Source of the DNA: Quercus robur
Taxonomy: Eukaryota; Streptophyta; Magnoliopsida; Fagales; Fagaceae
Assembly: GCF_932294415.1 (NCBI RefSeq)
Contig: NC_065535.1
Span: 26,128,782 to 26,192,781 of the forward strand
Direction: 5' to 3'
Length of the DNA: 64,000 nt
Shown: piece by piece, positions 1 to 64,000 of the stretch
Position numbering within the stretch: position 1 is the first letter of the stretch
Layout of the letters: each line of letters opens with the position of its first letter
Made by a program: the position numbers and the translations under genes
The notes under the pieces: model-generated
What the model was told of the DNA's origin: nothing
Database searches by the model: none
Seen by the model: only the letters and a program-made list of their open reading frames with translations

Positions 1-232
1 AAACTCAATTGATATATCATATATCTTCATATCTTTTTTTACTTTATCAATATTTTTTAAAGTTCAAAATTTATAAAAATAAACTTAAATAAAGAAGAAA
101 AATCTTAATTGAAGAGACGAAAATAGCACCCAAAAAAAAAGTTTCCTTTCAAAAGTATTAAGATATAAAATTTGGAAACAATTACATGACAAATTCCATA
201 AAATATATTAGGGGATTATTTTATTCGCTATA

Positions 233-267
<35 letters not shown>

Positions 268-1154
268 AAAAAAAAACACTAATAAACTATACACAATATA
301 ATGATATGCAATGATTTTAGGGGATCTTTTAATATTGAATGATCACTTACTATTCATATTATTGGCATTTAATTGTCAAGTTTGGTTAATATTGTGTATA
401 TATGATGCATATGTTGTATGCTACATACACAATATGTATTTGTTTATAGAGACACATGTATATTAGTTATAAATTTTGCCCCCTCTAAAGTCAAATCCTA
501 GCTCCGCCACTGATAGTTACTACGAAGGAGGGAAGATATTTCAATTTTTAAATGATAAATTATTAATAATTATTATTGATAAATAAAAAAATAATTTTAG
601 TAATAAATTCAAATTAAATTAAGTAATAAATTACCATCTATAATTTATTATAAAAGTGGTGTGAACCTATCACCTTCTTATACTAAAAGATATCAATCGT
701 TGAGTTTCAAATTTTTTCCCAATGAAAATAAGTTGCGTGCGTTACGTTGACCATTCAAAAGGCAGGGAAAATGAGAGATTACTTACTATAGTATAATATA
801 ATATTATAGATTCATAGATATATATAGTAACCAAAACTAGCGATGCTTTCTCTCTGTCATGTTGACCATATAAAAGAAACAACCAAAATACTAAAACAGC
901 CCCGCCTGAACTCTCTCTCTTCCTTCCTCCGCCGTGGATCACAGGTCTGTGTCTCATACCATCCTTACTTTATTATGCTTTTTAAAATTCTTTCCACGCT
1001 ATATATATATATATATATATATATGTATACTCAGAAAACTAAACTTGTTTGTTTGTTCCCTGCAGCAGCAAATTGAGATTAAAAAATTTTGATATTGGTT
1101 TAGTGTAGTAGCTAGATCAGATAGTGCCTCCCCCATGTTTGAACTGAATCAAAG
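1..1154. other. Upstream flank of GUX3, no gene seen
   Basis: This is AT-rich DNA with no convincing coding region. It holds (AT)n runs at about 229-255 and 1002-1024 and a hAT-type terminus ending at 512. The last 300 bases should contain the promoter and leader of the glucuronosyltransferase gene. A possible leader intron (donor near 943, acceptor near 1066) fits GT-AG rules, but nothing in the sequence proves it. Short open frames here are low-complexity and lack family features. Confidence 0.6.
492..512. mobile_element. Right end of a hAT-type DNA transposon
   Basis: The bases ending at 512 read CCTAGCTCCGCCACTG. This is the reverse complement of the CAGTGGCGGAGC-type terminal repeat that I associate with plant hAT (Tip100-like) transposons. 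The matching left end is not seen and may lie outside the window. The 8 bases after it (atagttac) would be the right-hand target duplication. This is a motif match only. Confidence 0.4.
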
Positions 1155-4100
1155 ATGAGAGGACCCCAAAGCCCCATTGAGCCCAGGCACCGACTCTCTA
1201 CTTCAACAAGGTCAGCTTTCCTTTCCTTCCATTTTTTTTCTTTTTTTTTTTTTTTTTTTTCTTTTCTTAGTGTACCAGTACTTTGTTTTGCTGCCACAGT
1301 TATTAAATACTACTAGGATTTCCTTAAACTCACTGATTTTGCTGCTCTACTTGCTACTCTAGTTCTCATTGTATACACTACAAGATTTTAGTACTGGGTC
1401 TTTGTTTGTTTGTTTGTTTGTTTTTGATAAGTAGTACTGGGTCTTTGTTTTTTGTGGTACTTTTCTTGTTTTTAACGTTTTGGTCATAATTCTGTGGTTA
1501 GGTAGATATGGTGTATCCACTTCGTTTGTCATTGTTTTTGAGTTCCACTGTGTTATTTTTTTTTCCCAAAGATGCATTTCTGTGTTCTGATTTAGCTTCC
1601 CAGCTTCCCCAATTGTTGTGATTAAGGGGCTTTAGTTTGGTTGGGGGCTGAGGCTGACCCACCCAGTAAACGATTGTTTTAACTACAAATTCTACTCTAG
1701 CTCCGAGGGCTTCCTTTTGCAGCATTTGCTTCAATCAAGTTGAAAGTACACTTCTACATGGAACTGTAGATTATATACTAAGATGCTTACTGGGTGTTTG
1801 CCTTATTGTGCTTTGGTTGTTTGTTCCAACTTTTGATAAATTACCATTACATCTGTGTAGCTTTTTCTTGGCCTATGTGTTTCCTCAATCATTTTTGTTT
1901 ATATGATGAACTTGTTGTAGGATTACAATTATGCATTGTTTGCCTTTGGAGTTGAGAATATGGTTGAGGTTTGTCATGTGAAACTGTAGTGATTGTTTGT
2001 GGACTTTTGTACTACATGGAGCTCAATATAATAAGAAATAAGCTACACCCAGGAAATTAGTGGAAAAAGTCTAGCAACTAGAGTTAGTTATGGAAGCTTG
2101 GTATGGTTTGCAGACTGTTGAGAATAAAATTCAAGTTCTGGTGTGGCAGCCTTCTCAATGGAGTTCAGCAATGTGGGCTTGGAGAGGATTCTATATGTTG
2201 GAGATTGAGCAGGAGTCAATATTCTGAGATGAAAGTTACTTGTGTTATGCAATTAGATAGTAGAAGTTTTCTTGGAGAAATAATTGGAGTACAGGGGTCT
2301 CTCTTGTGTAAGTGATTACATTCCATGTACAAGGGCTGCACCTTGCACTTTTTTCAATAAAATTAGTTATCAAAAAAAGAAAAAAAATGGAGTGTAGGGG
2401 TTCCTACAAAAGTCTCTTTATTGTGTGGACTGCAGTATTGAGCACACTGATGCTGGACAGCCTTGAAATCTAAGTGAATAAAGGGCTGTCTTGCAAGGAA
2501 TGTGTTGAGAAGTGAGGTAGATTTAGGGAAGGGGAATAGAAGCTTACGTGGGATATAAAGATGTGAAATTGATGCAGGAATCGCATATGCCTTTTAAATT
2601 TAATTTAATTTTAGAATTTGATTGTATTTTTATTGGTCATTTGTATTTTGTTTCAGGTCTAATTAGTTAATCCAGTTATTAGTTTATTTAATTTCCTATA
2701 GTTAAGGTTACATTTATAATTTAATAATTGGCCTTCCTAAGTTAACTAGAATTAGGGTTTAGTCCTAGTACTCTATATAAGCATATTATGTACTCCTATG
2801 GAGACAAGTTTGCTTGATTAATTAAAATTCTCTTGGAATTTTTTTCCAATTGTTTGATGCTTACTCCTAAAGTTATGTATCATTTAGTTTTTTGTTCCTC
2901 AAATTTGTTGTTGCATCCGTTTTGGTCTTGTCCTGTGTCAGAAATAATTTGAGTTTGTTGGAAATCAGTATAGTAAAGAAGATGTGACGGCTGCTGAGAA
3001 TTACTGGAAGGGGGAAGGAAACAATTGCTGAGAATATTGGCAAGAACAAAAGAGGGTAGAGAGAAAATTAGGTAGGAGGAGGGAGGGAGGGAATTCCTAG
3101 ACTCAATTTCAACAGATTCCATTACTACCAAAGTGTTACATATTACATCCTTTTATACCAAATGTCACTTCCTAAGGGAGCATTGGAGATTTCAATGATA
3201 AATGACTGAGACAGCTCACAAGTTACTAGGATTATTTAAAGCATCAGCTAAGGGCTAGAGGCAGCCACCTTTCTCTGCAATTAAGTTGCTTCATAGCAAA
3301 CTACTTCAATTCCTCGAATTAGCTTCTGTTTTACCTAAGGGTAGGAACCTATCACCTAAAAAAATAAAAAAGAGAGAAAGAATTAGAAATTAGATAATAA
3401 TTAATCTACCAAAATCCTTAAAAACAGACTATCATGTTAAGTTTAATTTACTCTAGAGAAACTCTTCAAAATAGGTTGCTGGAGTCATTTATGCTAGCTT
3501 CTGGTTTTTTTCTCTTCACATTTCTAGTATTTGATGTGAAAGAAAGAGAATTGTACTTGATAATGGCTTACTTTAGCATTTACAAGATGTACAGTATAAA
3601 TAGAAGGTGTAGACAACTTTAAAGGGAAGAAAATAAACTCCTATAACAGTTACATACAACTATGAATGGCTGGAATTAAGGAAGTAAATGAGGAGAATTT
3701 GAATTTGAATAGAGCTGGAATTGAGGCCTTGATTTGTCACTTAACATCCCCCTTAAAAATGGGGAGCCGGGACTGCATTGTCAGTTTGTCTCAAAGATAG
3801 AGAAATCGAGAAGTAGCCAACCTGTTTGTGAAGATATCATCATTTTGGTTATCTGTGCGAACAATTTGTAATTTGAGAACACCAGAGTTTGAGATGCTTA
3901 TGAACAAAAAGGTAATCAAGTTTAAATATGTTTTGTTTAAGCGTGAAAAAAAGATTGGCAGCGACGCGTGTGGCACTGACATTATCACAGTATAAGTGAG
4001 AAAGTAACAATAGTGGGATGTGAAGTTCACTAAGTAGGGAGCGAAGCCATATATTCTGCAACTATACATTCAAGTGCACTGTATTTGGCCTATGAACTTG

Positions 4101-7100
4101 ACTTGACTATGGTGGGTTGTTTCTTGCAAGACCATGAAAGGAGATTAGGTTTATCTACTGAATGGGTTGGTGATTCAGAAAGTTTACATTTGTGATCTCA
4201 TATATCTATCTACATGATTTTTCAGTGCACTGATTATGGAATTCAGCTAGTTGATTGTGTTGCAATCAGAAATATCTTCAAACCTCAATAATCAATATCA
4301 TAAACTTTGCTGTGGCCATTTGAATTATTGCTATTCCTATTGTTGCTTGTTGGGCTCTCTTCACTTGCTTTTTGTACATGCATTAATGTGGTTTGGACCT
4401 TCTTGTTACAGTGAAGAATCTAACAAAAGAAAGCCTCAAAGAAGTAAAGCTTTTAAAGATGTTGCAAGGGCCCTCCGTATTTCCGTCCAAGATAGGAATT
4501 TAAATTGCAAACCTACATTGAAACTTGTGTTGGTGGTTATTGTCTTGGGAGCCTTTTTGACGTTCTTCCACTCTCCAGCAATTCATAATACAGATCATTT
4601 ATCCAATTCTGTGTCTCGGTATGCATTACTCACCTAGTTTTCACTTCCGACTACCATGTTTAGTTTACTCTTTGGCGGTTTCTTTCTGGAAATTGAGGTT
4701 TTCTAGAACTACAATTTCATTTAAAAAAAAAAATTATTTTATGACAGACTATTAGTTGCTCATCCCTCCTTTTCTGGAACTGCAATTGTCACCTAAATTG
4801 TCATTCACTATTAAACAAAGAGCATTTTATTGTAATATTTCTCTTCACATCATCTTGAAGAAGTTTGCTGCCTGCAGGGAAACTTTTGTAGACAGCTGGA
4901 TAAGAGACAGTGCTGCTACACAATATGTATCAGTTTTAGAAATTGACTGGGATCAAATTGAAAAAATTATTGAGAAGCTAATTGATAGGAATGAGTATCA
5001 GGGAATTGGCTTGTTAAACTTTAATGAAAGTGAGATTGATCACTGGAAGCAGCTGATACCGGATGCCGAGCATGTTAATCTGCACCTGGACTATGTGTCA
5101 AGCAACATAACATGGGAATCCTTATACCCCGAATGGATAGATGAAGAAGAAGAATTTGAGGTTCCTATTTGTCCTTCTCTACCCAGGATTAAAGTTCCTG
5201 GAAAACCACGGATTGATCTTGTTGCAGTCAAACTTCCCTGCAACAAGTCAGGGAGCTGGTCCAGAGATGTGGCTCGTTTTCACTTGCAGCTTGAAGCGGC
5301 AAGGATTGCTGCCTCTTCCAAAGGGAATCATCCAGTGCGTATGCTTATTGTGTCTGACTGCTTCCCAATCCCAAATCTCTTCAATTGCAAGGAACTTCTC
5401 ACACATGAAGGGAATGTGTGGCTCTTTCAACCCAACCTGAATACATTGAGAAATAAGCTGCAGCTTCCAGTTGGGTCATGTGAACTTGCAGTTCCTCTCA
5501 AGGCTAAAGGTCAGTTTGAAACCTAGTGTGTTGTTGGTTGATGTGTGAGTGTGTTTTCCCTTTCCCTCTTTGACTTTTTCTAAGTCAGTTTTTGTTGCAA
5601 CAAAGAGCTGATGGTCCAGCATCTTCTATTTCCATCTTTCTTATAGTGTATTTAGAATTTTTGAAATTGGAGGGGAGGAAGAGAGAAGAAAGGGGGGGGG
5701 GGGGGGAGGGGGGGGGTGGGGTGTTGGTGTGGGTAGGAGAGTTGAAGGGGAGTTTTCAGATTTGTGATTAGGTTTTGCCGAGTTTACTCAAAATGTTTTG
5801 ATCAAGTACACAGGTCAACTGTATGTACATATATTCTTGGGACAGTTGCAACTTGGGAAAAAAATTGAAATGACCTCAAAAGCAAGTCTTAGGAGTTTGG
5901 GTTCTAATGATATTATTCACAAAGAGACTAGTACTTTAATATTATTTTGATGAGGTAAACCTAAATATCTAACTGGACTTAGTACCGGTCGTCAAAGAAA
6001 GTGATGCTGTTTAGATTCTTATCATTGAAACCTCCTCCATGGAGTTAGGTCCAGTGCATCTTCATTATGTCACAATTATAGAAAAATCAAGCTGAGCCAG
6101 AAAAGGAGGGAAAACAAGAGAGAAAAGATTGAAAAATCAGGAAGTTTTGCTTTTAGAATTAAATTGGTCTTGTCATTTCCAACAGGCTTGTAGCCCTGAT
6201 TGACACCTACTCCTTTGTTCCTGTGCCATGTTCTTGAACCCCTCCCCCCCCCACCCAAAAAAAAAGGGTTCTTGTAATTGCAAAATACTTGAGTGTGAAA
6301 CTAACCTATTCTTTATAAACAGAAAACTTTTACTCAGAAAGAGCACATCGAGAAGCATATGCCACAATCCTGCACTCTGCGCATGTATATGTTTGTGGGG
6401 CTATCACGGCAGCTCAGAGTATCCGCATGGCTGGTTCAACACGAGATCTTGTGATACTTGTTGATGAAACAATTAGTGAATATCACAGAGGAGGATTGGA
6501 GGCTGCTGGGTGGAAGATCCATACAATTCAAAGGATCAGGAACCCAAAAGCTGAAAAGGATGCATATAATGAATGGAACTACAGCAAATTCCGTCTTTGG
6601 CAGTTGACAGATTATGACAAGATCATATTCATCGATGCTGACCTGCTCATTCTAAGGAATATCGATTTCCTGTTTGAGATGCCAGAAATAACTGCCATAG
6701 GAAATAATGCTACTCTGTTCAACTCAGGAGTTATGGTGGTTGAACCATCAAATTGTACATTCCAGCTGCTAATGGATCACATCAACGAGTTTGTGTCCTA
6801 TAACGGTGGGGACCAGGGGTATCTGAATGAAGTCTTCACATGGTGGCACCGGATTCCCAAACATATGAACTTCTTGAAGCACTTCTGGGAAGGCGATGAG
6901 GTGGAGAAGAAGGAGATGAAAACTCGTCTCTTTGGGGCTGATCCTCCAATCCTTTATGTCATCCATTACCTGGGTAACAAGCCATGGCTTTGCTTCCGGG
7001 ACTATGACTGCAACTGGAATGTGGACATTTTGCAGGAGTTCGCCAGTGACGTTGCACATAAAAGGTGGTGGCAGGTGCATGATGCCATGCCAAATAATTT

Positions 7101-7353
7101 GCAGAAGTTTTGTTTGCTCAGGTCTAAGCAAAAGGCGGCATTGGAATGGGATCGGAGGCAAGCGGAGAAAGGAAATTACACCGATGATCATTGGAAAATT
7201 AAGATAAAAGACAAGCGTTTAAAGACATGTTTTGAGGATTTCTGCTTCTGGGAGAGCATGTTATGGCACTGGGGTGAAGCGAATTGGACAGATAATGCTA
7301 CTGTTGCTCCAGCCCCACCTGCAATTACTACCAAATCTCTATCCTCTTTGTGA
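1155..7353 (+). CDS. GUX3: UDP-glucuronate:xylan alpha-glucuronosyltransferase, GUX3/PGSIP2-like
   Basis: A Golgi type II membrane enzyme of family GT8; GUX enzymes add glucuronic acid side chains to xylan. Exons are 1155-1210, 4412-4618, 4878-5509 and 6323-7353. All junctions are GT-AG and join in frame to 641 aa, the usual family length. Exon 1 encodes a short basic cytosolic tail. A membrane anchor lies near residues 55-73 (LVLVVIVLGAFLTFF). The GT8 domain fills exon 4. It has REAYATILHSAHVYVCGAI, the DAD metal and nucleotide motif at residues 403-405 (FIDADLLILRN), LFNSGVMVVEP, NGGDQGYLNEVFTWWHR and HYLGNKPW. The ATG at 1155 was chosen because it is the only upstream start that splices in frame onto exon 2. 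Intron 1 (3.2 kb) carries retroelement debris. The GUX3 call, rather than GUX1, rests partly on the adjacent RimP-like gene. The paralogue could be wrong; the family is secure. Confidence 0.93.
2290..2389 (+). mobile_element. Possible LINE 3' tail in GUX3 intron 1
   Basis: The stretch from about 2310 has CATGTACAAGGGCTGCACC, then CAATAAAATTAGTTATC and an A-rich tail at 2371-2388. This arrangement resembles the 3' ends of plant L1-type LINEs. No reverse transcriptase frame is attached, so it would be a severely 5'-truncated copy. This is recognition by pattern only. Confidence 0.35.
3430..4180 (-). mobile_element. Ty1/copia fossil, 3' end, in GUX3 intron 1
   Basis: On the minus strand, 3750-4180 shows the end of a copia polyprotein: RNase H-like residues (SWSCKKQP, then YCDNVSAT, then DDIFTN). 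A purine-rich tract at about 3750-3756 follows. The 3' LTR starts with TGTTAAGTGAC at 3749 and runs toward lower coordinates to roughly 3430 or beyond. The element is broken and strongly truncated, is antisense to the host gene, and is removed with intron 1. Its age cannot be judged because only one LTR is present. Confidence 0.6.
5692..5723 (+). repeat. Long guanine run in GUX3 intron 3
   Basis: About 30 nearly uninterrupted G residues occur on the sense strand, in runs of 15, 9 and 4 separated by A or T. This is far from the AT-rich local composition. It could fold as a G-quadruplex in the pre-mRNA or the DNA, or be an ordinary mononucleotide expansion whose exact length is uncertain. Confidence 0.8.
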
Positions 7354-8608
7354 CTTATACTTGTTTTTCCTCATACTTCAACATCTTTTTCTTTTAGTTT
7401 AAGAAATATCAGGTTTACTGATTATCATCATGTATTTCATTTTATACAAATTCTTTTATAGTAGACTTTATATTAAACTATTTTATTTATTTATTTATTT
7501 TAATATACATGTTTTCCATCTGGTGGCATAGATCTGTGTACCTTGAATTGAATGCATTTTGAAGCTCAATTCCTTGGTATCATGATTTCAGTCCATACTC
7601 TACTCATCTTGACGATGGAATGGATAGGTGACAAGTTTGATTGTTTGTTATTTTTGTTTTTAATAATTTTAAATAGGTTAGGTGACAAGTTAACTAAGCC
7701 TGTGTTTTTTCTATATAAAAAAATAAAAAAACTAAGCATGTGATCATCTATTATCCTATCCTATGGTATGGAATAGTAAATTCTAACACGAAATTACTCA
7801 ATTGAGCATATTTGTTAAAGAAGCAAGTTGTCAAGTTATGAGATGAGAAGCGGCTGAGAGAATTCAGTTCCAGCAACCGTTACCTTTTGAAGGGATATTA
7901 TTACGGCCAATAATAAATTATTAAAAAAGATGTCCAATTTTTTTTTTTTAATTTTATATTTTTATAAAATTTGTTCCCTATTGGGTCACATGATTTTTGG
8001 GTTAATGAGATTTTCTTTTTTACGAAACGGGTTAATGAGAATTGAGAGGGTTATAGGAATTTTTTTTTTTGGGAGAAAATAATAATGTTTTATTAGTAGT
8101 TGTTAAAAATAGCTTTGTGATGAAATTATTTTGGAGAATAGCTTTTCTTTGAATATATATATTTTATTATTAGGCATTAAAATTTTAAAACTGTGTATTG
8201 TAAACACTTTGGAAACACAATTCCAGTGCAAAATTTTAAAAGTTTATAAATGCTTCAAAACATGATGTTTTAAGAGAGATTAATCTCCAAAATATAATTT
8301 TCTTATAGGAGTATTTTTAATAAATAAAAATAAAACAATAATAATATTATTATTTCAATTCCAAAAAAACCCAGGAATGAGGATAGGAATTAGGAATAGG
8401 GATTCACACAGATTGAAACGACGTCGGTTGGGATTGGCTCACAACATTAGGAAACAGAGAAAATCATCATCAGCGGGCGGGTGACATTAGTGCATTAGCA
8501 CTAGCAGCACAGGCAGTGAGAGTGAGAGTGAGAGTGAGTGAAGTGATAATAGAGAGAATTCAGAAATCAGAATTGTTTGTTTGAAATTTGAAAGACAGAC
8601 AGACAGAA
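7354..8608. other. GUX3 3' flank and RimP-like gene promoter region
   Basis: No coding region is seen. The first 200 bases should hold the GUX3 3' UTR. The last 200 bases should hold the promoter and leader of the next gene: an ACGT-core palindrome (cgacgtcg) at about 8420, an inverted CCAAT box (attggct) at about 8433, and a (GTGAGA)n stretch at about 8515-8540. The roles are inferred from position only. Confidence 0.5.
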
Positions 8609-11600
8609 ATGGAATCAATAACAAGATGCTCTCCTGCGTCTACTATTTCTTTTATTAGCTTCCACAAGCAGAAGCAGAGGTCCAATTTCAACTTCTCATT
8701 CCCATTTTGTTATAGAAACTTCTTCTTCAAGTCCCATACTACTACTACTACTACTACTACTAATAATAATATAATTTATGCCCGTAACAACCGTAACACA
8801 ACCTCTTCAGAATCCGACCCTGTTCTCCAACCAACCATTATTCAACAAGTTTTATTGGATGACGACGACGACTTTCAACATGGTATGTTGACTTACTTTC
8901 TTTCATTCTCAATTATTTACTTTACTTAACTAATTCTTCCTTGTTTGTTTGTAGAGGATGAATCCTTGGATGACGATTATTTTCAAGACGAGGACGATTA
9001 TGATGCCGATGCTCAACTCTATGTAAGCTCTCTCTCTCTCTCTCTCTCTCACTTCTCAATTTTTTATTTTTATTTTAATCTAGTGAAGTTGTTGTTAATT
9101 AAGTACTCACTGAGAATTATTATTATTTTGTGAATAAGGTTGGGGATGGAGTTGGAGGGGGTGGAATTTCTCTGGCTGGGACATGGTGGGATAAAGAAGC
9201 GTTAAGGATAGCCGAAGAGGTGTCTCTATCATTTGATGGTGATCTCCAAATCTATGCCTTCAAAACTACTTTAAATTCCACCATTCAACTCCGCATTGAC
9301 AAGCTCTCTAATAAGTAATCTATCTATCTATCTATCCATCTTATCAATTATAAATTCTCATTCTACTTGAATATTTTGTCATCTTTAATTAAAAGAGTGG
9401 ATGTTGGTTGTTGAGTGCTTTGAATCATTAGTGGTGTCAATCCGATAAATGTTGTGATGTCATGCTTGTATCCCATCAATTATATGTCTGTTGAGACACG
9501 GAGCTTTGTGTCTAATAACAATGATTGTTTTCTTACTCTAAACATCACTCTAGAAAACTAAGTCTGCTTTTATCAGATGCCATGATGTCAAGTTTCTTTT
9601 TTGTATATTGTATTCATGATCCAATCCGCAAGACCCATGATTGGGAATATTGCTTTGGACAAATCTGGCTTAATTAAATTTAAGTTGATGTGATGAAGTT
9701 TTTCTTGCAAAAAATGGTGATATCTTGAGTTCAATAGATCCCTGAAAACTTTTTTTCTTTTGTTGATTTTTCATGAATGGGCAAGTATGTTGTAGAAGTT
9801 CTACTTCTTTCATGCACATGCCAATTCTTTCCCGCACATTACTCCTATTATTTTTATAACTTTATGAGACTTCTCTGCTATATATTTTTATTCTTCATAG
9901 TTTTCAGCATGCCAATGTGCAAATTTAAAGTAAGTTGTGGGTTTGGATTGGTTGATAAAGATGAGATTCAAAAAATACCCATAGCCCCAAATGGTTGGGC
10001 TGTACAGAAAAAGAATTATTTGTGAAGTTAAATTCTGTCTCATCTTTCAATTAGGAGATTGACGCAATTTTTCCTACCTTTGAGGGATTTGACAGAAGGG
10101 AGTAGTTTCATGCAGACAATTGGTCCGAGAAAGGAGAAAGGTGCATAAAATTTATAAAAAAAATTATCAAAGTATGTTTTAAGGCTCTAAACAAACTCAA
10201 CTGGTGGGCTTTGACTAAAATGATACTTCTTCTCACAAGGGTGGAGGGTGAGGTTGTGAGTTTAGAACTCACTATGTGCATGTGTAACGTATCAATAAAA
10301 AGAAGACTGTAATCAAACTTAAGCCTTTTGACTTTGTGTCAAAGGTGTATGAGTGTATCAGGCCAAATTCATTTTATTTTTCCATTTAAATTGTTCTTAT
10401 ATGTAATTGATGAGAATTTTTTTTTTAATATGATCAGATTTTCTTGCTAAATGTAACTTTCTATAAATCATGCATGCCTTTTGCTTAATAATAAAAGCTT
10501 CTGCAGCTTTAACTCAATGTGATTTGCAGGTCTGGTTCCCCCAGTATGGAAGATATTGAAGCCTTTTCTGTAGCCTATAGAGCACGTTTAGATGAAGCAC
10601 AGCTCAATAAATCTATTCCTGACAATATATCTTTGGAGGTATCTGTTTCCCAATTGTTTTCATTTTTTAGTGTTAATTTGGGTGGGGGAGACTCAACTCT
10701 ACAACGTAGAAACCTTAAATTTAATTTATGGGTGTAGATGTACCTAGCTGTGTGCTTGACATGTAGGCCTGTCTTTGATAGATCAAATGATCAATTATAT
10801 AATTTGAGATGTGTTGTTTGTTTCAAACTCTTTTCAAGATTGAAAGTTAATATAGGTGAATCTATAATAATAACTATTGGTAATGTGGTGGATGTAGAAG
10901 AACTAGTGGCTATTTTTGGTTGTAAGATGTAAACCCACCTATAAAATGTTTGAGTTGTCATTTGGTTGTCCTTTCAAATCAACAGGAGTATAGGATAATG
11001 TAACTTAAGAAATAGAGAGAAAATTGACAACCTGGAAAAAACTTTATTTATCCAAAGGAGCTAGGATTGCTTACCAAAAAAGAGCACTTTGTCTTGCTTA
11101 CCAACTTATTTTCTTTCTCTTTTCCCTTTGCTTGTTGGTATAATTAATGGACTTGAGAAATTGCAATTTGACTGTCTTTGGGGTGGCTTTGGTGATGAGT
11201 TCAAATAACATATCGTTAATTAAAAGACAATTTGCATGCCTATTCAATTTTGGGGAGTTGGGTGTCAAAAAGCTGTTGCCTTTTGACAATACCTTGTTAG
11301 AGGAAAATATTTTAGGATTATGTAGGGGAAAGGGAGTAAGGGACCATCTTTGGAGGAGGGTCAGTAAAAGTATGTTTTTGTGGGGAGGGTGGTATTCTAA
11401 TGAAGTTTGTAGTTCTTATAAGACAAGTTTGTTGGAACATATTAGGGCTGGCTGAGAAAATTTCTCCAAATTTATTAGATTTGATGTGGGGGAATGATAC
11501 TCTATTCTTTTTTGGTGTGACCTACAAAAAAAAATAAAAATAAATAAATAAAGGAATGAGATGGATAAATTATAAAGGAATGGATCATTTATTGCTTCAT

Positions 11601-14090
11601 TGTGATATTGCTTGAAAATGATAAACAATGGTATTCCATTTGTGTGGGATTTTTTGGCTTATACCTAGAAGGGTGGTTTCTTTGTTGTTTTTGTTGGAAG
11701 GGACGCTTTGGAAGGCATTGTAGTAATATTATTTGGAACATAATTCTCCTAAGCACTTTGTGGTGTATTTGGAGGAAGAGAAACACTCAAAGCAAGGGTG
11801 TGGGAGTTTGGTGTTAGAATTGAAGCATTTGTGTTTATGTAATCTATTGATGAGGGACATTGTACACATCATTAAAAGATTTTGATTTTGATTTTTTTTT
11901 TTTTTTTTTCACTTTCAAAAATTTCTAGAATGGGGTTTTATTTTCTTGTTTTTGAGAATTTTAGTCAAAATTGAGTCCTTATAAGGTAGGATATTGATTA
12001 GAATCTTTTAGAAAATATTTTTCCTTGGAAATTAAGTTTTCTAGAGCACTTTAATTGGCGACTAAGTTGTAAAATGAAATTTATGTCTCTTATCAATAAA
12101 GATTCTAGTCTTTTGCTCTCTATTTGCTTGGTGGATTCCATATTTTTACTGTGTGGATCAGGTGTTCTAATGGTCTAGTCATGCACTAAACCTTCTCTTA
12201 CATGTTACTTCAAGTGTTATCATAGCCTTGATAAGCTTAATGTGGTGGCCAAATGAGTAAGCTTATAGCAATACTTTGCAACGACGATCAAGCAATGTAG
12301 GCCATTCGGGCTATGCTGAAAGTTCAGAAGGCTGTTACAATCCAATGAGTGTTAAGATTTTCTTGTTGATCCTAGGATTTACGCTAATAAGAATTGTGGA
12401 AGCGATGGGAAAAATCATACTAGAGATTTCTCTTGCAGTTAGCCTATTTGTAGATGGATTGCTATATACCAAAAAAAAAAAAAAAAAAAATCCATCTTCA
12501 GATGGATATTCGTAAATGGGATTTCATTAAGTGGATTCTTGATTTGGAAAATTATTTTGATTATCGTGAGATTCATGAAGAGCAAAAGTGAGACTTGTAT
12601 CAAATAAATTAGAGAGTAATGTGGCTAATGGTGGAATGACATGCAAGATTATAAGTGTTTCAACTATTAAGGTAAGCACGAAATTCCTTCTTGGCAAAGA
12701 ATGCAAAGGATTTTAGTTGGTATTTTTTCCTGTGAATATTATGTTATGTTACATTATACAAGTGATCCTAGGATTTACACTAACAAGAATTGTGGAAGTG
12801 ATGGGAAAAATCATACTAGAGATTTCTCTCGCGGTTAGCCTATTTGTAGATGGATTGCTATATACCCAAAAAAAAAAAAAAATCCATCCTCCAATGGGAT
12901 ATTCGTAAATGGGATTTCATTGAGTGGATTCTTGATTTGAAAAATTATTTTGATTATCGTGAGATTCATGAAGAGCAAAAGTGAGACTTGTATCAAATAA
13001 ATCATAAATTCCTTCTTGGCAAAGAATGCAAAGGATTTTAGTTGGTATTTTTTCTTGTGAATATTATGTTATGTTACATTATACAAGTGATGATTATAGA
13101 TATGAATACATATAATGGGGATTGTATTGAAAATTGTGTCACCTGACCCCCAAAACTAGATTATTGGCCAAAACACACGATAATGAGCTTTATGTACAAC
13201 CATCAAGAGGAGATATTGTTTTGGAATTAGACATTTTAAAGCCAGTTGTTGAAGAAAATATTGAAAAGGTTGAACAAGATCAATTTTTACAAGAAATTAA
13301 TGAATTGAAAGTTGAAGATAGTAGTTTCTAAGAAGTTGAAGAGATAAAAAAGGAACGATGGATGCTTTTGAGAAAATTGATGAAAATTATGTTGTAGCTA
13401 AAGATCCATTAGGTCAACATTGTCGAGAAAATTATTGAAGATGTTACTAAATTCAAATTAGATGATTACAAGTATCAAGATCCCATTATATTTCATTGGA
13501 ACATATTGATTTCATTGGGGTTAAAAGATTCGATTTGGCTATTAATTCTTATTTGGTGAATCTTGTCAATTGCATGAAAATATAGGAAAATAGATTTCAA
13601 GTTGCATTATTAGTTCAACTTTTGAGAGAAGACAAAAACATTACAATATTCGAAATATTTTGGCATGGAAGTTTCCAAAATCCAAATATTGAGTGTTAAC
13701 TTGAGGGCAAGTTTTTTTTCCAAGCGGAGGAGTTTGTCGTAGGACATTTTACACATCATTGGAAGATTTTTATTTTTAATTTTTGTAATCTTCAAAACTT
13801 TCTTGATTTTTATTTCTTGTTTTTGAGTATTTTAGTCAAAATTGAGTTCTTCTGGTAGGCTATTGGTTAGAATCCTTTTGAGAATATTCTTCCTTGGAAA
13901 TTTTGGAGCATTTGAAGTTGTAAAATGGAATTCAAAAGTCCCCTATCAATAAAATTCCAGTATATTTCTTTTTTTTTTATTTATTTTCTTTTAGGAACCT
14001 AGAGGTTTCTAATGGGGATGGGTATGAATTGTAGGGGGATTGATGGGAATTGTAGGGAAATTGACTTAATTCGAGGGGGTAGTCACCCTC

Positions 14091-14130
<40 letters not shown>

Positions 14131-15352
14131 TTAGTGCACTAAGAAGTTGGTTTATTCTTCAATTCATATCTAATGTTGAATTACAATCATGTATTTATAG
14201 GAGACTAGCTCTAATGTCATTCGCTCACATGACTCAAGATAATTGGATAGTTAATTCAACATGTGCTTTATGAATTAAATCATGTGTTAAATGAGCTACA
14301 TGTGCTCAAATTCTAACGAACTCATCCTAATCATAATCTCAACCAACTAGCTAACTACCTAACTAAAGGAATTATAACAATTATTTGATATTCCTAACAT
14401 TTTCTTGGTGTATTCTAGATCTCTACCTCGTGGATTTTCTAGTTGTTTTTAAGGTTTAGTAATGCACTAACTCCTCTTGGTATCACACTGTGTCATCTAT
14501 ACAATTGGATGGCTCTCACAAGTTTTTTCTCTTCCTCAAATTTGTTGGTGTTTGCTGGTATGATAAAATTAGAGATATTCTTTCTAGGTGTTTCTTTTTA
14601 TATATCTCCCTAGTAATAGGGTTACAAATTACAATCCTTTTTCAGTTTTTTAAAAATGTATCTCTTCCCATATATAACATAGCAAAAGCAACCCTCCATG
14701 TTTGCAAAATATCAACTTGGTAAAAAATCAATCATTATCTCATCTATAAAATGTTTAAATTTCAAGGTTTAAAAAAAAAAAAAAAATTACAATTTTAAAA
14801 TTGCACTCAAAACATCTGTTTATAGGTCAGTTACTAAATAATATCCAATTTACATGAAATTGGCATGCATGTTAAGAATAAAGAGAACATGTAATTATTT
14901 GGTGGGATTTTCAAAATATTAATTCCGTCAAAAGTTATAAATGGTGTAAGATTAACATATACTTACACCAAGTGAACTATATGTAAATCAAGAAAGAACA
15001 TTATTTTAAATTTTTGGATCTTAAGTTACCTGTCTCCTCTTAGGTGTCATCTCCTGGTGTCGAAAGGGTAGTTCAGATTCCACATGAGCTGGATCGGTTC
15101 AAGGATCGGCCTATGTATGTGAAATATGTCGATGAGGTTACAGCAAATGGTTCATCAGCAGAAAGTGATGGTGTTTTTAGGCTAATTTCTTTTGACATGG
15201 AGAGTAAATGTTGCACCTGGGGTTTAGCGGATGTGAAAAAAAATAGAGAGAAGGCAGGGAAAGGAAGACCACTTAGCAGGAAACAAAGGGAGTGGCGTTT
15301 GAGCACATCATTTGATTCCTTACGTTTAGTTCGATTGTATTCTGATATTTAA
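8609..15352 (+). CDS. RimP/UPF0090-like ribosome maturation factor, probably plastid
   Basis: RimP helps 30S ribosome assembly in bacteria, and plant homologues are predicted plastid proteins. Exons are 8609-8882, 8955-9022, 9139-9314, 10530-10638 and 15044-15352. All are GT-AG, in frame, and total 311 aa. Residues 1 to about 80 are Ser/Thr/Asn-rich and basic, as in a transit peptide, followed by an acidic run (DDDDD, then EDESLDDDYFQDEDDYD). The RimP core starts in exon 3. It includes STIQLRIDKLSNK, SMEDIEAFSVAYRARLDE and the signature LEVSSPGVERVV, which spans the exon 4/5 junction. The C-terminal part has a basic KNREKAGKGRPLSRKQREW segment. The ATG at 8609 is preferred because the frame upstream has no other ATG. 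Intron 4 is 4.4 kb because of nested transposons. It follows GUX3 in the same orientation, 1.25 kb away. Confidence 0.88.
12355..13092. repeat. Tandem duplication inside the old LTR element
   Basis: The segments 12360-12603 and 12766-13008 are near copies, as are 12680-12765 and 13009-13091. The order is A-C-A'-C', so a unit of roughly 400 bases was duplicated in tandem. The second copy then lost about 70 bases that lie between A and C in the first (12606-12678). The A units share an A-run of variable length. Confidence 0.8.
13972..14399. mobile_element. Insertion of unknown type within the right LTR
   Basis: Alignment of the two LTRs of the element at 11848-14495 shows about 430 extra bases in the right copy. 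The extra block holds a (GA)n run at 14095-14126, a TATA-like tatttatagg at about 14194, and a right edge ending in CTAACA. It could be a solo LTR in antisense, but I do not see a matching TG at the left edge or a clear target duplication. Confidence 0.4.
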
Positions 15353-18300
15353 TTTTTTTTTTTTTTTTTGATCTTTTTAATTACTTTTCTCCAAAATCAT
15401 GTGCCTCTGTAGAAACTCCAGAAGTATGCACGCTTACACAGCATTGTAGATGAATACACCTTTACAATTAAAAAGTTATCTTTCTCAATTTGCCATTTCT
15501 GGCACAATCCTATCTCCAAAATAATGAGTTGCAAAATTGTTATGTTACTGTAAACATAACGTATTACTAAACTTGTTTATTTACTTCAAATATATTAATA
15601 ACTTCTGTTTATTTGTTCTGACACACACACACACACACAAAAGAAAATAAGAGAAAAAGAGAGATATTAGGGCTAGGTGTTGGAGAAGCCATCTGGGTCA
15701 ATGTTTGAAGAGGTTTTGACCTTGATAAACTCCTTAGAGCTTGAAACATTTTCTTCATCTCCTTGCCTAGTTCAAGGAAAAGCTAATAGTAGATAAGGGT
15801 TTCTGATACCATAGAGTTTTAAGAAAGTAGAAATTTGGTATGATCTTGTTCTGAGATTGGCACTGAAGTCAAGCAGGGATGCTGTGTTAACCGAGAGTGA
15901 TTTTGAGTGTGAAAGTTCATTTTTCCAAACCCAAGTGAATGGTGCAAGAGTAGCTGCAATGTCTTCAGTGATACCATGGGAGCCATTTTGAAACTAGTCT
16001 TTGAACAAGATGAATCAGATGTCCTTTCTACTAGTTGGAATCAAGGTATGACTACACTGTTGAAACTAGCCACATGCTAGGTGATAGGTCAAGGCTCATA
16101 GTGCTTGATGTTGTTCCTTGACCAAATTGGATATATTTGACATGTCTGGCTGCATGACTTAGATAAGTTAAATGTGGTAGTATTTGTATTTTTACTTAAT
16201 ATGACAGCAGAGCTGCATTTTTTACCTCTACTTTTGGGTAGCATTGAAGTTCATCTTATTGTTTGGGTCAGGCTTGGTTGTGCTATATCATTATTGTTAT
16301 GGCATGTACAATACTACTTAAGATATATTGCTGATTCAGAAGGTTCTTACAAATGGTAAACAAATCTGGTCACAAGTCATTTTTTAATATGTATACACGT
16401 ATATAACTCAAACTTGAAAAGAAGGAAACATTGTTCTTTAATTGTAGCAAACTATTTAAAAAGTCATACAATTGCTGTTTATTTATCTTTGGTTTTAAAA
16501 ATAATTTATGCATGAAAACTATCTATTAGGAGAGGGGCGACATAGTTATGGTTAATATGTGAACGATGGATTTCTATTTTTAATTCATGGATCTTTTCCT
16601 AATTGTCTCAAAAGGTTTAGAATTTGTCATAGTTTTGTTATCTAGGTGAATATATTTATTTCTTTTCTTGTAATTTATCTTTTGGCTTTGATCAAATATA
16701 CCTACCTGACCTTAAAGAGTTCATGCACTTGACATCAATCTGCCTGGTTTAATTTTTAAGGTTTAGTGAGTTTAGGTTTATAGATGAAATTATATGTAAC
16801 TCAAATGTGATGATGATGCTAAAAAAAAGGCATGAAGTTAAAATCCATTTGTCTCCGTACTTTCAGCTTGGAGGTATTCCCCTATTTAAATCTTGACGAT
16901 AAAGTAAATTTATGGGTTCTACTTCTAGAAACAACCCGTGTGTGTGATTAATCTATCTTTGTCTTTCATTCTCTCTAAGAATGTGTGAGTTACAGCAATG
17001 AGAGGGGGATGACATATCTAGTCCGACATCATTGTTTCATTATCCACTATGTTGGGTCAACATTTGAATCATATACTTTTTTATCTTTTTGTTAAATGGA
17101 ATCATATACTTTTTATCTTTTTGTTAAATGCTGGTTCTCAATTCTTCCATTATTCATTTGAATCTTGAACCAAATGATAAAATCTTTTTTAAAATAGTAA
17201 GACAATTTGGTGATAAGATGTCTCATTGACTATACTTTTGTTTGGTACCTTTGTATTAGTTTCTGTTAATGTTAATTGAATTGCTTTTGTATTAATTTCA
17301 TCAATGTGCTCTCCCACAAATTAAGATTAATCTTTCAAGTATGCTTTCTTTATTGCTAAAACCAAACAATTTTCATCTTTTTGTTCTAAATTTCTGTCAT
17401 AGTAATGACAATCGAATGGAGCATAGAGATGTGATAATTAATTAGGATCCATTTGGTTGGGCTAAAAATCAAATTATCATCTTAATGAAGAGCATAGATT
17501 CGTTAAAAGCTGATAAGTGATAACACAAAGAAGCATAAGAGGTTGAATGGTTGGGGACTGTGGACCACAAGGCACAAACTTGTTGATTCTTTATAGGGCT
17601 TATGATGCTAATACTATGCTTTATGTATACCATCTTTTGTAAATTTTTTGGAAAAAGTTGGTTGTCAGCCCCTCCACTGTGTATACCAGATTTAAAAATT
17701 AATAGTCAGCCACAGACTTTATCTTTACTGTTTACACTATAGTCCAAGGTGCCCCAAAAATTAGTGCATGTGTCATTGGGAGGAAACATATCCACACACA
17801 CACACTCCAAACTGTTTGATCTTTCTGTTTGATTTTCACCAAGCTCCTCACAACATTCATTATTGTCCACTTTGGTTTTGCAAGGACCCCTTTAAATTCT
17901 GAAATGAATGATGACTTCTCAGGAAACTATTAACTGCTTAACAATCAATTTCACTGAAATGTCTACAGATATAGAGGGTTTGACCGCTCCAAAGCACAGT
18001 GACATGGCATGCCATAATTGTTAGTTAATTATTATTTATTTATTTTTTTTAAAGAGTGGATAAAAAGAATTACAATGCCTTGATTGTTTTGAAGGATGTA
18101 GCTCTAGATTCTTGCAAGTTACAAGACAAATTTGTTGGACTGCATATTGAAATGGATTATCGATTCGGCCAAACTGAGATTATGAGATGTAACCTTATTT
18201 GTTAACTGTTCTTGGTGGAATGATTAACTATGTTTATGGTTGTGGAACTCATAATTGGTCTTCAATTTTGTTTGACCGAAAGGGTTATTTCTCTCTTTTG

Positions 18301-20321
18301 CTGTTTATATGGACTTTGCTCATCATCTCTCTCTTTTTATCTTTATTTTTTTGTCACTCCTTTCCCCCTTACCATCAATGTGTGCTTGACTTTCAATGTT
18401 AAAAGTTGGGTGGGTTCTCGAAAGAAAAAGATGTAAGCCAAACCAGAGCTTCCTTGGATTCTTATCCTAAACTTATATTATATTATTGTCTAGTAATCTT
18501 CTTTCGGAATTTGTGTAATATTGTTGAAGCAAGGTTTAAATTGTTCGACTCCTGATGGCCTAAAAAAAGGGGAAAATTTTTGTTACACACTTGTTATTGC
18601 ATATTCCGTATACACTCAATTTGAAATCTTGTTTTGAAAATATTAAACACAATTTCATAATTTTAACTAAAATCGTATTTTCAAAACATGAGTATACAAT
18701 AGAATGTGTCATGTGATAATCATTACTCTTAGGGAAAAAAAGAAACTCATGATTCAAAATGTTGCTCTTGCTTTAGGTGTCTTTTAATTCATTAGTTTAT
18801 TGTTGTTACCTTGTCATCATTCACTACTTGTTACGCTTGTAATTATCACAAAAAAAAAAAAAAAAAACCTGCTTGTTATGCTTGTGGAATTAATTTTCTT
18901 TCTCTGCTATCCCAAATCATTATGGTGCAAATTGCGAAAAAGCAGACCTACTTCACGGGGGCCAACCATTTCCTCCGATGAGTGCCACCCGTTCTGCTTC
19001 TCTAAACAGGTTCGATACTTTCAATAAGAACAAAACCAGCTATATCCCATACAAAAGAATTTCTTCTTTTCCATTCAGTAAATGTCACAGGCACAACTTT
19101 TTTCGCAACAAATTCTATGATGAAGGTGAACAAAACTGGCACAAATAAATTATCACTTTTTCTCCATCATTCACAGGGACCACTTCAGCAATTATAGAAT
19201 TTGCTACATGTTAAAGATATACTCTCAATCAAGTCTTTCCAATTCTACTTGGTGTGAAAGCAAAGCAACTTAATTATTTGATGTGCAAGCAAAGACATCT
19301 TAATTCTACTTCTATTGCAAGTCTTGTGTAGTCGGCCCTTGGCCATAGCAACCCCTCCTTGCTCATTGATGCAGCTGTTCTTGAGCCTTTCTAGCTGTCT
19401 TCTGGTATTCGGTATTCATTTGTTGTCGTTGTTTAATGCCATCATCAGTAATTTGCACAATTCACTTTATAGTTTGCTCAGTCTATTCGCTATCCATTTT
19501 TTTTTTTTTTTGGGAGAGAAAAGACCATAGTGCTTTTATTAAGTAAAGCTACTTAAATCAGCTTGAAATACAGAAACAACTTCCAAGTTTTATAGCAAAA
19601 ATTGCTCTTGTATGTATTAAAGTTTTGGATCATTCATTTTTTTTTTTTAAGACTTTAGTAGTTCCATTAATTTTTTATTTATTAACTTTGGTGGACAATT
19701 TTGTAATTTATATTTAAAATAAAAATCTTAAGAATTTCATTATGAAAATGGAAAAATAATTTTATTCTATGAAAGATCAACATTGAGTATACTTTTTATA
19801 AGTGATACGAAGTTTTTTTGTTGATCTTTTTTTTATATTTTTTTTTACGTCTAATATATATATATATATATATAAATATTTTTTGTCTGATATATTAGAT
19901 TAGAAAATTTTTGTAATTTCATTAGAGTTTAGAAGAAGATAATTTTGGATATAATATATATTAAGAAAAAATAAATAAAAATTCAGGGGATTTTTAGGGC
20001 CCACTTGATCCTTACATACATAGTTCCGTCCCCAGATACTTTCGAAATCACAAGGACTAAAAGCGATTTTAATCGATAAATTGTAGTATGCTTACTTCTT
20101 TAACCGTATGCGCACGTGTAGCCGCAGTTATTATACAATATCCTAAACTCTTTTGGAGCAAATCACAATGATATTAGTGCCACGATAATCACAAAGCACC
20201 AAAACCTTTTTCGAGTTGAGCAATTGGAATAATTGGTGCATGCATGTTTAAAAAGGAACATCCTACAAATTTACTGCAAATGAACCTATCAGTATCGGAA
20301 CTCAAAACGAAAACGAAAACG

Positions 20322-20953
20322 AAAAAATCTTCTCTAATGAACCCCCTAATTGGCCCATTATTCAATAGGATTTTATTAATGTGTGCCCCTAATTGGCCAA
20401 TTATTTAATAGAATTTTACTAATGTGTGCCCCCTAATATAAAGTTTAATATGTGCCCTAAGGGCACACATTAACCGAACTCTATTTAATATACTCCAAAA
20501 CTTATTAGGGCACACATTAACTGGATTCTATTTAATATACTCCAAAACTTATTTATACACATACATACATACCAGTCCAAGTCTGGGCTGGTGAAGCTGC
20601 ACTTTTTTGACCACATTCCCATTATATTATGATTCATGAACATGAACCGTGATCTACTTGTTTCTTTGTGGAAAAAGTTCAAAGCGCATATATTTTTTCA
20701 CAACTTCTTACTATAATTGTACTGAAAAAATCCTCTCTAATGAGCCCCCTAATTGGCCCATTATTTAATATACTCCAAAACTTATTTATACACATACATA
20801 CATACCAGTCCAAGTCTGGCCTGGTGGAGCTGCACTTTTTTGACCACATTCCCATTATATTATGATTCATGAACATGAACCGTGACCAACTTGTTTCTTT
20901 GTGGGAAAAGTTCAAAGCGCACAAATTTTTTCACAACTTTTTATTATAATTGT
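20322..20953. repeat. Tandem duplication with an inserted inverted-repeat block
   Basis: Copy 1 (20322-20722) and copy 2 (20723-20953) match closely, including the shared string ACATACATACATACCAG and a stretch around 20580-20690 / 20816-20920. Copy 1 has about 170 extra bases (about 20369-20538). Their ends are inverted repeats, with TTAATGTGTGCCC at one end and GGGCACACATTAA at the other. The extra block has the build of a small inverted-repeat transposable element. Confidence 0.75.
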
Positions 20954-21802
20954 AACGTGACAGAGTGTGATTGGTGAAGAAAAAAATAGTAAATTTATGT
21001 ATAAATAATAGTTAATCGTTTACAGTATATCACATCAAAATTATGATAAAAAAATTAAAAAATAATTTGTGGTCTTAAAACTTCTCTGACTAGAAATTAT
21101 CTATGTTTTGGTGGTGGGCTCCATTAGTAAAGTGAGGCTAATGGTGTGGGGGGACTGAGAGAGCAAACGGTTAGAATAATGGACAGCCAATTTGTCATTT
21201 TTCTGTGGTCAAGTAAAAACAAAAACAAAAGGGAGATTCTTCTATTGGATAGCTTTGTGTTTTGATTGGAGCGTGTTTTCTACGAGTGGCTGTTAGTCTT
21301 TGTGACATGATATATAATAATAATATTTATAAAGTTTCTATATTTTCTTTTTCTTTTATACTTTTTTTTAGTAGTAATATAATATAATAATAATGATTAC
21401 ATACACACACCTACATTTTATACTGAGGCAATAAATTTAATGAAATACCATAAATGAAGCGGCAAAAGCAAGCCAAAAGAAGACACCTTTGAGTATTGAC
21501 TTTATTGACTGTCTTGTTGTTTTCTTTATCAAATATCAACTTTCAATTTTGAAAGATGCAAAACTGGATCTTGCCGTTTAGTACACTCTGATACTTTCCA
21601 ACCTCTTTCTCTCGAGGTATGTAAATAGTGGAACGGATATATGTATCAGAAATTCTTTTCAAAGTACAGGTAGCAAGGTTCGAATTAGGGAGCATATCTA
21701 GTTAAGCTCAGTACAAACATTTTGAGACCAAGAGTCCAACCAACTCAGCTAATCCTCGGGTTCAGAGGGTATTACATGCATTTGTTAAAAATAGTTATTT
21801 TT

Positions 21803-21838
<36 letters not shown>

Positions 21839-22011
21839 CAAGAGCTCTAGTTTTATAGTTTTTGATAGCCAAGGTGAGACACAATAAATTAGTGCCCCAG
21901 CTGTAGCCTGCAACTTCTTAACATCGTTTACTTAAAAAAAAAAAAAAAAAAAAAAAAAAACTTGATAACCTGGCACTATGTGCTGGACAATGCAGCACAC
22001 ATAGCAACTTC

Positions 22012-22018
22012 TATAAAA
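22012..22018 (+). promoter_or_regulatory. Candidate TATA box of the SCPL gene
   Basis: TATAAAA lies about 285 bases before the chosen ATG (22299) in a region without other coding signals. The spacing is plausible for a plant leader of 200 bases or so. It is a motif match only. Confidence 0.35.
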
Positions 22019-22298
22019 GCCAGAAATATTTTGCGTCTTTTTCGTTAAAGCAACGCAGCACGGCAGAATTCACGTGCCTGTTCTAACCAAATAAATTCCA
22101 TTGAGATATAGTATAACAGAATCTGAATTTGTCTTAAAAAATGCATTATATTCATTAATTATTACTGTATTAACTCTTTTTATTTTTATTTTTTTGGGTT
22201 ATTCATACTTATGCTACTTCTTGGCTGGAACAGAGGGAATTCTCTAGGGAATGAATAAAAGAGTGGGGTTTTTTGTGAGTATCTTGAGAATTCCTGAG

Positions 22299-24594
22299 AT
22301 GGGTAATTGTTGGTTTAGTTGGGTTTTGGTTGTGTTGTTGGTGTTGTTGGGGGTTAGTGTGAAGGGGTACCCAGTTGAGGATCTGGTTGTGAAACTGCCT
22401 GGACAGCCTAAGGTTGAGTTTAGACAGTATGCTGGGTATGTTGATGTGGATGTCAAGGCAGGAAGGAGTCTGTTTTACTATTTTGTTGAGGCAGAGAGCC
22501 AACCTGACAAGAAGCCCCTAGCTCTGTGGCTCAATGGAGGTTGGTTTTGTTCTTAACTTCTAATATATTATTGTATGTTCCTGTTCAATTGTGCTTGCAC
22601 TTAACTTCCTCATCATATGATGTTTGTTACTTAAGTATTTAAGTGAGACTGTTCCTTCTACTTTGTCTCTTTTCATAATCTTGAACCTGTTACTTCATTG
22701 TACTTCTGGATCTTGTGCTTACTTACTTTCCCTTCCTATGTGGAAAGTTATTCTTCTCTTTTTTAACTCTTTTCAAGTTTTCTATTTGTTTTTCCCTATG
22801 CCGAATTAAATTTTGTTCTCTCATCTGTGTTTTTTTTTTTTTTTTTTTTTTTTTTTTTGGCCTTTTCCAAATAATTAGGCGCCCAAATTTGAGGACTCTT
22901 AAAGCATAAAAAAAAAAAAAACCAAAAAAAAAAAATCCTGTTTAGAATTTAGAATTCAATTTAGCTTCTTTAAGTATGACACAGTGTGCCAATTGTCTGT
23001 CAAAAAAGCGAATCAGAATATTTCCTTGGCAAATGTAAAACTTGGAATTTTACAACAGGCACTTCATCTCTAATCTTTTGGTGAAGACATAACATTTAAA
23101 CCTTTTTAAATGTAAAATCTTTGTTTTAGATTCAGACATTTAGCAACTCAATTTTGATTGATCCTAGGGAATGAAACTCTACTAAATTACTATTTGCTGG
23201 TTCTCTTGTTAGTTTTAGAAGTGAGATGGGGAGAGTACTAATTTTGTTGTCCCATGAGCTTCCAATTGAAGAGTTATGGGCTTGATTAAAAAGGATGAGA
23301 AAGGATGTAAATTTTATTAGTACTAAAAAAAATTCATTTGTTTACAGGGACAGAGAACTGTGAAACTATTTTTTCAGTGTGAGACTTTTATACACAATTA
23401 TTGATGTAACTTTCTGTGTTTAGGTCCAGGTTGTTCCTCTATTGGGGGAGGTGCCTTTACAGAGTTGGGTCCATTTTATCCTAGTGGTGATGGTCGAAGC
23501 CTTCGAAAAAATTCAATGTCATGGAGTAGGGGTAAGTCACTTAGCATATTATGTGGAACTTTGTTTTCATTTGGCTGGATCATGTAGTATGGACTAAAGT
23601 TCCCTTTGTTTAAAATTTTTAAATTGTGATACTAATGCATCCATCAAATTGTTCCTATTCTTTCCGTTCTGTAGCATCAAATCTCCTTTTTGTTGAGTCA
23701 CCTGCTGGAGTAGGATGGTCATACTCGAACACAAGTTCAGATTATACTTGTGGAGATGCCTCCACTGGTAATGAGAATAGCTCGCATTCTTTTTCCTTTT
23801 AAATTGATATAGTGTGTGCCAATTTCATAGGATTGACTGCAAGAATGAAAAAAGTATGTCATATAAAAATTCAGATTATTTTGGCTTCCCAAAAATTTGT
23901 TCCACTATAATATGTTCCAAGCTCATTCTCTTATTTTTGGCAGCTAAGGATATGCTTGTATTTATGTTGAAATGGTACGAGAAGTTTCCAGATTTCAAAT
24001 CCAGAGAACTGTTTCTCACTGGAGAAAGCTATGCAGGTAATTAAAGTTTCATTCTACAACCGGATTAATTTATTTTATTTTATTTTTAAATTTTTGGATA
24101 CTCCTATAGAATTTTTTTTCTATTAATTCGAAAATGAGAAAGGAGAGGAAAACAACAGGATTTACTACTTCAAGAGCTTTTGATTTTCTTTTATAAAACA
24201 TGGAGCACATGGACAAATTTATTGCTTTTTTCTTTAAGGGACTTAAAAGTTTTATTATATTTTCCTGAAAAATATAAGTTTTTTATTTTGTTTTTATTTT
24301 TTAATAATATAATTGAACTTATTGACAGCTCTGAATGTGAGCATTTCAATTAAGATCTTTCTGTTTCCCTATTTTTGTTTCTTTCCTCCTACTGCTTCAT
24401 TAGTTTCTATAGGTTCCTTACATGGTTATATGTCGTTGTGTAGGGCATTACATACCACAATTGGCTATTGCTCTACTGGACTATAATGCACTCTCAACGG
24501 GCTTCAAGTTCAATATCAAAGGGGTTGCTGTAAGAAAAATGAGCATTTTAATTGATATCTCTGAATTTCTTCATAATCAAAGCTCTTCACTTTG

Positions 24595-24627
<33 letters not shown>

Positions 24628-26242
24628 CATAAATTTTTTCCAAATATTTTTTTTGGAATCATGCTATTGCTGTACAATCCATCTAATCTGTTCACCTTTT
24701 TTCTCTGGTTAGATTGGGAATCCACTTCTAAGACTTGATCGGGATGTTCCAGCAACCTACGAATTCTTCTGGTCACATGGAATGATTTCTGATGAAGTTG
24801 GCCTTACCATCATGAACAAATGTGATTTTGATGATTATGTCTTCGCAAGTCCTCACAATCAGACAGACACTTGTAACAACGCCATAAATGAAGCAAACAA
24901 CATTGTTGGCGCATATATAAACAATTACGATGTGATCCTTGATATTTGTTATCCGTCTATAGTAGAGCAAGAGCTAAGACTTCGGAAAGTGGTATCCTTT
25001 TTTCTTTCTTTCTTTTTTCTGTTATTATTATTATTATTTATTTATTTCTTTAACCCTTTCTAATTCACATGCTTTTATATTGTTTTATTGTAAAATTCTC
25101 CTTTTTCATACCTTTTCTGCAGGTTACTAGCATTAGTGTTGGGATTGATGTCTGTATGAGCATTGAAAGACGCTTCTATTTTAACCTCCCTGAAGTTCAG
25201 AATGCTCTTCATGCAAATCGTACTAAATTACCTTATAGCTGGTCTATGTGCAGTGGGTAAGTATTACAAGCAGCTCACTTCACAGCATCTTTGGAAGGGG
25301 GAAAAAAAAAAACAAAAGACTCCCATATGCTGTACGCTGTAATAACATTCCTTTGAGGAAGTGGAAATATAGAGAAATTTTAACTGCTTATTTGTCTTTC
25401 CAAACCAAATAGTCCTTTTCAACTTCTGTCAAGAAGAGGTTAAAACTCATTATTATAAATGTTAAAAGAACAAAAAATTGCTCAGTTCTATAAAATTAGT
25501 ACATGATTTAAATTATATACTTAATCAACACAAAAGTTCAGTCGGATTCTTCCTCTAAATTGATTTTTAACATTTTTGGTGGTCGCAGTATACGTTAAAC
25601 TATTAGAACTTGTAAACATGTTGTCACTGACATTTGCATTTTTTTTGTTGTGCAGTGTTCTGAATTACAGTGATACTGATGGTAACATCAACATTCTTCC
25701 CTTGCTCAAAAGAATAATCCAAAATCGTATTCCAGTTTGGGTTTTCAGGTAGCTTAGAAACAAATATATACTAAAAGATGAGCTAATTATAAGCTATCAT
25801 AGTTTGGTTAATAACTTGGTTTCTACATATCATATTATTCTTAAATTTATCCAATTGTAGTGGGGATCAAGACTCTGTTGTGCCATTACTGGGCTCCCGG
25901 ACACTTGTCCGAGAATTGGCTCATGATCTGAAGTTCAAGGTTACAGTCCCATATGGAGCTTGGTTTCACAAAGGCCAGGTACTCGTGCAACGCAATATTT
26001 ACAATTTCTTCATGTAGGTTTTGCCTTGATGTTGATCATAATTGTCTGCTGTCTTTCGTTTATATTTTGAATAGGTGGGAGGTTGGGCGACTGAGTATGG
26101 AAATTTATTAACTTTTGCCACAGTAAGGGGTGCTGCTCATATGGTACCTTATGCACAACCATCAAGAGCATTGCATCTGTTCAGTTCATTTGTACGTGGC
26201 CGGAGATTGCCAAACACAACACGTATATCAATTGATGGTTAA
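22299..26242 (+). CDS. SCPL42: Serine carboxypeptidase-like protein, SCPL42 type
   Basis: A secretory-pathway alpha/beta hydrolase of peptidase family S10. Exons are 22299-22539, 23424-23531, 23675-23767, 23944-24036, 24444-24529, 24713-24991, 25123-25256, 25656-25748, 25861-25978 and 26075-26242. All are GT-AG and in frame, giving 470 aa, the usual family size. Residues 1-23 form a signal peptide ([16 protein letters not shown]) before [30 protein letters not shown] is the oxyanion-hole region. The triad is Ser176 (GESYAG), Asp378 (SGDQDSVVP) and His437 ([11 protein letters not shown]), so it should be active as a hydrolase or acyltransferase. Its substrate cannot be read from sequence. An in-frame ATG at 22251 would add 16 residues; the start at 22299 was preferred because it places the signal peptide at the N terminus. 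Exon 6 could end 3 bases earlier at an alternative donor. Confidence 0.95.
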
Positions 26243-27474
26243 GAAGGTTTTAAATATCTTCTACAATTTGGTTGCAAGTTTCAAGTTGTTTCGTAATTCT
26301 GCTCCAAAAGGCATTAAGATAACAATGGTTCTTTTCCAGTGGTAACAGTGAAAAATAGAAGCCATTTCAATTGTATTTGTGGGAAGGACAGGATCCCAAT
26401 AAGAATCCAATGAAGAAATTTTCAGCATTCTTTTTTTGGTTGGATGTACTTTTATTCATTTTATTGGCATCACAACTAGTTTCTGATGGATATGGAAGAA
26501 TTAAATAACGTTAGAGTAATTTCAATTTATTATTAGATGAAACAACCTTACTTGAAGATGATTAGTTCTATATGCTCGTAACTTTGTATCCTTGAATTCT
26601 AAGGAGACATGAACCTAAGTGGCCTAGTCTAGTGGATGAACCAACGCCGTGTGATTAGAGTGTTGTTAGGAAATTAGGGGTTAAACATTCGAAAGAATAA
26701 AGAAATAATTTATGATCAAGGCTGAGACTAGAGGCAAGATTAACACTTTCCTAAGATAATATTTTCCTCCACACACGAGTTTACATCAAACTTGTCCCCA
26801 AGACATGGATTCTACAAGTAGCAACCACAGATAATTAAATTCTTATGAATTTCTATGTAACAGTGAAGATTTCTCATCTAATGAATATAGATAATTATTT
26901 ATAGTCAAGGGGGGTGTAGCCCTTCAATAGGCAGCTTTGGAGAGACACCTTGGTTGATTTAAAACACCAAAACTAGTTCACATAACTTTACTTGCTGTTT
27001 GAAACACCTAAGAACCATTATTTGAAAATTCTGCAAAAGTTATTTTTTCCAAATCTTGACCAATTGAGATCACACTTTGACCGGTTGAACTCGTAAACTT
27101 GACCAATCGACCTGCAATCGAGCAAGTGTCAAAAAAACAGAAAGGTCAAGAAAAAATCCCACTAAGAATTCGACCAATCGACCTGGAATGGAGACATGAA
27201 TTGAGCTGTCTTGATAGTTCGAGCTAGGAGTAGAGGCTCCTTAAACAAAATCCAATTGACCTTCTCAACTTTATATCCAACGGCAATTCACACAAAATCT
27301 CTAATTTTATTTTGAAAATCTCTAATTTTATTTTAAATTATCTCCACTTTTAAACATTATATATTAAAACCTACTTGTATATACCTATACAACAAGTGTG
27401 ACCAACAACTTCATATTCCTCTGGGCCATTGATGTAGCAAAGGACCATTCTCAATCAGACCATCTGATTGGGAT
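26243..27474. other. SCPL 3' flank, no further gene seen
   Basis: The first 250 bases should be the SCPL 3' UTR. Around 26663-27403 there is a block that begins TGTTAGGAAATT, ends ACCAACA and contains repeated GACCAATCGACC-like motifs. It resembles a solo LTR, but I see no matching 5-bp flanks. No coding region was recognised. Confidence 0.45.
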
Positions 27475-27482
27475 AGTTACAC

Positions 27483-28983
27483 TGGTGGTAGTTCCATGAA
27501 TTTTTTTCAGGGTGTTTTTTAAGAAGCATAAATTACATAATCTAATAAAAAGAGAAATTCATATATTGACAACAACAACAATAAAAAATTAATAAAATTA
27601 ATAATATTGTTGTTAGTTGTTTCATTAATTTGTTTGTCTTTTATAAACTATAATTTGTTATATTATTGTTTCATTAATTATAAAATTATTAATTGTTGTT
27701 TAGCCTAACATAATTTAATTTGTTTGTCTTTTATAATATATTGGTTAATTAAATTATTAATTATTGTTTATTAGTTGCTTCTCCCAATTAATTATTGGTT
27801 AATTAAATTATTGTTTATTAGTTGCACTAGCACACATCCCATGTGCATTTACTTCCCCCAATTCAAATATCCCACCCTAGCCCCATGACCCCATCCACCC
27901 CCCACTCAATAGACAAACCCTATGACCCCCAATCATAAGAGCCAATTAGATAAATTCACAATTACAAACCATAATACACTAAAAGACAATTAATTGTATC
28001 TCATCAACACCAACGGATAAAGCCAAAAACATGGGCAAATATTAATAAAGTTATAAAGTAAAGCTAAGCAATCAGCCAATCACAGTTCAAAGAGAATCAG
28101 ATAAAGTCTTAAAGAGAGAGAGACTCTCATTTCATTTCACTTTCATTCTTCAGATAAAGAGAGAGAGAGACTGAGACAGAGAGAAACCCATTAACCCAAT
28201 AACCCGTATATGTAAGAGAGAAAAAGAGAGAGAAGTTAAGTGTAAAGATGAAATACCTTGAGGTTGAGGGAGCAGGGAGGCTTGAGGCTGAGGGCGGTGT
28301 CGTTAGGCAGCACGTCGAGGCGAGGAGGACTGATCTCTGATCCAATTGGACCGATCTCCGATGCTTGATGTGTTTTGGAGCTTGAGTTTGAGGCCCGATG
28401 TGATGACCGATGTACTCTGTTGCTTGAGGCAGAGGTGCCGTCCGTTGGTTGTTGTCGTCCGTTGGTTTCTGATTTCAGTATATTGGGTTAGGTTTTTTTT
28501 CTTTAGGTTAGGTTTATTTCTTTCTTTCTTTCAACATCTATTAGTGTTTGGTTGCGCTGTCCGTTGGTTTATGATTTTAGTATATTGGGTTTTGGTTTGT
28601 TTGTTTGTTTGTTTTTTTTTTTTTTTTGAGAATCCGTGGGTTTGCTTTGCCTTGTTTTTTTCTTTAGATTGGGTTTACTTTACCATATGTTGTTTAGGAT
28701 TGATGTTGAGCTTTTTTTCCCTGGTGGGCTTGCTTTGTTACAATAATTTTTTTTTTTTTTTTAAGATTTTAGTTCAAAAATTTTTTTTGGGGTTTTTTTT
28801 TTTTGTTTTTTTGCTTGAAAGTAGAAAAAAAAAAATTTATTTGAGGGTGTTCCTAATTTTCTTTTAAAGGGTAAACAAATAAAAAAAATTTTAATTATTA
28901 TATACAATTTTTTTTGTTTTTTCAGGTCAGGGTGTTCCGGGTGTTCCTAGGAACACCCTGGACTAAACATGGCACCGCCACTG
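27483..28983. mobile_element. Non-autonomous hAT-like DNA transposon, 1.5 kb
   Basis: The right end reads GGCACCGCCACTG (28971-28983) and the left end TGGTGGTAGTTCCATG (27483 onward), its imperfect inverse. Both ends continue into a shared AGGGTGTT motif (27512 and its inverse at about 28950). AGTTACAC occurs directly before and after (27475-27482 and 28984-28991), the 8-bp target duplication expected of hAT. The first three bases of the left terminus seem lost. The interior is AT- and T-rich and holds no transposase; a (GA)-rich block at 28107-28240 is notable. It is not self-mobile. Confidence 0.65.
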
Positions 28984-29278
28984 AGTTACACGGTTGTCCG
29001 ATAGACTTTCCAATATCTTTGCCAATGGACTTTTAACCAGATTTGCACTTACCTGCTCCTCCCAGTTTCCATGTTACAAGGCACGTAGGGAATGACTCAA
29101 GGCTACATACAAAATGAATGAAAACATGCATGAAATGCATATGAGTTCAGTATATACATAATTGATGCATGATACACCTCGATTGGACTCCAATTAAATA
29201 GAAACTCCCAAATTCTTTTCAAGCACACAACTAAACCATTTACTAATTTTAATTACGAGGTAAGTCCAGATAGCATAG

Positions 29279-29904
29279 TGATAGGGATAAAAAATAGCAC
29301 TTATTCATGCAAGGCATAAAGCTGACGACTTTAAGATAAGCCATCAGGCATAAGCTGACGGGTATAGTTATAACCGTCAGCTTCCTCATATAGTAGTCAA
29401 CAACTGATGTTCTAGATTGAGAGAATGAGGGAAGTCTGCGAGACACACCTAAAGGCTGACGACATCAGCAAGACTGATGCCAGCAAGGCTGAAGGAAGTA
29501 AATAAGCCGACGACCCTGATGCATGTTTACTTGCTCCCCACGACTGCATATATAAGGAAATACCTTGCCCTCCACATTTGATACTACTCAAAGGATCCCT
29601 ATAAGGAAAGGATCCCGCCAAATACGCCCAAGAAGACTCCTATAAGGAAAAGACTTCCGCACCAAGGAAGAGACGTCAACCCCTTACTACTATAAAAGCC
29701 CCAATACCCTTATTAGCCAAGGTACGCATAATTTACCCTCTCTAGCACTCTAGAGTTGTGAGAATAATTCTAACTTGACATTCGGATGGTATTTAGCCGG
29801 CACCACACTGGTGCTCTCTGTTAGGTCTTCTCTTTTTGTTGTGCAGGTGCTATTTCGAGTGCGTGAGGACTGTGTGGCTTACTGGTGATTTTTTGGCTTC
29901 ATCA
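29279..29904 (+). repeat. Left LTR of the 8.2 kb gypsy element
   Basis: It starts TGATAGGGAT and ends CTTCATCA. It contains repeated GCTGACG motifs and a TATAAAAGCCCC promoter-like box at about 29691. The right LTR at 36889-37514 matches it over its full length. Confidence 0.9.
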
Positions 29905-29906
29905 GT

Positions 29907-29924
29907 TGGCGCCGTCTGTGGGAA
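29907..29924 (+). other. Primer binding site of the 8.2 kb element
   Basis: TGGCGCCGTCTGTGGGAA lies two bases after the left LTR. This is a common primer site among plant Ty3/gypsy elements. The same 18 bases occur, on the other strand, in the 4.5 kb element at 53223-53240. Confidence 0.8.
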
Positions 29925-29959
29925 GCATTTCATATTATCGCTTCTCGGACAAAAGAGTT

Positions 29960-31230
29960 GCATGGTGCTCACTCGCTCAATGGCAACCACTAACGACGTT
30001 CAAAAAGAAGAACCACCCACGACCGCCCTCGAGAGACAGGTTAAAACTCTCGCTGCTGCCGTGGAACGCCTCACCAAACAAAATCGCGACCTGGAGGAGC
30101 AGCTGCGCTAGAAAAACGCAGCATCGGATAACCAAGGAGCAGATCATGAAGGAACCAGCGTTGAAAGAAGGAATCAAGAGGGACCACAGGCCAGTAACGC
30201 CCTAAGCAGACTGGAGCAACAAAACGTGAGCCTCCCCTCCCTCGTGGATATGGCTCCACCACCTATTATCGCGAAGATGCAGGCAATGAAGGAACATATG
30301 GAAGTTATGATGAACTCTCTCAAGGGACGAGTGTCCAGCGATCTTAACGACCTTGTTAACCAAACTGACTAGCCCTTCATCGCCTTTGTCAACTCCTTCC
30401 CCCTGCCGAGTAAGTTCCGCATGCCATAGATAGATAGTTACGACAGGGTCAAGGACCCTTTAAATCACCTAGAGACCTTTAAGACCTTGATGTACCTTCA
30501 AAGAGTAGCAGATGAGATCATGTGTAGGGCCTTCCCTACAATGCTGAAGGGTGAGGCAAGAATTTGGTTTAGCCAGCTGACGCCCAACTCCGTCAGCACC
30601 TTCAAGGAGTTAAGCGCTTAATTTATTGCGCACTTCATCGGGGGACATAGGTACAAGAAGTCTACAGCTTGCTTGATGAGCATCAAGTAGCGAGAGGAGG
30701 AGACGTTGAGATCCTACATATCCCGTTTCAATAAAGAGGCACTCTCGATCGACGAAGCCGACGACAAGATAATTGTAGCGGCATTCACTAATGGGCTGAA
30801 GAAGGGTAATTTTTTGTTCTCCCTGTACAAGAACGACCTGAAGACCATGTCAAAGGTGCTTTACAGAGCCACCAAATACATGAACGCTGAAAACGCGCTG
30901 CTGGCCCGAGAAGAAAAACCCAAGAAAAGGGAGAGGCAAGAAGACACACGGCAGGACCAAGGCCGGAAGAAGGCAAGGACAGGAGATCGAAGGAATGAAA
31001 GGCGCCCTAAGCCCCTGGGAGGAAGATTCACAAGTTTCACTCCATTAATTGCCCAGATAGATCAAGTCCTAATGCAAATCAAGGATGAAGGGGCTCTGAC
31101 GTTCCTTGGAAAGCTGAAGGGTGATCCCAACAAACGATCTAGGGATAAATTTTACCGCTTCCATCGTGACCATGGTCACGACACGGCCGATTGCTATGAC
31201 CTAAAGCAGCAGGAGTCGCAAGCGTAGTCA
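29960..31230 (+). pseudogene. Gag-like region of the 8.2 kb element (fossil)
   Basis: The region begins with a short coiled-coil-like stretch (ERQVKTLAAAVERLTKQN) and continues with residues typical of plant gypsy gag, including an Arg/Lys-rich segment and a short motif with HRDHGHDTADCYDLK. It is broken and not expected to make a functional protein. Confidence 0.7.
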
Positions 31231-31289
31231 TTTACTGCGACTCTCAAGTCGTCGCTAACCAAGTAAATGGAGACTATGAGTGCAAAGGC

Positions 31290-32744
31290 GAAAGGATGAA
31301 GAGGTACCTTGATCAATTAAGGACAAGAGTAGACGACCTAGAGGCCAAAATCGTCCAAATCCCCAGAGGAGAAAATGAGAAAGCTGATCGTCTTGCCAAG
31401 GCCGCTTCAGCAGAACATATGATTATCCCTGGTAATGTACTCTCTTTTGTTCAGCTTTCTCCACTAATAGTTTCCAGCGACATATAGGAGATAGGCTCTG
31501 AAAGTAACTGGACCGCACTGTTAGTTTCATACTTAAAAAACGGAGTCTTGCCAGATGGAAAGGAGGCTACGAGAAAGCTAAAGGTCCAAGCGGTGAGATT
31601 CGTCTTGATAAGAGATGTCCTGTACAAAAGAGGCTTCTCCCGTCCATATCTGAGATGCTTAGGTACGGAAGAGGCAGACTACGTCCTGAGGGAGGTACAC
31701 GAGGGGATTTGCGGAAACCATTCAAGGTCAAAGTCATTGGTACACAAGCTCGTGCGAGCAGGGTACTATTGGCCCACCATGCAGAAAGATGCCGAGGCTT
31801 ACGTTAAGATCTGTAACAAATGCCAAAGGTTCAGCAATATTACTAGACAACCAACTGAAGAGTTAACCCCGATGACGCCCCTATGGCTGTTCACTCAGTG
31901 GGGGTTAGATATTATGGGACCATTCCCTACAACATTACGACAACTAAAATTCCTGGTAGTAGGCATTGACTACTTTACAAAGTGGGTGGAAGCTGAAGCC
32001 TTGGCCACCATCACGGAGAAGAACGTGCGGAGTTTCGTCTGGAAATGCATTGTGTGCAGGTTTGGCATCCCAAGAGTCTTAGTCTCGGATAACGGGAAGC
32101 AATTCGACAACGACTCCTTTCGGGACTTTTGCTCACAGTTAGGGATATGAAACCACTACTCTTCCCCTGCTCACCCTTAGGCTAACGGGCAAGTCAAAGT
32201 CACGAACTGATCCTTGCTCAAAATTATCAAGAGTCGGCTCGAAGGGGCGAAGGGTATATGGCCTGAAGAGTTGCCAAGCATACTGTGGGCATACAGGACC
32301 ACGGTAAGGACACCCACAGGAGAAACACTGTTCCAACTAACATACGGGAGCAAGGCAGTCATCCCGACCGAAATTAGACGCACAAGCTACAGGGTACACA
32401 ACCATAACGAAAGCAAGAACAATGAGGCCATACGACTACAACTCGACCTTGTGGACGAAGTCAGAGTGATGGTAAAACAAAGGCTCGCAAGGTACTAGGA
32501 CCGAATGGCCAAGCATTACAACTCCCGGGTCCGACACAGAAATTTCCAGGTTGGGGATCTCGTTCTCAGGAAAGTCATGGACACTGTTAGAGACCCTACC
32601 CAAGGGAAGCTCGGCCCCAATTGGGAAGGACCTTTCCGAATCACGGCATGGCAAAGGAAAGACACTTACCACCTGGAGAAGTTAGACGGACAGAAGCTGC
32701 AGCATTCGTGGAACGCCGAGCACTTACGGAAGTATTACCAGTAG
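31290..32744 (+). pseudogene. RNase H/integrase-like region of the 8.2 kb element (fossil)
   Basis: It shows an RNase H-like end (IPRGENEKADRLAKAAS), an integrase zinc-binding part (HEGICGNHSRSK, then CNKCQRF), a catalytic-core-like part (LDIMGPFP, then VSDNGKQFD) and a C-terminal GDLVLRKV segment. It is broken. The usual protease and reverse transcriptase domains that should precede it are not seen. Confidence 0.75.
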
Positions 32745-33111
32745 GGATGATAGCGTGAAGACCAACCCTTTTTTTTTTTTTTACTTTTAGTTATACTCCT
32801 TAGTTTTATCATTTACTTTAGCTTTCGCAATAATACCTCTTTTCCATTTTAAGCCCAAAGGGCAGGATTTGATTTTCGAACTATTTTTATTTACAAATGC
32901 ATGGCAATAAGAGGAGTTTATTCAAAAATTGCTGAAGTTCCTATTTTACAAGTCCACAAGAATGGACAGTTTGAAGTTCACAAAAGTGGACGATTAAGTT
33001 CACAAAAGTGAACGACTAAAGTAGACGGCCAAGTCCACAAAAATAGACAGTTTAAAGTTCACAAAAATGGACGACTAAGTTCACAAAAGTGGACGACTAA
33101 AGTAGGCGGCT

Positions 33112-33595
33112 AAGTCCATAGCATAGACGGAAGCTAAAAGCTGACGGTCTCACCAAATGGATGAGACCATCATAAAACCAACAAGCTTACAAAAATGAAA
33201 GGTCATTAAGTCCATAGCATGGACGGAAGCTAAAAACTGACGGTCTCACCAAATGGATGTGACCATCATAAAACCATCGGGCCTACAAAAATGAAAGGTC
33301 ATTAAGTCCATAGCATGGACGGAAGCTATAAGCTGACAGTCTCACCAAATGGATGAGACCATCATAAAACCAACGAGCCTACAAAAATGAAAGGTCATTA
33401 AGCCCATAGCATGGATGGAAGCTAAAAGCAGACGGTCCCACCAAATGGATGAGACCATCATAAAACCAACAGGTCTACAAAAATGAAAGGTCATTAAGTC
33501 CATAGCATGGACAGAAGCCAAAAAGCTGATGGTCTCACCAAATGGATGAGACCATCATAAAACTAATGGGCTTACATTATGTCCATAAAATGACT
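33112..33595 (+). repeat. Five tandem repeats of about 96 bases in the 8.2 kb element
   Basis: Units start near 33112, 33207, 33302, 33399 and 33494. Each contains TAAGTCCATAGCATGGACGG, then GACGGTCTCACCAAATGG and ATGAGACCATCATAAAACC. Shorter GTCCACAAAAGTGGACGA-like repeats precede them at about 32950-33110. Tandem blocks between integrase and the 3' LTR are known in Tat/Ogre-type elements. Confidence 0.85.
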
Positions 33596-34153
33596 GAAAG
33601 TTAGAAAGCTGACGGTCACATTAAAGTAAGTGAGATTGTAAAAGTAATGTCTATTGATAGACGTGGCTGTAAAGCCGATGGGCTACCAAAAGCGACGGAA
33701 TCATTAAACACCTGACATGGATAAAACTACAAAGCTGACGGGCCTAGAAAAAACGTTCCTTACAAAACGAACAAGGTCATAAAGTTAGCAACATAATCAA
33801 ATATCCAAAGGCAAAGCTCGTAAAACCGACGAGATTATCAAACTCAAAAGGATGAGATGGACGGGCTCATAAGTCATACGAAGCCTATATCAACAGATTT
33901 TTTGAACAAGTCCACCCCTAAAAAACTGACGGGTTTCCCAAAACAGATGGGATTACGACTAAGGACTTCGCCTAGCACAATCACTAATTGAAAAATATAT
34001 AAAGACGACGGGAATAACATGCCACGTAACAAAATAAACTGTATACAAATGAAAGCCTAAAAACCAAAGGGGCACTTAAATAATTGTTTGCAAAGTAATT
34101 GAAATACACATTAAACGATTGTTTGCAAAATAATTGAAATACAAATAAAGAAA

Positions 34154-36440
34154 CTAAGTAGCAGGAGTGTCAGCAGGGTTCCTGTCATCTTTCTGATTTT
34201 CAACATCTATGAACACAGTTGGAGAGTTGGAAGCAGGAGTAGGGGGAGGATTGGCAGCAGGTTGGGCGAGAACAACGACACCGTTATCCTTTGGAGGAGG
34301 ATTGGACTCAGGGGAGCCGTCACCTTCATTGTCCATTGTAATTCCGAATAAGTCCAGCTCTGGGAAAACTGACGCAACTTGTTTGAGGCAAACATCAAAC
34401 CCAGTGCCATAATACTCAGCATAAGAGTCAATGAATGATTGCGACGCTTTAAATTCTTGAACGGCGTCAGTCCCAGCCGTCTCCACCCTTTCACTCAGAG
34501 CCGTCACCTCCTACTGTAGCTTTTCCTTCTGACGGTCAGCCTCCTTTAGCTTCCCCCTGACTTCCTTCAGCTCATTATTTAGCGTGCAGACAGCCTCCTT
34601 GTATTGCCCCTGTTCATTCATCAAATTTGCATTGTGTTTCCGGACCCGGGTGCCGACCCCCTCCTTGGCAACACAACGATCTTGAAGGGCCTTGACACGC
34701 ACCAAGGCTTGAGAAAAGAACACAGGCGTCAGTCAAAGTAAATCAAAACGAAATGAAACCAATTTGACCAAAAGACAGCAAACATACCCTAGTAAGATCA
34801 AAAAGAGCTGACGCCCCTAAGTCCTCTGTCCCCAACAAGTCGCAAGGCCCTGTATTCGTTGGCTTTATGAAGGACCTAACCTCCCCGACGGCATAGTCGT
34901 TGTGGGTCAAGAGGCAACATGAGCCCTCGATGACAGGACCCGAGGAAGTCATTACCCCCTTGCCTGCACTGTGGCTTGGCTTAAGGGGAGATTTCCCCTT
35001 TGGAGAAATGTCCCCAGGAGTGACAGCAGCCTTCTTGGATGGACGGTTGTCACTCCCGTCGGGTTTCCTTTTTGAAGCCTTGGTGACGGTCTTGGGGGTT
35101 GACGAGGTTCCGCTCTCTTCCTCCTTTGCTTTCTTTTCCTCTTTTTTGCGGGCTACAGCAGCCTTCACCCTTTGCCTAGCAGATTCCATCTTTGCACAAA
35201 GTAACTAACAATTATTACAACAGACGGGAAGGAAAAGCTGACGAAAGCAATAAAGAGTTTACTCACGTCGGCGAGAGAAATCGTCCAATCTCCGAGCGAA
35301 ATCGTCCAATCTCCGAGCTTCAGCTGACGGCTCTGGACCCCCGCAGTATAAATGAAGAGTGTCTAGGGTAATTAAGTCCCTACACTTTCGTTCCTCCAAA
35401 GGGATTTCAAGAACCCGACGGATGAATGCCTCTTGCTCGACGGTTATATATGGACGGCTACAGGCTGAAGAGGCAAAAGTGAAGACGTTAAAAAACTAAA
35501 TGGAGTAATAAAAGGATAAAAAGTTGACGGTAAATCAAAAGCTGTCAAAACCTGAAGGTTTAACTAATGCCCAGGTATTATCAAAACCATGAGGCATGGT
35601 AGCCCACTCTTCTGGACGGCATACCCAGTCAGATCTCTCAAGGAAAAAATATCTACTTTTCTAACTCTTGTTGGAATCTGGCATGTCAAATACAAGCCTT
35701 AAGTCCTTTTCCCTGACGGAGAAATGGTAAGTCCCTTTGGACGAAACAATCTAACGGGGCTTGTAGCAATAGAAGAACTCGTCTAGAGAAAGCTGACGAT
35801 TCCCACCACTCAGACGGCCCCACAAAACCTCAGCCCCAATAAAAGTCCTCCAAGCATTGGGGGCAATCTGTCTGACGGATATCCCTATAAAATCCACAAG
35901 CTGACGGTGCAAAGCCGTCAGTGGCAGCCTCAATTCGGCAGAAAGCATGGCATTATACATGCCGACGTCTGCAGTCCTCACTGTATAACACTTTTCCTTT
36001 TTCCTAGGGAGACGGATTGAAATGTGGTCTGGGATTTGGAAACGGGTATGTAATTCTTTGAAAACCTTCTCACTCATTTTGGGCAAAAACTTGTTTACGG
36101 CCCAATCCTCGGGAAGGATGAAGGAACGGTTTCCTCCGGGACTTACTGAAGCCTCTTCATAGGACTCCTCGTTACCATCATCCTCTTCCTCATCTCCGTC
36201 ACTCTCTCGCTCCTCTTCAACCTCACCTAATACTTTCTCTCCAACTCCCTCAACATAGTCTTCTATGTCGTCGCTAGGAGACTAGGCTGACATTTCCCTT
36301 CCTGACGACTCAGAAAAGACGTTGGACTCTTGACCTGAGCCAAAAACGTCGTCGTAGCTCGCTCCATTGCGGACTGACGACTGGTCACTCGACGCGTCAC
36401 TTGACATCTGACTACCTACAAGTGACGGATCCATTCTAAG
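34154..36440 (-). pseudogene. Antisense accessory ORF region of the 8.2 kb element (fossil)
   Basis: On the strand opposite to gag-pol, several open stretches encode hydrophilic sequence, among them one with RFQIPDHISIRLPRKKEK and WRTFIGAEVLWGRLSGG. Extra antisense ORFs at this position, downstream of integrase, are a known trait of Tat-lineage gypsy elements. Their function is not established. The region is broken here. Confidence 0.6.
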
Positions 36441-36660
36441 TACCTAAACTGACGTCCTCACTAAGAAATTGTTCAGCTAGATCAAAAATGCAAATATAAA
36501 GAAGGGAAGAGAACTTACAAGTAAATAAGTCTTGGAGGAGAAGACGGCCTAGAAAGTGACGGTGTTGGCAACAGATGACGGATCAGCAAAAGCAGAAGCA
36601 ACGAGTTCTCTCTTGAAATATTAGCAAGGTTGAAATAGAGAAATGAGGAGAAGGATGCGT

Positions 36661-36672
36661 GTTATATATAGG
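36661..36672 (-). promoter_or_regulatory. Antisense TATA-like site ahead of the accessory ORF region
   Basis: On the minus strand CCTATATATAAC lies about 220 bases inside the 3' LTR and about 230 bases ahead of the accessory ORF region, in otherwise GC-richer DNA. The placement suits a promoter that serves the antisense ORF. It is inferred from motif and position only. Confidence 0.4.
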
Positions 36673-36888
36673 AAGAGGAATGTGCAGAAGGCGAGGCGAC
36701 GCCTTTGTCGAGAAACGAGGCCAACGGGAGCACGCCACGTGTCCAAGCATTAAATGGATGGCGGCTCGAGGAGTCACTCATAAATGATTTTCCCGCTTGT
36801 CTGAACCAAAAGATAGTTAACTGATAAAAAAAACTTAACTCTACATCCCGTCAGTCTAAAATGGCGAGGATGTAGAGTAGGGGGCAGC

Positions 36889-37514
36889 TGATAGGGATAA
36901 AAAATAGCACTTATTCATGCAAGGCATAAAGCTGACGGCTTTAAGATAAGCCATCAGGCATAAGCTGATGGGTATAGTTATAACCGTCAGCTTCCTCATA
37001 TAGTAGTCAACAACTGATATTCTAGATTGAGGGAATGAGGGAAGTCTGCGAGACATACCTAAAGGCTGAAACATCAGCAAGACTAACGCCAGCAAGGCTG
37101 AAGGAAGTAAATAAGCCGATGACCCTGATGCATGTTTACTTGCTCCCCACGACTACATATATAAGGAAATACCTTGCCCTCCACGTTTGATACTACTCAA
37201 AGGATCCCTATAAAGAAAGGATCCCGCCAAATACGCTCAAGAAGACTCTTATAAAGAAAAGACTTCCGCACCAAGGAAGAGATGTCAACCCCTTACTACT
37301 ATAAAAACCCCAATACCCTCATTAGCCAAGGTACGCATAATTTACCCTCTCTAGCACTTTAGAGTTGTGAGAATAATTCTAACTTGACATTCGGAGGGTA
37401 TTTGGCCGGCACCACATCGGTGCTCTCTGTTAGGTCTTCTCTTTTTGTTGTGCAGGTGCTATTTCGAGTGCGTGAGGACTGTGTGGCTTACTAGTGATTT
37501 TTTCGGCATTATCA
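36889..37514 (+). repeat. Right LTR of the 8.2 kb gypsy element
   Basis: Full-length partner of 29279-29904. Most differences between the two are C/T or G/A changes, the pattern expected of decay at methylated cytosines. It is followed by the CATAG target duplicate. Confidence 0.9.
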
Positions 37515-37694
37515 CATAGTATGCTTAGGTACATGTGTCACTTTAGATGGACATGCATAAAAACTACTAGCTATGTAACATAAGTAGCAAAGACAATGCA
37601 TGAAGTGCGAAAATTTGGAAAGTGAGCACATGTGACAGATAAATGTGATGTGTCATAATGAACTAGTCATGCACACTTACGTCCTAGTCTTAAC

Positions 37695-38067
37695 AATGGT
37701 TTTCAAACCTGGATCGTTCAATGAACCGAAAAAGGGAGAGAAGTTCAAGGTTTTTGAGGTCAGGCCAAGGTTCAACCGTGATCAAATCGTGAAGTTTCAT
37801 TTAATTTAATTTTTTTTTTAAATTGGTACTTATATTGGTTTATATTTATTAATTTTTCATTCTTGAGCAACAAGATGTGTGTAGCCCAATGGTTTGCACA
37901 CTGGAAATGTTATCTCATTACTTGAGAGCATCTTGCCAGTAGCTAAATTTCATCAATTTTTACCAAAATATAGAAATGACTGAATCGTGACTTATAAAAC
38001 CGGACCTTGGGCCGGTTCTTGATTATCCCGATGGACTGCCCGGTTCGGTCCGGATTTAGAAACATTG
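37695..38067. mobile_element. hAT-like MITE, about 373 bases
   Basis: The left end AATGGTTTTCAAACCTGGAT is mirrored by the right end, whose reverse complement is CAATGTTTCTAAATCCGGAC. GTCTTAAC (37687-37694) and GTTTTAAC (38068-38075) flank it, an 8-bp duplication with one mismatch. The interior has inverted CCGGTTC/GAACCG-like motifs and no coding frame. The exact ends are good to within a base or two. Confidence 0.5.
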
Positions 38068-38689
38068 GTTTTAACGACTTGATGGGGACTATCACCTGAA
38101 GAGGCATACATCTTATAACTCCCACATCTCCTAAATGTCGTTTGCAATCAAATTTTACAAGAACAAACTTTAAATTTGATCAATTTTAAGCATTATGTAC
38201 AAGTTTTTCAATTTTACTTTTTATATGCGTAGTGCATCACCTTTTACCAAGTTTAGTGGCACTAAATTTTTCTATAAGCACATAAGAGTATTTTTATTAT
38301 TGACAAATACTAAAGGTGAGATATTTTTGCCTTTCGCTTAGGATTTTTTTTACCTTTTCCTATCAAAACAAGTGACTTAGACTTGGAGTGTACATAATCA
38401 ACTCCTAATCAAGAGTCACATCAAGAAACAACAAATGGCTCAAGAAGTTCAATTGTGCATAAAAATGCTCATCTAGGCAACAAATAGTACACGAACATGA
38501 ATCTATTTCATTAGCCAACCAAAAGTACACAAGTATTAGTTTTAACACAAATTTTTTTTATTTTTCAAATTTTCATTTTGTGTGTGTTTTTTTAGATTCT
38601 AAAGACACAAAACATGCAAAACAAAAACTGAAACACACCTAAAATAAGCTAGACTAACACAATTAAAAAAAAAAAAAAAAAGAAGGCAA

Positions 38690-41368
38690 ATGAAATACAA
38701 CTACTATTAAAAAAAATGCTTAAGCAGCAGCTTCCTTCTCCATTTACATAGTTTAAGGAGCAGACTTTGAGTGAAGAGGTATTCTTCTTCCTCCGAGAGA
38801 GTGTTTGTGAAGGTCTAGGAGTGTTCACATTCCCTTAGAATTGAGTTAGAAGGTTCAAAGCCTTAATTAACTCACCAAGCAAAGGCATCGAGTTTTGTGC
38901 CTTAGACTGATCTTGAGGGTTTGACACACAAGTCTTCTTTTGACTTACCAGCCACTTGAAGCAATTTGGACAACTGTCTCCAACAAAATCACAATGGTAG
39001 TAAAAATATGTTCTCTTGGGCTGATTATTTTTCAATGGGGGAGGACGTGGAATAGTTTTTTTTTTTTTTAGCATTACCAAGAATGGATTTACCATTGTCA
39101 GCCTTAGGTTGTTCAACCTCAAGCTTGGCCTTATCAAACTGTGTAACGAATCTAGTGTTGGGTTTTGTGGAGCCTAATTATGTTTGATCTAAATTATGAC
39201 CCGATTTGAAATAATATTGTTATGGTTTTTAATGAGAGATTTTTTGAGGCTTAGTCCATGGAGCGGAGGTTTGAGCTATCAGCTTAAGCCGTAGTGCTCA
39301 TGAACAAGCCTTTTAGGGTTTGGGGGCAATGCCCCTGAGAAACCTTTTTGGCTCATTTTGTAAACCATTGTGAATCTTGTGCGTAGGATAGAAAAAACTG
39401 TTGGTTTTGGAAATTAGGGTTTTGTGTTTTTTTTTTTTAGAGAGAAAACTGTACTACCACATTTTGTATTTTTTCCCAAGAATAGTGAAATCCCTAGAAC
39501 TCTATGGATGTAGGAAAATTGCTAAATCATGTAAATATTGTCTTGTGTGTAATTATTTTTTCTTTGGCGTATATTTATTTTCTCTATTTTTGCATTTCAC
39601 AGATCTGAGAATTTCATGAATATTCATGTCATCCAGCTCTAGGGCTAGAGTTTAGAAGCTGAAGGATGAGAAGAATTTTTTTCTTCATATCCTAACCCAT
39701 TCTTGTTAGAACTAGGTTGTTAAGAACTAAGCACATCATCACTTAGAGCTAGGCACTCTCTATCTAAGTATGAGCTTGACTGAGCTCCAACTTGAGAGCT
39801 TTCACTCTATCAAGCAAAGTAGTGTTCTCTAGTGAGATTTAGAGAGGATCATCTCATAATTTTGCAAGGATCCTACAAGTTCCATCACTTTGATGACATC
39901 TACAACTTTGGACTCTTCTGTAGTTGTTACCTTAGTTTGGAATTTTTTAGGTAGAGATAATAATTTTAGGTTCATCAATGGTTTCTCTTAAGTTGTAAGT
40001 TGAGTTCACTATATCAATCAGTTTAGCATATAACTCCTCAAAAGGTCTCATCTTCACTCAACCTAATCTTTTCAAATTAACCTAGAAATAAGCATTTGCA
40101 ATTTATAGGCTCATGAGTGGTCTCAAGAATGGTCCAAGCTTCCTTGGCCACTGACACAGTATAAATCCTCCTAAACTCTTCCTGAGACACAACATTAAAT
40201 ATAGCAGCTTACTATTATGATTAGTAGCAACTAGCTGATTAGAATTCCATGAAGCCAGAGTTTCATCAAGTTTCTTCCATCTAGTCTCTGCAGAGTGCTA
40301 GACTTTTTAATCTAGAATATAAGAAAGCCCCCATCTTCACTTTCTAGTATGCAAAGTTGGTGCCATTAAAGTGTGGTGGAATCATGAGTGAGTGTCCACA
40401 ATCCATAGACAATAGGGGTCAAGGATCTCACAACAAAGATTATCCTAATTAGAGTGCCTACTTCGATACCAATTTTTGGGTTGGAATTGACCTTGATTAA
40501 ATGAACTAATTACCTAAGTTAATTAATTAGTCAAATTATGCAAAGGTCCAATCAATTACATGAAATAAACAACCACATTGCCAAAACTAAGTACAGTGGA
40601 AAATAAATTTGAATTCTAACAATATGGCTATGATTGATGGATAAAACCTTGATGAGAAAAACCTTTTAATGGATGGTTTGAGGGTTACCACAAACTTGAG
40701 GAATCCACTATGATAGATTGAAATTGCAATTATAAGGAATATACCCAATCCCAGAGTAACTACCTAAAAAAAAACTTACTGAGCTATCTAAGTGTAGCAG
40801 CAATCGGTTGGACTAATCTTCCAAGTGAATTTATTTGGTATGCATGGATTTCCAATCTATGTCTAACTTCACACAATCAACTCTTCTGATTGTTGAAGGT
40901 GTTGGTGCATATTTCTTCACAAGGAACACTTGATCATCGGTGAACTAGAAGCAACTTAGAACAAAAACCTAAGACACAAAGGTAGCAGCAACTTTACTAA
41001 GTGTACAGTATTCGTTCTTTTCATGATGTTGACAATAAAAAAAAAGGTTTTTATATCTTTAGGGAGTCCTGGTGCACGAATTCCAAGTCAGCTAAGTGAT
41101 TATGGGTCGTAATCTGAAAATTCAGTAATCCTACGTCTCGATTGGTTGAGTGGTGTCGAGCATAGAGTTGAGGTTTAATGAATCTCAATCAGTCTAGCGT
41201 GATATCAAGGCAGCATAACTTCCACTTTCTTGAGCAGCTTCATAAACTGTTTTCTTGTGTCTTCAATGTAGTTCTTCTACACACTTTTGGACACTGAAAA
41301 TTTGGACACTGAAAAGTAACGACTCAAATAAATCAAAAATACATTTTGACCCAAATTTGCCAACACAT
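38690..41368 (-). mobile_element. Ty1/copia fossil, antisense, 5' half only
   Basis: Read on the minus strand, an LTR spans about 41368 down to 40480 (starting TGTTGGCAAATTTGGG). It is followed by a primer-site-like TGGTATCGAAG near 40470 and gag-like sequence down to about 38700, including a zinc-knuckle-like stretch (CDFVGDSCPNCFKWL). No pol region or second LTR was found. The element is broken and truncated. Another LTR is inserted at 39156-39601. Confidence 0.55.
39156..39601 (+). mobile_element. Solo LTR inserted in the copia gag region
   Basis: The block starts TGTTGGGTTTTGTGGAGCC and ends TTTTGCATTTCACA, with CAAATCATGTAAAT-like U5 features. This is the look of a copia-type LTR. It interrupts the antisense gag-like region. 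I do not find a clean 5-bp target duplication, so the right edge may be off or the copy may be rearranged. Confidence 0.45.
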
Positions 41369-41607
41369 TCAATATTCGATCCTAAAAGAAATGTATAACA
41401 CAAAATGCATAGTACTGTGATATCCTACGTATGTCGTGACATAACTGTTTGTCTTATGTAAGACTTTCAAATGAGCCTTTAATCACATGTGATGCTATAT
41501 GAGGATTGAATATTTCCATGCTCAGATCTGTGGAGCCACTCAAATCTCTCAAGATTACTTTTGTAGTAATTAATTCAACTATAAAACCATTACCATCTCA
41601 TCACATC

Positions 41608-42420
41608 ATGGCCGAGGAAATTACCGGGGAACACACTTCCTCTTCTGCTCAACTTGACGGCCGAGTAGCAATAGTAGCAGGTGCCTTGCGTGGCTTTGGT
41701 CGTGCTATAGCCATCCACCTCCATTCCCTTGGTGCAACTTGCAAGTGTTGTGCTCAATTATGCTTCAGCATCTGAGCTTAATGCCTCCTCATCAGCTACA
41801 GCTAGCTATCCCTTCTCAAACTCGAGCAATTACAGTTTGAGCAGATATTTCGGATCCAGATCAGATCAAGCTGCTCTTTCATAAAGCTGAACAAGAATTT
41901 GGCTCACAAATACAAATCCTCGTAAATTGTGCTGGGGTGCGTGATCTTAAGTACCCAAGTTTAGGCAATACCACAGTGGAGGATTGGGACACAACGTTTA
42001 ATGTTAACACTAAAGGTTCATTCTTGTGCTGTAGAGAGGCAGTGAATAGGTTAAAGCGTGGAGGTGGTTGAAGAATCATCATGATATCAACCTCAGTTGT
42101 TGGAGGACTTCTACCAGGATTTGCAGCTTATGCAGCCTCTAAGGCAGCAGTGGGGACAATGAGAAAGATAGTTGCTAAGGAGCTCAAGGGTGCAGGAATT
42201 ACTGCCAATTGTGTTGCACCTGGGTCTATAGCAACTGACATGTTTTTTGAGGGTACAACTGAGGAAACCATCAAGAATATGGTGGATGCTTGTCCCCTAC
42301 GCCGACTTGGAGAGCCTGAAGGTGTAACAGCTTGTGGGGTTTTTAGCTAGTGATGTTGGGGAGTGGATTAATGGTCATTTCATTAGGGTGAAAGGTGGAT
42401 ACACCGTTGTTTATGACTAG
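41608..42420 (+). pseudogene. Short-chain dehydrogenase/reductase pseudogene, intronless
   Basis: It matches the classical SDR fold of plant NADPH-dependent aldehyde reductase-like proteins (about 260-270 aa). The N-terminal part has LDGRVAIVAGALRGFGRAIAIHL, the cofactor loop (usual form TGASRGIGRAIA). Then come ILVNCAGV (NAG-type motif), ISTSVVGGLLPGFAAYAASKAA with the catalytic Tyr and Lys, and a C-terminal GEWINGHFIRVKGGY. The frame is broken: a shift near 41740, another near 41840, an in-frame TGA at about 41846 and again at 42069, and a further shift near 42325. The cofactor loop also lacks the usual Thr and Ser. It is probably a dead copy of a host gene, and the lack of introns agrees with the family's usual structure. 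A working paralogue is expected elsewhere. Confidence 0.85.
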
Positions 42421-42440
42421 TAATATGATTGTCATATATA

Positions 42441-42755
42441 GGGTCTGTTTGGATAGAATTTATTTTGTTGAAACTGAAAACTGAAAATACTGTAGCAAAA
42501 TAATTTTTAAATGTGTGAGTAGTATTGTGAGACCCAATTTTAATGAAAAAGTTACTCAAAAGTGAGATTTGTGGGTCCCGTACACTGTTCATGGGACCCA
42601 CAGAACTAATAAAAAGACTGAAAAGTCAACAATTGCCGGCTACTGTTCACATGAACAATAGCCGTTGTTCCCTAAATGAGTGCGCAGCAGCAGGGAAAAA
42701 AAAAAAAAGTGAAGAAATGTAAACGCAAACGCAAAAGCTGGATCCAAACCCAGCC
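42441..42755. mobile_element. MITE with GGGTCTGTTTGGAT-type ends
   Basis: The left end GGGTCTGTTTGGAT is mirrored by the right end, whose reverse complement is GGCTGGGTTTGGAT. Internal GTACACTGTTCATGGGACCC motifs fit a common class of plant MITEs. It has no coding capacity. No clear target duplication is seen, so superfamily assignment (hAT or Harbinger) is open. Confidence 0.5.
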
Positions 42756-42768
42756 ATAACAAAGGGCA

Positions 42769-42958
42769 GAGTCCAAATTTTCTGTACCACTTTTTGTGTA
42801 CCACTCTATGTTCCACCAATCACTACTTATCAAGTGTATGATTGCTTTCCATTTTAAACTTCAGTAATTCTATAAAGAAAGTAAAATGAACACATGGCAA
42901 ATATTGATTGGTGGAATATAGAATGGTACACAAAAAGTGATACAGAAGATTTGAACTC
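42769..42958. mobile_element. Mutator-type MITE, 190 bases, with 9-bp target duplication
   Basis: Almost the whole element is a pair of long inverted repeats: left GAGTCCAAATTTTCTGTACC, right end whose reverse complement is GAGTTCAAATCTTCTGTATC. The match continues for about 65 bases through CACTTTTTGTGTACCA and TTCCACCAATCA. CAAAGGGCA occurs on both sides (42760-42768 and 42959-42967). A 9-bp duplication and long terminal repeats are typical of Mutator-like elements. The perfect flanks suggest a fairly recent insertion. Confidence 0.8.
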
Positions 42959-43284
42959 CAAAGGGCATGACTCCATTAAGTTTGCTTGGGCGCCCCTTTA
43001 TCATAGTTCTCTTTTGTGTGTGTGTTTATTATAGCTAATTTAATGAGGCTGTTACTTACATTTGTAAGACTTTCTTATGAAGTATCTAATTAATGCAGTT
43101 CATAAATGAAGCGAAAATTGAATAAAGGTAGTAACTTAAAATTCATGAATTACAAAGATAAATACATGTATGTCTCGTCAGTTACTGCTTTTGAACTTTA
43201 AAATTAAAAACAATTTATTTGGATTGATTCCAAATTTCATCAAGTGTCTTATAATAACAGTGGATCATCGGTTTTGGTGACAGG

Positions 43285-44976
43285 ATGATAAAGGGTGATT
43301 GTAATATCTGCGTCTTTAAATCTTTCAATGGACTTGTTGCAATTAGCTCATTGATATCCTTTCTTTCGGCCATGGCATTGGGATATTTATATTTGTTTCC
43401 AAGATTTCAACTGGTCAAACGTAGTAGTTATGGAATTCCTGGTTCTAATGTGTCTAATGGTACATGCAATGTCTTTGAAGGAAGTTGGATCTATGATAAA
43501 AATTACCCTTTATATGATGCCTCAAAATGTCCATTTGTGGAGCGTGGATTTAATTGCTTGGCTAATGGCCGGAAAGATGGGGGTTATGCAAAATGGAGGT
43601 GGAAGCCAAAGAACTGTGATATTCCAAGGTTCGATGCACGTATAATTCTCGAAAAGTTTCGTGGCAAAAGAGTGGTATTTGTGGGTGATTCGTTGAGTAG
43701 AACACAGTGGGAGTCTTTAATATGTTTGCTTATGACTGGGGTGGAGGATAAGAACACTGTATATGAAGTCAAAGGGCATAAGATCACCAAAAATATCAGG
43801 TTTTTAGGGGTACTGTTCAGTTCGTTCAATCTTAGAATTGACTTCTATCGATCAGTTTTTTTGGTGCAGCATGGTCCTGCACCAAGGCTTTCACCCAAGT
43901 GGGTGAAGACAGCACTTAGACTTGATAAGTTGGATGACATTAGCCATGAGTGGATTGATTCTGATGTTCTCATATTTAATTCGGGGCACTGGTGGACAAA
44001 GAGTAGACTATTTCATGAAATGTAAGTTGTTTCTTTCTTTAAAATTCTGAGATTTGATTTAAATAGATTCTGTTTTTTGTATTACTTGTCAATGATTTTG
44101 GTATGCATTCCAATGGCAATCATAGTGGCTTCAGAAGAGTATGTTTTAACATTAGATCCTCATTATTCATTAAAGCTTTTTGCTTTTGCAATCAACAACT
44201 CACATTTTAGGAAGCTTATAAAGCATGCTCCTAGCTAACATGTTTCCAGACAGGCGCTGCTATTTTCAGGTGGGTAATTCACTGAATCTTGCAATGCCAG
44301 TCATTACTGGCTTCAAAAGAGCATTAGAGACTTGGGCATCTTGGGCTGAGACTATGATCAACACAAATAGAACAAGGGTATTCTTCCGGACTTTTGAATC
44401 AACCCATTGGAGGTGTGTTAATGTTTAATCAGTCATTATTTTTGCAGCCAATTTCATTCATACTAACAATAAGTTTAGATACACAACATTTTTCACAATT
44501 AATGAGGTAACAAATTGTTAATATACCAAATAAAAATTAATAACCTACTACCTCAATAAATTGTGAAAAAATTCTCTCTAACATTACTCTTACACTTGTA
44601 TGCTTATTATTCATCATTGTCATATATTTGTCTCCAAAAAACTTGCAAATAAACGTGTCCTCAAAACTTGACTGCTAGTGGTGGTTTTATCTTTATTGTC
44701 AGTGGTAAGAAATGGAATACCTGCAAAGTGACTCAACGTCCTTGGTCAAAAACTAATGGAAGAGAACGAAGCAGTGTTTCAGAAATCATAATTAAAGTTG
44801 TGAAGAAAATGAGAATTCCTGTAACACTTATGCATGTTACGCCAATGTGTGCATTTCGTAGTGATGGACATGTAGGCAGGTGGAGTGACAACCCAAATGT
44901 GCCAGATTGTAGCCACTGGTGTCTACCTGGTGTACCTGATACATGGAATGAAATTCTATTATCATTGCTGTTGTAG
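43285..44976 (+). CDS. TBL8-11-type PC-esterase (DUF231), copy A
   Basis: A trichome birefringence-like protein; the family O-acetylates wall polysaccharides in the Golgi. Exons are 43285-44021, 44254-44412 and 44703-44976, GT-AG and in frame, 389 aa. A membrane anchor lies at about residues 15-36 (VAISSLISFLSAMALGYLYLF). The TBL domain starts at CNVFEGSWIYDKNYPLYDAS. The GDS motif (VVFVGDSLSRTQWESL) has Ser136, and the DxxH motif (DCSHWCLPGVPDTW) has Asp367 and His370, so the catalytic residues are present. It is about 50 residues shorter at the N terminus than copy B, and homology upstream ends at about 43258. At the start of exon 2, Gly of the usual MG-YFQ is Arg (MRCYFQ). Introns are short (232 and 290 bases). 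The upstream frame is stopped, so the start at 43285 is the first possible. Confidence 0.83.
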
Positions 44977-47218
44977 TTTCAAACAATCAATTAAACAAAC
45001 AAGTTGTGGCTATATCAACGACATACAGTGCGTTTACCAGTATAAAAAATAAATATAGAAAGAATTGGTTTTTTTTTTTTTTTGGGTGTATGAGTGTATT
45101 TATCAGAGTATTATCGGTAAATTTGTGGTTTATACTTGTAACAAAAAAAAAGGATAATGAATAGATTAAAAAATGTCTGGATGAACACAATCCATCCATA
45201 TCTCATATATCTTCGGTTGATTTTTTTTTTTTTTTTTGGTTGGGAAATTAATCATTGGCACCAAAATTTATTTAATTTTAGTACCAAAATTAAATTGGAC
45301 AAGTGATGTAAAATTATACAACAATTAACTAATTTGGATTCAATTTGTGCTTCGACTTTAATATAATAACAAAAAACTTTCTATTTTTTAAATGCCACGA
45401 GGAAGAGAGCTCTCTCCAAATGATTGAGCTTTAGTTTAAATGTTCAATAGGAATTGCATTGTTTTTTTTCATGGTTGAAAGCTTCATTGTTGGTTTGTAT
45501 AGAATATATGGATATGAGTTTGGGATGCCAAATACTCTCAACTTTAATTATATACACAATTTAGTTCGGGTGTGAATTCTAGATCGGACTCCCATGGATT
45601 ATCCTACTATAATTCAGACCTGAACCCAATCTTTCTCTGCCCTTTCTATGTCATCCCTTAGAAGTTCTTAATACCTTAGCTCAATCTTGAAAATTAAGTT
45701 TTTGACATTGGTTTTAGTTACTGGTGCCAAGAATAATACAAAGAGTTTAAAGCCAGAATATGTTAGAAGAAAGCACACTTGTTATTTGCAGTTATCAAAA
45801 ACAACTTGTGATATATGCCAAACATGAAAATTCTCTCATAAATAAATTGTCTAAGACAAAAATCAGGTAGCATGAAGCCATGAAGTGATAAAAAATACCA
45901 CACAACACATGGGTTATTGAGAGCTTACCAATTGATATAGCCCATACGGTATCTTCACATCCAAAAATCCAGAAACTGGGTGTTTGATTTCTTCATATCC
46001 AAGAATAATACAAAGGGTTTAATAGACGAATGATTCTATTGTTCTGTACTGTTATGGAAGAAGATTTGGACAAAATATGTACTTCTTTGCATGATTTACA
46101 AATTTCAGAACTTTAAGACAAATTAGGTCACTACGGCATACAATTTATAAATAAATAAAAAGTCACTAAGGTATACACAATTGTGGAGAAGCAGACTAGT
46201 GCGAATCATGAAAATTTTATGAATGATTCATCTATATATCTATCTATATATATTTAAAATTTGAAATATAGTATTTATTGTTGCTAGGTTTCTATTGAGT
46301 TACATCAGTGGCTACATCATCGGTCCCACTAACTTTTTTTTTTTTTTTTTTTTTTTCATTTTCTTTTCCTTCCTTTTGCAGATTAACATTTTCCCAATCA
46401 CATTAAAAAAAAAAAAAAAATCCATCTCTTAATTAACATTTCCTAACTTTTCAACTTTCCATTTATTATTCCATCAAACCCAATCTAATAATAATTCAAA
46501 CTTCCTTCACCTCTATGACTTTCCCTCTCCCCAATTAAGCAGTTATGAAAACTGTTCAACGGCCACTCTATTAGAATTCCAAAAAAAAAAAAAAAAAAAA
46601 AAAAACACCTACTGATTTTTTGTCTATATATATTTGCAATTGCTCTACCTCACTCTTGTAAATTTGGAAAGTCCCTCTAAAGTGAGTTTTTTTTTTTCCC
46701 ATATTCTTTAGGTTTTTCGAATTAGTTTTGTTAGTGATGTGCCATCGGAGATCTCAGGTGCCAACAACATTGGTTCCCATAAACTAACCAAAAAAATCTC
46801 AAAGCCATGGTGAAGAATACATTAAAAGAATCACAATGGGGTCTTACTACTATAGTTTATGTAGTCGTTAATCATGGATGAGTTTTTTTTCCATTGATGG
46901 GATACCTCTTATGTGCATTTGTGTAATGCATTCACCATTATGGATAAATAATCTTCTTTGTATATGCTTAGCATAAATAAGTTCTATTGTACGTACATAT
47001 TAATTGTGACATGAATGTAGATGCATAACTATTTTTTTTTTGGATACAAGATAGAATTCTACTCTAGCCTAGTCTAAGAGTATATGTGTGTGAAGCTCTC
47101 TCCTGGAGACTTGAACCTCGGCCCTTACCCCCCACACTTCACAAGCACTTATATTTGTAGAGTGATCATCACACCAAGGGTGTGCGATGGTAATGTAGAT
47201 GCATAACTTAGTACAAGA

Positions 47219-47258
<40 letters not shown>

Positions 47259-48990
47259 TATTGTAACAAATTTAGATATTATTATGGAATACTTTTGCTG
47301 TAAGACTTTTGCCAAAATTGTAGAATTTGGTGTCAATGGAAAGAAAATTAAATCAAAGGACATGTATAAAACTATATAAGGTAGCAATATACAAAAGAAA
47401 AAAAGAAAAAAGACTAGGGTGAAAGATTATCCAAGTTTGGACAAAGCCTCAAAATCCATGAAGACCAATTGGATGTGAGAAATTCCACAAAGATGTATGC
47501 TTGGCTATATGAAGAAATTGAATTTGGATGAAATATGAAGAAGACCAATTGAATTGAATTGAGTTTTCTATCACAAGTCCTCTCTCTCCTTCTTATTGTT
47601 TGATTTAATTTTTGTTTGAGCTAATACTTAGTTAAAACATTTAGTTGTATTCTAAGAAAATTAAGTTGTTGAAAAAAATAGCATAATCCAAAATCTAAAA
47701 CTAAAAACCCAAATTAAGAAAACATAACGCACTATAACATAATTTAGAGGAATGTGAACCACCTAAAGAATGGATAAATATCAATCAAATATACCCAAAA
47801 ATAATAGAATGATATATTTGTATTTGTAGAGATATTGAGATGAAAAATAATTTTAGAAATTGTTTAATTTTTGAAAAGTGCTACATTTACAACGTTTTCA
47901 GAACAAGTCATAGTTGGTAAATTCTTATCGGTTCTAATTTAAACCTATCACTAAAATTATTTTTTTGCCAACCAATAACAACAAATAACAACCTACTATG
48001 TATGATCTGTTGTAAAAATGTTGTGAAATTATTGCCGACATAATATTTCTCTTAATTTTTTGATAGAGCAAATTATTTTCAACAAATTTAGGAGAACAAA
48101 CTATACTTATATCAAAATTACAAAATAATTATCTATTCCCACTCATTACATAGGTTTGCGACCAGTAACTTATTAATTTCAGAAATAATGTCATTGATAA
48201 TGGAAAGAAGATTTATAACATTTTGTCTTTTGGAGGATAAATTGATTTATTGTTGTAAAGCCTTTGAAGTTCCTTCTCTAGGCAATTTAGAGCAGAATGG
48301 ATAATTCTTCTACTTGTTGTCATCCACTACAAAAGATAAATAATAAGTTTCATACAAAAAAGTCCTAAGAAAAAAAAAATCCTATTGATCAACAGCAACT
48401 GATATGTCTTACCTGCACATCACTGCCTCCAATTGTACCCTTATGGCCTGCAAAATATTGATGAGTAATGCCTCCCTAAAATCCAAAAATCTCATCTTTA
48501 GTTTCTTTACAATTAAACCTCCTATGGTCAAGTTATGAAATAATGAGACAAAATATACCTTAATATGTATGTGACAGTCTCAAAATCTGTAAAACACAAT
48601 TCACATTAGACTATACCAAAATAAGCACACACATAAGCTCCATACTATAAAACAGAAACAATCAAGGTTCATGAATGCACATAAATACCAAAACCTTAAA
48701 CGTGAAAGAGGGGGGAGAATGATGATGCCCTTAATCTGAAGGACTTTGTTGGTGTTGTTACTTGTGTTACTTGCGGTTGCCGATAACATTAAATAGATCA
48801 ATTCCCATGTCTCTCTCTCTCTACCTGCTCTCATTTTTTTTTTTTTTTTTGTTTTGTTTTGTTTATTGCACAGATAGATAGATCTCTCTCTCTCTCTCTG
48901 CCTTATTATGAAATGTATGGAAATATAAGATGTCTTATGTCTTTTAGAAAGTGAAATACACCTATTGAGTCCACATAGAAGTGTACAAGT
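44977..48990. other. Intergenic 4 kb, no gene seen
   Basis: It is AT-rich with many A and T runs (for example 46330-46356, 46580-46604 and 47228-47257). Around 47040-47190 the phrase CTGGAGACTTGAACCTCGGC, followed by GGTGTGCGATGG, resembles a dispersed plant repeat, but I cannot name it. The minus-strand open frame at 48601-49011 is low-complexity and shows no family features. Confidence 0.5.
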
Positions 48991-49006
48991 GAGATGTTCT
49001 TGCTTA

Positions 49007-49186
49007 ACCAACGAAGGTTGGCCTAAGTGGAGGGGCTCTAGTCACTTAAGCAAGTGGTCTTGGTTTCGAGCCCTTGTGGATGCAGCAAACTTTCTTGGGA
49101 GAGGTCCCTGCCTTGGCGCCCGACAGTACCTCAAAGGATCAGTCTTGGGATAAAAACCTGGGGACACCTTGGGAAACCAAAAAAAA
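49007..49186 (+). mobile_element. tRNA-derived SINE, 180 bases
   Basis: The 5' part has RNA polymerase III signals: an A box TGGCCTAAGTGG (about 49019-49030) and a B box GGTTTCGAGCCC (about 49070). A 3' unique part and an A-run at 49178-49186 follow. The same 16 bases, GAGATGTTCTTGCTTA, sit directly before (48991-49006) and after it (49187-49202), a perfect target duplication of the length LINE machinery makes. The perfect flanks point to a young insertion. Confidence 0.85.
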
Positions 49187-50400
49187 GAGATGTTCTTGCT
49201 TAGGCGAACGAGCTTTATCATTGTAGTCTTCTTGGCTTCTATGTTAGGTGTTATGTAGGTACAAAAAATTTAAAAATTTAGATAGGACACATGGCATAAA
49301 ATTAGACATCTAATTTATAATCTAATTGGATTATTTCTCAGTTTTGACTTTAAATAGATAATATGTTAGAATGATATCTGTAGGGACACGATTTTTAACG
49401 ACCCAAGAATGACATTGGGCTCGCATGTAAAAGGCTCGAACAATATAATTCATAGAGAGTGGGCTAGAAAGGCTGGACCTTGGTCGTTGGACGGCGGTTT
49501 AGTCGTGATTTTCATGGAAGCTCATACGAAGATAGGCTTGGCCAAAATAACTAGGCTTCACATCGGTGTAGCTCGGAGGGTTTGAGTCCTCGGACTGAGT
49601 CCGAGGAGCATCACATTCTTCCCATTCTTCTTTTTGTGGGATCTTTTTTCCTCCCCCCTTCTCCCTTGGCTCTCCTCCCCTTTTATACCAGTGTTTACTT
49701 CTCGTTTTTCTGTCTACGAGTCAATTTTGCCTTTTTGGGGTATTGACTCGTCCTATCAATTCATACGTCAGAGTGGTTGGGGGTGGTTGGGAAAAGTTAA
49801 ATAGCATGGTCTGGAATATGGGCTTGTCAGACGCAGGGCTCCACATTACGGTGTTGGTAGCTTTCTCCCTTGTACTGCTCTTGTACTGAGTTTGTCCTTT
49901 TCTTCAGGCGTTTTGTGAGGTGTAGAGCGTGAGATCGTCCTCGACCACATCCTTGGGCCTTTGAGGGGCTTTCATCATACGTCCTCGGCAGTAGGGCTCC
50001 TCGGCTTGGGCTTTGGGCCCTTAATACAAAGTGGGTTGGGACCTCAGATTTCGGGCCCCACAATAACCACTCAAAATCCTACTGCCCAGCCTTGTTGTTG
50101 GGGAGGAGGGTTTTGGTAATGTTAGGCCCAAACCATGGCTTGTCCAGCTCAACATTTCTTTAATGCCAGGGTTTCTTCGTTTGCATGGGGGGCGGCGCTA
50201 AATTGTGAGACATCCCTTTAGATTTTCTCACGCGGCGCCTTTGACGTTGCAGTGTTCAAGGCGTGCCATTAATATGTCTCCTTCACGAGGCTATCCAAAC
50301 TTTATGGTTGCAGGCGGCGCAGGGAGCTGAGCAAAGACTATCTCGTTCGTAGCATTTCTTGGGAACATGCCTAGATTAAATGCCACCGGTTTGCCCTCTG

Positions 50401-50409
50401 TATAAGTAG
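50401..50409 (+). promoter_or_regulatory. Antisense TATA-like site in the 4.5 kb element
   Basis: TATAAGTAG lies on the strand opposite to the element, about 340 bases inside its 3' LTR. An ATG-led frame of 62 codons starts at 50520 and an AATAAA-like signal (AATAAAAG) at about 51066. The layout resembles a small antisense transcription unit. No protein family is recognised. Confidence 0.3.
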
Positions 50410-51424
50410 GATAGGGGGTTAATCCTCCTACATATAAACCCTTCGGCCCCATCCCAATTCATAATCCTTCCGCCATACTCAGAATCTCCATCTCCAGTGC
50501 CATCCACCCTTAGAGCAATATGTTTGAGGCATGGGTGGGGATGAAAGATCTATACCCGCTTCAGAGGCACCGAATCCTTCCAAGACTTAAGGTGTTGCGG
50601 TCTGGACAGGGAAGACACAGACTCAAGATGATCTTTCGCTTTGATAAGGTAGGGATGGTATCTCTGCCTCTTTCAGTCAAAATCCGAAATAGGCACTGTT
50701 CGCATTAGATTCTTGGTGCGTTAGAAGTAAGGTTTTCCGTCATCAGCGCCGTTTGCTTTATTGCAGGCGTGGCTAACATGGAGGCTCATCAACTTCCGGC
50801 TCCCTGCACCTTTTCTTCAACGGTGCTAGCCTCAAGTTGGGCTCCCTACACCTTTTCTTCAACGGTGCTAGCCCCAAGTTGGGTTCTTTTGCTGCCTGAG
50901 TTATAGACATGTAAAAGTATTGAGGAATGGTCTCCTTAGACAACATTTTGGAACTGCAGCATCCCTCTTTTCTGCCTTGTATCTTTTCTTTTCACTTATG
51001 CAGTTAGTTTTTAGTATAAACTTATTCAAGTTCTTTCGTTGTACGTTGTACTATTTCTTTGTCCTAATAAAAGATGAATTTGTTTCCTTCTAAATACTTT
51101 TCTTTTCTGCGGCAATTACTTTGTGAATGGGTAAGCTACATGTGTATTTTTCTTTAATAATACTTAGGACAGGAAACCTTGTAACAAAAAGCTACTAATT
51201 TGAATCTATTGAAACTATCAAATATAATAATATCAATCAATAGCAGATTAAACTTATGAGGCTAACCGAGATAACAACTGAGTGTACTGTGACGCGTGTG
51301 AGGTAGTTGCCCGAGAATGAGAAACCCCAAATAAACCATTCGAGAAGGTTGCCGAATAGTGTGGAACTTGGGCCGTGTTTTCGATAACAGCTGGCCTCTA
51401 ATCCGAGGACCTAGGTATGATTGT

Positions 51425-52990
51425 ACCGGGTTGTCTAGAACTTGTATTCTTTCTTTTAGGTAGTTGGTTTCTCCATAGGCTTGAGTCCAAGGACCATGCA
51501 AGACCTTGGTTTTGTCCAAAACTTGTATTTTTTCTTTTAAGTAGTTGGTTTCCCCATAGGCTTGAGTCCGAGGACCATGCAAGACCTTGGTTCTGTCCAA
51601 AACTTGTAGTTTTTTCTTTTAAGTAGTTGGTTTCCCCATAGGCTTGAGTCCGAGGACCATGCAAGACCTTGGTTCTGTCCAAAACTTGTAGTTTTTCTTT
51701 GTAGTGGTTGGTTTCCCCATAGGCTTGAGTCCGAGGACCATGCAAGACCTTGGTTCTGTCCAAAACTTGTAGTTTTTCTTTGTAGTAGTTGGTTTCCCCA
51801 TAGGCTTGAGTCCGAGGACCATACAAGACCTTGGTTCTATCCAAAACTTGTATTTTTTCTTTTAAGTAGTTGGTTTCCCCATAGGCTTGAGTCCGAGGAT
51901 CATGCAAGGTCTTGGTTCTGTCCAAAACTTGTAGTTTTTCTTTGTAGTAGTTGGTTTCCCCATAGGCTTGAGTCCGAGGACCATACAAGGCCTTGGTTCT
52001 ATCCAAAACTTGTAGTTTTTCTTTTAAGTAGTTGGTTTCACCATAGGCTTGAGTCTGAGGATCATGCAAGGCCTTGGTTCTGTCCAAAACTTGTAGTTTT
52101 TCTTTGTAGTAGTTGGTTTCCCCATAGGCTTGAGTCCGAGGACCATACAAGGCCTTGGTTCTGTCCAAAACTTGTATTTTTTCTTTTAAGTAGTTGGTTT
52201 CCCATAGGCTTGAGTCCGAGGACCATGCAAGACCTTGGTTCTGTCCAAAACTTGTAGTTTTTTCTTTTAAGTAGTTGGTTTCCCCATAGGCTTGAGTCCG
52301 AGGACCATGCAAGACCTTGGTTCTGTCCAAAACTTGTAGTTTTTCTTTGTAGTAGTTGGTTTCCCCATAGGCTTGAGTCCGAGGACCATGCAAGGCCTTG
52401 GTTCTGTCCAAAACTTGTAGTTTTTCTTTGTAGTAGTTGGTTTCCCCATAGGCTTGAGTCCGAGGACCATACAAGACCTTGGTTCTGTCCAAAACTTGTA
52501 TTTTTTCTTTTAAGTAATTAGTTTCCCCATAGGCTTGAGTCCGAGGACCATGCAAGGCCTTGGTTCTATCCAAAACTTGTATTTTTTCTTTTAAGTAGTT
52601 GGTTTCCCCATAAGCTTGAGTCCGAGGACCATACAAGGCCTTGGTTCTGTCCAAAACTTGTATTTTTTTCTTTTAAGTAGTTGGTTTCCCCATAGGCTTA
52701 AGTCCGAGGACCTTACAAGACCTTGGTTCTGTCCAAAACTTGTATTTTTTCTTTTAAGTAGTTGGTTTCCCCATAGGCTTGAGTCCGAGGACCATGCAAG
52801 GCCTTGGTTCTGTCCAAAACTTGTATTTTTTTCTTTTAAGTAGTTGGTTTCCCCATAGGCTTGAGTCCGAGGACCATGCAAGGCCTTGGTTCTGTCCAAA
52901 ACTTGTAGTTTTTCTTTGTAGTAGTTGGTTTCCCCATAGGCTTGAGTCCGAGGACCATACAAGGCCTTGGTTCTGTCCAAAACTTGTATT
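51425..52990 (-). repeat. Array of nineteen 81-bp repeats, in-frame 27-codon period
   Basis: The unit on the + strand contains GTAGTTGGTTTCCCCATAGG, CTTGAGTCCGAGGACCATG and CCTTGGTTCTGTCCAAAACT. I count nineteen copies of the GGCTTGAGTCC core between 51478 and 52935, spaced 81 bases apart in most cases. On the minus strand, the sense strand of the element, 81 bases is exactly 27 codons with no stop (DRTKALHGPRTQAYGETNY, then LKEKIQVL), so long open frames result. Two unit types alternate (LKEKIQVL and YKEKLQVL). A few units of 80 or 82 bases shift the frame. Confidence 0.92.
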
Positions 52991-53947
52991 TATTTACTTA
53001 TTTATTTACTTTTCGAAGGTTAGCCCCTCGACCAAGGTGGGGAGAGTTAGCTTGATGTTGGAAGCCTCTAGAGCTGCCCGTGCCATCGGCACTGTAGGCG
53101 TAGCCCCTAACGGAAATTTATGTCTGAGCAACAACTGCATGTCGCTAGAAATGGAGGAACCTTTGCAGACCTCTGCTTGATAGGGGCTCGACTCCATCGC
53201 CACCTGCGCCAACGCGCAAGCCTTCCCACAGACGGCGCCAATTGTAGGGACACGATTTTTAACAACCCAAGAATGACATTGGGCTTGCATGTAAAAGGCC
53301 CGAACAATATAATTCATAGAGAGTGGGCTAAAAAGGTTGGACCTTGGTCGTTGGACGGCGGTTTAGTCGTGATTTTCATGGAAGCTCATACGAAGATAGG
53401 CTTGGCCAGAATAACTAGGCTTCACATCGGTGTAGCTCGGAGGGTTTGAGTCCTCGCACTGAGTCCGAGGAGCATCACATTCTTCCCATTCTTCTTTTTG
53501 TGGGATCTTTTTTCCTCCCCCCTTCTCTCCTAGCTCTCCTTCCCTTTTATACTAGTGTTTACTTCTCGTTTTTTCTGTCTACGTGTCAGTTTTGCCTTTT
53601 TGGGGTATTGACTCGTCCTATCAATTCATACATCAGAGTGGTTGGGGGTGGTTGGGAAAAGTTAAATAGCATGGTCTGGAATATGAGCTTGTCAGACGCA
53701 GGGCTCCACATTACGGTGTTGGCAGCTTTCTCTCTTGTACTGCTCTTGTATTGAGTTTGTCCTTTTCTTCAGGCGTTTTGTGAGGTGTAGAGCGTGAGAT
53801 CGTCCTCGGCCACATCATTGGGCCTTTGAGGGGCTTTCATCATACGTCCTCGGCAGTAGGGCTCCTCGGCTTGGGCTTTGGGCCCTTAATACAAAGTGGG
53901 CTGGGACCTCAGATTTCGGGCCCCACAATATCCTATAAAAAATTTTG

Positions 53948-54841
53948 CCAAATTGCAAATTATACCCTAAAGTTTGGGGGTGTTTAGATTTTATACCTTG
54001 AAATTTCAGAATTTGGATTTTACCACTTGAAACTCTATTCCATTTGCATTAGTAGCATTTCCGTCCATATTTTCCGTTAAGTGTCATATAAGGGCCTATT
54101 TGGTTTGTATTAAGGTTGTATTCATTTTTTATTTTCATTTTCTGTACTCATTTTCTATACTTAAATCTTGTACTTATTTTTTGTTCCCATCTATCTTTTT
54201 GTTTGGCATCATTTTCTACTTTGTCTTCCCCTTCACTTTTTTTTTCCTGACAACCACCAACAAATAGAGAGAGAGAGTGTGTTCTTTGATGTTACAAGTC
54301 AGTGATAGTGGGACCCACAGATTTGATTTTTTTACGAAAATGTCATTGTATTCATTTTCAAGAAAATGAAAACACTAAAAAGTTGTATTAAGTTTTTGCA
54401 TTCAAATCCTTTTTTTTTTTTTTTTTTGATATTAAAAATAAAACTGAATACAAATACAAAGCCAAACAAGTTTTTTAATAGTGGGTCCCACAAAAAATGA
54501 AAATGAATACAAAATACACACATTTTTTGCTCAAACCAAACAAGCCCTAAGCTTACCACGTGTATTTAGTTCATCTAATAAAATTATGTCACTTTATTTT
54601 TATTATGCCATGTCATTTTTAATTATTTAATTTTTTATAGACTAGAAAAATGATGTGATATTATTTTATTGGACAAACTAAACACATGTGACAAATTTAT
54701 GTGACACTTAACAAAAAATATGGACGGAAGGATTGCTGATGTAAATAGAATAGAACTTTAAAGGATAAAATCCAAATTTTGAAATTCTAGAGTATAAAAT
54801 CCAAATACTTTCAAATTGTACGGGTGTAGTTTGTAATTTGG
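53948..54841. mobile_element. Non-autonomous element with about 150-base inverted ends
   Basis: The left end CCAAATTGCAAATTATACCC and the right end, whose reverse complement is CCAAATTACAAACTACACCC, begin inverted repeats that can be followed for about 150 bases on each side (shared GTCCATATTTT, then GTTAAGTGTCA). Long terminal repeats suggest a Mutator-like MITE. No target duplication could be fixed. It is itself interrupted by a second element at 54092-54547 and begins about 15 bases after the 4.5 kb LTR element. Confidence 0.6.
54092..54547. mobile_element. Tourist-like (Harbinger) MITE nested in another element
   Basis: The ends are GGGCCTATTTGGTTTG and CAAACCAAACAAGCCC, near-perfect inverted repeats, flanked by TAA on both sides (54089-54091 and 54548-54550). 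A 3-bp TAA duplication and GGGCCTGTTTGG-type termini are hallmarks of Tourist-like MITEs. It is 456 bases long and has no coding frame. Confidence 0.65.
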
Positions 54842-54842
54842 A

Positions 54843-56096
54843 ATATATATATATATATATATATATGAGATAGGTTCGAGTTACACCTGGTATAACTCAA
54901 TTACACATTTTTCTAACCATTGATTTCAATTAGATCTAATGGCTAAAAAAAACTCTATTGTTCACATTAGCTTGTCTAATTAAGAATATATTTTCTCTCT
55001 CTTTCGTAATTAAATTCCAAACCATTTTTAGCTCAGTGAGAGAAAATTAATTTTCTTGGTTTTTTACTTTTTCAGTTTTTCTCTCTCACTCTCTTTCTCT
55101 TCACATTCTTCTCCAACTTACGGCTTCTCTCTTCCCTGATCTCCACAGCCAGCCAATACCCACATTTTTTTTGTTCTTTTGCGTAGTTTCCAATATTGGT
55201 TTTTAACATAAGAACTATTTCTAATGGTTTTCACTGTTATTTAATAGTGAGCTTTAATTCTTGTGATTACATGAGATTTTATTAGTTTTAGTCCTTTTCT
55301 ATTAATGCTCTGAGGGAGAGTTTTTTTTTTTTTTTGGCAGCAATTATAAGATCTACAAATAATTGATACAAAGGCAAAGTTAATTTGCTTCCCTTTAATT
55401 TCTTTGGGGATGTATTTTATATATGCACAGATTTACATGAGATCCAAATATGTAGGTTACGATTGTTTTGAAAGTTCGGATTACACAAGTGTATCAATTC
55501 CGTGAGATAATATTTGGCTTGGCCGTAGTTATATGAAGTTTGAATTGACTTGTAGTTTTCTTCAGTTTTAGATGTATTCTCACTTAAGAGAAACCAAATA
55601 AAAGGACTCTTTAGTGATAAAATTCAAGAAATATAGATAATTTTTTTTCTTGGATTACTAAATTGACATTTAGATCAGAACTATCTCACTTTATTGCCAA
55701 GGGATAAGACTCTCACGAGTCTAACCAGTAAAATATTTAAATTTTTGGCCTCAAATGGTTTTACATTGATATCTAAAACTAAATCATACTTCTAGATTTA
55801 ACAAACTAAATTCTACATACAGCTCCAATGAGTTGTGTGGGTCCGCGGAGGAGAAGGACGTGTGTGGTCTAGACTCAGAGAGAGAAGAAGAAGAAGAAGA
55901 TGGGAAAGGTGGAAGGAGTTAATGATTTTTTAAAGAGAATTATGACTTTTAATGCTCTAGATTATTTATTTTTAGAGGTTGATGACATGGCTGCTTGTGT
56001 GTTATTAACTATTAGATTTAATTGAAATTAATGGTTGAAAAAAATGTATAGCTCAGAGTTACATGTGTATCTTGAATCCATATATATATATATATA
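54843..56096. mobile_element. 1.2 kb inverted-repeat element in an (AT)n tract
   Basis: The core 54867-56079 is bounded by (AT)n runs. Its ends are inverted repeats of about 80-100 bases; AACCATTGATTTCAATTAGA at the left pairs with AACCATTAATTTCAATTAAA read from the right. Insertion into TA-rich DNA fits TA-targeting elements (Tc1/Mariner- or Mutator-like MITEs), but the flank is too simple to define a duplication. The interior holds a (GAA)n run at 55883-55900 and no recognisable protein. Confidence 0.5.
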
Positions 56097-56780
56097 CTAT
56101 TTGTTTATAAAAATATTGATCCGATAAAATTTCGACGCGTTTCAATCTCACATATCTCGAACTCATTTGATTACACTCAATCTTTCCATTTCTCTGTAGA
56201 TTCTAGAACATCACCGACAAGATTCAAACGTTAATTAAAAGCTTTTGGTATACACTTTTTTTTGGCTAAAAGCTTTTGGTATACACTTAAAACTTAAAAA
56301 AAAGTACAGTTGTTAAAATTAGTTCAGAAATCATTGTCCAAATCTAACTGAGAAACTAAGCAAGGAAGCTGGTATTACAAGCAAAGGCAGTATTTAACTA
56401 AATTGACCAAAACCACCTTCAAACTTCATCCACACTCCTCTTTGTACTTTGCTCATCCAGATGCAAGTTTTTTCCTTAGTTCCCCAGTTGCTGAAACAGT
56501 AAGATTACTGCTTTACTTTTTGAGCTTTATGGGTCTTCAACTTCACAATCTTTGGTCTTGATTTGATTTTATTCTGGTTAAAGTTGTCGTTCTGTGTTCT
56601 GCTGAAGTGTGTCCCTTTCTATGTTTCAAGTGCTTAAATCTTTGGTCTTGATTTGATCTTGTTATGGTTAAGTTGGCACTTAAATGTCTGTTTCACTTTT
56701 AAAGTTTTATCTGTGTGGGTATTTTCAGTTAACATGGATGGATTTTTAATGTGGGATTACTTCATTTTTCTGATCGGTTT

Positions 56781-59700
56781 ATGATTAAATCTGTGAGTAG
56801 TTTGTGGGGTGTTCAAAAGATGGAGATAGTGAGTAAGTTCAACTGGGACACATTTGGCCATTTCAGGCATTTCTACCTAAGGGGTTTCAGTTTTGGTGAT
56901 AGAATGATAAAGGGTCCTTGTCAAATTTGGATCTTTGTATCCTTCAATACACTTTTTGCAACTGGCTCATTGATATTCTTCCTTTCAGCCATGTTATTTG
57001 GATATATGTATTTGTTTCCCACTTATAGCCCAGTCATCAATAGTTATGGGATTTCTGAGTCCATTGTTTCTAATGGCACATGCAATGTTTTAAATGGAAG
57101 TTGGATCCAAGATGAAAGTTACCCTCTATATGATGCCTCAAGATGTCCATTTGCAGAACATGGATTTAATTGCTTGGCGAATGGGCGGAAAGATAAAGGT
57201 TATGCAAAGTGGAGGTGGAAGCCAAAGAATTGTGATATTCAAAGATTCAATGCGCGAGCAATTCTTGAAAAGCTTCGTGGAAAACGAGTGGTTTTTGTGG
57301 GTGATTCATTGAGTAGAACACAATGGGAGTCATTGATATGTATGCTTATGACAGGGGTAGAGGATAAGAGGGATGTATATGAAGTCAATGGCCAAAAGAT
57401 CACTAAACGGATTAGGTTTTTAAGTGTAAGATTCAGTTCATTCAATTTAAATATTGACTTTTATCGATCGGTGTTCCTGGTACAGCCTGGTCCTGTGCCA
57501 AGGCATGCACCAAAGAGGGTGAAGACAACACTAAGACTCGATAAGATGGACAGTATCAGCAAAGAGTGGATTGATTCTGATGTTCTCATATTTAATTCAG
57601 GACACTGGTGGACAAGGACCAAGCTTTTTCAAATGTAAGTTACCTAATATCCTCAGCATCGATGGCATTAAATCTTACTAAAAGAACGTATTTCAATTAT
57701 GATTTTTGTAAGCATTCTGATGCCAGCAACCTCTTAAGCCTTTTATATATGTGCATATGTGCATTCTACAATAATATGATACATTGACCTTTCATTTCTG
57801 TCTTAATTTAATTAATTTCAGTTACTAGTGATTTTTCATGTATCTTGCTTCATCCATAATTGATTTCAAATTCATGTAACAGCATAACATAAAGCCTGTT
57901 GTGCATTTTCATCATAATGAACTCATCTTAGAATCTTAGAGCCTTTCGTGGGTAAAAACCTTGGTAGTCAGGTGTCCAGGAAGGCTTCAAGTTGGGCTGG
58001 CAGTTCTACTTTGGGATTTTCTTACATAGAGAGAATATCTCAAAATTTTCTTGTACAATTTAAGTAACCAATACCTAAAGCTTAAAGAGTCTTGTTGAGA
58101 ATTATTGATGCTAGATGAGTCTGTTACGCCAATAAAAAAAACTCAATTGTAATTCCAATTTAGGCCATTCTCTGAATGTCTAGTACTTAGCTGCCATTGT
58201 AAGGAACTTCTGTTTAATGAACTGGATGGTTGGAGTAAAGGCCTGAGAGCATCAATCCAAAGTTCCAAACATGTATCATTGTTATAACATTGAAAAGGAT
58301 GGATCTTTGAAAAGCATCCATTTAGCATTACCCCAACTGATTATCATTATTGTCAATGACCAAGAAGCCAGTTATTCATTTGTAATTGGTTACTTTTTGC
58401 ATCTTGGCGGTCAAGGATAGAGGTGCTAGAATGTATTTGTAGCCTCTTTGGTCGTTGGGTCTTTAGACTGCACTTTTTCTTGGCATATAAAATCACTATT
58501 CATAACATATTTTTAAGTGTTACATGAACATGGTCACTTATTATTCAGTTTTGGTGGCTATTTCAGTATATTTTTGTTTGTTATTAATTTTTGGGCTATT
58601 CTGTGTATAGGTGCTCACATGCACAGAGAGGCTGGGGCTTGGGTTTAGGGCTATAAGAAGAAATAGTTCTTAAAATTTCATAGGAAAGGGGAATCATAAT
58701 CTTGTAGATAGAGACATTCTTCATTGTAGAGGTAGGCACAATATTAAACCCAATAATATATTCGCACTTAACTTCACTATATCTCAAAGTAGGAATGATT
58801 TTAGTAGAGCATTTTTAGAAGGAGATAAGATATATCTGACTTGGATTCAGCATGCATAATACGAGGTCAGTCATTTATTATTTTAGAAAAGACCTGTGAC
58901 TCCAATCTTAGTGCTCCCCTAAATTGAACTACCCTTGAGCAATTCTCCCCATCCCCTCCCTTATTTTTACCCAGTCTAATACAGGTATTCATTTTGTTCA
59001 GTTAAAATATGCTTGAGAAAGGGTCTTTGCTTCTGCATTACCTTCCTTTCCATAGCTGAACAAATTATTTGAATGATTTTTCTTTATAAACATATTATTA
59101 GATCTCCATCAAACTTTTCATGAATTTGTCATATAAAGCTTTCAGCTCAATCTTTTGTAATTAAGTTTGTTCTTTTCATAAATGCATATAATATGTAGAA
59201 TGCTTCTAACATGTTTCCAGACAGGGGCTGGTATTTTCAGGTTGGTAATTCACTGAAGCTTGGAATGCCACTGACTACGGCCTTTGGCAAAGCATTAGAC
59301 ACTTGGGCATCTTGGGTTGAGACTATGGTCAACAGCAATAGAACCAGTGTATTCTTCCGGACTTTTGAATCTTCCCATTGGAGGTGTGTTGCATAGTTGG
59401 TCACTGTATTTGCTGCCAATTTTATGTTAATAACTTTTTTGTTTTTTGGGGGCCAACATGTTAATAGCCTTTTTGAGGTTGGCATAGAAAGTGAATTTTC
59501 AGTCATATCTATATTCCATGAATCTATAACCTTTCACCTAGTTTGCTTGTCTTTAGCACAAAATGATTGTTTGATTGTTAGGATGTGATTGTTACTTAGG
59601 AATTTGGGATAGAAATTATTAATATCCGAGGATTTGTGAAAATTTGATAGTTCGTTTGGCAGAATTTTTGAGAATTTCTATTTAAATGAACATCTCCATT

Positions 59701-61758
59701 CCCATCAAGAATGAGAATTCTAATTCTCACCTTTTAGGTAGGAAATTTCAGTTCTCATATAGCTTATATTTGTGAGAATTACTAATTTGATCCTTTAATC
59801 CAACTTTTCACTTTTTCTTTCTTAAAACTAGCTACATAGAGCTCATTTTAGAACAAAAATAGATAATTTCACCCAAATAAGATGTTTATTAATGTTCAGG
59901 GGTAATTTTATCATTTTAAAAAATTATCCATAATGGTCAAATTATTGATTTTTTAGTATTAAAATAATATTTATAAGATTAATCACTAAAATTTATGTTT
60001 TTAAATATAGTGTTTTCTATAATATGATATAAATTCAAATTTTAAGTATATCCAAATAATATAAATGTTAACTCTTAGGAATTTAAAATCTTATGAGATT
60101 AAACTAAGAATTTGTAACTCTCAAGATTTGAATTTCTTAGCTACCGAACTGGCCCTTATTGTTCTTGGGACTCAACACAAGCACGCTGAAATTTTAGAAC
60201 AGGTTTCTCAAACCTATTAACCCTAAATAACCTCCTTTTCATGGTAACCTGTTACTTTCTACCATGTTTATATTGGAACCCAGAAAGCTTACATGAAACA
60301 CGAGACGGTGAGATATATATCTGGACCTGCAGAGGTGATGGTCGTGTTAGTTTTGTGAAGCAACTTGTTACTCCCTTTCTAGAACTAGAGGAGGGAAATT
60401 CTATGTTTCAACCAAATATGGCTGGAAGGAATGAATTTCTTGTGGCATGGCAGAGGAAGTTTCTTCTTTCTGGATACCACAGTCTTGACACTTGAAGGAC
60501 AACAACAACAAAGCAGCCGTAGTTTCAAATTTTTTGGGGTCGGGTATGGATCTTCAACAAGATTACTACTTCCTTAGTTGACATGTCCTTTTTAACTATT
60601 TCTACTAGTGTTGTTTTTGGTCTTCCTCTACATTTTTTCGTTCCCTCAACTTGAATCATTTCATTCTTTCTTACTGGTGCATTAATTGCTCTCCACTGCA
60701 CATTACCAAACTATCTCAAGCGACTTTTCCTTTTCTTTTCATCAATAGGGCTACCCCTATCTTGAAGGAGGCTCTCCGTAAAAAAAAAAAGGTGCAAGAT
60801 CTTGTACTAAAGTAATCCTCAGCCTGTGGCAACAATTACGATAAGGATCAATGCATTTATAATTCCACATTCACATGCACATACATATAGATATATCGAT
60901 AGTACATCCATAAATATATGTATATATATATGCATCCTAGCCAAATATAGAGCGCGTGCGCGCACACAGATATAATGGGGCTAGTGTGAAATGAAAGGAA
61001 ATTTCTTTTCTGGTTGAGGGTAGATAGCTATTCAACAGTTTGGAACCTCTGCTGTATGTTGTGATTTATCTTAATGTTCTGTAAAAGTAACTCTTGATGA
61101 TGCTTCTGTGGTATCCTGAATCATATAACCCAAAATATTTTATCAAAGATCCCCAGGGAACTAGTTATGCATGGCTTTCTTTTTTGATAAGTAACTAGTT
61201 ATTCATAGCTTTCTTATTGATTTAATAATATAGTTTCCCATGAATGTACCACTAGTCATACTTCTGTGGTGTTCTATAGAATTGAAATGTTTATCACAGA
61301 TTCTCTGAACGTGTGTTGTCTAGCTTTACTATGATGCTGTTTCTCCTCCTAAAACCATTAGTTTCTAATGCCCATTGATGTATGTGATGTAGCCCAGGTT
61401 AACCTGCTAATAAGCCTATGCAAAAACTTTGACTGATAAACAGATTCTTGTGTGTGTCAGTGGTAAAAACCGGAATTCTTGCAAAGTGCCTAAACTACCT
61501 TCATCAAGATCTCATGGAAGGGACCGAAGCCCAATTTCAGATGTCATAATCAAGGTTGTGAAGAAAATGACAGTTCCTGTAACAGTTCTTCATGTTACTC
61601 CAATGGATGCATACCGGAGTGATGCACACGTGGGTACTTGGAGTGATAATCCATCTGTGCCTGATTGTAGCCATTGGTGTCTGCCTGGGGTACCTGATAC
61701 ATGGAATGAAATTCTCTTATTACACTTGCTGTCGAAAAATGGGGTTCCCCTCCAATGA
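56781..61758 (+). CDS. TBL8-11-type PC-esterase (DUF231), copy B
   Basis: Tandem paralogue of the gene at 43285-44976 and a predicted Golgi polysaccharide O-acetyltransferase. Arabidopsis TBL10 of this clade has been tied to rhamnogalacturonan-I acetylation; the substrate here is unknown. Exons are 56781-57634, 59225-59383 and 61461-61758, GT-AG and in frame, 436 aa. A cytosolic tail precedes a membrane anchor at about residues 52-78 (FATGSLIFFLSAMLFGYMYLF). The GDS motif has Ser176 and DCSHWCLPGVPDTW has Asp406 and His409. Exon 2 keeps MGWYFQVGNSLKLGMP. Introns are 1590 and 2077 bases, against 232 and 290 in copy A; intron 2 holds a retroelement tail and an unassigned frame. The start is uncertain: in-frame ATGs at 56781, 56820 and 56904 are all possible, the last matching the start of copy A. 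This copy looks the more complete of the two. Confidence 0.88.
60241..60495 (+). other. Unassigned 84-codon open frame in TBL copy B intron 2
   Basis: It encodes a non-repetitive, normally composed peptide with segments such as ESLHETRDGEIYIWTCRGD and FVKQLVTPFLELEEGNSMF, ending GYHSLDT. The region after about 60283 follows a CCCAG acceptor-like site. I do not recognise a family. It could be a captured exon or the edge of the retroelement that starts at 60499. It is not needed for the TBL frame and probably does not belong to that gene. Confidence 0.3.
60499..60775 (-). mobile_element. RTE-type LINE 3' end, truncated
   Basis: On the minus strand it encodes the tail of an RTE-type reverse transcriptase (RLRWFGNVQWRAINAPV, then CRGRPKTTLVEIVKKDM). 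It ends at the characteristic GACAACAACAACAAAGC simple repeat, seen at 60499-60515 on the + strand. Only the last 280 bases are present, with lesions, so it is dead. It sits antisense in intron 2 of TBL copy B. Confidence 0.7.
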
Positions 61759-64000
61759 TCAATAGAAGTTGCATGCTTTGTTTCCTCCTCTTGCATCTAG
61801 CATTGATTCTAAGCTCTCTTGGTTGGCACGGTTTATCAATTCACTTGGGACTTGGGGATTGGAGAAATTGTACTGGGTTTCTTGTTTTTACCCATTTAGG
61901 AAATTCTTTCATTTGTCTGTTTATTTTTTCATTGGCAGTTGCTGAATAACCAAACCTAGTTTGAGATTCAACTGCCTGTTGCAATAGAAATTAAATTTCT
62001 TACATTTGAAAGTTTTGAAGCATTATTTTATAAAAAAAGAGAGCTTCTATACTGTACATGTGCAAATTTTATTTATTTGGCAATTAATCTTTGGCAGAAA
62101 TACCATTTTGGTCATAACATTTTGGGGTCACGGTCGATTTGGTCCTTACATTTTAGTAGCAGTCAATTTGGTCTTTGTTATTTTTAATTTACAATCAATT
62201 TGATCTTATTGTTAACTCATTAATAGAAAATAACTATATAGTAAATGACATGCACATGTGGCATGCTAATAAAATAATAAAAAAAATAAATAAAAAATTC
62301 ACAAGCTCTTCTTACAGTTTCTTTGCAACCAAGCACTTCTTTAGAAACACCCATATCAACCTAGCTTTTCTTACCCTCTCAAGTTGCCCACCGGTGAAAA
62401 TAAGCACAGAAGTTGTCGAGGTTAACCATAAACAAATTGACAACCAAGCAATGAAAACGATTGAACCCAGAAGGAAAGAAATAGTCTAATACTAAATTTA
62501 AAATGAAGATTTAGCAATGCAAATGATTTATCCTAAAGTTCAAGTCCTTCATTGAATTGAAATGTAAGCAATAAAGAAAATGACACTTTCCTTGAGCCAC
62601 ACATTGAAGTGAAACTCACACATTTGGGAAAAAGACCAATATGAAACTACATTTTCTGCATTGCAAAAGCTACCTTAGCCTACCATATAAAAACCAATGA
62701 AATCCAAATCATTCCAAACATATCCTCTAACATGAATTGAATCAAATCCAACAAAAAAACACTAAGTTAACAAAAACCCATAAACACAAACTCGAAAAAT
62801 TCATAGATTTGTGAATGGGTAAAGCATTTTAGTCACGATTTTATTATATACAGGAAAAAAAATAAGTTAATCAAGTAGCTCGTGAAAAAGCTTGAACTTG
62901 CTCGGCAAGTAAATGAAATAAGCTTGAACATGTAATTTTGTTTGATAATGAACTCGAACTTGGCTCGTATTTGAAATAAAATAAAATGAACGAGTATGAA
63001 CCTTTAATACTTGGCTCGGTCCAACCATCAATCAAATTTACTGAAGTTAAGGGCTGTGGCAGCCTTGCATTAACGTTAATTGGTGCTAATTTTATGGCAA
63101 AAGTGACGTTGGGTGGAACTTTGTCACACAGCAAGCAAACTTTGATTTTTTTTTTTTTTTGGAGCTTTTCACTTACACATGACATCAACTAGGATCTATT
63201 GATCTCACAAGTATTCCAAGCTCTTTTGTTAGACTTTGAATGGATTTAAATTGATGTGCAGTCACACCTTTTGCCCTCCAATCCACTGGCACTACACTGC
63301 CCCTTATTTTCCCTTTCCTGGGTGCCTCTTTTTTCAGTAATATTGGTTCACAAAGATGAGGGAAACACTTAAAAATTGTTCCAGTCGTGGTCAGTAATAG
63401 GCTTATTCAATCAAATAGTTTCTGGGTCTTTCTTGCACCTATGGGTGGACCCTGCTGTTAGATTTTTGTTGACCCAATTTGCTGCTCTTGTGTTGATACA
63501 GCCCAGACAAATGGGACGTGCTATGGTTTTTAGATTGGCTTCACTGGCAGGGCCAAGATGGTTTCTTTATACACTTGTCTTTTGCTTTTGGGTCAGCCAA
63601 ATAAAATAGCCCATTGGTTTTTTATCAAAGTATTCATGGACTCTAAAGCTAATTTCAGTCTCGATTCATTTGGGAAACGGGCCAATCTGAATGAGTCTTT
63701 GGGTTGGGAATCTGAGTCTCAAGATTAGAAAGAATTAATGGGCTATTGAATAATAAATTTGGATTGTCCAATCTAACAAGTTCTGGTATTTATTTTCAAG
63801 GATGTTGGGCTGTATAAGTGGGCTTTAAGCTTGTTGGTCTGTTGCCAAAAATAAAAAAAAGCCTTTAACTCTACTACCAGTAACATTGGCACATTTGAAA
63901 TCTGCTTTTAGTTTAATTAATTTTTACTGAAATCGTTTATTTTACTGAAATTGAAAACTTATTATTGAAAGTATGGTAGGTAAAGGTAAAAATTAGTTGA
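61759..64000. other. Downstream 2.2 kb, no gene seen
   Basis: The first 250 bases should be the 3' UTR of TBL copy B. The block 62090-62260 (TTTTGGTCATAACATTTTGG, then CAATTTGGTCTTTG) looks like a dispersed plant repeat with ATTTGGTCC-type motifs. The block 62880-63030, with repeated CTCGAACTTGGCTCG-like motifs, has the same look. The open frame at 63376-63609 has no family features. Confidence 0.45.

Follow-up and report, generated by a model that had tools for sequence, protein, structure and literature searches.

A tandem array of 81-bp units, probably noncoding, inside a gutted LTR element of Quercus robur

Tandem arrays are a common feature of Tat-lineage plant LTR retrotransposons and can give rise to satellites (PMC7004042). 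The same paper cites the hypothesis that such arrays stem from illegitimate recombination or from abnormal strand transfer as the element replicates. In the Retand/Tat lineage an array in the internal region is described as frequent, not universal (PMC11963269). Non-autonomous members of Tat/Retand systems are known, and the copy number of the array is reported to vary between copies (PMC7004042; Macas et al. 2009 as cited there). Plant LTR elements also capture pieces of host genes, and maize Bs1 is an example (PMC13317346).

We analysed an LTR element in a stretch of 64,000 nucleotides from Quercus robur (contig NC_065535.1, hereafter the window). This element contains an internal tandem array, the frequent Retand/Tat feature. 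Its likeness to the Tat/Retand elements (PMC7004042; Macas et al. 2009 as cited there) lies in an internal array with a unit of less than 100 bp in a Ty3/gypsy-like element. In contrast to those elements, gag-pol is missing here, Transposase_28 is unmatched in the scanned pieces, and the array lies near the primer-binding site, a position that follows from the missing gag-pol. The array fits the Tat-lineage class of arrays. Coffea Gypsy/TAT elements reportedly carry an 82-bp tandem repeat. Unit length and kind of element are similar, but 82 bp is not divisible by 3. For this single copy, we consider the 81-bp array to be most likely a noncoding tandem array of the Tat/Retand kind inside a gutted plant LTR retrotransposon.

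An LTR element with an internal array

The element is bounded by two LTRs of 684-685 bp (Table 1), which share 96.66% identity over 688 BLAST columns and differ by 19 transitions and 3 transversions (K2P 0.033). Both have TG...CA ends, and both carry the TATAAAAGG box, a TATA box, on the minus strand. The primer-binding-site-like stretch matches positions 29907-29925 at 19 of 19 bases. These positions directly follow the left LTR of a second LTR element in the window, and the stretch is taken as a putative primer-binding site. No clear polypurine tract was seen by eye in the 80 bases before the 3' LTR. The LTRs, the target duplication, the primer-binding-site-like stretch and the TATA box together set the element sense as minus. 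The 424-codon stretch considered below is therefore on the sense strand.

Table 1. Features of the element and its array, in window coordinates
Feature	Position	Strand	Basis
Target-site duplication ATATC, left copy	49374..49378	.	Read from sequence
3' LTR (element sense minus)	49379..50062	-	BLAST against 53243-53927; TG...CA ends
RWP-RK domain fragment (PF02042), probable host-gene capture	50776..50991	-	Pfam
42-bp direct duplication inside RWP-RK fragment	50798..50883	-	Tandem Repeats Finder, 2.0 copies, 95% matches
424-codon stop-free stretch, judged not a gene	51401..52672	-	ORF scan, frame nulls, substitution test
Candidate remnant of one further decayed unit, TCCGAGGACC on plus strand	51402..51411	-	Read from sequence, no statistic
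Tandem array, 81-bp unit, 19.2 copies	51432..52991	-	Tandem Repeats Finder and core spacings
Leader between primer-binding site and array	52992..53221	-	Position only
Primer-binding-site-like stretch, two bases inside from 5' LTR	53222..53240	-	Identity to second element
5' LTR, with TATAAAAGG box on minus strand	53243..53927	-	BLAST; sequence reading
Target-site duplication ATATC, right copy	53928..53932	.	Read from sequence

A preliminary description of this DNA had called the element non-autonomous. With LTRs and the ATATC duplication present, this description stands: Pfam scans of 14 among its stop-free pieces brought up neither a gag nor a pol domain. The same 14 pieces gave no match to reverse transcriptase and, on both strands, none to Transposase_28. 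Because reverse transcriptase is lacking and Transposase_28 is unmatched in these pieces, we do not claim Retand membership. The lineage of the element is thus unplaced, which counts against our own reading. The leader region (53009-53242) had no Pfam match, two pieces searched against NCBIfam gave 0 matches, and an exact 20-mer scan of viral contigs also gave 0. Rfam (gathering threshold) and ARAGORN over the 64-kb window returned 0 and 0. A 103-codon ATG-initiated ORF (53006-53317, minus strand) spans the end of the 5' LTR, the primer-binding site and the leader, and has no significant Pfam match. On the antisense strand, TATA-like stretches lie approximately 340-370 bases inward of the 3' LTR (50396-50440, plus strand); they may be the remains of an antisense promoter or may have arisen by chance.

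The array itself was found by Tandem Repeats Finder with 94% matches. It holds 19 of the 21 GGCTTGAGTCC matches in the window, 16 of them exact and 3 with one mismatch. Shuffled windows contain a mean of 0.75 and a maximum of 4 such matches (100 shuffles), and the array is far beyond chance. Nineteen 81-bp repeats had been claimed for this locus, and both the 19 cores and the copy number in Table 1 bear this out. The claim of an exact 27-codon period fared less well. The spacing between cores is usually 81 bp (13 of 18), but it is 82 bp in 4 cases and 80 bp in 1, so that 5 of 18 lengths depart from exactness. The alignment traces these odd lengths to single-base changes within or beside one-base runs. 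The candidate remnant of a further unit is offset by 3 bases from the array register.

These features can be arranged in one pathway. A Tat/Retand-type Ty3/gypsy element would have lost gag-pol by deletion to give the present one, and the tandem-repeat region that was kept would be the one found between pol and the 3' LTR in complete relatives. Abnormal strand transfer in the course of reverse transcription may have raised the number of units, together with the exchange of multi-unit blocks. The element would have been mobilised by the proteins of another element. Point mutation and slippage by single bases would now be eroding the present copy. The open frame of the array would be a matter of arithmetic, given a unit with few stop triplets whose usual length is a multiple of 3.

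The second LTR element (29279-37514; LTRs 95.5% identical) permits a comparison within the window. On its plus strand, which agrees with a primer-binding site placed after its left LTR, RVT_3, Integrase_H2C2 and rve score above the Pfam cutoff and Retrotrans_gag below it; the scanned pieces contain no reverse transcriptase domain. Two arrays at 32949-33563, 81 bp x 2.1 and 96 bp x 4.7, the former with 22-bp subrepeats, sit after the pol pieces and before antisense ORFs. Those ORFs, which lie beyond the arrays, gave one Transposase_28 match below cutoff (E 0.0054). Judged from these domains, the second element is probably Retand-like and is incomplete too. Apart from the primer-binding site, the two elements share no long similarity, and the best 30 matches of a protein-level comparison between them reached at most 22.3 bits.

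All four counted spacings of the 96-bp array are 96. The consensus units of both the 81- and the 96-bp array of the second element are closed in six of six frames, and so a period divisible by 3 can occur without coding sense. Among the Tandem Repeats Finder rows in the window with a score of at least 80, which overlap in part, 8 of 16 have a period divisible by 3, somewhat more than one-third, which speaks against period lengths being fully random. Elsewhere in the window, a 233-bp unit is repeated 1.8 times with 95% matches (20529-20954). ORFs with PMR5N and PC-Esterase domains flank the first element on either side (43258-44022 and 56733-57635, both plus strand); these are likely neighbouring duplicates within one host gene family.

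The open frame of the array

The sense strand had been described as open for more than 400 codons, and 424 codons without a stop are indeed present. This stretch contains no Met. It includes 15 recognisable unit-reads, 12 with the signature of one frame and 3 with that of another, because the single-base length changes shift the reading. Among the listed sense-strand ORFs of at least 40 codons, the longest one with an ATG start that is wholly contained in the array spans 67 codons, in a different frame.

How much openness a repeated 81-bp unit yields by itself can be estimated from random units. For the consensus unit, 3 of the 6 frames are open. Among random 81-base sequences (three models, 4000 sequences each), a fraction of 0.74-0.82 carries one open frame or more, and 0.10-0.20 carries three or more. 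Mock arrays were built from random units, to which substitutions and indels were applied as they occur among the 18 aligned units, and were compared with the observed run counted over whole units (398 codons). This run was reached in a fraction of 0.112 when the units were 81-mers from the window, and of 0.085 when they were shuffled consensus units (1500 trials each). The open length of the array is at the favourable end of the null, yet it is not exceptional.

The differences between units were then sorted by their effect on the proposed frame. The 18 variable columns comprise 5 synonymous changes (null mean 5.85), 11 non-synonymous changes and 2 that make a stop (null mean 1.41). The comparison of synonymous with non-synonymous change between units, which the preliminary description had put forward as a check, with equality of the two as a refuting outcome, thus reveals no excess of synonymous change and goes against selection for an open frame, with weak power at only 18 columns. 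No significant excess was found in the remaining five frames either, again with little power. Transitions account for 13 of the 18 columns; set against the consensus, 11 read as C-to-T or G-to-A. Neither of the two CG positions in the unit has been spared. Such C-to-T, G-to-A and CG changes form the pattern expected from the decay of methylated DNA, the direction of change here not being established.

Scored as whole proteins against Pfam, the stop-free stretches of the array exceed the curated thresholds of three families, namely DUF7817 (51.6 bits) and ATP-synt_ab_N (26.1 bits) on the minus strand and Suppressor_APC (32.7 bits) on the plus strand. No single stretch of any of the three is significant alone, and the two strands give unrelated families. 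We read these scores as summed weak matches over repetitive sequence and set the three identities aside.

A hydrophilic protein of 27-residue repeats, with expansion kept in frame by selection, could also be proposed as the product of the array. The stop-free length on the sense strand, the 13 spacings of exactly 81 and the two minus-strand whole-protein scores speak for such a protein. Against it, five unit lengths break the frame, 3 of 15 unit-reads are off-frame, Met is absent (although the splicing-in of an upstream start is conceivable), synonymous changes are not in excess, and 9-11% of mock arrays are open for as long. On the frame breaks, the missing Met, the synonymous count and the open-length null, we reject the repeat-protein reading, to which we give almost no credence. 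The earlier description had allowed for either coincidence or selection. Coincidence is the part now favoured, with open frames as expected, frame-breaking lengths, no synonymous excess and no Met. We infer that no protein is made from the open frame of the array.

Growth of the array and origin of its unit

Two types of unit were said to interleave, and the alignment of 18 units agrees. Judged at columns 62-63, 7 units are Y-type and 11 are L-type; columns 52, 62 and 63 tell the types apart. Unit u7 combines them, being L-type with the Y-type base at column 52. Units 10-12 repeat units 2-4 with 0, 1 and 1 differences, and an 82-bp unit is common to both blocks. Three near-identical pairs in a row, all equally far apart, are unusual, since only 23 of 5000 shuffled unit orders gave a run as long. 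Neighbouring units differ at a mean of 4.82 columns (overall mean 4.76), and values no higher arose in 2895 of 5000 shuffled orders. Since adjacent units are no closer than random pairs, we rejected the idea that units arose mainly by slippage between neighbours. The recurring units, together with neighbours no more alike than random, point to growth of the array by exchange of blocks and not by simple slippage between neighbours. The history of unequal exchange, which had been thought readable from the unit types, can be read in part, where units 2-4 recur as units 10-12 with their shared 82-bp unit.

Between the array and the 3' LTR lies a sense-strand fragment of 72 residues that matches the RWP-RK domain (E 4.3e-10; 39.8 bits, cutoff 29.3). 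Its apparent continuation (RKLMSL) is in another frame (50724-50816, minus strand). The continuation alone has no Pfam match, and presumably resembles RKD-type proteins. The RWP-RK piece had 0 matches in the PDB. The fragment is probably a captured piece of a host gene, decaying and with apparent frame damage. It resembles maize Bs1-type elements in being a host gene fragment within an LTR element (PMC13317346), and differs in the piece concerned, here an RWP-RK domain that bears the 42-bp duplication and seems damaged in frame. For 12 of the 25 papers matched by a literature search, neither title nor abstract opening reports RWP-RK capture by a retrotransposon.

Two further explanations concern the role and the source of the unit. 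The array could have a cis-acting role for which it is retained, its units serving as binding or packaging sites repeated along the element RNA or DNA. It begins approximately 230 bases past the primer-binding site, in the part of LTR elements that holds leader signals. Two units were folded on both strands and compared with shuffles. One of the four folds exceeded its shuffles in stability by a modest margin (z -1.81), but the other three did not (z -0.96, -0.03 and 0.81), and the RNA structure of the unit in these folds gives no consistent signal. We consider a cis role unlikely.

The unit could also have come from outside any Tat/Retand array, either seeded by captured host sequence beside the RWP-RK fragment or brought in as a satellite piece from elsewhere. 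A stretch next to the RWP-RK match (50976-51010) scores 30 when aligned to the unit, a value reached by 0 of 200 shuffles and by 0 of 168 other window tiles. However, the best unrelated tile scores 29, and the aligned segment is short and A/T-rich with a 5-base gap. A 16-base match between unit and LTR scored 27, a value also reached by 6 of 340 unrelated tiles. An outside origin of either sort is, in our estimate, quite improbable. Its narrower form, in which the unit grew from the captured host sequence so that a transcription-factor gene region became a new tandem repeat, is more doubtful again. The unit-LTR alignment, which has one mismatch, had its score reached by 2 of 200 shuffles with the right LTR and by 0 of 200 with the left. 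We do not claim an LTR origin of the unit, as 6 of 340 unrelated window tiles score as high.

Consequences for reading arrays in plant LTR elements

An array with a period divisible by three easily imitates a long gene, given that 74-82% of random 81-mers have at least one open frame. Coding tests should target the unit rather than the array. This one copy shows an internal tandem array beside an apparent captured fragment of a regulatory gene. If the unit did originate at the RWP-RK side, that sequence would be a possible satellite seed.
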